Shown: positions 1 through 64,000 of the stretch, piece after piece | Layout: the number at the start of each line of letters is the position of its first letter | How positions within the stretch are numbered: position 1 is the stretch's first letter | Origin: Verrucomicrobiota bacterium | Lineage (GTDB): Bacteria; Verrucomicrobiota; Verrucomicrobiia; Opitutales; Puniceicoccaceae | DNA length: 64,000 bases | NCBI GenBank assembly: GCA_038744685.1 | Contig: JBCDMB010000002.1 | Coordinates: 1 to 64,000 of the forward strand | Reading direction: 5' to 3' | The notes under the pieces: generated by a model | Seen by the model: the letters and a program-made list of their open reading frames with translations, nothing else | Told to the model about the DNA's origin: nothing | Database searches by the model: none | Position numbers and translations under genes: made by a program

Positions 1-881
1 CCGCCGCGGCTACCTAGAACGACGTTCCCCGAAGAAACGCCGCTGAACGCGCCAGCAATAGTATCGGCAAGAGAGCCGTCTACGTAGAGCAGAAGATCGC
101 TTCCAGACCTTTCAAAATAAAGGTGATAGGTCCGCCCAACAATTGGCAGCCAGTTCAAGTCAATATTTGTCGATCCCAGTCGACGGACTACGAGCTGATT
201 GGAATCATCCCAGAACCCCAAAATAAAATTGGACTGCCCGCCTACGCTGAAAATTTGAGCAAATGTATCCGCGCTGCCTAAAGTGAATTTGAACGCAAGA
301 CCCTCTCCGTCTTCGCCCCAAGTGGTTCGCGTGTCGATCTCACCGCTGACTCCATCGAGCCAAACCGCGCCCGCCCGAGCGCGGGTGTTGAGGCCGCTCG
401 TGAGGTCCTCTTCCAGGACCAGACGGCCGGAAGCGGCCGGAAGCGTAATGTCATAAAAACTGGTCCCGTCGTATGATGGATCGGGAGCGAGAGAAATGTA
501 ATTAAAGTCGAGGACGTCGTTCTTAAAAAACAGAGCTCCGACGTTCGTCTGGTTGCCGATAATGGTCGGCGTGTTCATTCGCACTCCGGTGCCGTCGACA
601 AAAAGGAGCCCACTGGCTACGGTTAGCTGCCCGAAGAACACCGGATCGAACTGGCCCAGCCCCATAGCATCTCTTGCCGCTGGAATTGACGTGGCCCCTA
701 AAACGGGCTCGATGATGGGGTTGATGTTGATCGTGCGGGTCCCGGTGCCGCCGGATGCGTTCTCGGAGAGGACGCGGATGTCGTTCTCTGCGGCGGGGGC
801 GTAGGTCATCGGCGTCACCGCCGATGCAACGAGGAGCGCGAAGTTCGAAGATCGAAAGAATTTTTGTATTCGGTTTTTCAT
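1..881 (-). CDS. LamG/concanavalin-like phage surface or tail protein (partial)
   Basis: An open frame runs from ATG at 881 to the window edge without a stop, so at least 293 residues are present and the C-terminus is missing. The N-terminus has a basic stretch and a hydrophobic segment (FALLVASAVTPMTYA) like a signal peptide. The last third has the jelly-roll pattern of LamG/concanavalin-A-like lectin domains (FKFTLGSADTFAQIFSVGG, later YHLYFERSGSDLLLYVDG). It starts two bases after the stop of the 91-aa gene upstream and is the last visible gene of the late operon. It probably forms a receptor-binding or decorative part of the virion; the lectin-fold call rests on pattern, not on a search. 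Confidence 0.65.
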   Translation of the reverse strand, partial: MKNRIQKFFRSSNFALLVASAVTPMTYAPAAENDIRVLSENASGGTGTRTININPIIEPVLGATSIPAARDAMGLGQFDPVFFGQLTVASGLLFVDGTGVRMNTPTIIGNQTNVGALFFKNDVLDFNYISLAPDPSYDGTSFYDITLPAASGRLVLEEDLTSGLNTRARAGAVWLDGVSGEIDTRTTWGEDGEGLAFKFTLGSADTFAQIFSVGGQSNFILGFWDDSNQLVVRRLGSTNIDLNWLPIVGRTYHLYFERSGSDLLLYVDGSLADTIAGAFSGVSSGNVVLGSRG

Positions 882-883
882 AA

Positions 884-1159
884 CTAGGTGTTGTCGAAGG
901 TGTCGCCGTAGATATGGAGGGTCCATTGGGTGCCGTTGTGGCGGTAGTAGTTGCCTGCCCCATCGTCGTGCCATTGGCCTTTCGTGCCTGGGGAGTCTTG
1001 AGTCTCCGGAGGGGAAGAGACTTCGAGGGCTGCGTAGAGAGCGACTGCGAGGCCATCGCCATCGAGGCCCGTGCCGTCGTTGAGGATGGCTATGACAGCG
1101 TTGAGCTTGGCACGGACGCTACCGCCGCCTTCGTTGTTGTTGATGTTGGAGATTGCCAT
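884..1159 (-). CDS. Small phage structural protein, 91 aa
   Basis: The frame encodes a 91-residue protein. Residues from about 55 on (GTKGQWHDDGAGNYYRHNG) resemble the short GxxGQWxxDxxYxYxC/H-type module often found at the ends of phage tail and fibre proteins. The N-terminal half (VRAKLNAVIAILNDG) is helical. It is followed after two bases by the LamG-like gene and preceded by a 43-aa ORF, so it belongs to the late operon. Likely a fibre-associated or capsid-surface protein. No Shine-Dalgarno sequence stands out before its ATG. Confidence 0.6.
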   Translation of the reverse strand: MAISNINNNEGGGSVRAKLNAVIAILNDGTGLDGDGLAVALYAALEVSSPPETQDSPGTKGQWHDDGAGNYYRHNGTQWTLHIYGDTFDNT

Positions 1160-1180
1160 AATGGTTCTTTCTAAAATTCC

Positions 1181-1312
1181 TCAATCATCCAGCCACGCTT
1201 CCCCATCGGCCCACCGGGATGAGTCGCTCCAGATGCCTTGGGCGAGGAGCCATACGTTCCAGATGGAGAGGATCACCGGTGGCGGTGGGAGTTTCTTGGA
1301 TGAAATGGGCAT
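1181..1312 (-). CDS. 43-aa ORF repeating the end of the upstream protein
   Basis: ATG at 1312 opens a 43-residue frame ending at TGA (1181-1183), nine bases after the stop of the 237-aa gene. Its C-terminus, GIWSDSSRWADGEAWLD, closely matches the C-terminus of the 237-aa neighbour, GLWSDSRRWRDEASWED, with the aromatic residues kept in register and a WLL just before each. The N-terminus is proline-rich (KLPPPPVI). The two look like a tandem duplication of a Trp-rich tail-tip or peptide-like module. Too short for automatic gene calls, but the conservation supports a real product. Confidence 0.6.
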   Translation of the reverse strand: MPISSKKLPPPPVILSIWNVWLLAQGIWSDSSRWADGEAWLDD

Positions 1313-1321
1313 GGTCGTGGT

Positions 1322-2035
1322 CTAGTTGTCCTCCCAGGAGGCTTCGTCTCTCCAGCGGCGGGAATCGCTCCACAGGCCATTGGTGAGAAGCCATAGGGCT
1401 GATACCGGTTGCGTGACGGGCGGTGCGGGTGTGGCCGGCGAGGCGGGACCAATAGTGTCGGGATTGGCGGGATCTGCCGGTGACGGTATATCGAGCTCGA
1501 TAGGAATGGCGGGTGTATCGGCGATGAGCTGCTCGAGGCTTTCGGGCGGTGCGGGTGTGCCGGCAATGAGTTGATCGATGCTGACCGGTTGGGCGGGTAT
1601 GCCGGGCGAAGCGTCTTCGGCGAACGATCCGGACTGCGAGTAGGCACCTCCGAGAACGCTGACGCTCTCGATGATCGCGAACTTCCCCTTTACGTGCTTC
1701 AGGCTGTAGTTGGTCAGGTGTGCACCGGCGAGAGTTGCCGTTATTCCGGCGACGATGAGTCTCAGATCGTTTCGACCTTCGGGTAAAAGTGCCGGCCGCT
1801 GAAACTCCCAAAACCTCGCCGCAGCGATGGTATCAAACTCCCGGCGGATGGCCCACGTCATGGTATGGCTGAGATTGAGTCCGCCATAATAGGATGAACT
1901 TGCAGCTCCGATGGGTCTCGATCGCTGCGGTGCATCGGGCACGCGGTTGAGATTGACCTCAGACTCCACGAGATCACCCGCAGCTACCAGTTGGAAGGTG
2001 CCGAAGTTGATCGCGAAGGTGCTCTCGTGGGCCAT
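1322..2035 (-). CDS. Late-operon structural protein, Pro-rich linker and Trp-rich tail
   Basis: A 237-residue protein of unrecognised family. Residues 1-135 form a compact region without membrane segments. Residues about 140-205 are a Pro/Ala/Glu-rich linker containing imperfect repeats (IDQLIAGTPAPPESLEQLIA, then DTPAIP). The end is a Trp-rich module, GLWSDSRRWRDEASWED, which reappears in the next small ORF. Its position between the tail-tube-like gene and fibre-like genes suggests a tail or baseplate component. Start ATG at 2035 is the first in frame and lies 22 bases after the previous stop. Confidence 0.65.
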   Translation of the reverse strand: MAHESTFAINFGTFQLVAAGDLVESEVNLNRVPDAPQRSRPIGAASSSYYGGLNLSHTMTWAIRREFDTIAAARFWEFQRPALLPEGRNDLRLIVAGITATLAGAHLTNYSLKHVKGKFAIIESVSVLGGAYSQSGSFAEDASPGIPAQPVSIDQLIAGTPAPPESLEQLIADTPAIPIELDIPSPADPANPDTIGPASPATPAPPVTQPVSALWLLTNGLWSDSRRWRDEASWEDN

Positions 2036-2057
2036 GAGGTCAAGAGGGTGAAAGCGG

Positions 2058-2486
2058 TCAGGCTTCGGCGAAGCCTTTCGCGTTGAGGGCTGCTACCTGA
2101 TCGCCGGTGAGAATGGCTCCGGTGTCCGTGTATTCGCCGTCGTTCGAGAGTGATCGATCGGGCAAAGCGGCGATGAGCTGATCGACCCAATCGCCCTGGG
2201 CGCAGCCCGCGCCTAGATCGACTGAATTGACGCTGGCCGGTATCACGAGCTCAGCGAAGGTCAGGCCCGCACCGGCGTTTACCAGCGTGAGCGTTGACAG
2301 GTTTTCAGCTGCGCCCGCCCGGATTCGCCCGGAGGACGCGCCAGCCAGATCGATACTGATTGCAGCGGGATCACCGTAGCCGGCTACGGTCTCGATCGGG
2401 ACCGATCCCGCACCGGCGACAGGGAGCGCGGTCGGAGCGGCCGGAGCGGCTCCACCCGCGCTGGGAGGTGTAAGGGTGTCTACCAT
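2058..2486 (-). CDS. Late-operon hypothetical protein, Ala/Gly/Pro-rich N-terminus
   Basis: A 142-residue protein. The first 40 residues are low-complexity (PSAGGAAPAAPTALPVAG). Residues 60-120 (LSTLTLVNAGAGLTFAELVIP, shown in part) have a leucine/valine rhythm like a short solenoid or beta-rich segment, and the C-terminus ends with a helix (LTGDQVAALNAKGF). No family recognised. The spacer before its ATG carries a TCAGATTTCAGGTTGGAAGG-like stretch (plus-strand reading) of the same kind as other prophage junctions. Position suggests a tail-associated structural protein. Confidence 0.55.
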   Translation of the reverse strand: MVDTLTPPSAGGAAPAAPTALPVAGAGSVPIETVAGYGDPAAISIDLAGASSGRIRAGAAENLSTLTLVNAGAGLTFAELVIPASVNSVDLGAGCAQGDWVDQLIAALPDRSLSNDGEYTDTGAILTGDQVAALNAKGFAEA

Positions 2487-2524
2487 TGGATGTCAGATTT
2501 CAGGTTGGAAGGTGGAGAGCCCCG

Positions 2525-3061
2525 TTAGGTGAGGTTCGAGAACTGGCCGACGTTGAGATCGCTCTGGAGGAAGCGGAAGTTGAGGACCGGCTTGGTGACC
2601 TGACGGCTGTCGGTCACGTCGGCAACGGTGACCTCGCTCCACATGTCGAAGACGTTGACGAGCTGGTCGGTATCCGCGCGGTATTTCTGGACCTTGAGCC
2701 AGGCTTGCTGCTTCTCCGTGAGAGATCCGGGCACGTAGTTGCCTCCTGCATCCGGCTGGTTGGCCGCCATAGCGAGGGCCATGATGAGCTCATCCATATC
2801 CTGAGTGGTGAGAGCGATGACGAGGCCGGCGCTCTCAAAGGTGGAACGGCGTGGCTTGTAGCCTCCCGGTGCGGGAGCGTAGTGAGTAGCCTCGCCTTCG
2901 TAGGAAGGTGTGGAGACGGCCTGCTCGATGACGCCGAGGTTTTTCCAGTTGACCTCCGGTTCGCCGTCGGGCTTGGCATCCTTGGATACAGTGACGCCGT
3001 CGATTTCGAGACCGGCTAGGGCCACGTAGGCGTGGCATCCGATGATTGGTAGTTGAATCAT
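2525..3061 (-). CDS. Putative tail tube/major tail protein
   Basis: A 178-residue protein beginning at ATG 3061, two bases after the preceding stop. It lies directly downstream of the gp37-like and gpG-like genes, the place where Mu-like phages encode tail tube or tail sheath proteins. Size and an alternating beta-rich pattern (ITVS, VNVFDMWSEVTVADV, PVLNFRFLQ) fit a tail tube fold, but no diagnostic motif is visible. No tape-measure gene appears in the window, so the rest of the tail module must be further left or the tail is unusual. Confidence 0.45.
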   Translation of the reverse strand: MIQLPIIGCHAYVALAGLEIDGVTVSKDAKPDGEPEVNWKNLGVIEQAVSTPSYEGEATHYAPAPGGYKPRRSTFESAGLVIALTTQDMDELIMALAMAANQPDAGGNYVPGSLTEKQQAWLKVQKYRADTDQLVNVFDMWSEVTVADVTDSRQVTKPVLNFRFLQSDLNVGQFSNLT

Positions 3062-3063
3062 GA

Positions 3064-3510
3064 TTACGAGTTTGGTGTGATGGTTTCGTCCAGATTGGCC
3101 TGAACGGTGTAGATGAGAAAACTTTCATCAGGGGTGATCTGCCATCCCTCGACAACAAGCTTGCGTAGCGGATGAGTCTTTGGGGATGGTTGCCAGTTGT
3201 GGATTGCCTTCATGATCGAAACCAATCGCTGACTAGCGGGCACATCATCGGCTTTTCTCAGAACGGGGTTTGACCACAGGCTGATTGCGTAGCTCGTGGT
3301 CATGTCGAGTTTGCGTTCTTCGATAGGAGTTCCCCTTACTGCGTCGATAACAACAACAGCGCCACCTGCTTTGGCGACGCCTTGAGCGATCATGTTGGTG
3401 AGATTCTTCTGCCGATTGACGATTACTTCGATTCCTTCAAGGTCGGGAAGGCCCGTAAGAAGAGGTTCGAGGGCGTCGGCCGTTTCGAGTATGTCCGTGA
3501 TGCTACTCAT
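3064..3510 (-). CDS. Mu gp37-like (DUF1834-type) protein
   Basis: A 148-residue protein with the layout of Mu gp37/DUF1834 proteins: an N-terminal helical part (DILETADALEPLLTGLPDLEG), a central strand with small residues (AGGAVVVIDAVRG), and a C-terminal beta region (LVVEGWQITPDESFLIYTVQ). Such proteins act in tail completion or tail-head joining. It overlaps the stop of the gpG-like gene by one base and is two bases upstream of the tail-protein gene, so translation is probably coupled. The name rests on gene order and size together with weak sequence likeness. Confidence 0.5.
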   Translation of the reverse strand: MSSITDILETADALEPLLTGLPDLEGIEVIVNRQKNLTNMIAQGVAKAGGAVVVIDAVRGTPIEERKLDMTTSYAISLWSNPVLRKADDVPASQRLVSIMKAIHNWQPSPKTHPLRKLVVEGWQITPDESFLIYTVQANLDETITPNS

Positions 3511-4121
3511 TAGTTCGCGCCCCCATTGGCTTTTGCTCGCTGAGCTTCGCGGCTGATAAATGAGGTGGCAGCCTGAGCAAGTGCTTCAATAGACGAGTTC
3601 TCATCCGGGAGTGCCTCCGGATCGGTTGGAACGACAACCCTCTTCAATAAACGGTAATAGACCCGCAAGGCACCGCCTTCTCTTTTGGCAAGAAAGCCTC
3701 CTTTTGCAGCCTGCGAGCGGATGAAGAAGAGATCGGCGATCAATCCCGAGGATGGGCGAATACCGTAGGCCTCGCGGCGCATAGGAATCGCTAGATACTT
3801 ACTCCGTTTCGGCGTGATGGTGGCACCGTAAAGATGGGTGGCGAAGCGGGGGTCTGCGATCGCGATGGTGGCCTTGTTTTGTTTGGCCGAGGTGAAGGCG
3901 GTCGCACGGGCTACCTGTGCCCAGAAGTTTTGCTTGGGCCAGTTTCGTTTGTTGGGGGCACGGTTCTTTGCCCGGAAGTGGTCTTGCAAGGTCCGCTCAT
4001 GAGTCTTTCCAAGGACGCGCATAAGAGCTGCACGGCGTGTGCCTGCGATTGCGGAGTGGATCGCTGCGATCGTTTCGCGGCCATCGCCTTCCTGGTTGAC
4101 TTGAATAGTGATCTTGGACAT
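3510..4121 (-). CDS. Mu gpG-like virion morphogenesis protein
   Basis: A 203-residue protein rich in basic residues in its first third (RRAALMRVLGKTHERTLQDHF), then RNWPKQNFWAQVARATAF and a middle segment (SKYLAIPMRREAYGIRP) with the IPxR pattern seen in phage virion-morphogenesis/tail-completion proteins (Mu gpG, P2 gpS group). It lies just downstream of the gpF-like gene as in Mu. It likely acts at the head-tail joint. The C-terminal 30 residues are an Ala-rich helix. Confidence 0.6.
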   Translation of the reverse strand: MSKITIQVNQEGDGRETIAAIHSAIAGTRRAALMRVLGKTHERTLQDHFRAKNRAPNKRNWPKQNFWAQVARATAFTSAKQNKATIAIADPRFATHLYGATITPKRSKYLAIPMRREAYGIRPSSGLIADLFFIRSQAAKGGFLAKREGGALRVYYRLLKRVVVPTDPEALPDENSSIEALAQAATSFISREAQRAKANGGAN

Positions 4122-4146
4122 GGTTTAGGCTTCCAGAGGCAGGTGA

Positions 4147-5382
4147 CTAAAACTCACTGGGCGCTTCATTTGGCCGGGGTTCGTCCCCGGCCTTTTTTGT
4201 GATCCAGAAGGTGGAGGCGCGTAGACGATTACGGCTTTTTTTGGCGAAGACCTGGAGTTGACCGATGCCTGCGATGGTCCGGCTGAGCCGCACCTCGTCT
4301 CTTTGGTCTCCGGGTAGTATTTCGTCGGGATCGGCTAAGACTGCGGGAAGAAGCGAGACGAGCTCGGGGGTAACGGGGACTTGCCCGCGGAGAACTTCGG
4401 TCGCCGCGCTGCCGTGGTTACGGTTGATGTGGCGGAGTGTGTCGGTCGTTACTTCGAGCGGGACGTTGCGGGCCAAGCCAGCTGCTTTGGTGAGACGATC
4501 CGTCGCGAAGCCGAGGGGAATGGTCTGTTGAATCTGGTCGCCGGCTTCTACGGCGCGGTAGGCATCCGCGACGAGGTCGCCTGCGCCTCTCCAGGAGACG
4601 CGGCCTTCACTCACGACGAGCTGCGATCCGAAAAGGTTTTTCAGCCCTTCTCTATAATAGTCGGGCAACCGGGTGACGGAGAGTTCGACCTCGCGGTTGA
4701 AAGTCTCGTCTTCGGGACCGGGGGGCGGTGGTCCTGGCTCGATCAGGCCGAGGTCTTCGGCTTCCTCGCGCGAAAGATCGCGTATGCCCATCCCACTGCC
4801 AAAGTCGAAGGGTGGCCACGGTCGGTCGAAGCGGGAGATGGCCGTCCAGATCGGATCGTTTTTCAGAGCGACCATGCGCCCATTGACTGTTCGGCCTCCA
4901 GCAGCAGCCCAACGGCTACGCCAGTCGCGCTCTTCCTGGCGGACTTCAACGCGAATGAGCTCACGGGCGGGGAAGGCGTCGAGGAGGTCAGGATCCTGCC
5001 CTTGTTTCCAACGCCCGTATTCATAGGCGTCTTCGATCTGGAAATCATAGATCAGCTCAAGACGACGGCGGGAGGCGAGATCGGTAAGGCGACCGGAGTC
5101 CCCTTCGGGACCACCGAGCGAGGCGCGCATGTCTGCGACGAAGCGGGAGCGATCGGCAAAGACATCATCGGGGTTCAAAGTGAGGGCTTCGTCGACGATG
5201 CCCTGCATGCGATCGAGATCCTTGAGACGATTGACGCCTGCCGAGAAGAAGGAACGGTCACGCAAACCCACGGGCACCTGTGCCCACTCCTGTGAACGCA
5301 GAGCGGAAGGCACCGGGATCTTCGACCGATTCCGGCGAATGGCATCGGTGAAAGGGATGGGTCTGTCGGTGAGTAAGTTCAT
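4147..5382 (-). CDS. Mu gpF-like head morphogenesis protein with C-terminal nuclease-like domain
   Basis: A 411-residue protein. Residues about 30-215 have the SPP1-gp7/Mu-F minor head protein pattern, including the end of that domain in WAAAGGRTVNGRMVALKN and DRPWPPFDFGSGMG. Residues about 300-400 form a separate module (LEVTTDTLRHINRNH, DEILPGDQRDEVRLSR, LQVFAKKSRNRLRASTFWIT) resembling the phage PBECR-type domains (Barnase/EndoU/ColicinE5-D/RelE-like) often fused to head proteins. The HxxRNH segment and the K/R-rich final strand are candidate catalytic parts. It overlaps the upstream gp36-like gene by ATGA. The nuclease assignment is pattern-based. Confidence 0.7.
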   Translation of the reverse strand: MNLLTDRPIPFTDAIRRNRSKIPVPSALRSQEWAQVPVGLRDRSFFSAGVNRLKDLDRMQGIVDEALTLNPDDVFADRSRFVADMRASLGGPEGDSGRLTDLASRRRLELIYDFQIEDAYEYGRWKQGQDPDLLDAFPARELIRVEVRQEERDWRSRWAAAGGRTVNGRMVALKNDPIWTAISRFDRPWPPFDFGSGMGIRDLSREEAEDLGLIEPGPPPPGPEDETFNREVELSVTRLPDYYREGLKNLFGSQLVVSEGRVSWRGAGDLVADAYRAVEAGDQIQQTIPLGFATDRLTKAAGLARNVPLEVTTDTLRHINRNHGSAATEVLRGQVPVTPELVSLLPAVLADPDEILPGDQRDEVRLSRTIAGIGQLQVFAKKSRNRLRASTFWITKKAGDEPRPNEAPSEF

Positions 5383-5831
5383 GCTCCGTCCTGGCTGGTC
5401 CGGTCGAACTGACGATCACCGGAATGGATCGCCGGCGAGGGGATGCTGGTAGTATTCTCGGCTTCCGGATTGAGTGGTTGCTCCACGGCGAAATCGCACC
5501 TTGCGGTGTCTTTGAGCAGAGCGATCGCATCGTCATACTCCCGCCTCCGATCGTCACTGATCAGGCCGACATCGGGGAGGCGTGTGAGGAGCTTGTAGCG
5601 GAGGATCGCGAGGAAGGCGTCTTCGAGCTCGTCGGGGATCGTTCCGTCGGGACCGACCTTGTTTCGATCGCATGCAGCCACACTTCCGCGAACGCGGCGC
5701 ACGGCACTCTTTATCTCTTCCGGTAGAGGGTCCGGTTGACCGTCGCTCAGCGCGGCTTCCCGGACGGCGGTAAACTCCCCGCCGGTAAGACGACGCTCTA
5801 TGTCGTCTTCTGTGATCGAGATCCAGCTCAT
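5379..5831 (-). CDS. Mu gp36-like (DUF1320-type) head-tail connector protein
   Basis: A 150-residue acidic, helical protein (ISITEDDIERRLTGGEFTAV, then LPEEIKSAVRRVRGSVAACD and ILRYKLLTRLP). The arrangement, with an N-terminal DDI..RL start, a central helix pair and a short YDDAIALL segment, matches the gp36/DUF1320 group placed after the capsid gene in Mu-like phages. It ends ATGA-overlapped with the gpF-like gene. The start ATG at 5831 is ten bases past the methyltransferase stop. The last 30 residues are low complexity. Confidence 0.55.
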   Translation of the reverse strand: MSWISITEDDIERRLTGGEFTAVREAALSDGQPDPLPEEIKSAVRRVRGSVAACDRNKVGPDGTIPDELEDAFLAILRYKLLTRLPDVGLISDDRRREYDDAIALLKDTARCDFAVEQPLNPEAENTTSIPSPAIHSGDRQFDRTSQDGA

Positions 5832-5840
5832 GCGGCTTTT

Positions 5841-6722
5841 TTAGGCGGCCTCCTTTCGGGTAGTCTGAATCTCACTACGGATGATGTTGCCGATCCATTC
5901 TGCGACTTGCGGACAGATGGCGTTTCCGGCAGCGAAAGATTCTGCAAGGTTGGCCTCATCCAGTCCGAGGCAAAGCCCATGATCCTGAGATTTTCGGCTC
6001 CGCTCAACCATCTCACCCCATCCGTCCTCTTCAGTGACCAATAGCTGATTGCTGAGACCGAGTCGGGAGTTGGCGTTGATTGCTTGGAGAGTAGGCGCTG
6101 GCCACAGGTGGCCCTCAACCCCTTCCCGCGGATCAAGCGGGCCAGATATTGGCCCCATTGGAGAGGCGTCAAAAAACAACTCCATGGGGGGTTCTTTTCC
6201 AAGACGCCCAACCACGAAAACTCGACGGCGTTTCTGGGGGACTCCGAAATAACGACTGTCAAGCACCCGGAAGCATCCCAGATACCCGCGTTCGGCAAGG
6301 GACCTGACCACTTTCTGAAGGGAGGCTCCTTGTCCGTGTGAAACCATACTCGCCACATTTTCAAGAACGACCCACTCCGGCTGAATCTCGTCCAGAATCC
6401 GGAGGACCTCGAAGAAGAGACTCGACTTCTTTCCTTTGAGCCCTGGGCGCTTTTCTCCTGGCCGGTGTCCGGCGTTGGAAAAGTCCTGACAAGGGAATCC
6501 CGCTGCAATGCAGTCAACGGGAAGCAGATGATCTCGGCCGGCCTCCCTGACGTCACAGAATCTTTCCGCACCGGGAAATCGGTCGGCAAGCACAGCCCGG
6601 TTAACGGGATTGATCTCGACTTGCCATTCGGTGCGCCATCCGGCGCGTTCGAAACCGAGGTCGAGTCCGCCGATGCCGGCGAAGAGGCTTCCGATTGTGG
6701 GTCTTGTGTCATAGGCTGTCAT
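5841..6722 (-). CDS. DNA (cytosine-5) methyltransferase
   Basis: A 293-residue enzyme (from ATG 6722; a GTG 57 bases upstream would add 19 residues) that methylates cytosine C5 using AdoMet. Visible motifs in order: I (GSLFAGIGGLDLGFERAG, residues 11-28), IV with the catalytic Cys (GFPCQDFSNAG, Cys78), VI (LENV, 120-123), VIII (PQKRRRVFVVGRL, from 162), and X near the end (AAGNAICPQVAEWIG). The target-recognition region between VIII and X is short, about 80 residues. No restriction gene is adjacent, so it is an orphan, likely protecting phage DNA. It interrupts the capsid-to-gp36 order and follows a GC-rich hairpin, as expected for a later-acquired moron. The ATG is chosen for the GAAAGAA upstream. 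Confidence 0.93.
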   Translation of the reverse strand: MTAYDTRPTIGSLFAGIGGLDLGFERAGWRTEWQVEINPVNRAVLADRFPGAERFCDVREAGRDHLLPVDCIAAGFPCQDFSNAGHRPGEKRPGLKGKKSSLFFEVLRILDEIQPEWVVLENVASMVSHGQGASLQKVVRSLAERGYLGCFRVLDSRYFGVPQKRRRVFVVGRLGKEPPMELFFDASPMGPISGPLDPREGVEGHLWPAPTLQAINANSRLGLSNQLLVTEEDGWGEMVERSRKSQDHGLCLGLDEANLAESFAAGNAICPQVAEWIGNIIRSEIQTTRKEAA

Positions 6723-6885
6723 TTCTTTCGAAAAAGTGCGCGTGATTTCGCTTGCGGTTCGAAGGTATACGCGCCCCACCTTCAGTCCGTTCTTAGGACG
6801 ATTGTCTTAGCAGCATGCAGAGTTCATCGGTTTGGTTGGTTAGATGATTTTTTCTTTCATGGTAGTTGTCGTTGTTCACCCCAAA

Positions 6886-6921
6886 GGCCGCTCGATCCCG
6901 CTGTGCGCGGGAAAGGCGGCC
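6886..6921 (-). terminator. GC-rich hairpin after the capsid gene
   Basis: Outer arms GGCCGC (6886-6891) and GCGGCC (6916-6921) enclose an inner pair CCCGC/GCGGG (6897-6901, 6907-6911). It lies 40 bases past the capsid stop and about 160 bases before the methyltransferase start. On the minus strand it is followed by only a short T stretch, so it may be a weak terminator or an RNA-stability element that lowers read-through from the abundant capsid transcript. Confidence 0.4.
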
Positions 6922-6959
6922 AATGAAGGCGATGCGTTTAGAGACGCCTCGTTCCTGGC

Positions 6960-7886
6960 TTAGCTGTCGGTGGCGTTGATCCGCTTGGCGGCTGGTGCGT
7001 TCGTCACTTCGACGTCTTCGGACCAGTCCATCTTGAGGACTTCACCGCGGCCGTCTTCGGTCTCGTAGCTGCCGGGTACCATCCAGCCTCCATCGAGGCG
7101 GAAGGTCTTCATGAAGCTCGGGTCGAGGGTGGTCGGATTGTCCGAGCTGGCGAAGACGATAATCGAATCGTCCAAGAGGAACTCGATGTCGTCATCCAGC
7201 CCTTCGGCGGCAACGTCCTCAACCATAAGGCTCATCTGGCACTCGGGCTCCGAGAAGAGGAGCGATCGGAAGGCAGCGAGGTCGATTGCCTTGACAGCAC
7301 TCTTCTGGTTGGCCACGAGCTGCTTCTTGACGTTGGTGTTGTTCTTGGTGCGTAGCCAAGCGGTGGCACCGAAGAGGACTTTCACCGGCGCGCCATTGCG
7401 GGCTGCCTTAATGACCTCAAGGATCGCGGCATCGATCTCAGCGACAGGATCGGCCGAAGCGGCAGTGAAGTTCGAGTCAGTCCCGGCACCGATGGCGGAG
7501 AGTCCTTTGGTAAGAACTTCCTTCTCGTGGGCGAGAGCGGCTACATCCGCGACCAACCGGGAACCGTAATTCGCCATGTTGATGAGCTGATCGCCTTCCA
7601 TCTTCTCGAGGTTGTCGATCGGGAAGTCGAGCGCGTTGGGCTCGCAGTTGTAGTTGGCGTCCGATGCGTCGAAACCGATGCGGGCGGCGCGGCCTCCAAG
7701 ACCCCGTTTGGTGTTGGGGACGTGGAAGCGGTTCTTCTCGTCGTAGACCTTGTGCTTACCCGTAAGGGTTGGCACCGGGACGGCGGGAGCGAGGAAGTTC
7801 GCCACGGCGCGGATCGCGCTCTGCGCGGCCCCCTGGGCGAAGGTTCGAATCGTGGGATCCGAAGAGATGGAACTAATGCGTGACAT
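6960..7886 (-). CDS. Major capsid protein
   Basis: A 308-residue protein, the expected size for Mu gpT-like capsid proteins with an HK97-type fold. It follows the protease/scaffold and decoration genes. Visible elements include an N-terminal helix that could be processed (TFAQGAAQSAIRAVANFLAP), then VYDEKNRFHVPNTKRG (extended N-arm/E-loop-like), a long spine-helix region (LINMANYGSRLVADVAALAH) and a beta-rich C-terminal P domain (VKVLFGATAWLR, IVFASSDNPTTLDPSFMKTF). Family name is inferred from gene order and size rather than from a diagnostic motif. Confidence 0.75.
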   Translation of the reverse strand: MSRISSISSDPTIRTFAQGAAQSAIRAVANFLAPAVPVPTLTGKHKVYDEKNRFHVPNTKRGLGGRAARIGFDASDANYNCEPNALDFPIDNLEKMEGDQLINMANYGSRLVADVAALAHEKEVLTKGLSAIGAGTDSNFTAASADPVAEIDAAILEVIKAARNGAPVKVLFGATAWLRTKNNTNVKKQLVANQKSAVKAIDLAAFRSLLFSEPECQMSLMVEDVAAEGLDDDIEFLLDDSIIVFASSDNPTTLDPSFMKTFRLDGGWMVPGSYETEDGRGEVLKMDWSEDVEVTNAPAAKRINATDS

Positions 7887-7924
7887 GATGATTGATGAGT
7901 TTGAGATGAGAGATTGCCAGAGGC

Positions 7925-8353
7925 TTAGGAGACTGTGACGGTGATCGGCCCGATGCCCCGGAGAAGGATGAGTTGCCCGTCGACTCCAGCCTCCTCAGCG
8001 ATCGCGAGGACGTTGTAATCGCCAGCGGCCGCCGGCAGTGCCCGGACCATGCCCTTGTCGGCTGCGGTGCCCACGTCGGCCAGGACGAGCTGGTTACCGG
8101 GGTTGCAGGTGCCTTTCAACTTCACCCGGTATTGCTTGCCCGATGTGAGGGGGATGAGCGTGACATCCTCGGTATCGGCACCGGGATCACCTACGATAAA
8201 GTTGGCGAGATCGGTGTTGGCGGTGGGAAGCACAGCCTCGGGAGAACCCGAGTCGTGCGTGAGAACGGCGAGGAAGCCCTCCTTAGCCGAGAGGTCTTCT
8301 CCGGCAGGATAAACAACGTCGCCCGGTATGGTATTGGTCTGTGATGGGAACAT
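7925..8353 (-). CDS. Head decoration-type protein
   Basis: A 142-residue beta-rich protein between the protease/scaffold and the capsid gene, where Mu-like and lambda-like phages encode capsid decoration or stabilisation proteins. The sequence EGFLAVLTHDSGSPEAVLPT, then YRVKLKGTCNPGNQLVLADV and VLAIAEEAGVDGQLILLRG fits the DUF2190/gpD-like pattern of a small barrel that binds the capsid surface. The C-terminus ends in ITVTVS. The spacer upstream of its ATG contains a GATTTCAGATTTGAGATTTC stretch, also seen in related form at other prophage junctions. Confidence 0.6.
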   Translation of the reverse strand: MFPSQTNTIPGDVVYPAGEDLSAKEGFLAVLTHDSGSPEAVLPTANTDLANFIVGDPGADTEDVTLIPLTSGKQYRVKLKGTCNPGNQLVLADVGTAADKGMVRALPAAAGDYNVLAIAEEAGVDGQLILLRGIGPITVTVS

Positions 8354-8399
8354 GGTGGTTTACGATTTCAGATTTGAGATTTCTGGTTTGGAATTTCAG

Positions 8400-9587
8400 T
8401 CAGGACTCGACCGCCGGTTCTTCCGCTTCAGCGCGGCCCCAGGCGACGTGAAAGCCAACCCGCTCTTCCCGCATGATGGTCTGTGCACGGTTGCTGATCC
8501 GCTGGGCGCGGGCTTCCTCGGTCTTCGCATCCTTTTCGAGCTTTTCGGCCGGACCGTCGGGAGCCTTGGCGTCCTTCCGGTTGAAAACGGGATCGGCCGG
8601 CTTCTTCTCACCCTCGGGTTTTTTCAACCCCTTGAGGAAGTCGAGAGTGGCCTCGCGGTTGGCGATGAGCGAGGGGCGGATCTTCTCCGGATCGGAGATA
8701 AATTCCGCGTATTCGCTCAAGGTGGCATCTGCCAGTTCGGTGGAAAGCTCGGTGACGCGATTGCGGAGATCGGCGGTTTCGCCGGCTGCGGTCTCAAGGT
8801 CTGCGAGCGTTTGGTCCGTCTCGTTGAGACGGTTGAGAAGAGCCCCCTCGTCGGCGTCTTCGCCGAGACCGAGAAAGCTCCGTAGTCGTTTGAGGAGGTC
8901 TTCCATTTGTGGTGTGTGATTAGGTTGGTTGTGATGGCCCCGGTTCATCAGGGGCGATAGATTGGTGAGGCCGCGCCTGTTCGTCAGGGCGGCGCCGGAA
9001 AGCTTCTTCGGCCGGATGCGGTTTTTGCCCAGAGACTCAAAGCCTCCGGATGGGAACTCGGGAGAGAGCCATCGATACTCGCGGCCCTCCACGTCGGCAC
9101 GACCAGATGGCGTCCAGTCGATGCGTGCCCAGAGACCGTCTTCACGGATCTCGGTTTCCTTGATCCAACCAGCGGCTCGTGTCTCTTGCGAGAGGTCGTG
9201 GCTGAGGTGGTCACGGTCGACCAGCATGTCGAGTGGCTTCGGGAGATCGCCGGCGATCGCTTCAATGGCAGAATCGTCGATCACCTGGACCCAATGCTTT
9301 CCTTTGGTGTCTCTGTTCGGGAACTCGCCCTTACTCACGAGATGATACCAGCCGTCTTCTCCGGGATTTTCGCGGTTGCGGAGGTCGGAACCGGGGCCAA
9401 AAGAGCGATTTTCCCCGGATTCGGGCGCGGAATTGAAAATTGCCGATGGCCTGCGAAACAGGACCCCGTTGCAAAATCGCTCTACCCTCTTGCAAAATCG
9501 TTTGTGGGGGGTAGTTGGTAGGTTGATACCAAATTGCCCCTCCAAAGCCTTTCTCGGGCAAAATTCGTGTCGGCTAGTCTTCTTCAT
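8400..9587 (-). CDS. Mu gpI-like head maturation protease with fused scaffold
   Basis: A 395-residue protein. ATG 9587 is chosen because GGAGGAAA precedes it, with a 14-base overlap of the portal gene end. Residues about 75-220 carry the Mu gpI protease pattern: GWYHLVSKGEFPNRD, DMLVDRDHLSHD (candidate catalytic His), ADVEGREYRWLSPEF and the KKLSGAALTNRRGL end. From internal ATG 8906 (MEDLLKRLRSFLGLG) to the C-terminus is a charged coiled-coil region typical of the scaffold part, which in Mu is also made separately as gpZ. Residues 1-70 are unusual: basic, with repeated FC or FN pairs (RFCKRVERFCNG). It processes scaffold and capsid during head assembly. Confidence 0.75.
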   Translation of the reverse strand: MKKTSRHEFCPRKALEGQFGINLPTTPHKRFCKRVERFCNGVLFRRPSAIFNSAPESGENRSFGPGSDLRNRENPGEDGWYHLVSKGEFPNRDTKGKHWVQVIDDSAIEAIAGDLPKPLDMLVDRDHLSHDLSQETRAAGWIKETEIREDGLWARIDWTPSGRADVEGREYRWLSPEFPSGGFESLGKNRIRPKKLSGAALTNRRGLTNLSPLMNRGHHNQPNHTPQMEDLLKRLRSFLGLGEDADEGALLNRLNETDQTLADLETAAGETADLRNRVTELSTELADATLSEYAEFISDPEKIRPSLIANREATLDFLKGLKKPEGEKKPADPVFNRKDAKAPDGPAEKLEKDAKTEEARAQRISNRAQTIMREERVGFHVAWGRAEAEEPAVES

Positions 9588-11103
9588 TTTCCTCCGTGGT
9601 GGAATTTTCGCGTTGGATCTCGGCCGCACCGGAGACGGCGGCCGTCCCGAGCACGCCTTCAAGGACTTCCGCGATCTTCATCTTCGTGGGATCAAGGCGG
9701 TAATTTTTGAGGCTGCGATCGAGAGACTTCAGAGCCTCGTCGAGTGAGTCGGGATCGGTAGCTTTCTCGATGGCGTCGAGAAGTCCGAAGAGATCGTCGA
9801 GGTCTTCACGGTTTGCCTCTGCCATGAGATCGACGGATGTTGAGCGGAGATCCTCCTCGATGCGGGAGCGGTTGAAGATGGGGGCGCGGTTTGTCAGGGG
9901 TGCCTCCTCTTCATCGGCGTCCTCGCCGATGCTACTTTGACTGGCTACTAGCTTGTATCCGGTTTTTTCCGACAGCTCATCGGCATCCATCCGGAGGCCT
10001 GCTTGGTGAGCGTCTTTTGCTCGGGTAAAGTGATCGTTGATGTCTTCCTCGTCACGAGCGGCCAGCTCGAAGTAGACGAGGCGATCCTCGTCCGGGAACT
10101 CACCGGCAAGAAACGGTTTGTCGAAATGCACCTGCAGGCACTCTGAAATGTCCATGGCGATCTCCTCAGCGATGGCCTGGAAGGTGTCTGCATGTTCCTC
10201 GCTGGCGCCTTCGCCGATACCGGTTGGCTTGGAGAGCTGGGTGAGCAAACCACCCGTGCCGGCTAGGACGATCTCTTCATCCTGGTAACGGGCATGAGAC
10301 TCGAAGGGATTCGTTCCGCGGGTGTTGGCGTCGGCCGTCTTGACGTCTGCGCCGTAGGGAAGGACACCGCGGGAATCTCCCATGACCGCCTTGGCGATCG
10401 GCAGGTATTTCTCCCACTCATCCCCGGAGGCTTCCTGTGGCATGACCAGGAAGATCCACGGGATGCCATAGGTTTCAATAAAGCCGTCCCAATCCTTTTT
10501 CGACAGGTTCTTGCGGATGTAGGCAAACAGGGCGACCTCGTCGATGGGGTCTTCAATTTCGCGGTAGACGAAGTTACCGAGGTTTACCTGTTCGCCTTTC
10601 TGAATGCCCGCTCTTGCGTCCAGGTTAATGCGCCATTCCCCATAGTCACCATCGGGCCGCACCCAATGCCATTGGGGAACGTGCTCAAGGCGATGGACGT
10701 GCCACTTGCCCTCTTCCTTGGTCCAATGCTTCTCCAGAAACGAGTATCCACGAAACTCGGCCAGGGCCAGCTTTCCAAAGACGGCGCGGATGTTCTCAAT
10801 GCGCTCATAAGCCATCCGGAGCTTCTCTTTCTGCTCCTCTGCGATCTTCTCTTTACCCTGCGGGATTTCGTCGATTACTTTGATGTTCCAGTCGAGTTTC
10901 TTGATCGAGCTGAGGACCCGTCGTTTGACAGCGCGGAGCGTGGAATCGCGCTTTTCAATAAACTTGTAGAGCCATTGCAAGTCGGCGTAGTCGCCGGATT
11001 GGGAACGCTCTAGGAGGGAAACGGCTTTCCGAATCGTAAGACCGCGTAACGGGTTGTGCTCTTCCCGGATGCGGTTGACGAGCTGTAGGGTGAGAGGGTT
11101 CAT
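9574..11103 (-). CDS. Mu gp29-like portal protein (DUF935 type)
   Basis: A 509-residue protein of the size and layout of Mu gp29/DUF935 portals, the dodecameric channel for DNA entry. Typical stretches are LLERSQSGDYADLQWLYKFI, RDSTLRAVKRRVLSSIKKLD, AEFRGYSFLEKHW and the stem-like KKDWDGFIETYGIPWIFLVM, followed by the gluconate-like GTNPFESHARYQDEEI region. The C-terminal 110 residues are acidic and include TNR and FNR repeats (LTNRAPIFNRSRIEED). Its ATG overlaps the terminase stop as ATGA, and its end overlaps the protease start. Confidence 0.85.
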   Translation of the reverse strand: MNPLTLQLVNRIREEHNPLRGLTIRKAVSLLERSQSGDYADLQWLYKFIEKRDSTLRAVKRRVLSSIKKLDWNIKVIDEIPQGKEKIAEEQKEKLRMAYERIENIRAVFGKLALAEFRGYSFLEKHWTKEEGKWHVHRLEHVPQWHWVRPDGDYGEWRINLDARAGIQKGEQVNLGNFVYREIEDPIDEVALFAYIRKNLSKKDWDGFIETYGIPWIFLVMPQEASGDEWEKYLPIAKAVMGDSRGVLPYGADVKTADANTRGTNPFESHARYQDEEIVLAGTGGLLTQLSKPTGIGEGASEEHADTFQAIAEEIAMDISECLQVHFDKPFLAGEFPDEDRLVYFELAARDEEDINDHFTRAKDAHQAGLRMDADELSEKTGYKLVASQSSIGEDADEEEAPLTNRAPIFNRSRIEEDLRSTSVDLMAEANREDLDDLFGLLDAIEKATDPDSLDEALKSLDRSLKNYRLDPTKMKIAEVLEGVLGTAAVSGAAEIQRENSTTEENEED

Positions 11104-12641
11104 CCAGCGAGAGCACGCGAGCCACGATCGGCTGTGCGTGAGTAGCGGTTCAGGAGTGAGGTGACCCGCTCGAAGCGTGGCTCGGTCTTTGGCCCTTCGC
11201 TGGCGCGGTTGGCGAGGGCCAGAGCGACACAGCGATCGCTGTGGCCGTCCTTCGTGCGGGGAGAGTCGTAGGTAAAGCCGCTGGCAGTAATCTTCTGCTG
11301 CATGGCATGAAGGTCCTCGCGAATCTTGATCGAGATGGGGATGCGTAACTCTGTAGGAGCTTCGAAAGCGCGGCGAAGGCGAGGGAACATCTCGCGCTTG
11401 AGGCCCTGCGTGAAGGTGCAGAGCTCGACCTTGCCAAACTTGTGCTGCTTCGGGTTGTATTCGCCGAAGCGTTTTACGAGGTAATCACCCAGGCCGATTC
11501 CCGGACCGGTGTAGTCGAGACACACACGGCGGCATCCTTGGATGCGGTGACGGAGAAGTTCTTCTTGGCGATTAGTGGGAGTATCCTCCAGGACAAGGAC
11601 CTCGTGAGTCATCTTGAGGGACCCGCCCTGCTCCAGCGTCCAGGCAACCGTAGGGTCTGTCGTGCGGCCAAAGTCGATGCCCATAACAAGATGGCGCCCA
11701 CTGGACCAGAGAGAAGAATCGGCGGTCTCGGTGGCCTCAAGGCTCTCGGCAAGGGCGATCAGCTCGTAAGGCAAGAGGACGTTCGACGAGTCGAGGAATT
11801 GGCAGAGAAACTCCTGTTGGAAGCCCAGCTCGTCGGCGAGGGCTTCGCGCAACTCGGCCACGTCAACAGGCAAGCCCATGAGCACGGCATGGTAGATGGT
11901 GACCAGGTGTTTCGACCAAGCCATCTTTGCCGATGGCTTCTTCTCCATGATCTTGTGCATGGCGCCGCCCTTGCCGTTAGGCGTCGTCCCGATGCGGACC
12001 TTCTTTAACCCACCGCGAAGTGGGTTGGTGATCGACGGAAGGATCGCCCGCCATGTTTCCTGCGGGTTATCAAAGAAGTCGAACTCGGTAAGGAAGATGT
12101 TCGCGGAACGACCGCGCACGGTATCCGGCCGACCTGGGACCGCCCGGACGCGGGAGCGGTTGGGAAAGATGATCTCTGCACTCTTGAGCAGAGTCTCCGA
12201 GCCGCCTTCACGTTCCTCGATGTAGTCCTCTATTACCGTGTCAAACGTCTCAGCCCATAGACGCCCTTGTTCAAGAGAATCGAGGGCCTGTCGCTCGGAA
12301 GGGGCACCGACCATCCATTCGCGCGATGGCTCAGCAAGGCAGTCGTCAATGATCGCGCCCTGATTTGTGTAATCCTTGCCCGTCTGCCGGGCTTGGAGAT
12401 CCGCTATGAAACGACTTGGATCGTGCCAGACGGCGAACTGATACTCGAGGAGCATGTTGCGCGGATCGTCTATCGGGTATGGATTCTTCCATCCGGTGGC
12501 AGACGTCCCGAGCTCGTGAGTAGAGACAGCGGCCTCAAGGTCTTCGAGAGACTTTTCCGCGAGACCCTTGCCGGCAGTGTTGCGGGCTTCGATGACCTTG
12601 GAGCGAAGCTCCTCAATAGCCTGATCGCTACGCTTACTCAT
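11100..12641 (-). CDS. Terminase large subunit (Mu gp28-like)
   Basis: A 513-residue DNA-packaging motor. The ATPase half shows a Walker A-like QARQTGKD (about residues 83-90) and a Walker B-like ANIFLTEFDFFDN. The C-terminal RNase-H-like nuclease half shows LVMGIDFGRTTDPTVA (first acidic residue), CLDYTGPGIG, and the terminal SDRCVALALA element. It overlaps both neighbours by ATGA. In Mu-like phages this protein cuts and packages DNA headful from the transposed genome ends. Length is typical of the family. The protein ends with an LLNRYSRT stretch, a motif type also seen in the portal and protease. Confidence 0.88.
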   Translation of the reverse strand: MSKRSDQAIEELRSKVIEARNTAGKGLAEKSLEDLEAAVSTHELGTSATGWKNPYPIDDPRNMLLEYQFAVWHDPSRFIADLQARQTGKDYTNQGAIIDDCLAEPSREWMVGAPSERQALDSLEQGRLWAETFDTVIEDYIEEREGGSETLLKSAEIIFPNRSRVRAVPGRPDTVRGRSANIFLTEFDFFDNPQETWRAILPSITNPLRGGLKKVRIGTTPNGKGGAMHKIMEKKPSAKMAWSKHLVTIYHAVLMGLPVDVAELREALADELGFQQEFLCQFLDSSNVLLPYELIALAESLEATETADSSLWSSGRHLVMGIDFGRTTDPTVAWTLEQGGSLKMTHEVLVLEDTPTNRQEELLRHRIQGCRRVCLDYTGPGIGLGDYLVKRFGEYNPKQHKFGKVELCTFTQGLKREMFPRLRRAFEAPTELRIPISIKIREDLHAMQQKITASGFTYDSPRTKDGHSDRCVALALANRASEGPKTEPRFERVTSLLNRYSRTADRGSRALAG

Positions 12642-13201
12642 CCGATACCAAAAATCTGTTTGTGTTTGGCCTGCTTCTCCTCGGGCGTGAGGGTCTTATC
12701 CTCGGTGACCTTCTTGGCTTCATCCGCCTGGGCGGCCTTCTTCTCCAACAACTCCAACCGCCGAGAATCCAATGCCTGGTCGCGGCTTTTGAGGATCATC
12801 GAGAAGATGTTTTTGATGTCGCCGGGATCCATGCTCTTGTTCGCCAGGGCATCCATGACCATCTCGCGGAGGCCTGCCTCGATCGCTTGGTCGACAACGG
12901 CGCCATTGTCGGCGAGGCCTTCGGCCACAATCTGCTGGGCCTCGTGTTGCTGGGCCTTGAGACCCTCGCGCCAGAGCTTGACCCTCCACTCTTTGAGAAA
13001 GGCATAGACAGCCGAAACGCCAATGCCTTCCAGCCCAAAGCCTTCGATCCCGGTCTCCTCATCTTCCTCGCCCTCCGGGAGAAGAAGAATCTCTCGGATG
13101 CGGGTGCCCGAAAGCCGATGCTCGACCTCGAGGGCCGCAATCGCTCGCTGCGTGGTCTCCGGAAGGTTGAAGAGGACGCTGTCTGACCGGCGTTTCCTCA
13201 A
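12638..13201 (-). CDS. Mu gp27-like (DUF3486) terminase small subunit
   Basis: A 187-residue protein starting at TTG 13201; the TTG overlaps the upstream TGA and is preceded by GAGGAGG, which decides the start over more distant in-frame codons. It begins LRKRRSDSVLFNLPE, then ETTQRAIAALEVEHRLSGTR (helix-turn-helix-like) and VSAVYAFLKEWRVKLWREGL, as in DUF3486 phage proteins. It probably binds DNA to start packaging. The C-terminus is a charged helix (RRLELLEKKAAQADEAKKV). Confidence 0.75.
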   Translation of the reverse strand: MRKRRSDSVLFNLPETTQRAIAALEVEHRLSGTRIREILLLPEGEEDEETGIEGFGLEGIGVSAVYAFLKEWRVKLWREGLKAQQHEAQQIVAEGLADNGAVVDQAIEAGLREMVMDALANKSMDPGDIKNIFSMILKSRDQALDSRRLELLEKKAAQADEAKKVTEDKTLTPEEKQAKHKQIFGIG

Positions 13202-13470
13202 GCAAGGCCCTCCTCTTCGAGGTAATCCACCCCGGCACTCGTGAGGTGCCAGCGAACGTTTGCCTTGCTCAGTGCAGAGGCTTTCTTCTCGCAAAGCTCT
13301 TTACCCAGGAGGTAGTCGAGTTCCTGAGACAGTTCCTTCTCCTCTATGGGTATGCCCTCTGCGTTCAGACGGCGGCGTAAAACATCAGCCGAGAAACCGG
13401 TAGGCCGAGCCACGTGGAGAGCGATCAGGATGAGATCGCGGAGCATCTGCCTGTCCACCGCCTCGCTCAT
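13198..13470 (-). CDS. Phage winged-helix-like protein (VpaChn25_0724 type)
   Basis: A 90-residue protein with a winged-helix pattern: LRDLILIALHVARPTGFSAD, RRRLNAEGIPIEEKELSQEL, then the wing NVRWHLTSAGVDYLEEE. This small family is commonly found just upstream of DUF3486 in Mu-like phages. It overlaps both neighbours (ATGA upstream, TTGA downstream). Role unknown; possibly a DNA-binding accessory for packaging. Confidence 0.65.
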   Translation of the reverse strand: MSEAVDRQMLRDLILIALHVARPTGFSADVLRRRLNAEGIPIEEKELSQELDYLLGKELCEKKASALSKANVRWHLTSAGVDYLEEEGLA

Positions 13471-13835
13471 GAATCGAACCTCCCCTCGTTCTTGCTGACC
13501 GTGTTGGCGATCTGGTCGATCTTCGTCTCCATACGGCTGAGACGTAGATTGAGGTTTCGATCCTCGTTGCCCTGTTCGCTCAGCTTCTGCTCGATTCCTC
13601 CCAAGCGCATGTAGACCTTTTCCCGCCCAGACGCTGCGGCCGCAGCCATTGCGCTGAAGCGCTCGTCGGTCTTCTTCTCAAGCGACTGCAAGGAGGCCCT
13701 TGTCGCAAAGGTCGCCTCAATCGATGGAAACCGTCTAGGCTCGCTCTTGGGGATTTTGTTCACGGCTACAAATGCCGCGATAATCACTCCACCGAGCGCA
13801 GAGAGCGCGGCGATCATTTCCCATTCGAGATTCAT
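13467..13835 (-). CDS. Membrane-anchored coiled-coil protein (DUF2730/gp25-like)
   Basis: A 122-residue protein with one N-terminal membrane segment (MIAALSALGGVIIAAFVAV, about residues 7-25) and a long coiled coil (SLEKKTDERFSAMAAAAASG, then LRLSRMETKIDQIANTVSKN). Mu-like phages encode a protein of this plan (gp25/DUF2730) between the lysis genes and the small terminase. Function is unknown. Its stop overlaps the next gene by ATGA. Confidence 0.6.
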   Translation of the reverse strand: MNLEWEMIAALSALGGVIIAAFVAVNKIPKSEPRRFPSIEATFATRASLQSLEKKTDERFSAMAAAAASGREKVYMRLGGIEQKLSEQGNEDRNLNLRLSRMETKIDQIANTVSKNEGRFDS

Positions 13836-13840
13836 TGGCG

Positions 13841-14410
13841 TTATTCAGTTTCGGTTTCTGAGGGCACTTCGACTTCCACGACTTCCGGGCTAACCACTTC
13901 GGGCCGGGCGTTCTTGGCGATTTCGATCCCGGCAACCGCACCCACGGAGGTGACTACAACCGTCTGGACAGCATCGGTAGCGGCGGGCACGGCCGTCTCC
14001 ATGACGGAGTCTTTCGCGGTTTCGGCATGGTCGAGCGTGTCGTTGAAGGCATTGGTCATGCTGGCGACCGGCTCGCCGACTTCGATCTGCATTGAGGCCG
14101 AAGCGGTTCCGTTGTTGCGGAACTCGATACTGGCCCCCGGCTCCAGTGAGAATCCCACCGAAACGAGTTGGCGATCACCGGGGGTAGTTGTGACAGTCTC
14201 GCGACTGAAGGGCTTACCCTGGTCGTCGATCAACGAGTCGGTTGTGACCGTTCGAGTGGCGCCGGAAAGCGTCTCGACGGTATCCCCGATGATCTCCGTC
14301 CGCTCAATAGCAGAGTCGTGGGCAGCCTGCCTTTCGGCCTGCCATGAGGCGCACCCGGTCATCATCAGGCTTACGCCCGATGCTACGAAAACTGAGAGCA
14401 AGCGGATCAT
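13841..14410 (-). CDS. Phage lipoprotein, possible outer-membrane lysis component
   Basis: A 189-residue protein with a lipoprotein signal: MIRLLSVFVASGVSLMMTGC, with the lipobox MTGC putting the acylated Cys at residue 20. The start is ATG 14410, which overlaps the upstream stop as ATGA. The mature part is Thr/Ser/Val-rich (TETLSGATRTVTTD), with a hydrophobic stretch near residues 145-165. Its place beside small membrane proteins suggests an o-spanin-like lysis role, although it is longer than Rz1-type proteins. An outer-membrane exclusion lipoprotein is an alternative. Confidence 0.6.
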   Translation of the reverse strand: MIRLLSVFVASGVSLMMTGCASWQAERQAAHDSAIERTEIIGDTVETLSGATRTVTTDSLIDDQGKPFSRETVTTTPGDRQLVSVGFSLEPGASIEFRNNGTASASMQIEVGEPVASMTNAFNDTLDHAETAKDSVMETAVPAATDAVQTVVVTSVGAVAGIEIAKNARPEVVSPEVVEVEVPSETETE

Positions 14411-14871
14411 TGGGCATCCTCCTCTGTAGCATCCCGCCGTGAGGCGGATGATCGAAAGCCTGCCGAGGTCATAAAGATACCCACTATCCCCGAGAGCCAA
14501 CTCGCTGCCTTGACCATGAGCCCATTCAGGCTCTCACGCACCGTCGCGACTACTTCGTCCCGAGTCTGTAAAACCTCGGCCTTGCCTTCTTCCAACGCGG
14601 TAGTGGTAGTCTCTGCGGCCTGCCGGCGGATCACCTCGACGTTTTCTTTGATCTGCGTGGTGATCGCCCCGCCGTGTGTGATGACCCTGGCGAGCCGGTT
14701 AACCGCTTCCTGTAGCGCCTGCACTGTCTGGCGATTTTCGTAAGAGACGTAAGGCGGCGGCGGTGCGAACTCTGCCGCAATCTGGTCGCTAAAACTACCC
14801 CCACCCAGCCCGAGAGCGGCGAGGATGATCCCGGCAATGCCGGATTTGTTTCCGAGTCTATTGAGTTGCAT
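14407..14871 (-). CDS. Small membrane protein of the lysis block
   Basis: A 154-residue protein with a hydrophobic N-terminal segment (SGIAGIILAALGLGGG, 10-25), a helical, amphipathic middle (VNRLARVITHGGAITTQIKE to VVATVRESLNG) and a second hydrophobic segment (AASWLSGIVGIFMTSAGF, 121-138). This could be a holin or i-spanin-like partner of the lipoprotein encoded immediately downstream (ATGA overlap). No diagnostic motif. Its ATG overlaps the end of the preceding 42-aa gene by 14 bases. Confidence 0.6.
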   Translation of the reverse strand: MQLNRLGNKSGIAGIILAALGLGGGSFSDQIAAEFAPPPPYVSYENRQTVQALQEAVNRLARVITHGGAITTQIKENVEVIRRQAAETTTTALEEGKAEVLQTRDEVVATVRESLNGLMVKAASWLSGIVGIFMTSAGFRSSASRRDATEEDAQ

Positions 14872-14986
14872 GGTTCTGTTTCTTGGTGTCTTGGCGTCTT
14901 TGCGTGAGAAGATTACCGGGCATGAGTGCCGCGATGAGCACGGCCGCGAGGGAAAGGAGCATCACGATCTGGATGGCCTTGCTCAT
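14858..14986 (-). CDS. 42-aa single-pass membrane peptide, holin-like
   Basis: ATG 14986 is preceded by GGAGGAAGG and overlaps the upstream hydrolase stop as ATGA. The 42 residues are one membrane segment (IQIVMLLSLAAVLIAALM) followed by a basic tail (TQRRQDTKKQNH). Size, charge and position between a hydrolase and a two-segment membrane protein fit a small holin or antiholin. The coding sequence for the tail coincides with a CTCACGCAAAGACGCCAAGA-type stretch resembling a dispersed repeat. Confidence 0.6.
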   Translation of the reverse strand: MSKAIQIVMLLSLAAVLIAALMPGNLLTQRRQDTKKQNHATQ

Positions 14987-15582
14987 CCTTCCTCCAGGTT
15001 TGGCTGACCTGCCTCGCGGGGGGATTGGTTCAAAATCCGCAGAGCCTCGCCGTGAGCGAGAGTGTGGTACTTCTGGTGCTCATCGATGCCGGAGTGGTTG
15101 CGATCGATCTCCACGCCCGGGCGGATCCACGTTCCTAAACTCACTGCTTTAGGGTGGTGGCCACGCAACAAACGATCCTTCCTCTGGAAGAAGTAAAAGA
15201 CTTCGCGGACGTTGGTGGGGATGCGTATCGGCAGCCCTGGCACGAAGGCGAGCCAGCGGAGAAAGAGAGTGCGCGAGCGGTAGATCGGATCGCAGAGCAC
15301 CGCCGTTTCAATCGCGATGTCGTAGTGTTGCAAGTGCCTTGCAAGCTTGCGGAAACCGTAACCGGCTCCCCAGGAGTAGGCACAAACCAAAATGCGCACA
15401 TCCGGATCGGAATGCTCGGCGATGAAGGCGGCCTTCTTCCGCCAGTTCTCATCCCACTCGAAAAGCTGCACGCTCGTTTCGGGAGAAGACAGCTTGCGCA
15501 ACTGTTTCCAAAGCCGCGCCGTGCCCGTGTGCTCACCAATCGTTTCCGTGAAGCCGGAAATGCAAAGGATCCAGGCTTTCAT
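14983..15582 (-). CDS. Phage alpha/beta-hydrolase in the lysin position
   Basis: A 199-residue protein from ATG 15582. It has the alpha/beta-hydrolase plan: an early strand and oxyanion region (AWILCISGFTET), a nucleophile elbow (ILVCAYSWGAGYG, Ser in AYSWG at about residue 74), and late His candidates (NHSGIDEHQKYHTLAH). It opens the lysis block, where a Mu-like phage usually has its endolysin, and no muramidase or transglycosylase is visible in the window. It could be an esterase that helps release virions by attacking envelope lipids, or a virion protein. Activity and substrate are inference. Confidence 0.65.
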   Translation of the reverse strand: MKAWILCISGFTETIGEHTGTARLWKQLRKLSSPETSVQLFEWDENWRKKAAFIAEHSDPDVRILVCAYSWGAGYGFRKLARHLQHYDIAIETAVLCDPIYRSRTLFLRWLAFVPGLPIRIPTNVREVFYFFQRKDRLLRGHHPKAVSLGTWIRPGVEIDRNHSGIDEHQKYHTLAHGEALRILNQSPREAGQPNLEEG

Positions 15583-15946
15583 CGAATGGGAAATGGAAGA
15601 TGGAAGATGGAAGGTGAAAATCCACACCGGGGGGCGTCCCCGCGGGAGACGACTCCCCCGGCGTTTCTCTTCGCTTGAGAAAGTAAGCCCGGCAAACGAG
15701 CTTGGCCCCGGACGTGCGCGAGCGCGAAGGCAAGCGCGTCCATCGGGCGGAAAGATCTCAAATTTGAAATCTCAAATTTGAAATGCGAAAGCATCCCATC
15801 CGCTCGCCGGACCCTCCCCGGCGATCGCCTGCGGCTCAGATAGTCAAAAGCCGGGCGGGTCAAAACATTGAAAAAACCCTTGTCACGCCAAAGCCCGAAG
15901 GGCGACGGCAGACTGCTCTGGACGGATGGAAAGGAAGTTTGAAACA
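15583..15946. other. Gene-free stretch, late-promoter candidate region with repeats
   Basis: No convincing gene lies here; both strands have only shadow frames. It holds AGATGGA-type triplets near 15,590-15,610 and a 14-bp tandem repeat of ATCTCAAATTTGAA (15,755-15,782), itself built around the palindrome TCAAATTTGA. Since all genes to the left run leftward from here, the late promoter should be inside this stretch or just upstream. I see no clear sigma-70 boxes, in keeping with activator-dependent late promoters in Mu-like phages. Confidence 0.45.
15755..15782. repeat. Tandem 14-bp repeat with palindromic core
   Basis: Two perfect direct copies of ATCTCAAATTTGAA (15,755-15,768 and 15,769-15,782). 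A related stretch, GATTTCAGATTTGAGATTTC, lies at 8,364-8,383 in the spacer before the decoration gene, and a shorter relative occurs near 2,490. These resemble short dispersed intergenic repeats known from many bacterial genomes. Confidence 0.8.
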
Positions 15947-16315
15947 TCATGCCGTAGCCTCCAATCCGCTTGCGGATTGCCCTGAGCCAGTCGAAGGGCT
16001 TTCTCCATCGAGTAGATCGGCAACGAGGATTCTGAGATCGGGCGCGTCGAGACACTTCGCCAGCTCGGTCACGAGAGGACGGATAAGCCCATACGGGTAA
16101 ACCACTCGGATCCCTTGTCCGCAGTCCAATCGGTTGAGGATGGCGGCCGGTCCATGCAGTGCGGGTCGCCCCTGCCCATCTTTCTTAGGCCGCGAGACGC
16201 TCGCCATAAGCGCACCCGTCGTGATCGTGTTCCGGGCCTGCGGTGAGCGAGTCGAGCCTGCTTTAGTCTCGACTTTCGAGCGGCGTTTGGATTGTTCTTT
16301 GGCTACGGCCTCCAT
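15947..16315 (-). CDS. Hypothetical phage protein with repeat-derived C-terminus
   Basis: A 122-residue protein. The first half is basic (EAVAKEQSKRRSKVETKAGS, then RPKKDGQGRP); the middle (GIRVVYPYGLIRPLVTELAK, then DLRILVADLLDG) looks folded. The last 17 residues, SPSTGSGQSASGLEATA, are encoded by a palindromic repeat insertion (15,962-15,999), so the original C-terminus was probably replaced. Position between the lysogeny operon and the late genes is where Mu-like phages put the late activator (Mor/C), but no HTH is recognisable. Start ATG 16315. Confidence 0.45.
   Translation of the reverse strand: MEAVAKEQSKRRSKVETKAGSTRSPQARNTITTGALMASVSRPKKDGQGRPALHGPAAILNRLDCGQGIRVVYPYGLIRPLVTELAKCLDAPDLRILVADLLDGESPSTGSGQSASGLEATA
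15962..15999. repeat. Palindromic repeat inserted in a coding frame
   Basis: CAATCCGC-TT-GCGGATTG (15,962-15,979) forms a perfect hairpin and is followed at once by GCCCT...AGGGC (15,979-15,999) around GAGCCAGTCGA. The CCTGAGCCAGTCGAAGGG element is a repeat type I know from many genomes, where it is read in frame as STGSG or similar. Confidence 0.65.
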
Positions 16316-16406
16316 GAGTGAGGCCCGAGATTATCAAAGTCTCAGAAAATCCCAAAGGACACCGGACACACCAGTAGACACCAGTTGCGGAAAAAGAGAT
16401 CCGGGC

Positions 16407-16429
16407 AAAAAAAAGGCCGCAAGAACGGC
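16407..16429 (-). terminator. Rho-independent-like terminator of the lysogeny operon
   Basis: Read on the minus strand, GCCG-TTCTTG-CGGC is followed after one base by eight T residues (16,407-16,414). It lies 43 bases beyond the stop of the 74-aa gene and would end the repressor operon before the late region. The stem is short but GC-only and the T-run is strong. Confidence 0.55.
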
Positions 16430-16471
16430 GTTTGGTAGGTGGGGTGCAGTCTCCGACAAGCCGGAGAGTAA

Positions 16472-16696
16472 TCAATTCAACGCCGCCTTATCTTTCTGCG
16501 GCGGCTTCCACTCATCCCGAAGGATCTCTTTCTTCAAATCAGTAATCGTATCAAAAAAACCCTTGGAAGATCTCGAACAGCGAACCTTCAAATCGGCTTT
16601 AACGGCTTGGAACATTTCTTGGTCCTTGCAAAGAAGCCGTAATTCCATGAGCGCTCGATCCGCCTCGGCTAGATCTTTCATCATTTTGGTATTCAT
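16472..16696 (-). CDS. Small helical protein in the lysogeny operon
   Basis: A 74-residue protein (ATG 16696), almost entirely helical and charged (MKDLAEADRALMELRLLCKD, then MFQAVKADLKVRC and FFDTITDLKKEIL). No family recognised. It is the last gene of the block that starts with the repressor and is followed by a terminator-like hairpin, so it is likely expressed in the lysogen. It may act in superinfection control, but that is only context. Confidence 0.5.
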   Translation of the reverse strand: MNTKMMKDLAEADRALMELRLLCKDQEMFQAVKADLKVRCSRSSKGFFDTITDLKKEILRDEWKPPQKDKAALN

Positions 16697-16748
16697 ATCT
16701 TCAAAATTCCCCCTCTCAAATCTGCGCCAATCTGCGAAATCTGCGGAC

Positions 16749-16955
16749 TTACACCGTCATCCCATTGATCTCCCGAGAAGGCCACCAACGCACAGCCGGG
16801 GAATCAGACTCTTCCCGCAAATGCCATTGCCCCGGCCCGTAGCGATTCGCCCAAGTACGCATCCCATCCTTCAGCTCGACCGATACCTGCAATCCAGCGT
16901 AGTCCTTCGGCGGTGGCCACGGCCGCGAGTTTTCTATGGTCTTCTCTTCTTTCAA
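16749..16955 (-). CDS. Small hypothetical protein, Trp/Pro-rich
   Basis: A 68-residue frame with TTG as its likely start (16955). The composition is unusual, with RPWPPPKDYAGL near the start and VRWWPSREINGMTV at the end, six Trp in all. It is in the same reading frame as the exported-protein gene upstream, separated by one stop and 24 bases. The short spacer before the next gene holds a CGCAGATTTCGCAGATTGG stretch on the minus strand, a repeat-like sequence. Moderate support only. Confidence 0.4.
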   Translation of the reverse strand: MKEEKTIENSRPWPPPKDYAGLQVSVELKDGMRTWANRYGPGQWHLREESDSPAVRWWPSREINGMTV

Positions 16956-16979
16956 CGTTCGATTCGTACAGTACGATTT

Positions 16980-17414
16980 TCAGCTTCCCGGGATGCCTAC
17001 CGCAGCGTTGGCTCCCGACAGAAATTCACCTTTGCCTACCGGAATAAACCAAACGACCTGCGGTGTCTCCGAGTTGCGAATCAAAATCCCTTTCTCCTGA
17101 AACTTACCTTTCTGTTTCCACTGGTCTGGTCGAGTGCCGAAACCGGATCGGTTGGTGAATCCCAAGTAGCGGATGGCTGCATCAGCCAAAATAGCGCGAT
17201 TGATCTCCGTATCGGCAAGAGGTTCTTCCAGCTGGAGGAAAAGAGTGTTGGCGGTAAAGTTGTCGTCATCTGTGAAATAGCTGGACGCCTCCATTTTCAG
17301 AGTAAACCAATGCTTCTCCCCGTCTTCATCGACGAGCGATCCTCGCTTCGGAACGTCCGCCCATGTGGATGAAACCAATATTAGTAGTCCAATGATAACT
17401 GTAATGTTCTTCAT
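16980..17414 (-). CDS. Exported protein co-transcribed with the repressor
   Basis: A 144-residue protein with a clear signal peptide (MKNITVIIGLLILVSSTWA, cleavage after residue 19) and a mature domain of about 125 residues, mixed alpha/beta (WFTLKMEASSYF, NTLFLQLEEPLADTEINRAI, ILIRNSETPQVVWFIPVGKG). No family recognised. The start ATG 17414 has GGAGGAAAGACC before it, and the gene begins 36 bases after the repressor stop, so it should be expressed in the lysogen. This is the classic place for a lysogenic-conversion gene that changes the host envelope. Confidence 0.65.
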   Translation of the reverse strand: MKNITVIIGLLILVSSTWADVPKRGSLVDEDGEKHWFTLKMEASSYFTDDDNFTANTLFLQLEEPLADTEINRAILADAAIRYLGFTNRSGFGTRPDQWKQKGKFQEKGILIRNSETPQVVWFIPVGKGEFLSGANAAVGIPGS

Positions 17415-17450
17415 GGTCTTTCCTCCGTGTTCTTCGTGGTCAAAATTTAT

Positions 17451-18155
17451 CTACCAAACCCTCCTCTGGACCGACCACACCGGGTAGATCCAAGAGAACG
17501 AGTTTTCAGGGTAAACTTGAGATGGGTAAACGGGGTTGTAAGAGCTCAGCCGAAAAAGGTGCTGTTCGGCATCTTCAACGAAAAACCTCTTAAAGAGGAC
17601 GCCATCATTTTTCAGGCGGGCGACAACCAAACAGCCATTCTTGGGCTGATGAGACGGCATCACCACGGCGATCTCTCCCTCCCGATGCTCGGGCTCCATC
17701 GAGTCGCCCACCAGGCGGATCGCAAACGCATGCTTGTCCGGACAATCGACCGGGATCAGCTCCTGCCATTCGGCAGGCAGCTCATCGAATGACTCAGCCT
17801 GGCCGGCCTGAGCCCAGGACACGACAGGCACCCAAATAAGTGAAGATGTCTGGATCTGCACATTGGATCCGTACTTCTGAGCAGCCTCAGAAATTATAGA
17901 ATAACTCGAATCCTTTGCGGTTTTTCCGTATAAAAGGAAGTCTGCCGACACATTGAGAAAATCCGCCAATAGCTTGGATGCGTTGCCCCTGGGAAGCCAT
18001 TTAGCCGTCCGCCACCCACTAACAGTGGAGACAGAGACGCCGCAGGCATCGGCTATTTCATTCAACTTCAGGCGACGCTCTTCAATGAGCGTGTTAAGCC
18101 GAACAGAAAAATTTTCGAGAAATTCTCGATTTTGTTCTTGATTTGATTCGCGCAA
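17451..18155 (-). CDS. LexA/CI-type phage repressor (HTH plus S24 peptidase)
   Basis: A 234-residue regulator. Residues 15-75 are an XRE-type HTH (LKLNEIADACGVSVSTVSGW). Residues 108-230 are an S24 LexA-like domain with cleavage site Ala117-Gly118 (SWAQAGQ), catalytic Ser152 (VGDSMEPE) and Lys189 (GVLFKRF). Such repressors keep early genes silent and self-cleave after RecA activation, so this Mu-like phage is probably SOS-inducible, unlike Mu itself. No ATG is available near the N-terminus; TTG 18155 is taken as start. It is divergent from the Ner-like gene with only 30 bp between them. Confidence 0.88.
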   Translation of the reverse strand: MRESNQEQNREFLENFSVRLNTLIEERRLKLNEIADACGVSVSTVSGWRTAKWLPRGNASKLLADFLNVSADFLLYGKTAKDSSYSIISEAAQKYGSNVQIQTSSLIWVPVVSWAQAGQAESFDELPAEWQELIPVDCPDKHAFAIRLVGDSMEPEHREGEIAVVMPSHQPKNGCLVVARLKNDGVLFKRFFVEDAEQHLFRLSSYNPVYPSQVYPENSFSWIYPVWSVQRRVW

Positions 18156-18180
18156 TTCTGCAAAAAATTTCCGCAGTTCT
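18115..18180. promoter_or_regulatory. Repressor/Ner operator-promoter region
   Basis: The gap between the divergent repressor and Ner-like genes is only 18,156-18,185. It contains CTGC-N11-GCAG (18,158-18,176) and, inside the start of the repressor gene, the palindrome TCGAGAA-A-TTCTCGA (18,115-18,129). TTCTCGA recurs at 18,177-18,183, just before the Ner-like ATG. These are candidate operators for mutually exclusive early and lysogenic transcription. Promoter boxes are not clear. Confidence 0.5.
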
Positions 18181-18185
18181 CGAAC

Positions 18186-18386
18186 ATGCCAACGAAATCG
18201 TCAATCCCAAAACCGAATCCAAAGAGAATCCGTGCCGCTCTTATCCTGAAGGGAATGAACGTCTCTGATTTCGCGAGGAAACACGGCTTCCCGCGATCCA
18301 CTGTTCAGGATGCACTGACGGGACGGCGAGGCGGTGTCATCACCGTCCGGATCATGGAGGCTCTCAAAAAGGAGGTCGGTAAATGA
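18186..18386 (+). CDS. Ner-like HTH early regulator
   Basis: A 66-residue DNA-binding protein. The core IRAALILKGMNVSDFARKHG followed by FPRSTVQDALTGRRGG is a single helix-turn-helix of the Ner/Nlp/XRE group. In Mu, Ner turns down both the repressor and early promoters when lytic growth begins. Here it is the first gene of the rightward early operon and lies opposite the repressor, exactly as Ner should. It ends ATGA-overlapped with the next gene. Confidence 0.75.
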   Translation: MPTKSSIPKPNPKRIRAALILKGMNVSDFARKHGFPRSTVQDALTGRRGGVITVRIMEALKKEVGK

Positions 18387-18586
18387 GTTCGGCCGAAATC
18401 ATCCTTTCTTTTCTTTTCGAAAAAATCGAAGAGGAGCCGATCTCGAAACGGATCGAGGTCCTGAAGGCATATCGAGCGATATGTGCAAACGAAACTCTGG
18501 CGAAGAGCATCGATGATCTCGTCGATTCCTATCGTCAGGTCGCCAAACACCAGGAGCAGCTCCAACTCACCCTGCGATACGGCTGA
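18383..18586 (+). CDS. Small helical early protein
   Basis: A 67-residue protein of charged helices (IILSFLFEKIEEEPISKRIE, then DDLVDSYRQVAKHQEQLQLT). It starts inside the Ner-like stop (ATGA) and ends one base before the next ATG. No family recognised. Tight operon packing supports that it is real. Confidence 0.55.
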   Translation: MSSAEIILSFLFEKIEEEPISKRIEVLKAYRAICANETLAKSIDDLVDSYRQVAKHQEQLQLTLRYG

Positions 18587-18587
18587 C

Positions 18588-18950
18588 ATGCAAAAAGAGT
18601 TCCCATTCGCCAGCCTCGATTTTCCGGGCGTATCCGTTTTGCGGCCACAGCAAATCGGCGGAGAGAAATCGCCCATCGATGTAAGTGAGGAGCACGTTTA
18701 CCGCCTAATTGATTCTGGCGACCTTCAGGCGATCGACATTTCCCGTCGCAATGGCATCGCCTCAGAGGATTCTCTAGGCCGGTCGAAACGAACTCACTTG
18801 CGCATTCCCCGTGAGAGCTGGCACGCCTGGCTACTTTCCCGCCTGACCGCTCCCTTCGATCCCCTCCACAAGCAGCTAACGACCGACCAACTCCGCCAGC
18901 ACACACAGGACTGCCTCCGCGAACTCCAAAAGAGAGGGGTGCGGATATGA
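18588..18950 (+). CDS. Excisionase/MerR-type HTH DNA-binding protein
   Basis: A 120-residue protein from ATG 18588. The core SEEHVYRLIDSGDLQAIDIS, followed by a basic wing and HLRIPRESWHAWLLSR, is the helix-turn-helix plus wing of excisionase-type (HTH_17) domains. The C-terminus has a second helical segment (TTDQLRQHTQDCLRELQKRG). It likely regulates early genes or bends DNA at phage sites. The end overlaps a following ATG by ATGA. Confidence 0.7.
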   Translation: MQKEFPFASLDFPGVSVLRPQQIGGEKSPIDVSEEHVYRLIDSGDLQAIDISRRNGIASEDSLGRSKRTHLRIPRESWHAWLLSRLTAPFDPLHKQLTTDQLRQHTQDCLRELQKRGVRI

Positions 18951-18958
18951 AGATGCCA

Positions 18959-19093
18959 CTACTCGCGATTCATGCGAGCGCGGTATCGTGCAGCGATCCG
19001 CAAGACAAACCCATGGATCACACAAGCGAGGCCCCACAAGGCGACGAGAATCGCGACGAGGGCTTCCCACCCATAGCTCCTAGGGCCTTCCAT
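18959..19093 (-). CDS. Possible antisense small membrane protein
   Basis: On the minus strand, ATG 19093 opens a 44-residue frame with one strong membrane segment (WEALVAILVALWGLACVIHG) and a basic C-terminus (RIAARYRARMNRE). It lies opposite the early operon. The plus-strand alternative (18,947-19,141, 64 aa, ATGA-linked to the previous gene) has better operon spacing but an unstructured, shadow-like protein. Third-codon GC is higher in the minus frame. Only one of the two is likely real, and I cannot decide without comparison. Confidence 0.35.
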   Translation of the reverse strand: MEGPRSYGWEALVAILVALWGLACVIHGFVLRIAARYRARMNRE

Positions 19094-19152
19094 GACCTGA
19101 GAGTCTTTCAACCAACAGCTCAAATCTCCAGCCGAAACTAACCGAAGCACAG

Positions 19153-19260
19153 ATGCGCAAAGACTACGAATGGTTGCGAAGCGAAGTAGAGGAGACCGAG
19201 AGACTTCGTCGCAACCGCATGATTAAACGGATCGACCAAATCTTGGAGGATCTACGATGA
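19153..19260 (+). CDS. 35-aa charged helical peptide
   Basis: ATG 19153 opens a 35-residue frame with a highly charged amphipathic sequence (DYEWLRSEVEETERLRRNRM, then IKRIDQILEDLR). The stop overlaps the next ATG (CGATGA). A single helix of this kind could be a small regulator or inhibitor of a host protein. Support comes from the overlap and from the coherent helix pattern. Confidence 0.5.
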   Translation: MRKDYEWLRSEVEETERLRRNRMIKRIDQILEDLR

Positions 19261-19778
19261 GCGCTCTAAGAATTGAGAACCTCCAACCCTTCTGCTCACG
19301 CGATGATATTCGATACGTTTTCAGGAGCCCGTTCTGTTTCGAAGACTCTTTGGGCGGAGAGTGGACAGCCGCCACAGACGGGCGGGTGTTCGCCGCTGTT
19401 GAAGATACTCTTCGGTGGGCGAAACCAGAGGAATCAATACCCCTGCAACATAGCGACTCCATCAGGTCTTTTTTGAACACGATCTTCAGCCTAAGTCCGT
19501 TTTGCTGGGAACAAGGCGAGCCCACTCCAGATCTCCCGTCTCCGAAATACGAAGTAATGGAAGACGAAGGAGAGCGATGGACCATGGAGGTTTACGAGAG
19601 AATCGCGTTTCTCGATCAAGTCGTATCATCCGCCTACCTCCGCAAGATCCAGAACTGTGCAGGTCCAGTCAAGTGGATGAAAGGACCACCTTGTGAGCAC
19701 CTTGACGGAGACTACGGATACTACGTTTGGGCCGGCCCTCAGATAGCCGGAATCCTAATGCCACTATGGAACGCCTAA
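19257..19778 (+). CDS. Early phage hypothetical protein
   Basis: A 173-residue protein, ATGA-coupled to the preceding small gene. Segments such as EWTAATDGRVFAAVED and GYYVWAGPQIAGILMPLWN resemble the ATDGR...PxxIxMPM pattern of some phage clamp-like or virion-host proteins, but I do not recognise the family. No membrane segments. It is followed by a 49-base gap. Confidence 0.5.
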   Translation: MSALRIENLQPFCSRDDIRYVFRSPFCFEDSLGGEWTAATDGRVFAAVEDTLRWAKPEESIPLQHSDSIRSFLNTIFSLSPFCWEQGEPTPDLPSPKYEVMEDEGERWTMEVYERIAFLDQVVSSAYLRKIQNCAGPVKWMKGPPCEHLDGDYGYYVWAGPQIAGILMPLWNA

Positions 19779-19827
19779 TGATCCCCGCGTCTCACACTTC
19801 ACTCTTCAAACTTCTCCCTTCGAAAAG

Positions 19828-20148
19828 ATGATCCAGAACGTCCGACCTTCTCCCTGCGTAGTTGCTTACGAGTCGGTAACCGGCTCGGAGATCGACGGAG
19901 TTTCGATTCATGCGGGATCGGGCGACTCTGTGAAAAACTTGACCGAACAAATCGCTGTTTTCATGTGCCGCCGTGCAGAGACCGAAGCCATGGTCAAAGC
20001 CCTCCTGAAAGCAACCTACATCCACTACGGGAACGACGGTTATCCAGTCTCTTCCTTCCGCTTTGCCACACCTCGCCACAGTCCAGAAGACGGCGACGAT
20101 CAACCCAGCAACCGCCTAGACTCTCATGCCGACAAAACCGAAAACTGA
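19828..20148 (+). CDS. Early phage hypothetical protein
   Basis: A 106-residue protein with a beta-rich first half (CVVAYESVTGSEIDGVSIHA), a helical middle (ETEAMVKALLKATYIHYGND) and a polar tail. The start ATG 19828 has GAAAAG before it. Its end overlaps the ParB-like gene by 23 bases. No family recognised. Confidence 0.45.
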   Translation: MIQNVRPSPCVVAYESVTGSEIDGVSIHAGSGDSVKNLTEQIAVFMCRRAETEAMVKALLKATYIHYGNDGYPVSSFRFATPRHSPEDGDDQPSNRLDSHADKTEN

Positions 20149-20923
20149 TAAACCGGGAACTGAAAAACTGGAGTTTGAGATCAGCGACATCCCTCTAAAG
20201 GAAATCGACCTGACAGCTACCGACCTCCAAATGCGCGATGACAGCGCGGGAGATGGCGACCAGGTAGACAATCTGGTTGAGGCTTACAAAGCTGGCGACG
20301 ACGTTCCGCCCATCGTCCTCTTCGCCGCCGACAAATCCGGCACCTATTATATTGGTGACGGCTGGACCAGGTGCTACGCAATTAAAAAGGTCCGCGGCAA
20401 GAATACTATCAACGCTAAGGTTTACTCAGGAGGCCGAGACGCAGCCTTCAAACACGCCTGCGGTGCCAACGCCAACCATGGCTTGCGGAGAACAAACGCA
20501 GACAAGCGAAAGGCCGTCACCTCAGCCCTTAAGAAATGGCCGGAGATGTCCGACCGTTCAATCGCCGACATCTGTAAGGTCGGAAATCAGATGGTCGGTC
20601 ATGTCCGAAAGGAGGTGTGTGATTCACACACCTCAACCCGAAAAGGCAAAGACGGAAAAGCATACCCGACTCCCAAAAAAAAGTCCGAGCAGATCGACTT
20701 TTGGCAGGTCTTCACAGACGATTTCAACGGCCACCTCACAGAGATGGAAGTCTCTTGGACGAATCCTGTCTTTCAGGAAGAGGTCGTCAAAGACCCTGAG
20801 AAAGCCGCGGACCAGCTGGAGACCATAGCCAACGCGATCGCAGACGAGGCCCGTGAGATGCGGAACCTGGCTAAGAAGATTCGAAGCGGCAAAGCCGACA
20901 AGCGGACAGGAGGATCGGTATGA
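20126..20923 (+). CDS. ParB/Srx-fold nuclease-like DNA-binding protein
   Basis: A 265-residue protein. Residues 20-105 follow the ParB N-terminal pattern: IDLTATDLQMRDD, QVDNLVEAYKAGDDVPPIVL, YYIGDGWTRCYAIKKV (the GxxR box) and a later HGLRRTNADKRKAV. Residues 120-165 hold an HTH-like part (MSDRSIADICKVGNQMVGHV). ParB-type proteins bind CTP and DNA or act as nucleases. Here it lies directly upstream of the transposase and overlaps it by four bases, which suggests a role in transposition or replication control rather than plasmid partition. Confidence 0.75.
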   Translation: MPTKPKTDKPGTEKLEFEISDIPLKEIDLTATDLQMRDDSAGDGDQVDNLVEAYKAGDDVPPIVLFAADKSGTYYIGDGWTRCYAIKKVRGKNTINAKVYSGGRDAAFKHACGANANHGLRRTNADKRKAVTSALKKWPEMSDRSIADICKVGNQMVGHVRKEVCDSHTSTRKGKDGKAYPTPKKKSEQIDFWQVFTDDFNGHLTEMEVSWTNPVFQEEVVKDPEKAADQLETIANAIADEAREMRNLAKKIRSGKADKRTGGSV

Positions 20924-23211
20924 GCGAAATCGCCTTAGCAACTGCCGACTTGGCTCCAGAGGCCACTGGAATACTCATCTGCGATCGCGTCACTGATTGG
21001 GTTCCAGCCCGACAGTTCGGCGAGTTTGTGAATCTTCCGATTTCGGAACAACGCAACGTTTTGTTACACCTTAAACTGTTTCGCCGGCTCGAAGAAGCCG
21101 GCCCTGGCAGAATCGGCAAAGCAGCGGTCCAGCTTTCCCGCGAGGTCAGGACAATGCACCCAAACATTCGGGGCATGTCTCCCGGACGCATCCGCGCCAA
21201 ATACAAGCTGTGGAAGAAGGGCGGCCGCAAGACCGATGAAAACGGCAAAGAGACCGGTGAGGTCTTCCATCCTAACGATTGGCGATGCCTGGTTCGTCAA
21301 TACACAAACGGCGGCGACGAGCATCCCCGTGAGTTCATCGAATACCTTGTCACTCTCTATTCGGAGACCACCCGAAACAACGACGCCTTTGCCGGCGTTC
21401 ACGCTCGCCTTAAGCGCGAGTGGTTTGCCGACGAGCCGATACCTGGTTACGGCCGCGCTTCCGAGTGGTATCCCAAACAAGGCCTTCCCGTCCCGTCCGG
21501 AAAGATCCAGCGCGATGCGGACCTCCCACCCAGCTGGAGCTACTCTACACTTTGGCGCCATCTAAAGAAAGCTCTTCCCAGCAGAGCCATGCGTCAGGCC
21601 GCCCAGGGGCAGACCAACCGCCTCCGCACTTCATGGGGCGAGCAGATGATCCGTGACCGCTCGAAGCTTCTCCCTATGCAGCTCATCACGATCGATGACG
21701 TGCGCCTTGATCTACAAGTGAGGATGTTTGTCGATAACGCCTGGCAGATCGTTTACGTCGACGCGATCTTCGCGCTCGATGTCGCAACAGGCCGCATCCT
21801 CGCTTTCGGCATCAAGGGCCGTGCTCTTCGTTCGAAAGATACCGAAAAGGGAAAGGCCGAGAACACCCGCATGAGCATCAACGGGGCAGACGTGCGCCAT
21901 CTCTTTCTCAAAGTTCTGACCGACTGCGGCCTTCCCCCTTGGAAGATGAAGTGGCTGATGGAAATGGCAGCCGCCCGTCTGAACCAGCCCGATGAAGAAG
22001 CCTTTCTTCAGTTGATGGGGGATCGGCTCGAAACCGATTACACCGGCATGGGGCGCAGCAAGCTCCTCGAGAGCGGCTTCCACGAAGAGTGGGGCCGGCC
22101 TGGTATGAAAGGATGGATCGAGTCGTTCTTCCGCATCCTCCACACCCACAGCAATCACTTGGAAGGCACCACGGGCAGACGGTTCGACCTCACCCGCGGG
22201 GATCAGCCAGCCCGCGTCAAATACTCGACCAGCCTGATCGCCCGAGCGGAGAAGATCATCGACGGGCCCCTCTCTCCGGATCAGCCCCTTGCGAAGCAAC
22301 TCTCTTTCCCCGTTCTCGCTCTCGACGAAGCCAACCATGTCGTCGGGGAAATCGTCGAAGCGCTCAACTGGCGGGTGAAGCACAAGCTCCAGGGTTTTGA
22401 GAGGATCTTCGAATGGAAGGACTCTTCGGGCCACTGGCATTCTCAGGACGATCTAAACAGCATTCCCGCAGAAGAGAGAGTCGGCATCAAACTGACCCCT
22501 CGCCAGGAAGCTCCCGCAGAGAGGTTTATTCGCCTCGGCAAGCCGTATGCAAGCCAGTGGCAAAGAGTGGATCCAGAAGTCCTCTACGCACTCTATGCGG
22601 AAAAGCGCCCCGCCACGCTCCGGGAAGGCAACATCACAATTTCCGATCAGAAGCTCTCCAGGGAGGCGATGATCTTCGGCCCTGCCGATCTGGAACAATC
22701 CGTTAGCCATGACGGAGTCAAGGAAGGCGTGCTTGCTTACCTTTCCGACGATCTCACCCACTGCGTCATCGCCTGCCGGAAGTCGGGAGCCTATCTCGCC
22801 ACGCTACCCCGCAAAGGCACGGTCGACATCACGGATGAAACCGCTATCGCCAAACGTGCCGGCGAAGTCCACCGCTGGCAGGAAGAACAGCTCGACCACA
22901 TCCGCAGCCTCTTGCCCGAACAGCAAAAGCACTTCGCTGAACGGTTGGACAACAACGAAGATACCCTCCGCCTCGCTGCCGAAACCCGTGACGACGTCCC
23001 TGGGAAATTCACACAGGCTCGGGAAGCGGAGAAGCGCGAAAAGAAACGCGAAGCCACGATCCGACGGGCCAGTCGATCAAACCCCGACTCAGACAAATTC
23101 GATTCTTCAAGGCTACTCTCCAAGGCATCCGAACCGCAAGACGACGAACCTTTGGAGGATGTCGAAGACCGGTTCTCTCCAGAACGACTCTTAAAGCAAA
23201 ACACTAACTAA
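20920..23211 (+). CDS. MuA-like transposase (DDE-type)
   Basis: A 763-residue transposase, longer than Mu A (about 663). An N-terminal DNA-binding part (1-240) contains helices such as GMSPGRIRAKYKLWKKGGRK. The catalytic core has the first acidic pair at Asp259-Asp260 (LITIDDVRLDL), a strand pattern WQIVYVDAIFALDVATGRIL, and the final Glu401 in GMKGWIESFFRILH. The usual second Asp with a DNG box is not seen; Glu348 in WLMEMAAARLN is at the expected place. The C-terminal 100 residues are charged (AREAEKREKKREATIRRASR), as in the MuB-contact tail. ATGA overlap with the ParB-like gene. Confidence 0.85.
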   Translation: MSEIALATADLAPEATGILICDRVTDWVPARQFGEFVNLPISEQRNVLLHLKLFRRLEEAGPGRIGKAAVQLSREVRTMHPNIRGMSPGRIRAKYKLWKKGGRKTDENGKETGEVFHPNDWRCLVRQYTNGGDEHPREFIEYLVTLYSETTRNNDAFAGVHARLKREWFADEPIPGYGRASEWYPKQGLPVPSGKIQRDADLPPSWSYSTLWRHLKKALPSRAMRQAAQGQTNRLRTSWGEQMIRDRSKLLPMQLITIDDVRLDLQVRMFVDNAWQIVYVDAIFALDVATGRILAFGIKGRALRSKDTEKGKAENTRMSINGADVRHLFLKVLTDCGLPPWKMKWLMEMAAARLNQPDEEAFLQLMGDRLETDYTGMGRSKLLESGFHEEWGRPGMKGWIESFFRILHTHSNHLEGTTGRRFDLTRGDQPARVKYSTSLIARAEKIIDGPLSPDQPLAKQLSFPVLALDEANHVVGEIVEALNWRVKHKLQGFERIFEWKDSSGHWHSQDDLNSIPAEERVGIKLTPRQEAPAERFIRLGKPYASQWQRVDPEVLYALYAEKRPATLREGNITISDQKLSREAMIFGPADLEQSVSHDGVKEGVLAYLSDDLTHCVIACRKSGAYLATLPRKGTVDITDETAIAKRAGEVHRWQEEQLDHIRSLLPEQQKHFAERLDNNEDTLRLAAETRDDVPGKFTQAREAEKREKKREATIRRASRSNPDSDKFDSSRLLSKASEPQDDEPLEDVEDRFSPERLLKQNTN

Positions 23212-23216
23212 AAAAC

Positions 23217-24398
23217 ATGACTAAGACCGCAGCACCCGCTCCCGAGGACGATAACGAAGAGGAAGACGACAAGATGACCCCGACTGCGGGGAACGTCGCC
23301 AAAGCCAGCTGGAACTTCTCAACGAAACAGTTGAGAGAGAACCTTGAATATGCCGGCGAAGAAGTCGTCAACCTCCTGGTCGACGCGTTCCTTCTATGCC
23401 GAAAATACAGCATCTCGAAGACTGAGTTCGCCGCTGAAATCGACGTTCACGCATCGACTGTCAGCAAGATCTTCAACGGAAGGTATACCGATCCGAAGAA
23501 CTCCCATATTCGCTTGGTGCCAAGCAAGAAGTTTCTCGATGCCACGAGAAACTTTATCGCAGCGAAGAAAGCCCGCGAGGCTGTGAAGAACAAGCTCTTC
23601 ATTGAGACTCCGACCGCTCGCCGAATCTGGACGCTCTGCGACCTCTCCCGAGAGAGCCATACCCCTGCCTTTATATGGGGGGCAAGCCACATCGGTAAGA
23701 CCTTTGCTCTGAAACGCTATGCAGAAGCAAACAATCACACACGGACCATCTACATCCGAATGAAGGCTGCCAGTGGCCTCGGGGGTATGGTTCATCGTAT
23801 TTGCGACGCGGCCGGCCAGCCGATCAACACGAACAACGCGAGACTGATCGAACTCCTCAAGGGGACAATCGATCCCGGACAACTGCTGATCTTTGACGAG
23901 ATACACCAACTCCAACATACCTACCGGAAGGAAAGCTTCTTCGCATGCCTGGAAGTGATCCGTGAAATCCTGGATGAGGTAGAATGCGGCGGCGTCATCT
24001 GCGGAACCAATCTGGCCCGCGATCGGATCAACAAACATAAGAAGGGAGACCTCGAACAGCTACTCCGCCGTGGCGTTCACCGCCTCAACCTCGGAAACGT
24101 GGTCCGTGTGACTGATATGAAAGTCATCCTAAGCCACTACGGTCTTCCGTGGCCGTCAAAGGGTATGGAGATCAAGTTGGACTCTGAACACATCTTCGAA
24201 CCATTGGCAGAGCTGCGTTACATGGCTGGACATGAAGGCTTAAAAGCTCTTTGCGAGAGGATCCGATACGCTGAGGAGCTGGCAAAGCTCGAGAAGCAAA
24301 CTCTCGATTGGAAGCACGTAGCAGATGCCCACTTCACGATCATGGCAAACGCTACCTATGGAGAAGGTGCCGAAGACGAATGGGACGACGCCGCATAG
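23217..24398 (+). CDS. MuB-like AAA ATPase, target-DNA activator
   Basis: A 393-residue ATPase. Residues 60-90 form an HTH (YSISKTEFAAEIDVHASTVS), the MuB N-terminal type. Walker A is WGASHIGKT (155-162) and Walker B LLIFDEIH (223-230). MuB-type proteins coat target DNA, stimulate the transposase and give target immunity. It lies five bases after the transposase stop. The acidic N-terminus (PEDDNEEEDDK) is extra compared with Mu B (312 aa). Confidence 0.88.
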   Translation: MTKTAAPAPEDDNEEEDDKMTPTAGNVAKASWNFSTKQLRENLEYAGEEVVNLLVDAFLLCRKYSISKTEFAAEIDVHASTVSKIFNGRYTDPKNSHIRLVPSKKFLDATRNFIAAKKAREAVKNKLFIETPTARRIWTLCDLSRESHTPAFIWGASHIGKTFALKRYAEANNHTRTIYIRMKAASGLGGMVHRICDAAGQPINTNNARLIELLKGTIDPGQLLIFDEIHQLQHTYRKESFFACLEVIREILDEVECGGVICGTNLARDRINKHKKGDLEQLLRRGVHRLNLGNVVRVTDMKVILSHYGLPWPSKGMEIKLDSEHIFEPLAELRYMAGHEGLKALCERIRYAEELAKLEKQTLDWKHVADAHFTIMANATYGEGAEDEWDDAA

Positions 24399-24400
24399 TC

Positions 24401-24607
24401 ATGAGAGACGAAACCATCTTAATCATCGCCTTAATCCAAACCTACGGAGCTGCTCTTTGCGCGGTTGTAGACCTCGCGATGAAAGGCCCAGTGCCGCTGA
24501 TACTCTGGCTAGTCTACTCCATGGCGACCTTTTTCGCCTTCATCCGCGTGGGTGCAGAACTACACCACGCCCGCAAACAATCCTCAACCTCCCAACCCAG
24601 ACCATGA
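24401..24607 (+). CDS. Small two-segment membrane protein
   Basis: A 68-residue protein starting two bases after the MuB-like stop. It has two hydrophobic helices (TILIIALIQTYGAALCAVVD and PLILWLVYSMATFFAFI) and a basic tail. Its stop overlaps the next start by ATGA. Function unknown; early phage membrane proteins of this kind often act in superinfection exclusion or on the host membrane. Confidence 0.6.
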   Translation: MRDETILIIALIQTYGAALCAVVDLAMKGPVPLILWLVYSMATFFAFIRVGAELHHARKQSSTSQPRP

Positions 24608-25137
24608 ACGAAGACCTAGAAAAACAACTCACATCGGCCTCCCGCGATCACTCCGGGAATCGGGAGACTCTTTCTAAACGCATCGACGCGCTTCATGCTG
24701 AGATTGAGGCAGCGAAACGGCGGCTTTTACCAGGCATCCGATCAGCCGTTGCCAAGTGCCTAGACTCAAAGGCAAAACTCGGAGGACTAATCGAAACAAA
24801 CCCCGAGGCTTTTGAGAAGCCACGCACCGTGACCCTTTCCGGCATCAAACTCGGCCTCCAGAAACAGAAGGGCAAGATCACTTGGAAGGACCCGAAAGCC
24901 CTGGTCAAAAAGATCCGCTCTCTTTTCCCCCAACGAGCCGATGACCTGATTGAAGTTACCGAGAAACCCCGCCGCGCTGCGATCAACAAACTCGACGTTG
25001 GAGATGCGAAGAAACTCGGCCTCACCATCGAAGCCGATACCGACGCAGTCGTAATCAAGAGCACTAACGACGACGTCGACAAACTCGTCGCCAAACTCCT
25101 CGACGAGGAGAAGACCGACGCTGAGAAGGCCGCCTAA
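24604..25137 (+). CDS. Gam-like host-nuclease inhibitor
   Basis: A 177-residue protein with the Mu Gam plan: an N-terminal coiled coil (RETLSKRIDALHAEIEAAKR), then a beta region (RTVTLSGIKLGLQKQKGKI), a helix (DPKALVKKIRSLFPQRADDL), and a final strand section (KLGLTIEADTDAVVIKST). Gam binds double-stranded DNA ends and blocks exonucleases such as RecBCD. It follows the MuB-like gene, the same part of the early operon where Mu encodes Gam. The likeness is structural pattern rather than strong identity. Confidence 0.65.
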   Translation: MNEDLEKQLTSASRDHSGNRETLSKRIDALHAEIEAAKRRLLPGIRSAVAKCLDSKAKLGGLIETNPEAFEKPRTVTLSGIKLGLQKQKGKITWKDPKALVKKIRSLFPQRADDLIEVTEKPRRAAINKLDVGDAKKLGLTIEADTDAVVIKSTNDDVDKLVAKLLDEEKTDAEKAA

Positions 25138-25176
25138 AGTGATTCGTTGGCAGTTTTTAATCAAAGAATCAGGGGA

Positions 25177-25359
25177 ATGAGAAAACTCATCTGGAAGATC
25201 GAATACGCAATGCGTCTGCGGAAGCTAACTAGGACACCCTTTCGATGGGGTTACGAAAACGCTGGAGCTTTCATAGAGAGCTTTGGTGATGACTGGAAAA
25301 ATACGAGACCACGAGAAGCTGCCGAATGGGAACGCGATGAAATGCTTTCTTCCTGCTAA
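25177..25359 (+). CDS. Small cassette-like ORF, 60 aa
   Basis: A 60-residue basic protein from ATG 25177 (AGGGGA upstream; a TTG 30 bases earlier is less likely). It contains IWKIEYAMRLRKLTRTPF and an acidic end (PREAAEWERDEMLSSC). No family recognised. Its stop lies inside the first copy of a 55-bp repeat. It is the first member of a run of small ORFs that interrupts the conserved early genes. Confidence 0.5.
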   Translation: MRKLIWKIEYAMRLRKLTRTPFRWGYENAGAFIESFGDDWKNTRPREAAEWERDEMLSSC

Positions 25360-25410
25360 CGATGGAGGTGAGTGATGAGTAAAGCGAGTTCAGCTCAACC
25401 GTCTGGTTCT
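25356..25410. repeat. 55-bp attC-like repeat, copy 1
   Basis: Starts CTAACGATGGAGGTGAGTG and ends TCAACCGTCTGGTTCT. Compared with the copy at 26,211-26,265, both are exactly 55 bp. The first 24 bases match at 22 positions, the last 16 at 14, and the middle 15 hardly at all. Ends are inverted-complementary (ACGATGGA with TCAACCGT). It spans the stop of one ORF and the start of the next. Confidence 0.7.
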
Positions 25411-25566
25411 GTGAAAATTGTCCGCTGCCCCAGAAAGGATGATCTAAGACTCACAAGACGCGAGAAAGCAAAACTAAGAAGAGTTTTCGAGTGGGAGCGT
25501 CGAAGTTCGGATGAATTTGTTTTGGGTGTTCCACAGAATGAGGGCGGTCAACGTCCCGTAACGTAA
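25375..25566 (+). CDS. Small cassette-like ORF, 63 aa
   Basis: A 63-residue basic protein from ATG 25375, preceded by GGAGGTGAGTG, which provides its ribosome-binding site from within the 55-bp repeat. The middle is strongly basic (PRKDDLRLTRREKAKLRRVF). No family recognised; possibly a small nucleic-acid-binding protein. Its first dozen residues are repeat-encoded and resemble the start of the protein at 26,230. Confidence 0.45.
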   Translation: MSKASSAQPSGSVKIVRCPRKDDLRLTRREKAKLRRVFEWERRSSDEFVLGVPQNEGGQRPVT

Positions 25567-25581
25567 CGTCGGAGGAAAGAC

Positions 25582-25983
25582 ATGATAGACGAAGAAGAGA
25601 TCTTAGATGTGGTTTTTATGGTAAAGCACGAAGGCATGAGTTTCATTCAGGCGAGGGAAGAAATCATGGCTATCCTCCGACGTGGAGAGAAGGGTGTGTT
25701 GGACCAAGTTGTTGGACGGCGCGAAGCGACGGGAGACAACGTAGGGGCAATGCAAGGACCGCCCTCATTGGACGGGCGGAGGTGCCCGAAATGCAAAGGA
25801 TGGGGCTTAGACTTTGTAGACTGCCCAGATGGCAAAATCGACACTATGAACTGCCCAGAATGTAAGGGCACCGGAGAGCGGAGCGACGAAGGAGCGGAGC
25901 GTCCGGCCAACGCCGAAGTGAGGGACGCGAGCCCTCGAACAACAAACAACTCCGGGGGCGAAACTCGCGTTCCTCTCCACTGA
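25582..25983 (+). CDS. Zinc-finger protein with two CxxC knuckles
   Basis: A 133-residue protein. The N-terminus is helical (EEEILDVVFMVKHEGMSFIQ). Residues 68-98 carry CPKCKGWG and CPECKGTG around DCPDG, two CxxCxGxG knuckles as in DnaJ-type zinc fingers. Preceded by GGAGGAAAGACATG. The last 35 residues (RSDEGAERPANAEVRDASPR) are encoded by a low-complexity palindromic DNA segment and look like an appended, non-ancestral tail. It may be a small RNA- or protein-binding factor. Confidence 0.6.
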   Translation: MIDEEEILDVVFMVKHEGMSFIQAREEIMAILRRGEKGVLDQVVGRREATGDNVGAMQGPPSLDGRRCPKCKGWGLDFVDCPDGKIDTMNCPECKGTGERSDEGAERPANAEVRDASPRTTNNSGGETRVPLH

Positions 25984-25995
25984 CTGGTTAGACTT

Positions 25996-26214
25996 ATGGC
26001 TATATCAACCGATGACGTAAAAGACCTTCCCCATATCGTGATTGTGGAAAACGAAGGTGAATTGAAACTTTTTGAATACGAGCGTGGGCAAATGGAACAG
26101 GCCCACAAGCAAGCGCAAGACTATGCGATGCGAAATGGTGGTAGGGCAATTGTCGCTGTCAGGGTAAGGCAGTGCGGGGACTTTAAGTATCTCTCCGACC
26201 ACAATTGTGTCTAA
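25996..26214 (+). CDS. Small cassette-like ORF, 72 aa
   Basis: A 72-residue protein (HIVIVENEGELKLFEYERGQ, then AIVAVRVRQCGDFKYLSDHN) of compact alpha/beta pattern. Its ATG follows GTTAGAC (25,987-25,993) by two bases, and its own stop lies in GTCTAAC, the beginning of the second 55-bp repeat. No family recognised. Confidence 0.5.
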   Translation: MAISTDDVKDLPHIVIVENEGELKLFEYERGQMEQAHKQAQDYAMRNGGRAIVAVRVRQCGDFKYLSDHNCV

Positions 26215-26265
26215 CGATTGAGGTGAGTCATGAGCGATAGCGAATTGAATCAAGCGTGTGGTTCT
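26211..26265. repeat. 55-bp attC-like repeat, copy 2
   Basis: Starts CTAACGATTGAGGTGAGTC and ends TCAAGCGTGTGGTTCT. Its ends ACGATTGA and TCAAGCGT pair at 7 of 8 positions with one unpaired base, the kind of imperfection seen in integron attC sites. With the two bases before it, GTCTAAC matches the RYYYAAC core, but the right end GTTCTCA does not match GTTRRRY. Confidence 0.7.
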
Positions 26266-26442
26266 CAGGTTTGGGAATGCGTTTCCAAATGGGTTGGCGG
26301 AGACGAGTATTACAGATGGGAACCAGTGGACAAAAGCATCAACTACGGGCAAACGGAGCTGGTTGGCATACCCGCTACGCGAAAACTACTAGGAAGACGC
26401 ATTCAGGTCACTGGGGTTTTGCTTCCTGAGAACAGTAATTAG
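26230..26442 (+). CDS. Small cassette-like ORF, 70 aa
   Basis: A 70-residue protein from ATG 26230 with GAGGTGAGTC before it, again supplied by the repeat. It is polar with a WECVSKWVGGDEYYRWEPV core and a C-terminal strand (GRRIQVTGVLLPEN). No family recognised. It ends the cassette-like run; the next gene returns to typical phage packing. Confidence 0.45.
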   Translation: MSDSELNQACGSQVWECVSKWVGGDEYYRWEPVDKSINYGQTELVGIPATRKLLGRRIQVTGVLLPENSN

Positions 26443-26464
26443 GCGACAACTGTCAGATATTGAA

Positions 26465-26896
26465 ATGTCCGAGCCCGTCCAGATTCCGCAAGCTCTCGAC
26501 ACGCCCGACTTCCGAGAGGCATGGAAGGATTGGCTGGGTTTCCGAACGAATGACGGCCGGAAAGCATACTCTGATCGGGCAAAGAAACAGCTACTAAAGA
26601 AGCTTACTCCTTGGGGAGCCGCCGCGGCCGTCGCAGGGATTCAGCATTCCATATCAGCGGACAACGACTGGAAAACCGTCTACCCCGATCCCTCTTTCAA
26701 GAGCGACTCTGGTCCCAAGAAAAAACTCTCCACCTGGGAGATCAAAGAGAAGCTTAGAGCAATCGACAACCGACTGACCGACTCCGATCTAGCCTACGAG
26801 CACGTCGACCCCGAGAAAAACCGGAAACGCATAGCCAAACGCCGCGAACTAATCGCAACCCGCAAAGACCTAGAATCCCAACTCCTCTCCTCGTGA
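26465..26896 (+). CDS. Early phage hypothetical protein
   Basis: A 143-residue protein. The first half (FREAWKDWLGFRTNDGRKAY and TPWGAAAAVAGIQHSISADN) has the pattern of small phage DNA-binding or replication-accessory proteins with a DWKTVYPDP end. The second half is a charged helix (NRKRIAKRRELIATRKDLES). It overlaps the next gene (GTGA). Confidence 0.5.
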   Translation: MSEPVQIPQALDTPDFREAWKDWLGFRTNDGRKAYSDRAKKQLLKKLTPWGAAAAVAGIQHSISADNDWKTVYPDPSFKSDSGPKKKLSTWEIKEKLRAIDNRLTDSDLAYEHVDPEKNRKRIAKRRELIATRKDLESQLLSS

Positions 26897-27513
26897 CGGC
26901 CAAGCAGATCAGAATGTATCGGGCCGAGTGGACTAAAGCCCTCGCTGAGATTAAGGCTAAACGGGGTCCACTGACCAAAAAGGAAGCAGATCAATGCCGT
27001 CGCGAGATTCATGCTGATGTCGGTGCCCCTGAATCGTCAAAAGAATTCAACAACAAAGACGTCGATGCAGTTCTAGCCGTCTTCTTTGCTTGGTCATTGG
27101 CCGATGACTTACTAGTCCAACTACAACTACAGAATCAGCCCGAGATACGAGCTCGCTACCTTGCAGAGGACATGCTCGATCGCATCGAGGCTGTGCTAGA
27201 TAGTTCTCAGCGCCAACAGGAGGCTGACAAAATCCGAAGAGGACCTCCTCGAGAAGGTTACATTCTCTACCTTCTTCGTAGGCTGAACCCGAAATCGGAC
27301 ATTCCCGTTATTGATTCAGCGATGGCTGGAGACTGGCAGCAAGTTATTCGAGCGCTTGTATATCGGCATGATCAGGTCGTCCGGGCCGCTATCCCCTCAG
27401 AAGGTCGTGGAAAGCAACCTGCGAAACGAGTGGCAAAAAGTCGCCAAGAGGATGCTCGCCGGCGAGTCCCTGACGATCCAGTTCCCGTTCCCTCCGGAGA
27501 AACACCCTGGTAA
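26893..27513 (+). CDS. GemA-like (DUF1018) regulatory protein
   Basis: A 206-residue protein from GTG 26893, overlapping the upstream stop. The first 70 residues (RMYRAEWTKALAEIKAKRGP, then CRREIHADVGAPESSKEFNN and DVDAVLAVFFAWS) fit the GemA/DUF1018 pattern: helical start, a D...S(S)KxF/L segment and a DxDAVL helix. GemA in Mu modifies host gene expression and DNA topology. The C-terminal 60 residues are basic and disordered. Confidence 0.55.
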   Translation: MTAKQIRMYRAEWTKALAEIKAKRGPLTKKEADQCRREIHADVGAPESSKEFNNKDVDAVLAVFFAWSLADDLLVQLQLQNQPEIRARYLAEDMLDRIEAVLDSSQRQQEADKIRRGPPREGYILYLLRRLNPKSDIPVIDSAMAGDWQQVIRALVYRHDQVVRAAIPSEGRGKQPAKRVAKSRQEDARRRVPDDPVPVPSGETPW

Positions 27514-27515
27514 AG

Positions 27516-27851
27516 ATGTCGATTCAGTGGACCAGCCGCCTTTCCCTAGCCAAAGTTTCCGACAATCTGCGTGGATTGAAGCTGGAGTTATATACAGCCA
27601 TACGGGCATGGGACCCCATCGTTGACGGCCCAGGTCCGAGCATTGAGGATCTAGCTCAGAAGACCGGTCGTAAGGAATCTAGTATATCCGGCCGCTGCAA
27701 CGAGCTCAGAGACGATGACGGCGTGATCCTCAACGGTCCAATGAAAACAAATAAGACCGGTTTTTCCGCAGTCACTTACGTTGCCCTGGCTTGGCGGGAA
27801 TCTAACCTAGAGCCGGAAATCGAACCGTCCGGACAGACCCGTTTCTTTTAA
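27516..27851 (+). CDS. Winged-helix phage protein
   Basis: A 111-residue protein with a winged-helix pattern: KLELYTAIRAWDPIVDGP, SIEDLAQKTGRKESSISGRC (recognition helix) and a wing (GPMKTNKTGFSAVTYVALAW). It is the last early gene before the right end, two bases after the GemA-like stop. Possibly a transcriptional regulator of middle or late genes, which would otherwise be missing in this phage. Confidence 0.6.
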   Translation: MSIQWTSRLSLAKVSDNLRGLKLELYTAIRAWDPIVDGPGPSIEDLAQKTGRKESSISGRCNELRDDDGVILNGPMKTNKTGFSAVTYVALAWRESNLEPEIEPSGQTRFF

Positions 27852-27930
27852 GATGCACCGCCGTTTCAATCACGTTGAATCCATTTTGCAAAGCGAGTGC
27901 ATTCCGGAAGAACGTCCCGGAAAAAAGTAC

Positions 27931-28064
27931 CAAACCTCTGAATTCCGGCCTTTTTCTATTAGAAATTCATCAAACCTCCACCAAGGAGGAAGATGTTGTG
28001 TAAGTCGTTGATTTACGGGCAAAAACAGCCTCTTACGGCCATTTCTTGAATCTATCAAACCTCC
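27931..28064. repeat. Three CAAACCTC repeats, candidate transposase-binding right end
   Basis: CAAACCTCT at 27,931 and CAAACCTCC at 27,971 and 28,056. The last two are embedded in longer matches (GAAATTCATCAAACCTCC and GAATCTATCAAACCTCC). All have one orientation and lie in the gene-free 239 bases (27,852-28,090) between the last phage gene and tRNA-His. Mu-like transposases bind three such sites at each end. A perfect palindrome, AAGAGATCTCTT (28,068-28,079), follows. Confidence 0.6.
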
Positions 28065-28090
28065 TGAAAGAGATCTCTTGATCAAAAAAT

Positions 28091-28168
28091 TGGGGTGGTA
28101 GACCGGATTTGAACCGGCGACCCTCGGTACCACAAACCGATGCTCTAACCAACTGAGCTACTACCACC
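28091..28168 (-). tRNA. tRNA-His (GUG)
   Basis: Reading on the minus strand from 28168: acceptor arm GTGGTAG pairs with CTACCAC, with the extra G at -1 opposite discriminator C, which is diagnostic for bacterial tRNA-His. D arm GCTC...GAGC, anticodon stem TCGGT/ACCGA with loop TTGTGGT (anticodon GTG), T arm with GGTTCAAATCC, and an encoded CCA at 28,093-28,091. A T-run follows directly. The prophage right end lies next to its 3' end. Confidence 0.96.
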
Positions 28169-28178
28169 GTCGAGATCA

Positions 28179-28207
28179 GACAAACGAAGTCTTTCGCGTG
28201 GTGTCAA
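28179..28207 (-). promoter_or_regulatory. Promoter of tRNA-His
   Basis: On the minus strand TTGACA (28,207-28,202) is a perfect -35 box, followed after 17 bases by TTTGTC (28,184-28,179) as a weak -10. The tRNA starts 10 bases later. Confidence 0.6.
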
Positions 28208-28295
28208 TCCTCGGGTGCGAGGGAGCCTCGAATCAAAACCCTTGTTTCAAAACTTTCAGTTGATCCCCCTCCCCTTTTCCGAGATTTTCGGGGTC

Positions 28296-28883
28296 ATGCC
28301 TGAAACTCCTAGCCTCCCAAATCCTTTTGCCAATCTCGGACCCGACGTGCTTCGACGGAACAGTAAGGCTGCCTTCTGGGGCGGTATTCTCTCGGTCATT
28401 TTGGGAATCGCTGCGATCTCGTTGCCGGGTGTCTTCACCTTGGGAATCGAGGTCTTTATTGGCACCCTCCTTGTCATTGGCGGTCTCGTTCAGGTGTTTT
28501 CAGCATTCGGCTCAATCGGTTCGAAAAACTGGCTCCTTGCTGGATTTGTCGGGGCCTTAACAGCAGTTGTCGGAGTGCTTTTCCTTCTCAATCCTCTCAA
28601 GGGCGTCGTCGCTCTAACAGCTCTTCTGGGTATCTTCTTTCTTGTAAGCGGAGTGTTCCGATTGGTTGCAGCGATTCAACTGCGTGGGTCAGGCAAGGCA
28701 ACCGGCTTTGCAGTTGTAAACGCGGTTATCACGATCGTCCTCGGTGGCCTCGTTCTCGCCGAGTGGCCAGAGTCCTCTATCTACATCCTTGGGCTCTTCC
28801 TTGGAATCGACCTGATTTTTATCGGCCTATCCCTAATTGCAGTCAGTGGAGCAATGAAGCAGGCGGGTAAGGGCGGTGAATAA
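28296..28883 (+). CDS. HdeD-family (DUF308) membrane protein
   Basis: A 195-residue inner-membrane protein with six hydrophobic helices in three repeated pairs (FWGGILSVILGIAAISLPGV, VFIGTLLVIGGLVQVFSAF, LLAGFVGALTAVVGVLFLL, VALTALLGIFFLVSGVFRLV, ending GLFLGIDLIFIGLSLIAVSG), the pattern of HdeD/DUF308 proteins associated with acid resistance. The start ATG 28296 is chosen because the upstream in-frame part lacks a ribosome-binding site and looks unstructured. It overlaps the next gene by eight bases, so the two may be co-translated. Confidence 0.85.
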   Translation: MPETPSLPNPFANLGPDVLRRNSKAAFWGGILSVILGIAAISLPGVFTLGIEVFIGTLLVIGGLVQVFSAFGSIGSKNWLLAGFVGALTAVVGVLFLLNPLKGVVALTALLGIFFLVSGVFRLVAAIQLRGSGKATGFAVVNAVITIVLGGLVLAEWPESSIYILGLFLGIDLIFIGLSLIAVSGAMKQAGKGGE

Positions 28884-30036
28884 GCACAAAGTCCTAGTAG
28901 TCGCAGGAACGCGACCAGAGGCGGTTAAAATGGCGCCGGTCTATTTTGCGCTGAAAAGATCCTCCTATCTCGAACCGATCTTCTGCTCGACCGCTCAACA
29001 CCGGGAAATGATGGATCAAACTCTCGGGGTCTTCGGCATTGAACCGGACATCGATCTCGACCTCATGCGGCCAGAACAGACCCTTTCCACCTTAACAGCC
29101 GCGGTGATAAAAGGTGCAACGCAAGCCCTTCGAGAGATCCAACCGCAGGCTGTGTTGGTGCAGGGTGACACCACAACAGTCTTGGGAACCGCTCTCGCAA
29201 GTTTTTACGAGAAAATCCCGATCGGCCATGTTGAGGCTGGTCTGCGAACCTACGACTTTGATGCTCCCTGGCCCGAGGAAATGAACCGCAGACTGGTCGA
29301 TCCCATTTCCAGGTGGTGCTTTGCCCCGACCTCGTTTAGCCAAAACAACCTTTTGAAGGAATCCATTCCGGACGCTCAATGCGAGGTCACGGGAAACACC
29401 GTGATCGATGCACTTCTCTGGGTCCGTCAGCAACAAGAATCCGTAGGTCTGACAGCGAGTGAGATCGTGGATCGCTGCGGAATTGATACTGGTTTCGCGT
29501 CGCGTTTTTTGCAGACGGACAACCCATGGATTTTAGTTACCGGTCATCGTCGAGAGTCCTTTGGAGGAGGTTTTGAGAATATCTGTAAAGCCATCCTCAA
29601 TCTAGTCGAGCAATGGCCGAATCTAGGAGTCTTGTATCCCGTTCACCTGAACCCAAGTGTCCAGGAGCCTGTCTACCGTATGCTCAAAGGCCATCCGCGC
29701 ATCTGCCTCGCGGAACCATGTGGCTACTACGATTTCATCTGGTTAATGGGGCGTTGTCATTTCCTCCTTAGTGATTCAGGAGGCGTTCAGGAAGAAGCTC
29801 CGAGCCTGGGCAAGCCTGTCCTTGTCATGCGTGAAATCACTGAGCGACCGGAAGGAATCGATGCCGGAACCTGTCGCCTCGTCGGCACAGATCCCGATAG
29901 AATAATGCAGGAAGCCTCCCTCTTGATGGAAAACGAAGCGGAATACCAAAAGCGGAGTGCTCTGAAAAATCCCTACGGTGACGGAAAAGCTGCCAATCGA
30001 ATCTGCACTCGACTGGAAGCTGACCTCTGCGGCTAA
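28876..30036 (+). CDS. wecB: UDP-N-acetylglucosamine 2-epimerase (non-hydrolysing)
   Basis: A 386-residue enzyme that interconverts UDP-GlcNAc and UDP-ManNAc for surface polysaccharides. It starts at GTG 28876. Visible signatures: VVAGTRPEAVKMAPV at the N-terminus, QGDTTTVLGTALA, IGHVEAGLRTYD, VTGHRRESFGGGF and the C-terminal LLSDSGGVQEEAPSLGKP with VMREITERPEGIDAGT. Length matches the family. It is cytoplasmic, and its product probably feeds the envelope polysaccharide genes further along. Confidence 0.93.
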   Translation: MNKHKVLVVAGTRPEAVKMAPVYFALKRSSYLEPIFCSTAQHREMMDQTLGVFGIEPDIDLDLMRPEQTLSTLTAAVIKGATQALREIQPQAVLVQGDTTTVLGTALASFYEKIPIGHVEAGLRTYDFDAPWPEEMNRRLVDPISRWCFAPTSFSQNNLLKESIPDAQCEVTGNTVIDALLWVRQQQESVGLTASEIVDRCGIDTGFASRFLQTDNPWILVTGHRRESFGGGFENICKAILNLVEQWPNLGVLYPVHLNPSVQEPVYRMLKGHPRICLAEPCGYYDFIWLMGRCHFLLSDSGGVQEEAPSLGKPVLVMREITERPEGIDAGTCRLVGTDPDRIMQEASLLMENEAEYQKRSALKNPYGDGKAANRICTRLEADLCG

Positions 30037-30170
30037 TAGCCTGGAAGATTTATGGTACGCTGCTTCTTTTCCTCCCAGGAACAAATCCCGACAACCGTTA
30101 TCAATTTGTTCAACAAAAAATTCCCGAAGAGCACTCGTACGATCCCGAAAAACCCCATCCTTGAGTTCTG

Positions 30171-31232
30171 ATGACCGTTCATCGGAAATTACCGCTTCGC
30201 ACAGGATCTGGTTGGAAAGAAGTGCACCCTCGTCCCTGCAAGTGGAGAATCGCTTGGGAGAACAATGAGGAGATCTGCGTAGCGAAGACTGATTTTTCCA
30301 ACGTCGGATCTTTAGGTGCGCCCGGAATGGTCGAGTCGCCTCTCGCTTACGATCCGAACACCAATCTACTCTACCGCTACTACTGCCCATCTCTTGCAAC
30401 ACGAAATCAGGTAAATGGGGTTATCGCGATAAACCTCTCTTCGGGCGAAAGGGAAATGTGCTTTACGCTCAATCCATTGAGAACGGTTCCCTGGATGTTA
30501 CAGAAGATTCCCGACAAACCTTTTTTGGTGGGTCTCGTCGTTACCGATGCTAGTCGAACCGAGAAACCTGGAATCGTTCTCCAACACCAACTAGGCCTCT
30601 TCGACCTCGACCAGAAGAAGTCGCTTCTTCGAGCCCTTCCCAACGGATGCCAACATCCCGTGACTGCATCGCCGGCAAGTGACCGCCTTCTCTTTCATGG
30701 TCCGGATGGTTTTCAACAGGTGAGCCTAAGGGGAAGGAGACGCCTCACCCTCTCCGGTTCTGACTGGGGAGACGGTCGAGACGGAGCCGCTTTTCATCCA
30801 CGGAACAGTTCAATCGTAGTCGGCGGTCCCAGTCTCTCACTTTTCGAACCTCTTCGACGGAGACGAACCGAATGGGTGAAGAGCGGTGGAGGGTTTCCCG
30901 TGTGGAACGAGGACGCTTCAACTTTGTTCTTTTCCGAGAACAGTGGATCGCTATCCCGCTACAATCCTGCGTCAGAAGTTGCTGAGAGCATTGTTTCCAT
31001 TCCTGCCAATCGACATCCCGAACGAAAGAAATCGAGGCCCGTTGCCCTTTCGGAGGACCAGCGTTACTTCGCCCTACCCCTCACCCGAAGGTCCCCTTTC
31101 CATGCCGAAACCTCCAACAGTGACCAGCCGGCCTGGATCGAACACCAAACCCTTGTCATTGGTGATCTGGAAAACCAGGAAATCTGGCAATTTCCAGGCC
31201 CAGTCAATCAATGTATCTGGGTAAAATCCTAA
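30171..31232 (+). CDS. Beta-propeller-like hypothetical protein
   Basis: A 353-residue protein with repeated four-stranded blade-like segments (NGVIAINLSSGEREMCFTL, PGIVLQHQLGLFDLDQKKSL, GFPVWNEDASTLFFSEN, LSEDQRYFALPLTRR), as in oligogalacturonate-lyase or TolB-like propellers. No signal peptide is visible. The first 30 residues read poorly, and another frame just upstream (from ATG 30052) ends in a stop overlapping this ATG, so the real N-terminus may differ or a frameshift may be present. It is followed closely by an aminotransferase gene. Confidence 0.6.
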   Translation: MTVHRKLPLRTGSGWKEVHPRPCKWRIAWENNEEICVAKTDFSNVGSLGAPGMVESPLAYDPNTNLLYRYYCPSLATRNQVNGVIAINLSSGEREMCFTLNPLRTVPWMLQKIPDKPFLVGLVVTDASRTEKPGIVLQHQLGLFDLDQKKSLLRALPNGCQHPVTASPASDRLLFHGPDGFQQVSLRGRRRLTLSGSDWGDGRDGAAFHPRNSSIVVGGPSLSLFEPLRRRRTEWVKSGGGFPVWNEDASTLFFSENSGSLSRYNPASEVAESIVSIPANRHPERKKSRPVALSEDQRYFALPLTRRSPFHAETSNSDQPAWIEHQTLVIGDLENQEIWQFPGPVNQCIWVKS

Positions 31233-31289
31233 GTATTGGAATTCAACTATCTTTCTGGCCAAACCAATCTTTGCCATCCACCGTTCAGT

Positions 31290-32429
31290 ATGAAGTACGA
31301 CTTTGACAGTTGCCCTGACCGGGGAGGAACCGGGAGCTTGAAATGGGATCGCTATTCAGGCAAAGACATCCTTCCCTTCTGGGTGGCCGACATGGATTTT
31401 CGGACCGCACCCGAGATCGAGACTGCTCTTGCATCCCGTCTCGCCCACGGGGTTTTCGGCTACACAATTCCTTTCGACCAACCAATTGCTTCCGTAGTTC
31501 GATACTTACAAGAACAGCATGGAGTGAGAATCGATCCAGAGTGGTTAATCTGGCTTCCCGGTCTGGTTCCAGCTCTGAATTTGATTGCTCAAACATTCTG
31601 CTCTGCCGAACAGGGAGTAATCACCTCTACTCCGGTCTATCCACCATTTCTAACCGCTCCCAAAAACGCCAGCGTGCCTCTACACAAAGTCCCTCTCGTC
31701 AGGAATAAAGACTCCTGGGAAATGGACTTCTCAAGCCTCGAAGAAAAGCCTTCCGGTGGTGCTTTCTTTCTTTGCAACCCGCACAATCCAGTCGGATGTT
31801 GCTTCGATGCTGAGGACCTCCAGAGACTTGTGGCACTCTGCAGGGAAAAACAGTGGATCCTGTGTTCGGATGAGATTCACTGTGACCTCATCCTTGATCC
31901 TACGGTCAAACACCTTCCCGCGCTCTCAATAACAACCTCAGAAGTTGATCAATTGATCGCTCTCTACGCACCTAGCAAGACGTGGAATCTGCCCGGGCTA
32001 GCCTGCGCGTTCGCTGTTGTTCCAAATGGAGAGTTGCGGGCACGGTTCAAACGAGGGATTCAGGGAATCATCACGGAAATCAATTGTTTTGGCTACGCAG
32101 GGTGCACGGCCGCCTATGAAAACGGAGAATCCTGGCGACAAGAGTTACTCAAGGTATTGCGGAAAAATCGTGAGCGCGTTTATCACTTTTTCTCCGATAA
32201 GTCGGAACTCATTACCATCTACCCGATGGAAGCTACTTACCTAGCCTGGTTCGACTGCAGGCGCTTACCCGTCAAAGATCCTGCTCGCCTTTTTGAAAAG
32301 TTCGGAGTGGGACTCTCCGACGGAGCGCCATTTGGCCAACGAGGATGGCTTCGACTAAACTTTGGTTGTCCACCCGATCAACTCGCGGAAGGCTTGGAGA
32401 GAATGCAAGAAGCCTTTGACTCGTTGTAA
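31290..32429 (+). CDS. PatB/MalY-type PLP-dependent aminotransferase or C-S lyase
   Basis: A 379-residue fold-type I PLP enzyme from ATG 31290. The N-terminus FDSCPDRGGTGSLKWDRY and ILPFWVADMDFRTAPEI is the hallmark of the PatB/MalY cystathionine beta-lyase group. FLCNPHNPVG and CSDEIHCDLI precede the PLP lysine in ALYAPSKTWNLPGL. The C-terminal GVGLSDGAPFGQRGWLRLNFGCP carries the carboxylate-binding Arg. It probably cleaves cystathionine or S-conjugates. It lies 57 bases after the propeller gene. Confidence 0.9.
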   Translation: MKYDFDSCPDRGGTGSLKWDRYSGKDILPFWVADMDFRTAPEIETALASRLAHGVFGYTIPFDQPIASVVRYLQEQHGVRIDPEWLIWLPGLVPALNLIAQTFCSAEQGVITSTPVYPPFLTAPKNASVPLHKVPLVRNKDSWEMDFSSLEEKPSGGAFFLCNPHNPVGCCFDAEDLQRLVALCREKQWILCSDEIHCDLILDPTVKHLPALSITTSEVDQLIALYAPSKTWNLPGLACAFAVVPNGELRARFKRGIQGIITEINCFGYAGCTAAYENGESWRQELLKVLRKNRERVYHFFSDKSELITIYPMEATYLAWFDCRRLPVKDPARLFEKFGVGLSDGAPFGQRGWLRLNFGCPPDQLAEGLERMQEAFDSL

Positions 32430-32465
32430 TACCAAAACAATCCCCGCTGGACACAGTATCTTTCG

Positions 32466-32798
32466 ATGAACTCAAAGCCGATTGAATCAGACTGGAAGCA
32501 ATTTCGGTCGATGGTTGATACCCTGCGAGAGCGATATTTGGAAGAAACCAACCAGCGTCTTCGAGACTCGCTCCTGAATCCGACGAAAACCCCAACCGAA
32601 CGGTTTTGGGATACACACGAAGAAATCCGTGAAGAAGCTAGAGTCCTGACTGATTGTCTGGATAAACACTCCCGTTCAAAAATGTATGAAGCGATGGTGT
32701 TGATGCTCCATCACGGTATGATGACAGAAGATGACCTCGAAGTATTTAGTGAAGACTTACAGGAGAAACTGATCATCCATCTGCGGAATTGGCTCTGA
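32466..32798 (+). CDS. Hypothetical helical protein
   Basis: A 110-residue, all-helical, acidic protein (WKQFRSMVDTLRERYLEETN, then RFWDTHEEIREEARVLTDCL and MYEAMVLMLHHGMMTEDDLE). No family recognised. It starts 36 bases after the aminotransferase stop and so may share its transcript. A mobile-element-like repeat begins about 100 bases downstream. Confidence 0.6.
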   Translation: MNSKPIESDWKQFRSMVDTLRERYLEETNQRLRDSLLNPTKTPTERFWDTHEEIREEARVLTDCLDKHSRSKMYEAMVLMLHHGMMTEDDLEVFSEDLQEKLIIHLRNWL

Positions 32799-32904
32799 TT
32801 CCAGTCGGGAGCAACTCGAACCGGATTTGGAAGAGTTTGGCTGCGATAGTGCATTCAGAAGTTAATATTACGCCACGAGAAGGCTCCCTCATTCCTCGTT
32901 CTCC

Positions 32905-33206
32905 AGAGCACTTTTCGATTAGGTTGAACCGTCAGGTGGGATTTAAAATGAGAGCAGCGCACTTGTCTCGCCGTAGCTTCTCAGCGAAGGAGGAAGGCGG
33001 CTTGGTGTGTAGCGGGCTGAAGCCCGTGAACACCAAGCTAACGCCGCGAACTCCCATTTTAACCCCATCCGGAGGACTGGCTGCTTTTGAGCCGCAACAG
33101 CGTTCGAGCGGCGCTCACGCACTTCTAGTGCGCAGCGCGTCGCTCCGCCTCGTTGAGGCGCAAAATCAGCTCAGGCTGATGGTTCAAACTAATTGAAAAG
33201 TGCTCT
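32905..33206. mobile_element. 302-bp MITE-like element with 31-bp terminal inverted repeats
   Basis: The left end (32,905-32,935, beginning AGAGCACTTTTCGATTAGG) and the reverse complement of the right end (33,176-33,206, beginning AGAGCACTTTTCAATTAG) match at 28 of 31 positions. Inside lies a second inverted pair (GGGATTTAAAATGAGAG near 32,938 with CTCCCATTTTAACCC near 33,051) around a strong hairpin at 33,000-33,038 (arms GCTTGGTGT/ACACCAAGC and CGGGCT/AGCCCG). No transposase gene is inside and no target duplication is obvious. It fills most of the 410-base gap between the 110-aa gene and the DASS transporter, just three bases from the latter's stop. Confidence 0.75.
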
Positions 33207-33208
33207 TG

Positions 33209-34630
33209 TCAGAAGACAAAAGGCCCCAGAGTCTTAACCGCGACCACAATCAAAACTAAGAAAAGCAGATTCAAACGGATTCCTGACCGAATCATCTCCC
33301 GAACTCCGATCTGTCCTGTCCCGTAAACGACTGCGTTGGGAGGTGTTCCCACTGGCATCATAAAAGCGCAACTCGCTGCCAACGCTGTTCCTGCCAAGAG
33401 TGCGCTCTCAGAGCTATCCAAAGACAGAGACAAAGCTGCAGCAACTGGAAGAAACGTGGCAGTCGTCGCTGTATTGCTCGTCAACTCTGTCAGGAGAAGA
33501 ATAAAGCCACAAAAAAGAACGAGAATCATCCATTCGGGCACCCCGGACAAGGCTCCAAACTGCACTCCCATCCAATCGTCAAGGTCGGTTTTCTTCATTG
33601 CTGCAGCTAGACTAAGACCACCTCCAAAAAGTATAAGAATCCCTAGAGGAATCTTAGAAAAAGCGTCTGCCTCCAATATGAAACCTCTACTACCCTTTTC
33701 CATTGGTATCAAAAAGAAGACGACGCCCGCAGCGATCGCGATTCCCGCATCCGAGATGGCTGGAATCCATTGTTCAACGATCGGGCGGGTCATCCATGCC
33801 ACCGCCGTAACCGCGAAAACGATGGACACACACTTTTCTGAAAACGATATCGGACCCAAATTCCTTTGAGCCTGCTGCAGGCGTTTCTCTATCCCAGCCG
33901 TCCCTTTTTTCCTATCGAGGCCTGAACGCAAAACGAAGTAAGCAGCAACAAGGCCGACGGCCGCAATCGGTATACCGATCAACATCCATTGAGAAAACCC
34001 TATGGTGTAGTCTCTCGTTTCCTCGAGAAACGCGGCGAGAAGAGCATTCGGCGGAGTTCCAATCAAGGTAGCGACTCCTCCAATCGTGCAACCATAAGCG
34101 ACTGCGAGCAGCGCCCTTGAGCTCACATGACGATTCTTCGGCTCCTCATCGACAAACAAAGAGAGAATTGAGAAAGCGATCGGCAACATCATCAGGGCGG
34201 TTGCTGTATTACTGACCCACATACTGATCGTTGCAGAGGTAATCAAAAGACCAAGGACGATTCCTCTCGGCGTCGGGTGGCAACGGGAAAGGAGAAGCAG
34301 AGCAAGTCGGCGATGAAGACCCGTTTTCTCAATCGCATGAGCGATCAGAAAACCTCCCAGAAACAGAAAAATCAGAGGATTTGCGTAAGGAGCGGCGGTT
34401 TCCCTTATCGACAAGACTCCCAGCAAAGGAAAGAGAACCAGCGGAATCAACGCGGTGGCCGATATTGGGATACACTCGCTCAACCAAAAGACCGCCATCA
34501 GTAAAGCCACGCCAACTACTTTCCATCCAGTATCCCCGAGACCTTCTGGAGAAGGGAAGATCCACGTGAGAACAAAAAAAGCGACACCTAAGAAAACGCC
34601 CGTGCGATGTTTGTTCATTCCCACCACCAT
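33209..34630 (-). CDS. DASS-family (SLC13/CitT-like) anion:Na+ symporter
   Basis: A 473-residue inner-membrane transporter with about 11-12 helices. It has the two SNT signature boxes that bind Na+ and carboxylate (WVSNTATALMMLPIA and LTSNTATTATFLPVA) and the paired TPPN loops (LIGTPPNALLAAFL and PVGTPPNAVVYGTGQIG). Substrates in the family are di- and tricarboxylates or sulfate; the exact one cannot be read from sequence. ATG 34630 starts MVVGMNKHRTG. It is monocistronic; its stop lies next to the MITE-like element. Confidence 0.9.
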   Translation of the reverse strand: MVVGMNKHRTGVFLGVAFFVLTWIFPSPEGLGDTGWKVVGVALLMAVFWLSECIPISATALIPLVLFPLLGVLSIRETAAPYANPLIFLFLGGFLIAHAIEKTGLHRRLALLLLSRCHPTPRGIVLGLLITSATISMWVSNTATALMMLPIAFSILSLFVDEEPKNRHVSSRALLAVAYGCTIGGVATLIGTPPNALLAAFLEETRDYTIGFSQWMLIGIPIAAVGLVAAYFVLRSGLDRKKGTAGIEKRLQQAQRNLGPISFSEKCVSIVFAVTAVAWMTRPIVEQWIPAISDAGIAIAAGVVFFLIPMEKGSRGFILEADAFSKIPLGILILFGGGLSLAAAMKKTDLDDWMGVQFGALSGVPEWMILVLFCGFILLLTELTSNTATTATFLPVAAALSLSLDSSESALLAGTALAASCAFMMPVGTPPNAVVYGTGQIGVREMIRSGIRLNLLFLVLIVVAVKTLGPFVF

Positions 34631-34670
34631 GACATTTATCTTCTAGAGCAACTGTGTCTCAAACCAAAAT

Positions 34671-34692
34671 CCGTGGAGAGTGCTACCCACGG
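34671..34692 (-). terminator. Hairpin terminator after the export operon
   Basis: CCGTGG (34,671-34,676) pairs with CCACGG (34,687-34,692). On the minus strand it is followed by ATTTTGG, a short T-run. It lies about 50 bases beyond the stop of the ATPase gene. Confidence 0.45.
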
Positions 34693-34743
34693 GTTTAAAA
34701 TGAATAACCACTTCCCAAGAAGAGGCCTCGATCCTTATGCCAC

Positions 34744-35466
34744 CTACTCGCGCTCAGTAGCTTCGACGAACTCGCCATCCTGCATCGAGAGCACAACATC
34801 ACATTGTTTAGCGAGGTTTTGATTGTGGGTTACCATCAAGACTGCCTGGCCATGTTCGTGACAAAGGGTGCGGAGTAGATCGAAGACCATAGTCGAGTTC
34901 CTCACGTCCAAATTCCCGGTTGGCTCATCCGCAAAGATGACTGCCGGCTCGTTCGCCAGTGCCCGAGCCACTGCTACTCGCTGCTGCTCACCCCCCGACA
35001 ACTGGTTCGCCAAACGATGGCTCTTGTTGCCGAGTCCCACTTCATCAAGGAGTCTCTGCGCTCGCTCTCTCATCTCATCCTCACCCAGCCTTTCGAGCTT
35101 TCGCATCGGAAGCATCAAATTCTCCAACGCAGTAAACTCCGCCAAGAGAAAATGGAATTGGAAAACAAAACCGATGGACGAATTTCGCACCGCTGTGCGT
35201 GCGGTATCCGCCGCCTTACCCATATCATTCCCGGCAATCCATATATCTCCGTCGTCCTGCCGATCCAAAAGACCGAGGAGGTAGAGCAGCGTGCTCTTAC
35301 CACAGCCTGAGGGGCCAACGATTGAATACATCAATCCCGGGTGAAGATCTAGACCGACCCCGCGAAGAACGTGAACCCTGCCTTCCCCTTTTCCAAGGTA
35401 CTTGTGTATATTCGTGCAACGGAGAACCGGGTCTTTAGCAAGCTGATCTTCTTTGTTCATGACCAT
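34744..35466 (-). CDS. ABC transporter ATPase, LolD/MacB type
   Basis: A 240-residue ATPase (from ATG 35466, which overlaps the upstream TGA; ATG 35460 is also possible). Walker A is VGPSGCGKSTLLYLLG, the Q-loop lies near FVFQFHFLLAEFTALEN, the signature is NQLSGGEQQRVAVARAL, Walker B VIFADEPTGNLD, and the switch His is in MVTHNQNL. It is closest to LolD and the MacB-type ATPases that act mechanically from the cytoplasm with FtsX-fold permeases. Last gene of the four-gene operon OMF-MFP-permease-ATPase. Confidence 0.92.
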   Translation of the reverse strand: MVMNKEDQLAKDPVLRCTNIHKYLGKGEGRVHVLRGVGLDLHPGLMYSIVGPSGCGKSTLLYLLGLLDRQDDGDIWIAGNDMGKAADTARTAVRNSSIGFVFQFHFLLAEFTALENLMLPMRKLERLGEDEMRERAQRLLDEVGLGNKSHRLANQLSGGEQQRVAVARALANEPAVIFADEPTGNLDVRNSTMVFDLLRTLCHEHGQAVLMVTHNQNLAKQCDVVLSMQDGEFVEATERE

Positions 35467-36713
35467 CAACCACTGGTTCCCCGAATGATATCGCCGGGCT
35501 CTAACCGGGATGCACGTCTCGCCGGAATATAGGACGCAATCATTACAATGACCGAGGCAATCAACGCCGCGGTAAGGTAGTGCATCCAATCCCAATGAAC
35601 GACAAAGCTATCAGTTGCGAAAATACCACGAATTCGGATCGGCAAGCGCGATATCCCATACGTACAAAGGGCCGCCAGCGAACATCCAAAGGCGATCCCA
35701 AGCATCAGAACCGTGAATCCCTGCCAAAGAAAAATGCGTGAGATGTCCTTCCGGCGGTACCCCATCGAGCGCAAAATCGCGATTTCCTTGGTCTTTTCCA
35801 TCACGATCATAACGAGCGTATTGAACATCCCAAGACCCGATATCAGGATGATGCTGGAGACGGTTATCCCCGACGAAACCCGAAGGGCCCGAAACACTTG
35901 CAACCAGGTCTTCTCGCGCTCCTGCCAGCTCATCGAGCCATGCCAAACAACCCGTTCGATCCGGTCAGCCACTTCGGGAGCACGCTCATGATCGAGGAGC
36001 GTTGCCTGGATGTAGGAGACACCAAAAGGTTTCTTCATCAGGGTCCGAGCTGCTGGAAGGTGGAGAAATACCCTCTCTTTATCCACTTGTTCGATTCCTG
36101 TTTCGTAAATCGCCGAAACTCGAAACCTCATATTCTCCCCACTCGCTTCGATGAGCACGGGGTCACCCACATCCAACAACATCCGACGAGCCAGCCGGGA
36201 GCCAACCATCACACCAAACGGATTGTCCCGGAAACTGTCGAGATCTCCGTAAAGGATCTGTTGTTCCAGATCGGAAACGTTGAGGAACCTGTCGAGCACG
36301 ATGCCATACGGCTTACAAAACATTTGTCGGAAATTTCCCTTAATCTCTGCGGAACCCCGCAGGACTTCAGCAACCGAGACCACCTCACGGAAACGCTGGA
36401 TCGCATCCATAATCTCATCGGGGTGTTCCACACCTTCGACGTAGTCAACGCCATCCTCCATTGAAATCGTAAAACCGGTGCCGCCCTCTACCTCCATCGA
36501 ACGCATGGTTTGCTGGATACGGTCCTCTACCCGAAGAGCCCCATTTACCCCCAACATGGTCCGAATGAAAAACTGCTCAAACCCCGACGTTTGCGCCTGA
36601 GTGACAATAAAGAATGCCACCCCGAAGACAATTCCAGCCAAGCTCATGAACATCGACCGTTTCCTCGATAGAAGGAAACGGATCGCTATCAGAAAGTTCG
36701 TTGAGCCCCGCAT
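35466..36713 (-). CDS. FtsX/LolC-type ABC permease
   Basis: A 415-residue permease with the MacB/LolC/FtsX plan: helix 1 (MFMSLAGIVFGVAFFIVTQA, about 22-41), a large periplasmic domain (about 45-285), and three C-terminal helices (SSIILISGLGMFNTLVMIVM, FLWQGFTVLMLGIAFGCSLA, YLTAALIASVIVMIASYIPA), with the coupling motif LRSMGYRRKDISRIF. It works with the ATPase encoded next to it and the membrane fusion protein upstream, most likely exporting lipoproteins, lipids or a drug. Confidence 0.88.
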   Translation of the reverse strand: MRGSTNFLIAIRFLLSRKRSMFMSLAGIVFGVAFFIVTQAQTSGFEQFFIRTMLGVNGALRVEDRIQQTMRSMEVEGGTGFTISMEDGVDYVEGVEHPDEIMDAIQRFREVVSVAEVLRGSAEIKGNFRQMFCKPYGIVLDRFLNVSDLEQQILYGDLDSFRDNPFGVMVGSRLARRMLLDVGDPVLIEASGENMRFRVSAIYETGIEQVDKERVFLHLPAARTLMKKPFGVSYIQATLLDHERAPEVADRIERVVWHGSMSWQEREKTWLQVFRALRVSSGITVSSIILISGLGMFNTLVMIVMEKTKEIAILRSMGYRRKDISRIFLWQGFTVLMLGIAFGCSLAALCTYGISRLPIRIRGIFATDSFVVHWDWMHYLTAALIASVIVMIASYIPARRASRLEPGDIIRGTSG

Positions 36714-36733
36714 CTTGAACGGAATCAGGGGGC

Positions 36734-37903
36734 TCAGCCTTGCTCACCAGGGCGGATCACGGACACCTTGTCTCCATCACGAAAACGATCAATTTCGTCC
36801 GCGATCACAATTTCGCCCTCTTCGACACCATCGATGATTTCAGCCTGATTCAGCCCGAGAAACCCGCTCCTGACCCTGCGCATTTCAACAACTCCGTTAT
36901 CCACAACAAACACAAAATTTCCAAACAAGGCCCGTCGAGGAACCAATAACGTATCCTCCCGACGGTTCTTGATGATGCTCACCTCACCCGTCAGTCCAGA
37001 CCGGAGAAACTCCTCCCCCTCATCCAGCTGGAGGTAGACCGTATACTGCTGGGTCTCAGGATCCGCGTTCGGAAGCACCTTCTCAACCGTGGCCGGAAAG
37101 ATTCGATCTCCGAAGGCGAGGAAACGAATTCTTGCTGGATGACCAATCTGAATCCCTGCAAAGTTCTCTTCGTTGATTTTTGCCTCTATCAGAAGCTCGT
37201 CGCTGTAGAGCTCCGCCAGGGACGTGCGGACCCCAACCAACTCTCCCGGCCAAGCGAAGATCCGGGTGATGATACCGGAAACCGGTGCAAGAACGGTGGT
37301 CTTCTCAAGTGTCCGACGCCACTCCTTCAGTTGGATCTCCATCTGCCGAAGCTGAGTCTCGTCGTTAATTTTTTTTTCGGTCTGAGTCTCCAAGAAAAGC
37401 TGGAAGGCCTCTCTTTCACGTTGAATCTCAAAACCTGATAGCGTTCCTTCACGAAAAAGGCGTTCAAAGTTATCAAGGTCATCTTGGCGATTCTGGAGCG
37501 CTATCCGATCATCAGCGTCTAACTCAACTCGTCTCTCTAATGATTCGTAGCTTGCCTTAAACGCTTCATACTGCAAAAGGAGGTCGGTAGGGTCGATTTC
37601 GATCAGAAACTCACCCTCCTCAACTCTTTTTCCTAGCTCGAGCGCACTCCTTAGAACGCTACCACTCACCTCTGTCGTGAGAGTAATACTGTAGGCCGGA
37701 TTCACCGTAAGACTACCTGGGACCGCATCCAAAGCAATGCCTTTGGAAACCGGCTCGACAACTGCATCAGGCCGCAGTCCGGTGATGAACAACCAGAATA
37801 TCCCACCAATCAGCGCCAGCGGAAGGACTACCTTGAGGATAACGGAAAGAAGAGAATTCGATTTAGTGGCCAAATCAGTGTCTTGGTTAAAAACGGGAGA
37901 CAA
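36734..37903 (-). CDS. Membrane fusion protein (MacA/HlyD family)
   Basis: A 389-residue periplasmic adaptor. One N-terminal membrane segment (SVILKVVLPLALIGGIFWLF), a lipoyl half (YSITLTTEVSGSVLRSALE, GKRVEEGEFLIEIDPTDL), a helical hairpin (about 105-205), the second lipoyl half (TTVLAPVSGIITRIFAWPGE), and a barrel/MP domain (GLTGEVSIIKNRREDTLLVP). An upstream in-frame TGA excludes earlier starts and there is no nearby ATG, so TTG 37903 is the likely start. It links the FtsX-type permease to the TolC-like protein encoded just upstream. Confidence 0.85.
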   Translation of the reverse strand: MSPVFNQDTDLATKSNSLLSVILKVVLPLALIGGIFWLFITGLRPDAVVEPVSKGIALDAVPGSLTVNPAYSITLTTEVSGSVLRSALELGKRVEEGEFLIEIDPTDLLLQYEAFKASYESLERRVELDADDRIALQNRQDDLDNFERLFREGTLSGFEIQREREAFQLFLETQTEKKINDETQLRQMEIQLKEWRRTLEKTTVLAPVSGIITRIFAWPGELVGVRTSLAELYSDELLIEAKINEENFAGIQIGHPARIRFLAFGDRIFPATVEKVLPNADPETQQYTVYLQLDEGEEFLRSGLTGEVSIIKNRREDTLLVPRRALFGNFVFVVDNGVVEMRRVRSGFLGLNQAEIIDGVEEGEIVIADEIDRFRDGDKVSVIRPGEQG

Positions 37904-37944
37904 ACGGAAACATGCTTCCGTTCAAAGTTTTCTAGAAAGACGGG

Positions 37945-39342
37945 CTAAACGTCCGTCTTTTGAAACTCGAGATAGTCGATTGCGCGGTCTGCGTTCAAAA
38001 TCACTAGGTAGTCGGCAACGGCTTGGAGAAGAGCCGAACGAGCAATGTTCAAGTTCAATTCCTCAGCGTAGAAATCTGACTGGGTCTGCCGAAATTCGTT
38101 CGAAGACACCCGACCGTCACTGAATTCCTGCTTTACCCGGGAGTAAATCTTTGAATCAAGATCGAATCGCCGTTCGGCTAGCCTTTGCTTGCGTATCATA
38201 ACGAGAAGGGCGTTCTCCATCTTCGTTCTTTCCTCTTCCAGAACCAGAATGTTCGTCCGCATCTGACTTTCGAGGTGCCTTTTTTGAAGCAGGTTGATCC
38301 GGCGGCTGGCTTGGGTTGCGAATCCGTCAAAGACATTCCAGCTCACTGAAAGACCCGCAAACCATCGGATGGTGTCCACATCATTCTCAGTCGCGGTGTT
38401 CACAGGTGCCTGGCTCACGCTCGCACTAAAGCTGATGTTCGGCCTTTGTTGCGCTTTGATGATCGTAGCGTCCAGGTCCATCTTCTCCATCGAATTGCGG
38501 TTCAATTGAACGTTGAACGTGTTTTCCACCCACATTGGATCTAATTCATCTCCCCGAATTTCAGCTTCCAATGCGTCGAGGTTGATCGGAGCGATTCCCG
38601 CAGGGATCTGTGGTGCCTCATTCACTCCGCTTATTCGCTGGAAGGTAGTCAGCGTCTCGTTTCGCTCATCTTCCAGCTCTTCGATTTCGATTAGAGATCG
38701 ATCCAACTCGATCAGATAGGTCAGGTATTCCTCTTCGGACAAGCGCCCGGCACGATAGTCGGATTCACGCCGCGCAAGGCTAGTCTCCAAATTAGTGCGC
38801 TCCAAACGAAGGTTGCGCAGCTGCATTTCGTTCAAAATAAGAATCAGATACTCGTTCCTCAGCAGTTGAACAGTGGTCTGAAACTCCTCTTTGCTGAACA
38901 GAAGGCTGTTCTCGAAGTCGATCTCACCCTTCTCGATCCCCGCGGTGACAGCTCCCCAGAAATAAAGAGGCCGGTTCACACCAACCGAGACCGAACCCGA
39001 AAGGCTGCCGTCATTGTCCTCGCCCGAGCGCTGCACGAAACGGTAACCGAGGTTACCACCGATGCCCAAACTTGGGTAGTAACGCGACCGAGCGATTCTT
39101 AGCCGCTCCTGGGCCATTTCGCGGTCCAAACCCACTCGCACCAGCTCGGGTGCCCGTCTGCCCGCCTGTTCAAGGATCATCCTCAATCCGGGGTAGTAAT
39201 CCTCGGGGAGCGGTAAATCCGTCATCCGTAGGGTCGCCCCTTCGGCTGGAGAGGGGGTGGAAGTTTGCCCGCTAATACTGCTGGCTGTGAAAGAAACTGC
39301 TGTAAGGGCTAAGAGACCCGGAATGAGAGAACGAACCGTCAT
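37945..39342 (-). CDS. TolC-family outer-membrane factor
   Basis: A 465-residue protein from ATG 39342 with a signal peptide (MTVRSLIPGLLALTAVSFTA, cleaved near SSISGQ). It contains two OMF repeats: helical segments such as VRVGLDREMAQERLRIARSR, YPSLGIGGNLGYRF, then LEDERNETLTTFQRISGV, and in the second repeat MDLDATIIKAQQRPNISFSA with WFAGLSVSWNVFDGFATQAS. This forms the outer-membrane exit duct for the system encoded downstream. First gene of the operon. Confidence 0.88.
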   Translation of the reverse strand: MTVRSLIPGLLALTAVSFTASSISGQTSTPSPAEGATLRMTDLPLPEDYYPGLRMILEQAGRRAPELVRVGLDREMAQERLRIARSRYYPSLGIGGNLGYRFVQRSGEDNDGSLSGSVSVGVNRPLYFWGAVTAGIEKGEIDFENSLLFSKEEFQTTVQLLRNEYLILILNEMQLRNLRLERTNLETSLARRESDYRAGRLSEEEYLTYLIELDRSLIEIEELEDERNETLTTFQRISGVNEAPQIPAGIAPINLDALEAEIRGDELDPMWVENTFNVQLNRNSMEKMDLDATIIKAQQRPNISFSASVSQAPVNTATENDVDTIRWFAGLSVSWNVFDGFATQASRRINLLQKRHLESQMRTNILVLEEERTKMENALLVMIRKQRLAERRFDLDSKIYSRVKQEFSDGRVSSNEFRQTQSDFYAEELNLNIARSALLQAVADYLVILNADRAIDYLEFQKTDV

Positions 39343-39474
39343 AAACGACCACAAAAGACAGTCGATCCGCCTCCTTCAACCATAAATAACTACACAAACC
39401 CTGCCTTCGATCCAATCGGGCCTCTTCCCGCTAGTAAACCTACAAACTGAAACCATACCCGACCAAAGCGAGAC

Positions 39475-40548
39475 TTAGGCACTGGTGCCGATCCGCTGTC
39501 GCTGGTATTTCTTCTTCTCGATCTCCTCACACCACTCCCTGTTTTCGAGATACCAGAGAATCGTCTTCCGAATGCCGGTTTCAAATGTCTCCAACGGCGT
39601 CCAGCCGATTTCCTGCTCGATTTTAGTCGCATCGATAGCGTACCGCCGATCATGTCCGGGACGATCAGATACGTAGGTTTTCTGGGCGCTGTAGGACTGT
39701 CCGTCCCTCCGCGGCCTAACCTCGTCCAAGATTTCACAAATCCGGTCCACTATTTCGATATTCGGGCGCTCACACTTCCCCCCAATGTTATAGGTTTCTC
39801 CAATCCTACCCTCCGCCAGAACTGCCTGAATAGCGGTGCAGTGATCCTCAACGAATAGCCAATCGCGGACGTTCATTCCATCGCCGTAGATCGGAAGATC
39901 CTTTCCATCGATAGCGTTGAGAACCATCAGAGGAATCAACTTTTCCGGAAATTGGAAGGGTCCGTAGTTGTTCGAGCAGTTGGTAGTCACTACCGGCAAT
40001 CCGTACGTGTGGTGATAAGCACGAACGATATGGTCACTCGCCGCTTTAGAAGCCGAATACGGGCTGTTCGGGCGGTGAGGGTTTTCTTCGCTGAAAGCGG
40101 GATCCACTGGACCCAGGGAACCATAAACCTCGTCCGTCGACACATGAAGAAACCGAAATTTCTTCTGTTTCTCTCCATCGAGTGCCTTCCAGTAACGGCG
40201 GACCGCTTGGAGAAGGCGAAGCGTTCCATTTACGTTGGTCTCGAAAAATGGTTCCGGGGAATCGATGGAACGGTCAACGTGAGATTCGGCTGCAAAGTTG
40301 ATCACAGCTGTAATCGCATGTTGTTCGAGCAGCTGAGAAACAACGGCCTCATCGCCAATGCCCTTCTCTACAGAAAAAAAACGCGGGTCTTCAGAGAACT
40401 CTACAAGATTTGCAGGATTACCAGCGTAGGTCAGAGCGTCAAGGTTGACGATTGTTCCCGAAAAACCTGCGTCCGAGAGCAACTTGCGAATAAAATTCGA
40501 ACCAATAAAACCGTATCCTCCGGTGACCAGATAAGCTTGTCCGCCCAT
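39475..40548 (-). CDS. rfbB: dTDP-glucose 4,6-dehydratase
   Basis: A 357-residue NAD-dependent dehydratase of the extended SDR family from ATG 40548. NAD-binding GGYGFIGSNFIRKLL, then the THEN-like LHVSTDEVYGSLG with catalytic Asp-Glu, and YSASKAASDHIVRAY with Tyr/Lys. NCSNNYGPFQFPEKLIPLM and PIYGDGMNVRDWLFVEDHC are typical of RfbB/RmlB. It makes dTDP-4-keto-6-deoxyglucose in the dTDP-rhamnose pathway. rfbA lies 2.4 kb away on the same strand, with two glycosyltransferases between. No rfbC or rfbD is seen in the window. Confidence 0.94.
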   Translation of the reverse strand: MGGQAYLVTGGYGFIGSNFIRKLLSDAGFSGTIVNLDALTYAGNPANLVEFSEDPRFFSVEKGIGDEAVVSQLLEQHAITAVINFAAESHVDRSIDSPEPFFETNVNGTLRLLQAVRRYWKALDGEKQKKFRFLHVSTDEVYGSLGPVDPAFSEENPHRPNSPYSASKAASDHIVRAYHHTYGLPVVTTNCSNNYGPFQFPEKLIPLMVLNAIDGKDLPIYGDGMNVRDWLFVEDHCTAIQAVLAEGRIGETYNIGGKCERPNIEIVDRICEILDEVRPRRDGQSYSAQKTYVSDRPGHDRRYAIDATKIEQEIGWTPLETFETGIRKTILWYLENREWCEEIEKKKYQRQRIGTSA

Positions 40549-40589
40549 CCCTACCGTTAGGACTTCAACGACCAATATGGCAAGAGCAA

Positions 40590-40617
40590 TGCGATCTCAC
40601 TCGCACGCGTGATCGCA
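40590..40617. repeat. Inverted repeat between rfbB and the glycosyltransferase genes
   Basis: TGCGATC (40,590-40,596) pairs with GATCGCA (40,611-40,617), with TCAC and GTGA partly extending the stem. It lies in a 173-base gap downstream of the GT4-type gene and upstream of rfbB. Possibly a transcription attenuator or a protein-binding site; there is no T-run. Confidence 0.5.
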
Positions 40618-40721
40618 CGGAACCGCCGTCATTACACCAGAGCGGACCGTTTTGGAATCGAATACCGAATTCGGTGTAAGGTAGCGATGCCCGGATACAG
40701 ATCGAAAAAACGCGTCATGAT

Positions 40722-41876
40722 TTACTCGCGCCCTTCCGTCCAAACCAGTCGATCCATCCAGGAGTTCCAATTCGGCCATTCGCGCTCTCCCGCCTCGCGC
40801 GACAATTCCGCTAGCCTCACTCCATCTGTCGTTAGCAATCGAATCGCCTCTGCGACTGCCTCGGATTCGCTGACATCAACCGTAAGACAGCCTCCTCCCT
40901 CAGCAATCTCTCCCACCGCCCCCTCTCCAGAACAAATACAGGGTCGACCCCTCACCAAGGACTCCATGACAGGCAATCCAAAACCTTCCCCTAAAGAGGG
41001 AAAAACCGTAAAAGCCGACTCCTCGTAAAGCCGTTCAAGCTCTTCATCCGAAATCCGGGGAAACCATCGGATGGGAAAACCTGTTTCGCGAAGGCCTGCA
41101 ATTCGATCCGGAACTTCGTTCTCATCCTTAGCCCGCTTTCTACCGACAAGGACCAGTTCGAAAAAACAGTTGCTCCGCCACAGCTGTTCAGCCGCATCGA
41201 GCAAAACCGCATGATTCTTTCGTTTCTCGAGAGTTCCGACCGACAGGATCTTTGGCAAAGGAGAAACCCCACTTTGAATAGATGCCTTTGTTTTCTCTAT
41301 TGGCCACGCCACAATCTCCGGATCGGCACCGTTTATCCCGGTCTCGTTCTGAAAGCGTCTCCATTCAGTAGCGGTCGCCACGGAAGGACAAATCACCCGT
41401 TCGAGAAGGGCAAGAAATCGCAAATATTGGACGAACCCTACTTTCCTCGATCGCGCTGTCCATTCAGGGTGACTCCAACTCAACAAATCGTGACACACTC
41501 CCACCATCGGCATTTGGCGCTCTCCAGTCGCTGCCAGATCATCCAGGTAATCCAACCTTTCACCTGAGGGAATCTCCGGAATTAGAAAAAGAGAATCCTC
41601 TCCCTCGGCCAGAGGATCGAAAGCGAGGGGGCGCTCTCTCTTATCGAGAACAGCAGATAGCCAAGGGAACCGATGCCACCCCTTCTCGAAGATCGCATAC
41701 AACCTCTGCCTTTGACCGCTTGTTGGAGTGCGAAACTCTCCGTCTCGAAAAACCACCGGAGACCACTGTTCAGCCCGCAGAGCGCCCATGACCACAATTG
41801 ATCGAACCACACGCTGGATCCCTGTGTGGTGAAGAGTTTCCGCGGTCGCGGTCGCGTCGATAAATACTTTATCCAT
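40722..41876 (-). CDS. Glycosyltransferase, GT4/GT-B type
   Basis: A 384-residue GT-B enzyme from ATG 41876, which overlaps the upstream gene's stop. It has the N-terminal acceptor-side pattern (FIDATATAETLHHTGIQRVV), the donor-domain start KILSVGTLEKRKNHAVLLDA, ELVLVGRKRAKDE, and the EX7E donor box region SAFTVFPSLGEGFGLPVMES. It transfers a sugar from a nucleotide donor during surface polysaccharide assembly. Confidence 0.88.
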   Translation of the reverse strand: MDKVFIDATATAETLHHTGIQRVVRSIVVMGALRAEQWSPVVFRDGEFRTPTSGQRQRLYAIFEKGWHRFPWLSAVLDKRERPLAFDPLAEGEDSLFLIPEIPSGERLDYLDDLAATGERQMPMVGVCHDLLSWSHPEWTARSRKVGFVQYLRFLALLERVICPSVATATEWRRFQNETGINGADPEIVAWPIEKTKASIQSGVSPLPKILSVGTLEKRKNHAVLLDAAEQLWRSNCFFELVLVGRKRAKDENEVPDRIAGLRETGFPIRWFPRISDEELERLYEESAFTVFPSLGEGFGLPVMESLVRGRPCICSGEGAVGEIAEGGGCLTVDVSESEAVAEAIRLLTTDGVRLAELSREAGEREWPNWNSWMDRLVWTEGRE

Positions 41877-42780
41877 CCGGAACGCCGTTTTTTCGAAGGG
41901 AGCTCGCCCGCGCAACCATCCAACCGGGAGTCGTTTTGCGAACTCTGCCCATCAAGGACAACGCATCGAGAGTCTTTCGTCCATTGAGCCGAAAGGGATT
42001 TCGAAGATTCCTCAATAGGTAATGGGATGGCCAATCACCAAGACCCCAACTCGCTGTCTGGTCCCCCCACCGATCCAGAAACAGTCGAATGTTGGCAGCA
42101 TCGCCTCCCTTTCGGCCTGGGCTTGCACTCACCCAATGCCCCACGCGACTTTCAAATGAGATCCGGTTTACCCGACCCTTTTGTTGAAGACGCAAGCAGA
42201 GATCGATGTCTTCAAATCCGTTGCGAAAGTTCTCGTCGAATCCGCCTTCGCTCAAAAATGAATCCCTTTTGATCAGGCAACAGGCAGCAGTCACCGCCCG
42301 GAAACCTCGTGTTCCTTTCTTGGGAACTGATAGATAGTTTTGGCCCCAATGTTCAGGAATGCCCCAGGGGGTGAAGACGATGCCCGCGTGATCGATCCTG
42401 CCAGTCTCGGCATTGAGCTGTACGTTCCCGACAAAACCCGAGTTCGGATCCAATGCTCCAATCATGGGTTCGAGCCACCGACTTCTGAGCACAAGGTCAT
42501 TGTTCAAAAATGCTAAAAGCTCGCCCTTCGCCTCCTGAGCTCCCCGATTGTTCGAGCCCGCAAAACCAAGATTCGAATCGTTGAAAAGAACCCTAACCTC
42601 CGGACGTTTCACTTTGGATAGAAAATCCCGTGTTCCATCGGTGCTCCCGTCATCCACGAGAACGACTTCATAGCGAACACCCGAGAGGGTTCGCTCAAGC
42701 CCTTCCAGAAACTCCTTCGTCAGATCCAGACGATTGTAAAGAGCGGTTACAATCGAGACCTCAGGGTTTTGCAGAACCAT
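41869..42780 (-). CDS. Glycosyltransferase family 2
   Basis: A 303-residue GT-A enzyme. N-terminal VSIVTALYNRLDLTKEFLEG, the donor-binding VVLVDDGSTDGTRDFL, a DXD-like LLAFLNNDLVLRSRWLEPM, and the later AACCLIKRDSFLSEGGFDEN with FEDIDLCLRLQQKGRVN (catalytic ED). It resembles rhamnosyl- or mannosyl-type GT2 enzymes, which fits its place beside rfbA and rfbB. It overlaps the next glycosyltransferase gene by eight bases. Confidence 0.9.
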   Translation of the reverse strand: MVLQNPEVSIVTALYNRLDLTKEFLEGLERTLSGVRYEVVLVDDGSTDGTRDFLSKVKRPEVRVLFNDSNLGFAGSNNRGAQEAKGELLAFLNNDLVLRSRWLEPMIGALDPNSGFVGNVQLNAETGRIDHAGIVFTPWGIPEHWGQNYLSVPKKGTRGFRAVTAACCLIKRDSFLSEGGFDENFRNGFEDIDLCLRLQQKGRVNRISFESRVGHWVSASPGRKGGDAANIRLFLDRWGDQTASWGLGDWPSHYLLRNLRNPFRLNGRKTLDALSLMGRVRKTTPGWMVARASSLRKNGVPDG

Positions 42781-42829
42781 TTCGTCGAAGCGGGTTTATT
42801 CTCGCGATTGCAGTCGCAGTGATTCCCAA

Positions 42830-42921
42830 GGAGCGGCTGCTTTAGCTGCCGAAAGAGGGAACCCCAAGCTCTTCGAATACCCAACTAAAAAACTCTTTTC
42901 GGCAACCAAGGTCGCCTCTCC
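42830..42921. repeat. REPIN-like inverted pair
   Basis: GGAGCGGCTGCTTTAGCTGC followed by CGAAAGAG (42,830-42,857) is faced by an inverted copy at 42,893-42,921, whose reverse complement starts GGAGAGGCGACCTTGGTTGC and continues CGAAAAGAG. Each half can fold, and the two halves form a larger hairpin. The same half-unit occurs at 47,391. It lies between rfbA and the GT2 gene. Confidence 0.65.
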
Positions 42922-42953
42922 AATATCCAAGAACAGAAGCACGCTTTTCCCTA

Positions 42954-43832
42954 CTACCGAATCAGGGCCCGTAAATAACCAGCGTAGGTCGTCTTCCCAA
43001 GATCGTCGGCGAGAGACTCCAACCGCTCGGCATCAATCCAACCGTTTCGAAAAGCAATCTCCTCAATACAAGCAATCTTCAGTCCTTGGCGCTGTTCAAT
43101 TACCTGAACAAAGGAAGCAGCCGCCAGAAGGCTGTCATGAGTACCGGTATCCAGCCAAGCAGTTCCCCGGCCCATCACTTCCACCTTTAAGCGGGCCGCT
43201 TCAAGGTAGCGGCGATTCAGATCGGTAATCTCCAATTCCCCGCGCGGACTGGGCCTAAGGGATTTTGCCACCTCGCAAACGTCACCTTCGTAAAAATAAA
43301 TACCGGGAACTGCAAAACGGGAGCGTGGTCTCTCCGGCTTTTCCTCCAAACTCACCACTCTTCCCGAGTCGTCAAATTCTACGACTCCATAGGCCTTGGG
43401 GTTTGAAACCTCATAGGCGAAAATTACGGATTCATCCGACGCCGTCGCATTTCGAATCGCTGAAGTAAAATCTCCTCCGTAAAATAAATTGTCTCCAAGA
43501 ACCAACGACGCGGGAGACCCATCAAGAAACGACTCACCGATCAAAAAAGCCTGAGCCAGGCCCTCTGGGCGCGGTTGTTCCGCATAGGAAAAAGACATTC
43601 CCAAGGAACTACCGTCGCCAAGGAGTTTCTCGAAGAGGGGTAGATCTTCAGGCGTTGAAATAATCATCACCTCTCGAATATCGGCAAGCATCAGAGCCGA
43701 CAACGGGTAGTAGATCATTGGCTTGTCATAGACCGGCATCAACTGCTTGCTCACCGCCCGCGTAAGGGGGAAAAGGCGGGTTCCCGAGCCACCTGCCAGA
43801 ATAATGCCCTTCCTCTCTTTTTTGCTAGTCAT
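42954..43832 (-). CDS. rfbA: Glucose-1-phosphate thymidylyltransferase
   Basis: A 292-residue nucleotidyltransferase from ATG 43832. [17 protein letters not shown] is the nucleotide-binding signature, then [34 protein letters not shown] and [20 protein letters not shown]. Length (about 290) matches RfbA/RmlA. It makes dTDP-glucose for the RfbB step. The REPIN-like pair lies just upstream of it in the 173-base gap after the GT2 gene. Confidence 0.95.
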
Positions 43833-43862
43833 CACAAGCCACAAAAGGCGCGCGCCGATACT

Positions 43863-44609
43863 TCAGCAACCGTTTTTAGCCGCCCACAAGGCAGCCCCGA
43901 TAATTCCCGCCTTATTCTTGTGCTCGGCATGACAAAGAGTCGCCTCGGTCTGAAAACGATCCTGAACCTCCGAAAAGTCTTTGGCACCACCACCACCAAT
44001 AATGATCATTGACGGCCAGAAAACCCTTTCAATCTCGGTCAAAATCTCCTGTAACCGATCTGCCCATTCTTCCAAAGAGAGACCCTCTTTTTCACGGATC
44101 CTATCCGATCCGTAGGCCTCTACCTCCAACCCCCTCTTCAACAACATCCGGCCCAGCTCCGTATTAGCCACCAAGGAGCCATTCGTAAAAAAAGCCGAGC
44201 CAACACCAGTTCCAATCGTGAGGACAATCACAGTGCCTTCGATCTTGTGACCAGCCCCTTTTAAAACCTCCGCAACCCCGGCTGCATCCGCATCATTAAT
44301 TGTCCGAACGTGTAACCCTAGTTCATGCTTCAACTTACCTTCCAGCGGAAATCCAATCCAACGCTTATCAAGGTTCTGAGCCGTGAATACTTTTCCACCA
44401 CTAACGACCCCGGGAAACCCAACGCCAACAAGATCGGACTCTGGCAGCGAATTCACGACCTCCTTACAGACTTCAACCACCGCATCAGGAGTCGCTGGAT
44501 GGGGAGTATCCATGCGGGTCCTTTTCGTGAGCAAGCGTCCTTCCTTCAAATCTACGAGAGCTCCCTTGATGTGGGATCCGCCTATGTCGATGCCAATAGC
44601 TGTTTTCAC
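43863..44609 (-). CDS. ROK-family kinase, polyphosphate glucokinase-like
   Basis: A 248-residue sugar kinase from GTG 44609. TAIGIDIGGSHIKGALVDL is the ATP/polyphosphate phosphate-1 loop, VGVGFPGVV and INDADAAGVAEVL (catalytic Asp) follow, then VLTIGTGVGSAFFTNG. The short length and absence of the CxCGxxGC zinc motif of larger ROK proteins fit PpgK-type polyphosphate or ATP glucokinases. It phosphorylates glucose, a possible supply of the glucose phosphate used by RfbA after phosphohexomutase. A general ROK glucokinase remains possible. Confidence 0.8.
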   Translation of the reverse strand: MKTAIGIDIGGSHIKGALVDLKEGRLLTKRTRMDTPHPATPDAVVEVCKEVVNSLPESDLVGVGFPGVVSGGKVFTAQNLDKRWIGFPLEGKLKHELGLHVRTINDADAAGVAEVLKGAGHKIEGTVIVLTIGTGVGSAFFTNGSLVANTELGRMLLKRGLEVEAYGSDRIREKEGLSLEEWADRLQEILTEIERVFWPSMIIIGGGGAKDFSEVQDRFQTEATLCHAEHKNKAGIIGAALWAAKNGC

Positions 44610-44642
44610 TGGAAGCGATCTGCTGACTTGTTGCGCAACGGG

Positions 44643-45890
44643 TTACGAAGCCGAAGCCACTCGTAGAGCGTCCTTTACTTGCGCCTTCTCTGCGAGCGGC
44701 CGCCCCGGAAAACAAACTCTCGCCACCGCTTCCTCAAAGTCATTCGCCCCACTGAGTAGGCCGATCTCAAGCCGGAGGAAATAAGTCGGTAATCCGAAGT
44801 CGTAGTCTTTGCTGATCCGAACCGCGTCTTTTTCGGTTGTCACTATATAATCCACCTCCATTTCCTTCGCACGTTTTGCTATGTTTTCCAGATCACGGTC
44901 AGAAAACCAGTGGTGATCGAGGAAACGCCGATTGTATCGAATGGATGCCCCATGATCCCGTAAAAATCCCTCAAAGCCTTCCGGAACGGCGATTCCGCTA
45001 AAAGCAGCGATCCGCGCCCCCTTCAGGTGGTCTGCCGGCAGTTTCTCCTTCAGGTCGAGGCTCTGAAGGTGGGTTGGTTTGTGTTCACACTCGATAATTT
45101 CGACTTCAGGGTGGTGGCGGTGGACCATCTCTTCTAGTTCGTCGGAGGAAGAACCATCTGATTTGGTCAGGAATACGTAGGAAGCTCGCTTAAGGTGGCT
45201 AACAGGTTCCCGGAGGATCCCGCGGGGAAGAAGGCGCTGGTTTCCAAACGGGTTTGTCTTGTCCACCAAGACCAGATTCATACTTCCCTTCAAGGGCAGG
45301 TATTGAAGACCATCGTCTAGAATCAAAGTATCACACCCGAAACGGCGAATGGCATAGGCACCCGCCTTCACCCGATTCTTGTCGACCAGCACATGGACTC
45401 CGGGAAGATTACGAGCCAACATATACGGCTCATCACCCGCCTCCCTGGGCCCTATGAGAACTTCTTTACCATCGCTGACAACCCGTGGTGGTGGTTCGGA
45501 TGCGTGACTGATCCACCTCCACCACTTTTTGTAAAATGGCTCTTTCTTGCTCTTGTATCCCCTACTCAGGATCGCAACCTTTCTGCCCTGCTCACTCAAA
45601 CTCCTCGCAAATTTCTCTACTACCGGTGTCTTTCCAGTTCCTCCAACGGTGAGGTTGCCCACTACAACCACGAGACATCCCAATGGCCGATTGCGTAGGA
45701 TCCGGTTCCCGTAGAGGAAAAGACGACACCTCACAATCAACTCAAACAGGTAAGAAAACCCGTTGAGAACGAATCCTACCACACTTGCTGATTTTCCCGA
45801 CCGCCGATCGTAGACTACGTCCACGAGAAAAGATTCTACAGCATGAAGGCGACTTTTCAGCTTGGAGTGCTTCTCTGCGGTTTCGGACAC
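44643..45890 (-). CDS. lpxK: Tetraacyldisaccharide 4'-kinase
   Basis: A 415-residue inner-membrane-associated kinase that phosphorylates the lipid A precursor at 4'. The P-loop is [20 protein letters not shown] (residues about 74-93), followed by [36 protein letters not shown] and [13 protein letters not shown], all typical LpxK blocks. An N-terminal hydrophobic segment ([20 protein letters not shown]) anchors it. It starts at GTG 45890. It is strong evidence for a Gram-negative outer membrane with lipid A. Confidence 0.93.
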
Positions 45891-45925
45891 GATAGGGTAG
45901 GCTCGGCGCTGAGTGGATTCGTAAG

Positions 45926-47311
45926 TTAGGCGGAAGGTGAAACCATACTCATTGGATCGAGTGCTGAATCGAGCGTATCCTCATCCATAAGGCCCTCCTC
46001 AAGAACAACTTCCCTCAAAGTCTTATTCTCAGCAAAAGCTTGTTTTGCCACCTTCGCCGCTTGGTCGTAGCCGATGAACGGATTGAGCGCTGTCACAAGC
46101 ATCAAACTTCTCTTGACCAGCTCGTCACAGGTTTCACGATTTGCCTCAATACCCGCAACGCAGCGATCCGCAAATGTTTCCGAGGAGTTCGCTAAGACAC
46201 GGATGGACTCATGGAGACTGTAAGCGATGAGAGGGATGGTGACGTTCAGTTCGAAATGACCGTCCCTACCACAAAGACCAACCGTATTTCCCAGACCCAT
46301 CACATACATTGACGCCTGAACCAGCATCTCACTCATCACCGGATTCACCTTCCCGGGCATGATCGACGATCCTGGCTGCGTTGAAGGAAGGGAGATTTCT
46401 CCCAAACCTGATCTGGGACCCGAACCCAACAGCCGAATATCGTTTCCGATCTTCGTCAGACTGGCTGCGATCGTCGTCAGTAACCCGGCGACCTCGACCG
46501 CATCATCCCGGCCACCCTGCGCTTCAAAATGATTGTCTGCTTCCCGGAATCCGATTCCGGTTTTCTCCGATAGAATTCTCGCCACCTTTCCCGGAAACTC
46601 AGGGTGGCAGTTGATCCCAGTGCCGACCGCCGTTCCTCCAATCGCGAGTTCACCGAGTACCTCGACCGCTTTGGCCGCGCGTGAAGAGCCCTTGCGAACC
46701 TGAGCCGCATAGCCGGAAAACTCCTGACCCAAAGTCAGAGGAGTCGCATCCATCAGGTGGGTACGGCCGATCTTCACGATCTGATCGAAGGCCTTCGCTT
46801 TCTCTTCCAAAACTTCGGCAAGATGATCGAGAGCGGGAATCAGCTTCTCCTTGAGGGCGACCGCTACACTCACGTGGAGGACGGTTGGAATGATGTCGTT
46901 CGAGGACTGCCCCATATTGCAATGATCATTCGGATGAACCGGTTCCTTTGCCCCAATCGGATTGCCGGCATAGGTGCATGCGAGGTTCGAAATCACCTCG
47001 TTAATGTTCATGTTCGAAGACGTGCCAGACCCGGTCTGAAAAACGTCGACCGGAAACTGCTCGTGATGCTTACCCGCAATTACCTCATCCGCGGCCTTCC
47101 GAATCAAATCCGCCTTTTCGGCATCCAGCCGCCCCAGCTCCTCATTCGCCGAAGCACAGGCTGCCTTGACCAGGCCCAGCCCTACAATAAATCCATCCGG
47201 CATCCGGTATCCGCTAATCGGAAAATTGAGGACAGCCCTCTGCGTAGAGGCCCCGTAGAGGGCCTCATCGGCGACTTGCATCTCACCCATAGAGTCTTTT
47301 TCCGTGCGCAT
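45926..47311 (-). CDS. fumC: Fumarate hydratase, class II
   Basis: A 461-residue TCA-cycle enzyme from ATG 47311; the frame is open further upstream, but the family start ([20 protein letters not shown]) and length decide the start. It has [19 protein letters not shown], the catalytic histidine region [17 protein letters not shown], and the superfamily signature [17 protein letters not shown]. It interconverts fumarate and malate without a metal cluster. It diverges from the phosphohexomutase gene; the 286 bases between hold a REPIN-like repeat. Confidence 0.95.
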
Positions 47312-47390
47312 CTTAAGAGAATGGAAATCACGCGATTTCAAAGCGAGAAAAAAGCGGGGATTGACCCTCCAGTGGGCAAGAGACGAAGCC

Positions 47391-47469
47391 GGAACGGCTG
47401 CTTCAGCAGCCGAAAATTGTATGAATCCACGTCTGGTTACCAAAAACCGGCGAATGAAGTCGCCGCTCC
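47391..47469. repeat. REPIN-like inverted pair between fumC and the phosphohexomutase
   Basis: GGAACGGCTGCTTCAGCAGC with CGAAAA (47,391-47,416) forms a near-perfect hairpin. An inverted copy at 47,447-47,469 reads GGAGCGGCGACTTCATTCGC with CGG on the minus strand. The half-unit matches that at 42,830. The pair lies in the divergent region between fumC and the downstream plus-strand gene, so it may also affect their promoters. Confidence 0.65.
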
Positions 47470-47597
47470 TGCTTCGCTAGCCAAGCTTCGACGAATCCAA
47501 TCGCTATTACCGGCTGGTTCCACTGAATTCCACCAACAGCTTTCCAATTTCGAATTCCCTCGTTGCGCCTGACTCCCGTGTTGTCTCAAATCGACCC

Positions 47598-49559
47598 ATG
47601 TCCACACAAACTCTCGTCGAGGAAGCCGTTTCTGCCAAAAAACTACTGCCCGCCGCAGCAGAGCATCTCAACCAATGGCTCTCCAGTGAAAGCCTGCCAG
47701 AATGGGCCTCGGATTCACTGGTCGAGTTGGTTGAAACGGGTGAGTGGCAGGAGCTGAACGATCGTTTTTTCCAAAACCTCGCCTTCGGGACCGGGGGTAT
47801 GCGGGGGCGCACGATTGGGCAGGTTTCTGCAGAGGCCGAGCTTGGGGCTGGAGGCAAAGACAATCCCGATCATCCGGCAGCGGGGGCCAACGTCCTCAAC
47901 GACATCAATGTCACGCGAGCCACGATCGGTCTGTATCGTTACACGAGCCAATTTCTCGCTGAGGATGGTCGCGACTACGAGGTCCCCAAGCTGGTCATCG
48001 CGCACGATGTTCGCTTTTTCTCCCGCCACTTTTGCGAGCTCGCCGCTTCGGTTTGGAGCCAGTGTGGAGGTCAGGCCTATATTTTCGATGGTCCCCGTTC
48101 AACTCCTCAACTGAGTTTCTCGGTACGCTTCCTTGGTGCCCATACCGGGATCGTGATTACCGCGAGTCACAACCCATCGCACGATAACGGATACAAGGTC
48201 TACTTCGAAGATGGTGCCCAGATCGTTTCCCCACACGCAGAAGGAATCGTTGCTGAAGTGGAAAAAGTCGCCCTTGATGCCACTGGCGATATTCTCGAAA
48301 AGGACCTTTCTCGAGTCGTAGAGCTGAGCGGAACAGCGGATTCCGCCTACCTTGACGTGTTGGAGGGAAGCGTTCTTGACCGCGAATTGCTCAGCCGCAA
48401 CCAACCCAAAGTGGTTTTCACAACGATCCACGGGACCGGCAGGATCGCTACCCTACCCCTGCTCGAACGCCTTGGCCTTGAGGTTTCCGAGGTCGCAGAG
48501 CAGGCGATTCATGATCCGCGCTTCCCCACCGTCCAATCTCCCAACCCGGAGAATGCCGAGGCACTCTCCATGGCGATCGCCCAAGCCAACCAAGAGAAAG
48601 CGGATCTCGTCGTAGCGACAGATCCCGATGCAGACCGTATGGCAGTCGCCATCCGCGGCGAAGATGGGGAAATGACCTTGCTGACCGGAAATATGATCGG
48701 ATCGGTCCTCGCAGAATTTCGCATTCAGCAGATGAAGAAGATCGGGCTCCTTCCAGAGGCAGGCACCCAGCGGGCGGCTCTGATCAAGACTTTCGTTACC
48801 ACCCCTTTGCAGGAAAAGATCGGCCACGGGCATGGACTGAAAGTCATCAATACCTTGACCGGCTTCAAATGGATCGGTGCCAAGCTGCGGCAGTATCAGG
48901 AAGTCCTCGACGCGAAACTACGGGAATCCGACGGTATCGTTCTCTGCTACGACCAGACCGACTATCGGACCCGAGCAAAACTACTTCTCGAGCACAGCAC
49001 CTTCTACGTTTTTGGGGGGGAAGAAAGCTATGGTTATCTGGCAAACGATTTGATCCGCGACAAAGACGCGAACGCAGCCGTTCTCATGTTTTGCGAGCTG
49101 ATGGCCTCGTTAAAGGAGGAGGGAAAAACCGTGGCGGAATTCCTCGACGAGATTTACCTCACTTACGGCTACCACCTCGAAAGACTGGGGAACGTCTACT
49201 ACGAGGGCGCCTCTGGGGCGGCTAAGATCCAAAGGATCCTAAAATCCTACCGCGAGACTCCACCCACCGCAATCAATGGCGTTGCGGTAGAGAAAGTAAC
49301 CGACTTCGGAACGGAAACCATCCTGGATGCGGACGGAAACACGATACCCACGCAGGACTTTTACTTCGTGACCTTAGCCGATGGGAACAGCTACGCAGTC
49401 CGCGGCAGCGGAACAGAGCCGAAAATCAAATTCTACGTCTTCGGCCGCAACGATGTGGCTTCAGCAGAGGACCTCCCTGCAGTAAAAGAAGCTCTCGAAG
49501 CCGACCTCAAAACCCTCCGCGAAGCCATCGAATCCGACGCCGCCGAGCGAGCGAGTTAA
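47598..49559 (+). CDS. Phosphoglucomutase/phosphomannomutase, PGM2-like
   Basis: A 653-residue alpha-D-phosphohexomutase, longer than bacterial Pgm and like the PGM2 group. The phosphoserine loop is IVITASHNPSHDNGYKVYF, the Mg loop LVVATDPDADRMAVAI, the sugar loop VFGGEESYGYLAND, and the phosphate-binding loop YAVRGSGTEPKIKFYV. The first 90 residues include FGTGGMRGRTIGQVSAEAEL. It interconverts hexose-1- and hexose-6-phosphates, supplying glucose-1-phosphate for dTDP-sugars. ATG 47598 is used; no earlier start fits. Confidence 0.93.
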   Translation: MSTQTLVEEAVSAKKLLPAAAEHLNQWLSSESLPEWASDSLVELVETGEWQELNDRFFQNLAFGTGGMRGRTIGQVSAEAELGAGGKDNPDHPAAGANVLNDINVTRATIGLYRYTSQFLAEDGRDYEVPKLVIAHDVRFFSRHFCELAASVWSQCGGQAYIFDGPRSTPQLSFSVRFLGAHTGIVITASHNPSHDNGYKVYFEDGAQIVSPHAEGIVAEVEKVALDATGDILEKDLSRVVELSGTADSAYLDVLEGSVLDRELLSRNQPKVVFTTIHGTGRIATLPLLERLGLEVSEVAEQAIHDPRFPTVQSPNPENAEALSMAIAQANQEKADLVVATDPDADRMAVAIRGEDGEMTLLTGNMIGSVLAEFRIQQMKKIGLLPEAGTQRAALIKTFVTTPLQEKIGHGHGLKVINTLTGFKWIGAKLRQYQEVLDAKLRESDGIVLCYDQTDYRTRAKLLLEHSTFYVFGGEESYGYLANDLIRDKDANAAVLMFCELMASLKEEGKTVAEFLDEIYLTYGYHLERLGNVYYEGASGAAKIQRILKSYRETPPTAINGVAVEKVTDFGTETILDADGNTIPTQDFYFVTLADGNSYAVRGSGTEPKIKFYVFGRNDVASAEDLPAVKEALEADLKTLREAIESDAAERAS

Positions 49560-50020
49560 TACCACATTGGAGGGACGCCGGCCTCGGTGTCCAGGAGCCG
49601 TATTGGTTACACAGCCTCATCTTTGTGAAGTCGTCCTTAACCGGCTCAGGACTGGACTACGTCCCTTACAGTTTTTGGCTCTGTAGCCCGCCTCGATGAG
49701 GGCAGTCATGATCGCCTAATTTTCTCGCTTCTTAAATGTAATTATTATTTTGCTACTTAATTAGAACATACTCGGGATTCGGTATCGGGATCGAAATCGG
49801 GTCTCGAGGGCTTTCGATAGCGATACCGATTTCGATTTCGATTTGTGCGATCATGCTTTGTATGAGACGGGGTTTAATACGTAGCACTAGTAACCCGAAA
49901 ACCAAGACTACCGATCGAATCGATGGAGTCCTCCGTACTGGGAAAAATTCAAAACACAAAACCAATTCCTCCTCGGGAATCAGTTTGCCCCATAACTCGT
50001 ATTTCTAAACTGTTCTTACC
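49560..50020. other. Gene-free stretch with GATTTCG-type hairpin
   Basis: No credible gene in 461 bases. A short inverted pair GGAC/GTCC lies at 49,573-49,592 just after the phosphohexomutase gene. The main structure is the hairpin CGGTATCG...CGATACCG (49,780-49,828) followed by TTTCGATTTCGATTT. The plus-strand promoter for the next gene should be in the last 150 bases, but I see no clear boxes. Confidence 0.55.
49780..49828. repeat. GATTTCG-rich hairpin
   Basis: Outer arms CGGTATCG (49,780-49,787) and CGATACCG (49,821-49,828); inner GATCGAAA against TTTCGATA. The flank is TTTCGATTTCGATTT. A related hairpin lies at 51,917-51,973. This family of sequence often gives spurious IEIEIGIAIE-type ORFs, and one occurs here on the minus strand. 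Confidence 0.65.
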
Positions 50021-51376
50021 GTGCGAACGTTTTTCAAATGGGTCGTAATTGCCTTCGGTATTTTGGTGCTTCTTCTCGCTGCACTGGTCTTCTGGATGCG
50101 GGCCGGTGAAGAGGAGCCACTCGACTACAGCGCTCTGGCAGTTGAACTTGGACCAGATGATCCGGAAGTGAACGGCTTTGCATACCTAAAGAGTTTCCTA
50201 AACGAAAACGATCCAGAGATTCCGGGCGAATTCATTTCAGGATACTCCGACGATGACGGGAGTTGGACAGACTATAGACTATACGAAAATTGGGATTTAA
50301 ACTCCCTCCAGCAAATCGTTCTTCTGAATCAGGAATTCATACGCGGCGTTGAGACCGCATTCAACCGACCTGTCTTTCTACCAGACCAAGAGTTTTCATT
50401 AGCGAATTATGATTTTGGCATTACAAATTGGCGCAAATATGGGATACTGAGGATTTTCGAGGCTCGAGCCTTGCACCTATCGGGCAAATCCAAAGAAGCG
50501 TTCGATCGACTGGCCATATTAGCCGACGAGCTGAAAGTAGTATCCCAAACAGGTGGAGCGCTCTTGGGTCTGATTGTGAACCTCTCACTCTTAGAAGATC
50601 TGGTCTTTGAACTGGCCACATACCAGGAACACGTATTTCTTCCCGCAATTAACTGGAAGTCCTTCGCTTCCGGTTTTGATTACGAGCAAGCTCTTCCAAA
50701 CGCTTTCGACCACGCAATACGTCAAGAGTTTCAATTTATTTTTAACACCCTAAAAATTGCAGCTGAAGGTATACCCGATTCACCCGCTAGAACCTCAAAG
50801 CCACAGCTTACGAGCCAGCGACTTCTCTCCTATGTAGGCTTGCGCAAAAACCGAACAATAAACGAAGTTTTTCTAGTGTTTCTTGAACAATCGAACGAAG
50901 CGAAGTCATCAGCTAAAGAAAGAACTAACTCAAACACCGCCAAACTCAGCGCAAGACTCGATAACCGGGCATGGTCTGATCTTCTCAATCGAAATCCATA
51001 TGGCGAGATACTGCTCACTATCCTTTTTCCAGCTCTAGACGCCACTGTAGATCGCTTTTACTTTACTAAAACAAATCTCTCAGCCACCCGCATCAGCATG
51101 GCCCTTCAGTCCTACTACCTCGACCAAGGCGATCTTCCTGGTAATCTGGAAGACCTGGTTCCTGACTACCTATCGTCGATCCCGAGAGACCCTTACGATG
51201 GTGAGCCTCTTAGATACTCAAAAGAAAAGAGAATCGTTTATTCGGTCGGAAACGACTTTTTCGATCAAGGCGGGAGTGATCTCCCCTTTCGCCACGTGCT
51301 CCCTGAAGAGGAAGACGATTCCGAAGCTGCAGAGTATGATCACAGCGAACCAACATTCCCGCTCCGGTTTTTGTAG
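50021..51376 (+). CDS. Membrane-anchored hypothetical protein with pseudopilin-like C-terminus
   Basis: A 451-residue protein from GTG 50021. One N-terminal membrane helix (WVVIAFGILVLLLAALVFWM, residues 7-26), then a long helical periplasmic domain. The last 90 residues (ISMALQSYYLDQGDLPGNLE, LVPDYLSSIPRDPYDGEPLR, then RIVYSVGNDFFDQGG) match the globular end typical of type II secretion pseudopilin-related proteins in this group of bacteria. It lacks a pilin-type prepilin peptidase site. Function unknown; possibly envelope-associated. Confidence 0.6.
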   Translation: MRTFFKWVVIAFGILVLLLAALVFWMRAGEEEPLDYSALAVELGPDDPEVNGFAYLKSFLNENDPEIPGEFISGYSDDDGSWTDYRLYENWDLNSLQQIVLLNQEFIRGVETAFNRPVFLPDQEFSLANYDFGITNWRKYGILRIFEARALHLSGKSKEAFDRLAILADELKVVSQTGGALLGLIVNLSLLEDLVFELATYQEHVFLPAINWKSFASGFDYEQALPNAFDHAIRQEFQFIFNTLKIAAEGIPDSPARTSKPQLTSQRLLSYVGLRKNRTINEVFLVFLEQSNEAKSSAKERTNSNTAKLSARLDNRAWSDLLNRNPYGEILLTILFPALDATVDRFYFTKTNLSATRISMALQSYYLDQGDLPGNLEDLVPDYLSSIPRDPYDGEPLRYSKEKRIVYSVGNDFFDQGGSDLPFRHVLPEEEDDSEAAEYDHSEPTFPLRFL

Positions 51377-51380
51377 CTGT

Positions 51381-51428
51381 GCTGATCGACCGACGGAGCG
51401 GAGCGAGCGAGGTTATCCTTCGATCAGC
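51381..51428. repeat. Nine-base inverted repeat after the pseudopilin-like gene
   Basis: GCTGATCGA (51,381-51,389) pairs perfectly with TCGATCAGC (51,420-51,428) around GGAGCGGAGCGAGCGAGG. It starts five bases past the stop codon. No T-run follows, so it could be an RNA-end stabiliser or repeat remnant. Confidence 0.6.
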
Positions 51429-51519
51429 TTAGGGCCGAACGTCCTCGCCTAGAGCCTGTAGCCGTCATTGTTCACCTTGAGCGACTCGACGGGCTGAGGG
51501 AGGTCATGAGAAGCGCGCA

Positions 51520-51795
51520 TCACTTTCTCAAAAACACAACCGTAGCACCCCAGCTTCCTTCTGTCTGATCGGCAATCTGGAAACTCACCACCCGCGGATC
51601 CCTCTTTAGAAGTGCATGTACAGTTGTTCTCAGCGTTCCGATCCCCTTGCCATGGACGATCCGCACACGGGTGTAGCCTTTCTCTTGAGCCAAACCGATA
51701 TAATCCGGCACCAGCTCGCCTACGTCCAACGGATGGAAGGTATGAAGGTCCAATTCGTCCGTGATTTCGAATTCAATAGGATCGGGCTCGTCCAT
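51520..51795 (-). CDS. Smr-domain protein
   Basis: A 91-residue protein from ATG 51795. It is a stand-alone Smr domain: DELDLHTFHPLDVGELVPDY, RVRIVHGKGIGTLRTTVHAL with the conserved HGKG loop, and the end GSWGATVVFL. Smr domains are small DNA/RNA-acting nucleases, found alone or fused to MutS2. Here it lacks the MutS2 part. A role in nucleic-acid processing is inferred. The gene stands alone on the minus strand. Confidence 0.88.
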   Translation of the reverse strand: MDEPDPIEFEITDELDLHTFHPLDVGELVPDYIGLAQEKGYTRVRIVHGKGIGTLRTTVHALLKRDPRVVSFQIADQTEGSWGATVVFLRK

Positions 51796-51916
51796 GATGC
51801 TTTCCGTTTTCAACTATTCTCCACGAGATGAAAGAACCACAACGGAAATGAATCTCAGATTTTGATACTGATGTGGGTTTTATTTCTCCGCCACTGAAAT
51901 AGACGAGATTCGATGG

Positions 51917-51973
51917 TCGAAATCGAAATCCAAATCGCCCATCGGATCCTTCCGATAGAGATTTCGATTTTGA
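51917..51973. repeat. TCGAAATCGAAATC hairpin
   Basis: TCGAAATCGAAATC (51,917-51,930) pairs with GATTTCGATTTTGA (51,960-51,973) with one mismatch. It is related to the hairpin at 49,780 and lies in the 281-base gap upstream of the Smr gene. Confidence 0.65.
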
Positions 51974-52023
51974 AACCACTACGAGTCTATCACCTATTAG
52001 ATCGTTGGATTAATATCTTCACT

Positions 52024-52057
52024 AAAAAAGGCGACAGAGCATCCTCTGTCGCCTTTT
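52024..52057. terminator. Bidirectional rho-independent terminator
   Basis: GGCGACAGAG (52,030-52,039) pairs perfectly with CTCTGTCGCC (52,044-52,053) around CATC, flanked by six A on the left and TTTT on the right. On the minus strand it ends the coiled-coil/HTH gene 20 bases after its stop. Confidence 0.9.
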
Positions 52058-52076
52058 AAAATCGGAGTCGAAAGGT

Positions 52077-52466
52077 TTACGCCAGCTTATCGTATTTGCC
52101 GTTCTCAACGCCGCGCACGACGAGGTAGCTGATCCCAAATTTCTCGCCAATCGCAGTCTTGGTCATACCGGACTTCAGACTCGCACGGATCTTGTCACGG
52201 AGTTTTGCCGTCACCGTCGTCCGCGTGCGCCCTGTGCCTTTAGCGGCCTTTTTGTTCAACTGAGACGGAGCGATTTTATTTCTTACCATCAAAGCTTCAA
52301 TCAGCTGTTTCGCGTTCTTGTAGCCACTGCGCTCAACGATCGAGTCGAGTTTCTTCAACTGCTTCTCTTCCTTATCCTGTTGTTTGAGAAGACTGAGTCT
52401 TTGTTTTTCTAACTTAGCAGCTTCCAATTCAAGCCGCTTAATCTCTGTATTTATGTTTTTTGCCAT
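52077..52466 (-). CDS. Coiled-coil plus HTH nucleoid-like DNA-binding protein
   Basis: A 129-residue basic protein. Residues 5-45 are a coiled coil (TEIKRLELEAAKLEKQRLSL), residues 46-80 a linker with KKAAKGTGRTRTT (AT-hook-like), and residues 85-129 an HTH (LRDKIRASLKSGMTKTAIGE, then KFGISYLVVRGVENGKYD). The plan, oligomerising coil plus basic linker plus DNA-binding end, resembles H-NS-type nucleoid proteins without sharing their sequence. It stands alone with its own strong terminator, as expected for an abundant regulator. Confidence 0.65.
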   Translation of the reverse strand: MAKNINTEIKRLELEAAKLEKQRLSLLKQQDKEEKQLKKLDSIVERSGYKNAKQLIEALMVRNKIAPSQLNKKAAKGTGRTRTTVTAKLRDKIRASLKSGMTKTAIGEKFGISYLVVRGVENGKYDKLA

Positions 52467-52581
52467 AGTTGGGATTATTTACTCCGCAAAGAAAGTCCTG
52501 CGGAACTCAGAAACAAAATCTGATAACCAACTTAATCAAGTCGTAAATAGCAGATAATTTGCATCATTGAAAAAGGCCAGG

Positions 52582-54342
52582 ATGCCCTCCACGGTGAATT
52601 CAGTGTCAGCTAAAGAGAACCATCGATATCAAAAATGGGAATACCCGGACTATGAAGGCGAAGAGCTCGAAAAGATCTCGGAAGCCATGGGATACTCAAA
52701 CATTGCTTCGCAAATTATCCTGCAACGGATTGGTCCCGATAGAGAGGCGATTCAATCCTGGGTTTCACCACGACTTTCGGAAATTCTCGATCCAAAGGAT
52801 CTTTATCACTGCCCTAGGGCCGCAAAGCAGCTTTCCGATGCCATTCTCCATGGTCAGACGATCGGCATTTTCAGCGATTACGATGTCGACGGCATCACAA
52901 GTGCCGCTCTAGCTACCCAACTGATCAAGGCGCTCGACGGAGTGTCTTTTACCTTTATTCCCGATCGTCTGAACGAGGGTTACGGACTCACCAAAAGCGC
53001 ATTGGATCGCCTTCTATCCAACGAAAAACCAGATCTACTTCTCATTCTCGATTGTGGGACTCGCTCGGAGGATGAGCTCTCCTACCTCTCCTCGATCCAC
53101 ATCCCCACGATCGTAGTCGATCACCATGCGGCAACCGATTTTCCGAACCTTCCCGACGATTGTATTCTGATCAACCCACATTTACAGAATCAGGTTCAAT
53201 CCGAATTTCAAACCCATTGCACGGCCGGACTTATCTTCAAGTTGCTCCATGCTACCATCCGAGAGCACGAACTGGTCTCTAGTGGCGCGCGTGATCGCAT
53301 TGACCTCAAAAGCCTACTTGATCTCGTCGCACTTGGCACGGTCGCAGACCTCGTTCCTTTGACCGGCGAGAATCGGATCTTTGTCCATCACGGTCTCAAT
53401 CGACTGAGGACAACCGAAAACTGCGGACTGAAAGCGCTCATGCAAGTCGCAGATATCGATCCAGCTTTCCCAATTTCCCCAAGCGATGTCGGCTACCGTT
53501 TGGGCCCAAGGATAAACGCAGGCGGACGAATCGATGACGCGGAAATCGGTCTGGAACTGCTCACCACACAGGATAACCGCCTTGCTTTTGCCCTTGCCCG
53601 AAAGTTGGACGGAGTGAACGCAGATCGCCGAGCCCTTGAAAAGCGGGTCATCGACGAGGCACTAGACAAGATCGGAGAGACTCCTGCAGACGGAATCGTT
53701 GTTTGGGACGAAGACTGGCATCCAGGAGTGGTCGGAATCGTTGCTGGTCGACTTTCCCGAATGTTTCACCGTCCCTGTCTGGTCTTGGGGTGGGACGGTC
53801 AAATACTTAAGGGATCCGGGAGGGGAATCGAAGGTATCAATCTTCTTCAAGTAATGGAACGCTGTGCAGTCTCACCTACAAAGTGGGGCGGTCATCCCAT
53901 GGCTCTGGGGATGAGTATTGAACCTTCCTTTGTTGAAGCCTTTTCGGATGCGTTCAGTCAAGCGGTCAAAGAGGTGTGCAACGGGGCTCTTCCTGCTAGA
54001 GTCCTCCGATTGAACGCCATTGCCGAAGCCGAATCAGTAGACCGACAGACGATTCTCGAAATTGAATCGATAGGACCTTTCGGGCAGGGCAACGAGGAGC
54101 CCATCATCGGTTTACGGCAGGTAGTGATCAACGTAGTTCCCCGACCTTTCGGCAAAGAGCATATTCGTTTCTCACTCGAGGATCATGGCTACCTGGAAGT
54201 AATTGGATGGCGAATGGCTGATCGATCTCCTCCAGTCGGCAAACCAATCGACCTCGCAGTACGATTGAAGCGAAACTGGTGGAAAGGTAGGGAATCAATT
54301 CGGGCGGAGTTGGAGGATTGGCGCCTAAGCGTTCACGATTGA
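52582..54342 (+). CDS. recJ: Single-stranded-DNA-specific exonuclease RecJ
   Basis: A 586-residue 5'-3' exonuclease of the DHH family. Motif I GIFSDYDVDGITSAALATQL, motif II ILDCGTRSED, motif III VVDHHAA, motif IV DLVALGTVADLVPL, the DHHA1 part HPGVVGIVAGRLSRMFHRP and motif VII-like WGGHPMALGMSIE, plus RLGPRINAGGRIDDAE. The C-terminal OB-fold is present (IGPFGQGNEEPIIGLRQVVI). Start ATG 52582 is chosen for its AAGG upstream; a TTG at 52567 is possible. It acts in recombination and mismatch repair. Confidence 0.95.
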   Translation: MPSTVNSVSAKENHRYQKWEYPDYEGEELEKISEAMGYSNIASQIILQRIGPDREAIQSWVSPRLSEILDPKDLYHCPRAAKQLSDAILHGQTIGIFSDYDVDGITSAALATQLIKALDGVSFTFIPDRLNEGYGLTKSALDRLLSNEKPDLLLILDCGTRSEDELSYLSSIHIPTIVVDHHAATDFPNLPDDCILINPHLQNQVQSEFQTHCTAGLIFKLLHATIREHELVSSGARDRIDLKSLLDLVALGTVADLVPLTGENRIFVHHGLNRLRTTENCGLKALMQVADIDPAFPISPSDVGYRLGPRINAGGRIDDAEIGLELLTTQDNRLAFALARKLDGVNADRRALEKRVIDEALDKIGETPADGIVVWDEDWHPGVVGIVAGRLSRMFHRPCLVLGWDGQILKGSGRGIEGINLLQVMERCAVSPTKWGGHPMALGMSIEPSFVEAFSDAFSQAVKEVCNGALPARVLRLNAIAEAESVDRQTILEIESIGPFGQGNEEPIIGLRQVVINVVPRPFGKEHIRFSLEDHGYLEVIGWRMADRSPPVGKPIDLAVRLKRNWWKGRESIRAELEDWRLSVHD

Positions 54343-54380
54343 TGATTGCCCCAAGATGGCTGCTACTCTTCCCCTAGGAA

Positions 54381-55949
54381 ATGCCTGGCTGGAAAAACAT
54401 CGGTTTGCTCGCGCTTAGCCTTCTTTTTGGAGCAGCGGCATTCCTGCTGCCTGCTTACTTTAAAGCAGTAGATCCAGTAGTGATTCAAAAAGCAGCCAAA
54501 CAAGGCACGCCTCTATGGGAAGTGGCTGAGCGCTTTGAGCTGGCGGGGAATTCCACCGCAGCGCAATTTCTGTCCGATTCCGATGTCGCACCTGGAAGCG
54601 ATGCCTCAGCCTTCCCTTTTTGGGCCGATCTCATAGAAGAGGCGAACCCTACGCCTGCCGTGGCAGTGGAACCATTTTTGACCAAAACGTCTCGAGCCCA
54701 AGCGATTCGGAATTTAGACCGCTCGACGCTTCCAGCCGTCCGTATTCTCTTGCCCGCCATACCCGCAGAACCGTCGTCGGCTTCAGCTGCAGAGGAACGC
54801 GTCCAAATTCTCCCGGAGAGAGTAGGAGGCATTCTCGCAGTTTACCTAGCCGCTGAGCGAAGCTTTCAGCCGCAATTTCTTGGAGATCTGGTCCAATCGG
54901 CCACATCAGATAGTCCTGCAGACAATCTGTTGTGGTTCCAATTCTGTGAGGAGCTCGCGGTCTGGGGAAACTCACTTCCCTTTGAGGTGCTGTCCCAGAT
55001 GTTTCGTTCATTCGACTCACCAATGACTTTTCTCGAAATATCCAACCAACTTCGTGGAGAAAGGAGATCCCACCAAGCACTCGTTTCACGATTACTTCTC
55101 AGCGATGCAAATCCCGAAGAGCTCGTGCGCTTTCTCAAGAAATTTCCGCAACGGGGCCTTTCCGACCTAAATCAATCCTTCGCCATGGGTCCTGGCGGCT
55201 CTCTTTATCAGCTAGACCAGCAGAAAGTGATTCAGGAGGACACATTTATTCCCTCATCTTTCGAAGTTCCAGGATTCGAAGCTCCCGCGCGGCTTGTGCT
55301 GCTCTATCCGGAAGTGGCGCTCATTCTACGCATGGCGTTTTGGGTCTTCGCGTTCTTTTTTCTGATCATTTCGATTACTCCTCTGCTGCCCAATCCAGGA
55401 GACCGTGGTCTAGCCAGGCCAAATCTCTTCGAAGGAGCTATTCGAAAATTCGTTCTAGCGTCGATTTTTGCAGGGGCTATCCTACTCCTTTTCGAACCCA
55501 CCCTCTTTCAACAGCCAGACTCCGCCGACACCACAGTCCGTTTCCAACTTCAATCCGCATCTTTGGTAGCCACTTCCGCAAATCTCATGAATACAATCTC
55601 GATCGACGACGTTACGCTTCTCATCCTGCTCATTTTCCTCGCGCTTCAGCTCGGTCTTTACGTTTTTTGCTTGGTAAAGCTTTCGGAAATTCGCCGTCAA
55701 AATGTTTCCGAAGAGACTAAACTTAAGCTTCTCGATAATGAGGAGAACCTGTTTGACGGCGGCCTCTATCTCGGACTTGGAGGAACAGTCGCCTCCCTCA
55801 TTTTTCTCGCCGTGGGAGTCGTCGAAGCCAGTTTGATGGCCGCCTACGCCTCCACTCTTTTTGGAATCATATTCGTTTCACTCTTCAAGATCTTCCACCT
55901 TCGCCCCTTGAAGAGGAAGCTCATTTTGAGTGCGAGAGTATCCGTTTAG
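54381..55949 (+). CDS. Membrane protein with MotA/TolQ-like C-terminal helices
   Basis: A 522-residue inner-membrane protein. Signal-anchor helix (GLLALSLLFGAAAFLLPAYF, 7-27), a large periplasmic domain (about 30-305), then helices near 310-335 (ALILRMAFWVFAFFFLIISI), 355-380, 410-437 (LLILLIFLALQLGLYVFCLV) and 455-500. The last part, LGLGGTVASLIFLAVGVVEA followed by SLMAAYASTLFGIIFVSLFK, resembles the GLLGTV...TTAxG helices of MotA/TolQ/ExbB channel subunits. It lies 39 bases before a partner with a MotB/TolR-like N-terminus. The channel assignment is inference. Confidence 0.6.
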   Translation: MPGWKNIGLLALSLLFGAAAFLLPAYFKAVDPVVIQKAAKQGTPLWEVAERFELAGNSTAAQFLSDSDVAPGSDASAFPFWADLIEEANPTPAVAVEPFLTKTSRAQAIRNLDRSTLPAVRILLPAIPAEPSSASAAEERVQILPERVGGILAVYLAAERSFQPQFLGDLVQSATSDSPADNLLWFQFCEELAVWGNSLPFEVLSQMFRSFDSPMTFLEISNQLRGERRSHQALVSRLLLSDANPEELVRFLKKFPQRGLSDLNQSFAMGPGGSLYQLDQQKVIQEDTFIPSSFEVPGFEAPARLVLLYPEVALILRMAFWVFAFFFLIISITPLLPNPGDRGLARPNLFEGAIRKFVLASIFAGAILLLFEPTLFQQPDSADTTVRFQLQSASLVATSANLMNTISIDDVTLLILLIFLALQLGLYVFCLVKLSEIRRQNVSEETKLKLLDNEENLFDGGLYLGLGGTVASLIFLAVGVVEASLMAAYASTLFGIIFVSLFKIFHLRPLKRKLILSARVSV

Positions 55950-55988
55950 CGGCAGTCTGATATACGATTCATTGGAAGGAAATAACGT

Positions 55989-57461
55989 ATGAACCGCAGC
56001 CTGCTCCTCATCGTTTGCGACTTCCTGTTGCTGAGTCTTCTCGCACTCGCGGAGTTTGAAAAATCAGGACAACCCGTCACTGCTGGTCGCGAGGATATTC
56101 TCCAGGAGAGTATCGATGAATCCTTCGAGGATGACGCGATGATGGACCTTCTCGCCTCGGCACTTGCCGCCGAGCAGAACGAACAATCAGAAACCGAGGA
56201 CGCCTTGGGAGAAGCACTCCAGAGTCTCGAAGCGCTGGAGGAGGCCAAGAGAGACCTTTCCCTCGATTTGTTAGAGAAAGAGGAAGAAATCGTCGAACGG
56301 GAACGCCTTCTCGCTGAGGCGGAAGAAAAGGCGGCTGAACTTCTTGAGAGTAAGTCGGCTGCCGAAAAGCGTGAGGATGCCGCCAATCTTGAACTCCAAA
56401 GGCTTACTGAAGAGAAAGAAAAACTCGACGAAGAGGCAGCTGCTCTCGCCCAAAACGTAGAGGCATTGTCGGCAACAGCAGAAAGAAGTGACGAAGAGTT
56501 AATCCGCCGATCAGAGCGTGTCGCCCAACTGGAATCAGAGCTACAAAGTAAGCTGACCGCCTTGAACCGTGCGGAAGCGGAACGATCACGGCTTGACGCG
56601 GAGAGAATTCGCCTCGAGGGAGAAGTGAATGTCGCTGAGCGGGAAAAGGAGTTACTCGCCTCGACGCTTGCCTCAGCAAAGGAGACCATCGATCTCGAAC
56701 GGCAGGAGCGCCAGCGCCTCCAGACGCAAACAGAGACCTTGAGCGAAGGCGTTTCGAGACTCGCCGAGGCCTCCGATGAGATCACGGAAGAGGTGAAGGG
56801 TTTACGCCCTTTGACCGCCAACGAAATTTTCAGCACCGCCGAAGCCAATCATGTAACGATCCAATTTTCTGGAAAGACTTCCGGCCTCTTCGGGGACAGC
56901 ACCATTGAATCGACCACAAAGACCCTTGTCACCCAGATCGGAGGGCAACACTTCCTCTGGATTCATTTGTCCCAGACTCCGTTCGCACAAAAGGACCGTA
57001 GGAGGTTTTTCAGTCAGCTTGAGGCCTTTTTGGAATCGAACGGCACCCGTTTTAGGATTCCGCAGATGGGTCTTCTGAAATCCAACCCGTCGCTTTTGTT
57101 TCTCCCTCTTTCCGAGGCAATTGTTTCTCGTTTGGGGGTCGAAGTCTACTCCACAACGGAAACCCCTTTTCGCTTCGATGAATTGATTGTTCTCGATCTG
57201 GATGATGCACGTTTTGGAGAATCCGGATTCCGAATTGAATCCGCTCAGTCCGATTTGATTGAAGTCGATAACAAAGTCTTCTCTGCGCTTTTCGGTGAAT
57301 TCTCTCCTGCCGCCGGAGACCTCGCACTAACCCGCTCTGGAGACTTTCTGGGAATCGTCCTAAGAGGAGGAACCGCTTGGATGGCAGGAAGCGTAGATAC
57401 AGCCGGAAAAATCACCTTTGGAGATCAGTTTTCCCGAAGTCAGCTCGACCAGCTACCTTAA
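55989..57461 (+). CDS. Membrane-anchored coiled-coil protein with MotB/TolR-like N-terminus
   Basis: A 490-residue protein with GGAAGG before ATG 55989. The single N-terminal helix, LLLIVCDFLLLSLLALAEF, has an Asp in its first turn-set, the position of the proton-carrying Asp of MotB/TolR/ExbD. Residues about 55-265 are a continuous coiled coil (EEAKRDLSLDLLEKEEEIVE, LEGEVNVAEREKELLASTLA). Residues 270-490 are a separate beta-rich domain (HVTIQFSGKTSGLFGDSTIE, HFLWIHLSQTPFAQ, LALTRSGDFLGIVLRGGTAW). No peptidoglycan-binding OmpA motif is seen. It is co-directional with the MotA/TolQ-like gene and probably its partner. Confidence 0.6.
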   Translation: MNRSLLLIVCDFLLLSLLALAEFEKSGQPVTAGREDILQESIDESFEDDAMMDLLASALAAEQNEQSETEDALGEALQSLEALEEAKRDLSLDLLEKEEEIVERERLLAEAEEKAAELLESKSAAEKREDAANLELQRLTEEKEKLDEEAAALAQNVEALSATAERSDEELIRRSERVAQLESELQSKLTALNRAEAERSRLDAERIRLEGEVNVAEREKELLASTLASAKETIDLERQERQRLQTQTETLSEGVSRLAEASDEITEEVKGLRPLTANEIFSTAEANHVTIQFSGKTSGLFGDSTIESTTKTLVTQIGGQHFLWIHLSQTPFAQKDRRRFFSQLEAFLESNGTRFRIPQMGLLKSNPSLLFLPLSEAIVSRLGVEVYSTTETPFRFDELIVLDLDDARFGESGFRIESAQSDLIEVDNKVFSALFGEFSPAAGDLALTRSGDFLGIVLRGGTAWMAGSVDTAGKITFGDQFSRSQLDQLP

Positions 57462-57667
57462 CCCTTGGTTGATCAAACGCCTCCCACGTAACCCTCGAGG
57501 TTCTCCGTCGGAAGAACAAATAGCCAGAAGGTACAATCTCTCCAAGGTCCTTCATTTCAGTTTTGTATCACAGAGACAGGTTCCCATTTACTCTCGCTTT
57601 ATTTTCTCTCCTTCAATGCAATACTGGTCGCTACTGTGCCAGTAGCCGTTAAAAGAACTCCTGAAAA

Positions 57668-58732
57668 ATGAAAGCCGCTATCTTATTTCTGGTTTCACTT
57701 TCCATTCAAGCCGTAACCTTCTCGGAAACAAAAGAGCGTCACTTTAGCAGTGCTTGGGATTTTGATCCGCCTTCCTTTATGGGTGATTGGAGTGGCTCCT
57801 ACGTCGATCCTCCTGAAAAAACCTGGCCAGCAAACAATCCAAGCCTTGTCGCCCGGATCATTGGGAAAGGGGACAATCTCTTCGAAGTGGAATTCATGAA
57901 CGTCTTTGACCGACGAGCGGATATTGAAGTATCGGCCACCGTAAAGTCGGACAACGGATCACTTAGTTTCTCAGGCACTAATCTCGAATTCACCGCAGAT
58001 GGAAAAGAGCTGGTTGGCAGACGGAAATTCACTGGTCGGAATAATGAGACCATTTGGGCTGACTTTCGACTCCTGAAAGTGGAAAGACTTTCTCCAACTC
58101 TCGGGCTTCCTCCACCACCCGGTGCAATCTCACTGATCACCCCCGACTTGGATTTATGGCAGCACCCGAATGGAAATTCCGCAACATGGAAAGTCCTAGA
58201 CGGGAGCGTTCTGGAGTGTTTTCCAAGAAAAGAGGGAAACGAAGAAGGCGGTGACCTGCAAACCAAGCAAACATTTAAAGATCTCCAACTTCACCTCGAA
58301 TTCCGTCTTCCATATGAACCTGCAAGAAGAGGACAAGGCAGAGCAAATAGTGGTCTTTTCCTTCAAGGAGCCTACGAAGTTCAGATTTTGGACAGCTATG
58401 GAACCTCACCGGGATGGAGCGACTGTGGAGCCCTTTACAAGGTCTCTCCTCCCAAAGTGAATAAAAGTCTGCCACCCGGACTTTGGCAGACCTACGACAT
58501 CGATTTCCGCGCAGCCCGTTTCGACGAAGAGGGCGAACTCACTTCACCACCCGTCATTACGGTCAAGCAAAACGGAACAGTCATCCACCAGGACCAACCT
58601 CTGTTCGAAGTCACCCAATGGCTCGAAAAACGCCGAATGAATCCCCATAGTCAGGATGCTGGTCCGATTCGTCTCCAAGACCACGGGCACGCCGTCCAGT
58701 TTCGAAACTTTTGGGTACTCGAGACAGACTAA
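57668..58732 (+). CDS. DUF1080 (3-keto-disaccharide hydrolase-type) protein
   Basis: A 354-residue exported protein. Signal peptide MKAAILFLVSLSIQAVTFS. Residues about 30-140 form an extra beta domain (MGDWSGSYVDPPEKTWPANN). Residues 160-354 are the DUF1080/LamG-like jelly roll: HPNGNSATWKVLDGSVLECF, LQLHLEFRLPYEPARRGQGR, ANSGLFLQGAYEVQILDSYG and a terminal GPIRLQDHGHAVQFRNFWV. Members act on glycosides or bind sugars. It is located near a second DUF1080 gene on the other strand, with a solo repeat terminus just after its stop. Confidence 0.88.
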   Translation: MKAAILFLVSLSIQAVTFSETKERHFSSAWDFDPPSFMGDWSGSYVDPPEKTWPANNPSLVARIIGKGDNLFEVEFMNVFDRRADIEVSATVKSDNGSLSFSGTNLEFTADGKELVGRRKFTGRNNETIWADFRLLKVERLSPTLGLPPPPGAISLITPDLDLWQHPNGNSATWKVLDGSVLECFPRKEGNEEGGDLQTKQTFKDLQLHLEFRLPYEPARRGQGRANSGLFLQGAYEVQILDSYGTSPGWSDCGALYKVSPPKVNKSLPPGLWQTYDIDFRAARFDEEGELTSPPVITVKQNGTVIHQDQPLFEVTQWLEKRRMNPHSQDAGPIRLQDHGHAVQFRNFWVLETD

Positions 58733-58761
58733 AGCACTTTGCGATTAGGTTGAAACGTCAG
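58733..58761 (+). repeat. Solo terminus of the MITE-like element
   Basis: AGCACTTTGCGATTAGGTTG and the following bases to 58,761 match the left terminal repeat of the element at 32,905 at all but two positions over 29 bases. No matching right end is visible within the following few hundred bases. It starts at the first base after the DUF1080 stop codon. Confidence 0.7.
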
Positions 58762-58794
58762 GAGGGCGTCCAGCCTTGGAGTGAGGCGTCTCCT

Positions 58795-59460
58795 CTACAG
58801 CTCCCGAATCCGAATGTTCCGCCACTGGACCTCAAACGGACCCTTATTACTCCGAACGCTGTGAATCTGGAGACCGATAAACCCTTCCGGATGAGCACCG
58901 TAAAACCGTTCGAACTCTGGTGCCGTTCCATCGGAAATCTCTACTCCATTTAAGAACGTTCTGATCGAGGGACCCTTTGCTACCACTCTAAAGTGATTCC
59001 ATTCACCATTTCTAAAATGATCATGCTTCTCAGGCTTGAACACCCATTGCTTGTGAGCCTCCCCGTACACACCGCCAGCTTCGCCCGGCCCTGCCTCAAT
59101 CTCAACCTGAGGACCGTTCACGCGCCCAACCTTTTTTGCGCCTGTCGTATTCGAGCGGATTTGAACGCCAGAATTCAGTTCATCATCTACCTTGGTTTCA
59201 AACTCGAGCTCAAAATCTCCGTAGACCTCATCCGTGCAAAGAAAAGAATTCGGACTCTTTGGAGTAGTCCTCCCAATGATCGCGCCGTCCTCGACACGAT
59301 AGGTTCCGGTTCCATTTAGCTGAGTCCACCCTTCTAACGTTTTCCCATCAAACAATTCGATCCATTCGGTCGAATCGTTCTCGGCATAGGCAGAGGAAAG
59401 ACCTGAAGAAACCAAGCCTAAAAGGAACCATGGCAGACGAAATCGGGGTTGGAAAACCAT
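58795..59460 (-). CDS. DUF1080 (3-keto-disaccharide hydrolase-type) protein
   Basis: A 221-residue exported protein from ATG 59460 with signal peptide (RLPWFLLGLVSSGLSSAYAE). It is a single DUF1080 jelly roll: WIELFDGKTLEGWTQLNGTG, YGDFELEFETKVDDELNSGV, QIRSNTTG, PQVEIEAGPGEAGGVYGE, WNHFRVVAKGPSIRTFLNGV, and the closing GFIGLQIHSVRSNKGPFEVQ. It is convergent with the other DUF1080 gene. Likely acts on extracellular sugars or as a binding module in glycan use. Confidence 0.92.
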   Translation of the reverse strand: MVFQPRFRLPWFLLGLVSSGLSSAYAENDSTEWIELFDGKTLEGWTQLNGTGTYRVEDGAIIGRTTPKSPNSFLCTDEVYGDFELEFETKVDDELNSGVQIRSNTTGAKKVGRVNGPQVEIEAGPGEAGGVYGEAHKQWVFKPEKHDHFRNGEWNHFRVVAKGPSIRTFLNGVEISDGTAPEFERFYGAHPEGFIGLQIHSVRSNKGPFEVQWRNIRIREL

Positions 59461-59825
59461 CAATCTACAAAGCTTTTTGGTCACTCAGCAGGCAAGCTTT
59501 ATCGACGACCCTAGTCGTCTGTCTTGAGAGAAACGAAACCAGTCTGAGCAGAGACCACTTTTCACTTGAGACCGATGCTAACCCGTAACTCCACCTCCAG
59601 AAATGAGGCTCTATCCAGCCTTTGGATCGAACCGGCCAAAGACAGAAAGTCTCCAGACACCCCAAATCCAGACACCATCTCCAACCAACTCTAGGGCCCG
59701 TTTCCAAAAACCTGCTTTTGGACTCAACAATAGATTGATATTAGTTGCGAAAAACGATGATTAAACGTTTTCTTGGTGTTCTAAGGAATCAATACCTTGG
59801 ACCGACTCACCTTTCGAAAAACCCC

Positions 59826-61394
59826 ATGATATCCAAAACTCAACTGCTCTTTGTTGCTTTGACGGCAAATCTATTCGGGATTGACCAACCAGTTGAAATA
59901 AGCATTGCGAAACCCGGAGACGATTTGCAGGCGATACTGGATCGCGGGTCCGATTTGTATCTTGAACCCGGGAAAGTGTACCCGATCCATCAGACCCTGA
60001 GATTCGTCCAACCAGGGCAGCGGATTTCGACCCTCCATCCAACTCGCCTGAATGACTACGCCAGATTAGTCCTTGCCGCGCCCGACATTGGACAACTGGT
60101 CAATGGTATGCGCCTCGATGGTGTCGTGCTGGAGAAGGTTATACTGGATGGAAACCGTTATGGTCTATCCTACATGGATCGTATTCATGGGAAACCAGAG
60201 TTGGTATTCTTTGGTGGACAAGGTGCGTCCCGTCAGATTGTGCGCCAATGCGTCTTCTTGAACCCAAGAACTTGGTCTGCCCTCAAAGTTCATGAGGGCG
60301 GGAATGAAATAGTGGTTGAAGACAATGTCTTTTTCGGGGCGGGACACGATGTGAGGGGCAACGGTCGAGAGGGCCGCGAAAAGCCGATCATTCAGGAACA
60401 TCAGACCCACTACAACTGGGGGGACGGAATCTCATGTGCAGCCCGGAACACCACCGTACGCAATAACCTAATCATCGATCCAACGGATGTGGGTATCGTA
60501 TTCTTCGGTGCCCCTGGGAGCGTCGCCGAAGGGAATGTCATTGCCTCGATATCCCGTGAATCGCTCGGAGGGATCAATCTGGTCGACCCCTTGGAGTTCT
60601 ACGCTTTCGAGGAAGAGCCAAGTCTAATCGACTACCGCGGAACGACCCTCCGGGACAATTGGATTGATGCGCGGGGTGCTCGCATTCACATGGCCATCCC
60701 GATTGGAGCAACTCCTTGGGTCCCATCCAAAAAGGGATTTACTCTCCTTGGGGGAGCGGTTCAGGACAACTTAATCACCGGAGGTGCGGCAGCTTATGGA
60801 ATCGTGGTGAGTGGAGTGAGGGATTGGACCATCAACGGAAACCAATCGAAAGCCCAATATTCGGGTATTGCCGAAGGTTTGCACCGCAATCCACCGGACG
60901 AACCCGGACCCTTTCTCTTCGAACCAGAGTTTGTAGAGAACACCGTCCTCCAATCTGATTTCAAGCCGGCCGAACGGCACCTCAAACACCTCTTACGATG
61001 CAACCATTTGCCTCGGAATCCCATGGGGTTCAGAGACTACTCCTACGGTTCTTCTGAGGTGCAGGCTGTTGTCGAGACTGCTTTTTTGGAGATGTTGGCT
61101 CGTGAACCTTCCATTGAGGAATTGCTGTTTTTCAGCGATTGGTTGTCGACTACAAGAACCAATGCCGACTCTCTTCGCAGGGTTTTGATGGGTTCTCCGG
61201 AGTTCGTCTTATTGAGGGGTGCCTTCAACCCCCAAGACCTTCAACTCTTTCGCGAAAAGCTTTGGATGAAGGCACTCTCCGAAGCGGTCGGTTTTGTTGG
61301 GGATGAATCATGGAAAACCGCTGCAGAGATCTACACAGAAGCTTGGGAAGAAATCAGTCTCCGATCCCCGCTACAACAATCGCCGCTACAATAG
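59826..61394 (+). CDS. Exported right-handed beta-helix protein with DUF4214-type end
   Basis: From ATG 59826, which gives a good signal peptide (ISKTQLLFVALTANLFG), the protein has 522 residues; an upstream ATG at 59757 is possible. Residues about 60-400 are a pectate-lyase-like beta helix (EGGNEIVVEDNVFFGAGHDV, RNTTVRNNLIIDPTDVGIVF, GAVQDNLITGG, VRDWTINGNQSKAQYSG). The C-terminus VQAVVETAFLEMLAREPSIE with LRRVLMGSPEF follows the DUF4214 pattern. It likely processes or binds a polysaccharide outside the cell. Confidence 0.78.
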   Translation: MISKTQLLFVALTANLFGIDQPVEISIAKPGDDLQAILDRGSDLYLEPGKVYPIHQTLRFVQPGQRISTLHPTRLNDYARLVLAAPDIGQLVNGMRLDGVVLEKVILDGNRYGLSYMDRIHGKPELVFFGGQGASRQIVRQCVFLNPRTWSALKVHEGGNEIVVEDNVFFGAGHDVRGNGREGREKPIIQEHQTHYNWGDGISCAARNTTVRNNLIIDPTDVGIVFFGAPGSVAEGNVIASISRESLGGINLVDPLEFYAFEEEPSLIDYRGTTLRDNWIDARGARIHMAIPIGATPWVPSKKGFTLLGGAVQDNLITGGAAAYGIVVSGVRDWTINGNQSKAQYSGIAEGLHRNPPDEPGPFLFEPEFVENTVLQSDFKPAERHLKHLLRCNHLPRNPMGFRDYSYGSSEVQAVVETAFLEMLAREPSIEELLFFSDWLSTTRTNADSLRRVLMGSPEFVLLRGAFNPQDLQLFREKLWMKALSEAVGFVGDESWKTAAEIYTEAWEEISLRSPLQQSPLQ

Positions 61395-61579
61395 CGCCGC
61401 TGATCCTAGGACCGACAGCATGAAACAAACCTCGGATTCTCTCCCAAGCCATAGACGAAGTTGGTTCATCCTGCTCATGCCAAAGGGCGGAAAAATAGCG
61501 GTGAAAGAAAGAAAAACTAAATTCAAATCGGCGGAGAATTCCGTTTACCCACTGTGATTTTACGTTTAACCAAATTACG

Positions 61580-62851
61580 ATGATTGAGCACCCGTATTTT
61601 AAGAACCATTACCTCAACGATGGGAAACTTTGGGTAGATGGAGAACACAGATTCCTAAAAACGGGAAAGCCGCTCCGTAACTTTGCCGATGCGTTCGAGG
61701 TCGAACAGTTGATCCGTGATCTAGGTTTGATCGCTAGGAAGGGTTTCAACAACATCTCCCTCAACTGCTACTGGCATCACTTTAATCCCTCTGGCAACGG
61801 AACCATTGAGGTATCTCTCGAACCTTTGCGTGAACTCGTCGCCGAGATACGCGCCCATGGGATGTTTGCAACCCTTTCAGTCGAAACCTACGGAGTCGGA
61901 GGTGGACAGATTCCGGACGGCTTTTGGTCTGATAATCCTGATGAGATTGCCGTAAACCATGAGGGCAAGACTGTTGCGGACACCGAATATGGCTATGGCG
62001 CAAAGGTTCCTTCACTTTTTTCCTCCCGATACCTCGCATCCTCAAGATCCTACATGAGAAATCTCGTGAGAGGTCTCGGTGCGGAGAACTTTCTCTATTT
62101 TGAGACTACCGTAGAGCCTCAGTTCATGGGCGCGCAGTGGCTGGATTATAGCAGTTCTGCAAAGTCCGCTTATGAAGAATGGATTGATCGTGGACGGGTA
62201 ACCGATGCGATTCCGTTTCCTGCGGAGTTTCCAGCGGATGAGACCTTTCGACTTTCTGAGAAGTGGAATCTATTCCGCGCTCAAACTCTTGCTGATTGGA
62301 TAAATGAGGATGCGCGCGCCTTGCGTGCAGGTGCAGGAAACGCGCCCCTTTGGATCGCCTCCGACTACCTCGACGCAGAATCATTCACGGAATCTCAGCG
62401 ATGCGGAGATGCCGTTGCCCTTTTGAGGGGGATGAGCGAAATCCAGATCGTCCAAATCAACTGGTCTTGGTGCAACATCGACCGAAAGCCAAATCTACGA
62501 GCTTACAGAAGGGTAAGACAGGTTATGGAGGAAACGGGCAGAGATTGGGCCGTAACCGAACACATGACGATCAATGGAGCAGATTACCATGAGAGCGATA
62601 TGAAAGGTCTGTTGATGAACACCATTGAAAATGGAAGCCATTTCGGGTGGGAGTTTGTCGACATTGCTGCGGATCGTGACAGCCCCAGCACAAAGCCCAA
62701 TGACGTTTTACCGGGAGATTTCAAACCGCAGCACTTTGCAGTCTACGATGAGAACTGGGAACCAAAGGCACCTATGAAAGTTGTTGATGAGGAATGGGAG
62801 GTATGGATGCAAATGGTTCAGCAATCTCTCCACTCTGAGGTATCTGAGTAG
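61580..62851 (+). CDS. TIM-barrel glycoside hydrolase-like protein
   Basis: A 423-residue cytoplasmic protein (no signal peptide) with a GH-A clan pattern: LIRDLGLIARKGFNNISLNC, RELVAEIRAHGMFATLSVET, the candidate acid/base Glu in LYFETTVEPQFMG, and a candidate nucleophile Glu in DWAVTEHMTINGADYHESDM. WLDYSSSAKSAYEEWIDRG matches GH42- or GH5-type insertions. Substrate unknown; it may act on oligosaccharides released by the neighbouring exported proteins. The preceding 185 bases contain no convincing gene. Confidence 0.7.
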   Translation: MIEHPYFKNHYLNDGKLWVDGEHRFLKTGKPLRNFADAFEVEQLIRDLGLIARKGFNNISLNCYWHHFNPSGNGTIEVSLEPLRELVAEIRAHGMFATLSVETYGVGGGQIPDGFWSDNPDEIAVNHEGKTVADTEYGYGAKVPSLFSSRYLASSRSYMRNLVRGLGAENFLYFETTVEPQFMGAQWLDYSSSAKSAYEEWIDRGRVTDAIPFPAEFPADETFRLSEKWNLFRAQTLADWINEDARALRAGAGNAPLWIASDYLDAESFTESQRCGDAVALLRGMSEIQIVQINWSWCNIDRKPNLRAYRRVRQVMEETGRDWAVTEHMTINGADYHESDMKGLLMNTIENGSHFGWEFVDIAADRDSPSTKPNDVLPGDFKPQHFAVYDENWEPKAPMKVVDEEWEVWMQMVQQSLHSEVSE

Positions 62852-62889
62852 AAAGAGTCCCCCTTCTGTACTTGGAGGGTCAACACGGT

Positions 62890-63519
62890 TCACTGGCTCA
62901 AGAGTTCCACCGCAACCTGATTCTTGTATTTGCGGGCAACATCCAAAGCTGTCCCTCCGTAGGACGCTACAATTGATTGGTCAATGCCTTGGTCTATCAA
63001 AAGCAGAATGATTTCGCGACCTCCACTTGCAGCTGCTTCGTGAAGAGGTGTTCCGCCCAATTCCGAAAGAAAGGTAGGGTCCGCTCCACCCTCGATCAAT
63101 ACCTCCGCAACTTCAAAGTAATCTTTAGCAGCCGCATGATGAAGCGGTGTCCAACCTCTTTTGTCCCACGTGTCAGGCTTGGCCTCCGCTTCGAGAAGCG
63201 CGAATGCGACTTTCGGAAGATTACGTTCCACAGACAAATGCAGGGGCGTGCGCTTACTCGGATCCGTGGCATCTACGTCAGCACCCGCTTCGATGAGCAC
63301 TAAAGCTATTTTCGGCTTTTTCCGCAAAATCGCCTGATGAAGGGGGGTGAGCTTCGGATGAGCACCTATGTTGGCCCGATCGGGATCCGTCTCTAAGTGT
63401 AGCTTTACATCGGCGATGTCGCCACGGGCAATCGACTCGTCGATAGTAACGTACTTTGTCGTCGCGGCACTTGCCGAAACGACGAAAAGGAGAGATAAAG
63501 CGAATCCTAGATGGCCCAT
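62890..63519 (-). CDS. Exported ankyrin-repeat protein
   Basis: A 209-residue periplasmic protein with signal peptide (GHLGFALSLLFVVSASAA) and five or more ankyrin repeats: KLTPLHQAILRKKPKIALVL, KRTPLHLSVERNLPKVAFAL, GWTPLHHAAAKDYFEVAEVL, GGTPLHEAAASGGREIILLL, GGTALDVARKYKNQVAVEL. It is a protein-binding scaffold; partner unknown. It ends the minus-strand pair whose upstream member is an MFS transporter. Confidence 0.92.
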   Translation of the reverse strand: MGHLGFALSLLFVVSASAATTKYVTIDESIARGDIADVKLHLETDPDRANIGAHPKLTPLHQAILRKKPKIALVLIEAGADVDATDPSKRTPLHLSVERNLPKVAFALLEAEAKPDTWDKRGWTPLHHAAAKDYFEVAEVLIEGGADPTFLSELGGTPLHEAAASGGREIILLLIDQGIDQSIVASYGGTALDVARKYKNQVAVELLSQ

Positions 63520-63535
63520 CGGAAAGATCCTTCCA

Positions 63536-64000
63536 TCAATGTTGAGCGAGCACTTTTGGCTTATAGCCTCCTCTTGACTTGAAGTAGAGGATAAGGCCGA
63601 GGTAACAAACCAGCATAAAGGCAGGAAACACGGTCATCTTCGCCAGTGCACCCTGAGATTCCCGGTCAGCGATCGCTTCAATATCCGCCTGTGTGCTCTC
63701 CGGCAATGCGGCAACTGCCTCGGCATTCAACGAACTGTAATCACCTAAAGCGTACGCTTTTTCAACGGTTACTTGTTCGTAGATCCCAGGCATATCAGCC
63801 AAGACCGAGCTAGTGACTGAACTGTCCTGAAGGAAACCAATAAACGGAAACCCGAGGATACCAACCGCCAGCATACCAACCCCTGCGATCGCATTCAAAG
63901 TCAGCGCACCTCCCCTGGGGGTCTGCTCAGCGACAACCCCTAGCATCGTGGGCCAGAAGTAAGTCTTCCCAACTCCGTAGAGGGTAGCCGCCGCAAAAAT
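63536..64000 (-). CDS. MFS transporter, C-terminal part (partial)
   Basis: The frame is open to the window edge and covers the last 154 residues. LYGVGKTYFWPTMLGVVAEQ and RGGALTLNAIAGVGMLAVGI are typical of MFS sugar-type permeases (helices 10 and 11), followed by a roughly 65-residue periplasmic insert and a final helix (MTVFPAFMLVCYLGLILYFK). The insert between the helices is unusually long. The N-terminal eight or nine helices lie outside the window. Confidence 0.75.
   Translation of the reverse strand: MFAAATLYGVGKTYFWPTMLGVVAEQTPRGGALTLNAIAGVGMLAVGILGFPFIGFLQDSSVTSSVLADMPGIYEQVTVEKAYALGDYSSLNAEAVAALPESTQADIEAIADRESQGALAKMTVFPAFMLVCYLGLILYFKSRGGYKPKVLAQH

Follow-up and report, generated by a model that had tools for sequence, protein, structure and literature searches.

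A conserved gene pair of Verrucomicrobiota with features of a candidate ion-driven envelope machine

Could two adjoining, unannotated genes of a Verrucomicrobiota bacterium encode an ion-driven inner-membrane machine of an unrecognized type? The question arises at positions 54381 to 57461 of a 64,000-nucleotide stretch (the start of contig JBCDMB010000002.1; hereafter, the window), where an original prediction, made from the sequence alone, had proposed a MotA/TolQ-like channel subunit followed by a MotB/TolR-like partner. Both open reading frames were found there, with the predicted coordinates and lengths:

54381 to 55949, plus strand: gene 1, 522 amino acids with six predicted transmembrane (TM) helices, a candidate MotA/TolQ/ExbB-like ring subunit (open reading frame, AlphaFold2 model, and homologues)
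55989 to 57461, plus strand: gene 2, 490 amino acids, a candidate MotB/TolR-like axle with a coiled coil and a pseudo-peptidase head (open reading frame, model, and homologues)

The motifs on which the prediction was based were recovered as quoted, LGLGGTVASLIF at residues 464–475 and STLFGIIF at residues 491–498 of gene 1, and IVCDFLLLSLLALAEF, the Asp-helix segment, at residues 8–23 of gene 2. Open reading frame and homologue searches indicate that both genes encode real, unannotated membrane proteins; Pfam and NCBIfam provided a family for neither, coiled-coil noise aside. Homologues of both genes are spread over the order (Opitutales) and the class, and the pair is retained in many Verrucomicrobiota. 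Given this spread, the invariance of Asp11 in gene 2, and the location of the gene 1 motifs in its most conserved part, we regard the quoted segments as beyond chance.

The AlphaFold2 model of gene 1 (pLDDT 88.1) and the conservation among its homologues delineate the following elements:

54384 to 54446, plus strand: TM1 (residues 2–22; model helix and hydropathy)
54471 to 55280, plus strand: all-helical, putatively periplasmic domain (approximately residues 31–300; model, with topology from TM count and C-terminal charge)
55308 to 55385, plus strand: TM2 (residues 310–335; model)
55425 to 55493, plus strand: TM3 (residues 349–371; model)
55608 to 55943, plus strand: conserved core, comprising TM4 (410–439), a short, presumably cytoplasmic helix, TM5 (460–478), and TM6 (484–521) (conservation, PomA match, and ExbB profile alignment)
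55785 to 55787, plus strand: codon of Thr469, aligned with ExbB Thr148 (homologue counts and profile alignment)
55851 to 55856, plus strand: codons of Ser491 and Thr492, opposite the threonine pair of ExbB TM3, in the Thr181 region (homologue counts)

The large extra domain that had been ascribed to gene 1 is evident in the model and is entirely helical; its periplasmic location is suggested by the TM count and the C-terminal charge of +6. Conservation is concentrated in the core (mean of 3.13 bits, versus approximately 1.6–2.0 in the rest of gene 1). Among the homologues, whose counts here and below take in related genomes, Thr469 was found in all 135 and Ser491 in 133 of 135, and position 492 was T in 89 and N in 46.

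Whether this core resembles the known motor families was addressed by profile alignment and by structure. Aligned with hhalign, a widened gene 1 profile matched ExbB over 67 columns (P 0.007, with a probability of only 5%), placing Thr469 opposite Thr148 and Ser491/Thr492 opposite Thr181, both in register. In a shuffle control, 6 of 460 shuffled profiles reached this score, a modest significance of about 1%. An earlier run with 42 gene 1 sequences had aligned the GTV segment alone (P 0.015). The alignment with MotA was not significant (10 of 100 shuffles reached its score), and that of the gene 2 TM helix with ExbD gave no result, the segment being too short. Structurally, PomA ranked second and third over residues 404–522 of gene 1 (Z 7.4 and 7.2), within the range of 6–9 obtained by unrelated helical proteins, and a Foldseek search with the whole gene 1 model returned no significant match. 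Gene 1 and 41 homologues had no match to PF01618 (MotA_ExbB), and the seven PF01618 loci of the genome all lie outside the gene pair. Likewise, gene 2 had no ExbD-type match (PF02472), nor was one among the families listed for its 51 homologues. Profile searches against PDB sequences yielded no motor match, gene 2 matching coiled-coil proteins only, and single-sequence searches likewise gave no significant match to MotA_ExbB, ExbD, or any solved motor. When the gene 1 core profile was searched at relaxed settings, the subthreshold matches fell in short, glycine-rich stretches of other proteins and not on ExbB loci, and we discarded them as evidence. By sequence, neither gene thus qualifies as a formal member of the MotA/TolQ/ExbB or MotB/TolR/ExbD families; the proposed likeness of the gene 1 C-terminal helices is modestly supported by the ExbB alignment, hinted at by the PomA ranks, and not reflected in Pfam.

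Two elements of gene 2 concern the partner helix:

55998 to 56054, plus strand: single TM helix (approximately residues 4–22; conservation, single copy per genome)
56019 to 56021, plus strand: codon of Asp11, candidate ion-carrying residue (invariant in homologues)

As predicted, gene 2 begins with a single MotB/TolR-like TM helix that carries an Asp. Asp11 was conserved in 51 of 51 aligned homologues and in 88 of 88 further pairs, and was retained in the most divergent family (f33) although the surrounding TM sequence had changed. The mean conservation of the helix was 3.61 bits, compared with 2.0–2.2 for the coil and head. We rejected its interpretation as a signal peptide: its columns are on average 73% identical, the invariant Asp lies within the hydrophobic core, and the homologous helices end in SIVDF, SFVSF, or ALTRW, without an AxA site. 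The pattern of conservation around the helices is also informative. TM5 and TM6 of gene 1 each have one conserved face (p 0.005–0.025), whereas the gene 2 helix is conserved all round (p 0.81). ExbB and ExbD of the same genomes, which served as controls, gave p values of 0.04 and 0.01 for ExbB TM2 and TM3 and 0.60 for the ExbD helix, so that the conservation geometry of the pair matches theirs.

The two genes also travel together. Homologues of gene 2 were detected in 75 of the 132 genomes of the order, in a single copy per genome, and those of gene 1 in 73; both were present in 73 genomes, even when unlinked (12 genomes), in agreement with the predicted co-occurrence. At 88 of 100 loci the genes adjoin with gene 1 first, frequently overlapping by 1 nt. 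No third gene was generally conserved among 60 neighborhoods of the pair; the genes around the pair vary from family to family and look like housekeeping genes. Two genomes carried gene 2 without gene 1: a fragment at a contig edge (G062) and a head-only remnant (G011). In the latter, a single genome, the Asp helix and the coiled coil had been lost as well, and a secreted head occupies the same syntenic place.

Beyond its helix, gene 2 (model pLDDT 82.2) comprises two further parts:

56157 to 56684, plus strand: coiled coil (residues 57–232), approximately 26 nm long (continuous model helix; hydrophobic period of 3.5)
56808 to 57413, plus strand: trypsin/HtrA (S1C)-like head (residues 274–475) with a degenerate active site (Foldseek and structural Z; triad not kept)

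A heptad period of 3.5 and two hydrophobic residues in each heptad accord with the predicted coiled coil, which is about 176 residues long rather than the 210 proposed. The head, described in the original prediction as a new beta-rich domain, proved to have the double beta-barrel trypsin fold: it matched HtrA/Deg proteases with a Foldseek probability of 1.00 and a Z of up to 12.6. This assignment rests on structure, as the hhalign comparison with HtrA sequences was not significant. An OmpA-like domain is not present, consistent with the predicted lack of a peptidoglycan-binding motif. With triad positions placed by motif alignment, the His/Asp/Ser triad was complete in only 10 of 51 homologues (H326, N366, and A441 in the window) and GxSG in none of the 51, while other residues of the fold stay conserved. 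The head thus appears to be protease-shaped and catalytically inactive. Its structural matches include the S1C domain of RsgI9 (7sjy_B), an anti-sigma factor belonging to a family that senses substrates (PMC12203970).

Taken together, we favor the reading in which each gene encodes one half of an inner-membrane machine that is driven by ions in the manner of MotAB, ExbBD, and TolQR and acts on the periplasm (probability of roughly 0.6). In such a machine, copies of gene 1 would form a ring, possibly a pentamer, with Thr469 and Ser491/Thr492 facing a pore lined by TM5 and TM6. Through this pore, two copies of gene 2 would send their single N-terminal helices, bringing Asp11 close to the threonine ring. 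Movement of ions via Asp11 may then turn or pull the dimer of gene 2 relative to gene 1, and the motion would be transmitted along the parallel coiled coil, over approximately 26 nm, to the catalytically degenerate trypsin-fold head, which may bind a periplasmic, cell-wall, or outer-membrane partner. The output should be periplasmic, since only about 20 residues (440–459) separate TM4 from TM5 in the gene 1 model, leaving no room for the large cytoplasmic domain of MotA and ExbB. Of the motor interpretation originally put forward, the conservation of the Asp and the co-occurrence of the genes held, the structural resemblance to MotA/TolQ is suggestive only, and the novelty of the beta domain fell away.

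The candidate machine combines familiar and unfamiliar features. Like ExbB/ExbD and TolQ/TolR, it consists of two proteins, the ring subunit having a three-helix core that ends in the cytoplasm, with a GLxGTV motif and a T/S-T-x-x-G motif whose threonine positions are in register, and the partner having one N-terminal helix with an invariant Asp. Unlike them, gene 1 adds TM1, two extra TM helices, and the large helical domain, and lacks the large cytoplasmic domain that MotA and ExbB carry after their first core helix and before the pore hairpin; the small TolR/ExbD domain is replaced in gene 2 by a trypsin-like head at the end of a long coiled coil, and the pair includes no TonB/TolA-like gene. 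As for MotA/MotB (PomA/PomB), the MotA TM4 segment AALVGTFLGILL aligns with AAYASTLFGIIF, and the partner helix has an Asp-Phe, as carried by MotB. The pair differs in having neither the torque-generating cytoplasmic domain nor the OmpA-like peptidoglycan-binding domain; MotA_N had no match in the window's own genome. ZorA/ZorB of the Zorya defense system, to which the pair had been likened, share the two-gene 5:2 logic proposed here. PADLOC, searched with gene 1 and its homologues, gave no match for any of 42 gene 1 homologues, the ZorA profile included; no Zorya effector genes were noticed beside the pair, and its vertical, single-copy distribution is unlike that of a defense island. The head shares the fold of HtrA/Deg (S1C) proteases and differs by its degenerate triad and lack of a PDZ domain.

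Two described systems offer precedents. GldL/GldM is a 5:2 motor whose sequences show no obvious homology to MotAB; its dimeric periplasmic shaft extends over 18 nm (PMC9389320). Compared by description, it is a precedent for a motor with a long periplasmic shaft; the GldM shaft is built from four periplasmic domains, whereas gene 2 has a coiled coil topped by a trypsin-fold head and gene 1 has six helices. TPH-vWA force transducers, also predicted in Verrucomicrobia, have a predicted TolQ-like ring whose pore is entered by the partner's Asp helix, the periplasmic part of the partner being a non-TolR domain (Williams-Jones et al. 2025; PMC12204202). Their ring is a recognized TolQ homologue and their head a vWA domain, whereas gene 1 falls outside the known family and gene 2 bears a pseudo-peptidase on a coiled coil.

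Could the pair instead be passive? As an envelope tether or scaffold, its conserved helices would simply assemble, Asp11 would be a buried polar contact, and the coil would space the head without energy. Stable assemblies also contain intramembrane Asp/Thr contacts, the coiled coil and head display no energy-dependent feature, and the G011 genome retains the head by itself, with no part of the motor. We nevertheless consider a tether unlikely: Asp11, Thr469, and Ser491/Thr492 match by position three residues termed essential in ExbBD (Asp25 of ExbD, Thr148 and Thr181 of ExbB; PMC12905483), which is unexpected for a mere tether. The head's resemblance to HtrA/DegS-type domains and to the S1C domain of RsgI9, together with a triad that decayed within an otherwise conserved fold, would suit an ion-conducting sensor, in which the head, on binding a periplasmic ligand (a cell-wall fragment or an unfolded protein, for instance), would control ion flow or assembly at the membrane by way of the coiled coil, and information would pass inward instead of force outward. 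The variable, housekeeping-like neighbors include no conserved signaling gene, however, and in the model gene 1 offers hardly any cytoplasmic domain that could receive a signal, making this reading more doubtful still. Finally, the weak sequence statistics and the high structural scores of unrelated helical folds would fit a pair unrelated to motors, gene 1 being a transporter or an assembly factor whose last helices resemble those of motors through convergence of glycine-rich membrane helices. We find this improbable, as the invariant Asp helix and the invariant Thr core are retained jointly in two proteins, one-sided and all-round helix conservation are distributed as in ExbB/ExbD, and gene 1 and the Asp helix were lost together in G011.

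From key motor residues in the expected places, joint retention, and a long shaft with a protease-shaped head, we conclude that the pair probably constitutes a machine, not described before, that acts on the cell envelope by drawing on the ion gradient across the membrane. The further proposition of a separate, unrecognized class of ion-driven trans-envelope motor in Verrucomicrobiota, with a ring of six-helix subunits outside MotA/TolQ, no cytoplasmic output, a turned or pulled axle bearing a 26-nm coiled-coil shaft, and a pseudo-peptidase head acting on the cell wall or outer membrane, we hold at even odds. With specific residues to target, namely the candidate ion-carrying Asp and the threonines of the ring, the motor idea is open to tests with point mutants, and the remnant consisting of the head alone hints at a separate job for the head, which can be studied by itself. 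To our knowledge, ion-driven machines of the inner membrane are few (the flagellar stator, Ton, Tol, gliding/type IX secretion, and Zorya), each of which opened a field. If our reading is true, the pair would join them as a machine whose ring architecture, shaft, and type of head are all new, and which is conserved across a large group of environmental bacteria with a little-studied envelope biology.

The membrane-protein pair is encoded by two complete open reading frames, neither of which was assigned to a family by Pfam or NCBIfam, apart from coiled-coil noise:

54381-55949, + strand: gene 1, 522 aa, complete ORF with an ATG start
55989-57461, + strand: gene 2, 490 aa, complete ORF with an ATG start

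The 39-nt gap between the two genes is followed by gene 2, which is preceded by the ribosome-binding-type sequence GGAAGGA. recJ is the immediate upstream neighbour of gene 1 on the same strand, and a 3-keto-disaccharide hydrolase family gene lies ~200 nt past gene 2. The window's close matches are relatives named Opitutia/Opitutales, placing it in that Verrucomicrobiota group. Elsewhere in the window, a Mu-type phage portal protein (PF06074, 9574-11103) points to a prophage in its first part.

The structural model of gene 1 (mean pLDDT 88.1) predicts six transmembrane helices, the last of them (TM6) long. An all-helical domain (31-300) separates TM1 from TM2, a poorly ordered loop (380-405) lies between TM3 and TM4, and a short helix bearing an invariant NEENLFD-type segment sits between TM4 and TM5. 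Given the number of helices and a strongly positive C-terminal tail (+6), the protein is probably oriented N-in/C-in, which would put both the helical domain and the 372-409 loop on the outside. Conservation is concentrated in residues 410-514 (3.13 bits vs 1.6-2.0 elsewhere). Eight residues (N453, D459, L462, G465, T469, Y489, G495 and I496) are invariant in 135 homologues, including those of the divergent family f33, and S491 differs in only two of the 135.

The most conserved part of gene 2, by far, is the N-terminal stretch of 24 residues that holds its transmembrane helix (consensus MNKSLLLVICDFLLLSLLALARF), at 3.61 bits per column vs 2.0-2.2 for the coil and head. Every aligned sequence (51/51) has Asp11, as do, by direct reading, all 88 of 88 further pairs, the one sequence missed by the pattern being FIVDFLF; f33, where the helix has changed to MRTSILIVMLDFLVCSLLLFVIG, has the same Asp11. 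AlphaFold2 models residues 57-232 as a single unbroken helix (pLDDT about 90), and a hydrophobic period of exactly 3.5 marks it as a predicted coiled coil, about 26 nm long given 0.1485 nm per residue. Between the transmembrane helix and the head lie 202-308 residues in 50 of 51 homologues and 385 in the other. The head itself (274-475) is modelled as a double barrel of the trypsin/HtrA type; Foldseek matched it to DegP/Deg (probability 1.00, E about 5e-6), and VIA-align gave Z scores as high as 12.6. Since the HtrA profile comparison was not significant, its catalytic positions were inferred via motif alignment: His is found in 23/51 sequences, Asp in 48/51, Ser in 17/51 and all three in 10/51, while the GxSG motif occurs in 0/51. 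The window's own head carries H326, N366 and A441 at these positions, and the domain is most likely a non-catalytic binding module.

Three independent lines link gene 1 to MotA/TolQ, none of them decisive by itself. A widened profile of its TM4-TM5-TM6 core (135 sequences) was compared with an ExbB/TolQ profile built from the same genomes, giving an alignment of 67 columns with a score of 19.8 and P 0.007, at an HH-suite probability of only 5%; 6/460 column-shuffled profiles attained this score. The alignment sets GLxGTV over GLLGTV and AYASTLFGI over ALLTTVAGL, thereby pairing T469 with ExbB Thr148 and S491/T492 with the Thr181 region; Thr148, Thr181 and ExbD Asp25 have been termed essential (PMC12905483). 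A MotA profile selected the same TM6 segment, not significantly. Structurally, PomA ranked second and third in the VIA-align list over residues 404-522 (Z 7.4 and 7.2), with TM4-5-6 mapping in order onto its last three helices, a match that is suggestive only because unrelated helical proteins score 6-9. Lastly, TM5 and TM6 each have a single conserved face (p 0.005-0.025), whereas conservation on the gene 2 helix favours no face (p 0.81), the pattern expected of a ring round an axle; same-genome controls gave p 0.04 and 0.01 for ExbB TM2 and TM3, and 0.60 for the ExbD helix.

Among 132 genomes of the order searched, 73 carry gene 1 and 75 carry gene 2, the latter including all 73 that bear gene 1. 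Both genes are single-copy, the gene 2 transmembrane motif and head each matching once per genome. They are adjacent in most genomes, and gene 2 lies immediately 3' of gene 1 on the same strand in 88/100 further loci, many overlapping by 1 nt. Twelve genomes (families f17 and f21) retain both genes far apart or on separate contigs, so their co-occurrence is not merely a by-product of linkage.

The two genomes with gene 2 alone are G062, where it is a contig-edge fragment, and G011 (95% complete). The latter encodes a head-only ORF (L339:6218-7033, 272 aa) with no coiled coil and a signal-peptide-like N-terminus devoid of the Asp, just past genes read from sequence as fur and peptide deformylase (def), the pair's site in other genomes. 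Loss of the partner was accompanied by loss of the Asp helix and shaft, the head remaining as a putative secreted protein. Although it is a single genome, G011 is consistent with an Asp helix whose role is tied to gene 1 and a head that acts on a target of its own.

Several loci showed further variation. At four f17 loci (L076, L078, L082 and L084), the unlinked gene 1 lies directly 5' of lpxA-like and pdxA-like genes, judging by their sequences. Three f2 loci (L064, L103 and L104) encode a large membrane protein (1040-1124 aa) directly after gene 2 on the same strand, which by eye looks like an STT3-type oligosaccharyltransferase whose C-terminal part is LysM-like. Gene 1 is seemingly decayed at G359:C12:288490-289246, with two fragments and several in-frame stops. 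The pair ranges across the class and extends to f33 (L299-L303), where both genes are again adjacent; the pair there is highly divergent, its gene 1 lacking the GTV glycine but retaining Thr469 and the Ser/Thr site, and should help to define the minimal core.

By strict membership, the pair falls outside both PF01618 and PF02472, and the gene 2 head is unlike those of MotB and TolR. If the residue correspondence is right, the pair works like MotA/TolQ-MotB/TolR motors, in keeping with the original prediction of an ion-driven complex. In the best supported mechanism, a gene 1 ring would enclose two gene 2 helices, ions would travel via Asp11 together with the Thr/Ser ring, and the coiled coil would relay the ensuing motion, be it rotation or pulling, to the head. 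Speculatively, gene 1's helical domain might form a collar at the base of the coiled coil. The cytoplasmic stretch between TM4 and TM5 is only about 20 residues, so gene 1 lacks a torque domain like that of MotA and its output should be periplasmic, as in GldLM, TolQR and ExbBD. GldLM offers a precedent, being a 5:2 motor with a long shaft and no obvious sequence homology to MotAB (PMC9389320). TolQ-like rings whose vWA partners bear an Asp helix were predicted by Williams-Jones et al., Verrucomicrobia included (PMC12204202). A targeted search of the open-licence literature turned up no ring described together with a coiled-coil/pseudo-HtrA partner. The pair is possibly a separate class.

Classical ExbB/TolQ and ExbD/TolR genes are numerous in these genomes (7 and 8 in the window's own), indicating that the pair is additional to Ton/Tol rather than a replacement, and the many relatives that carry no copy indicate that some lifestyles can do without it.
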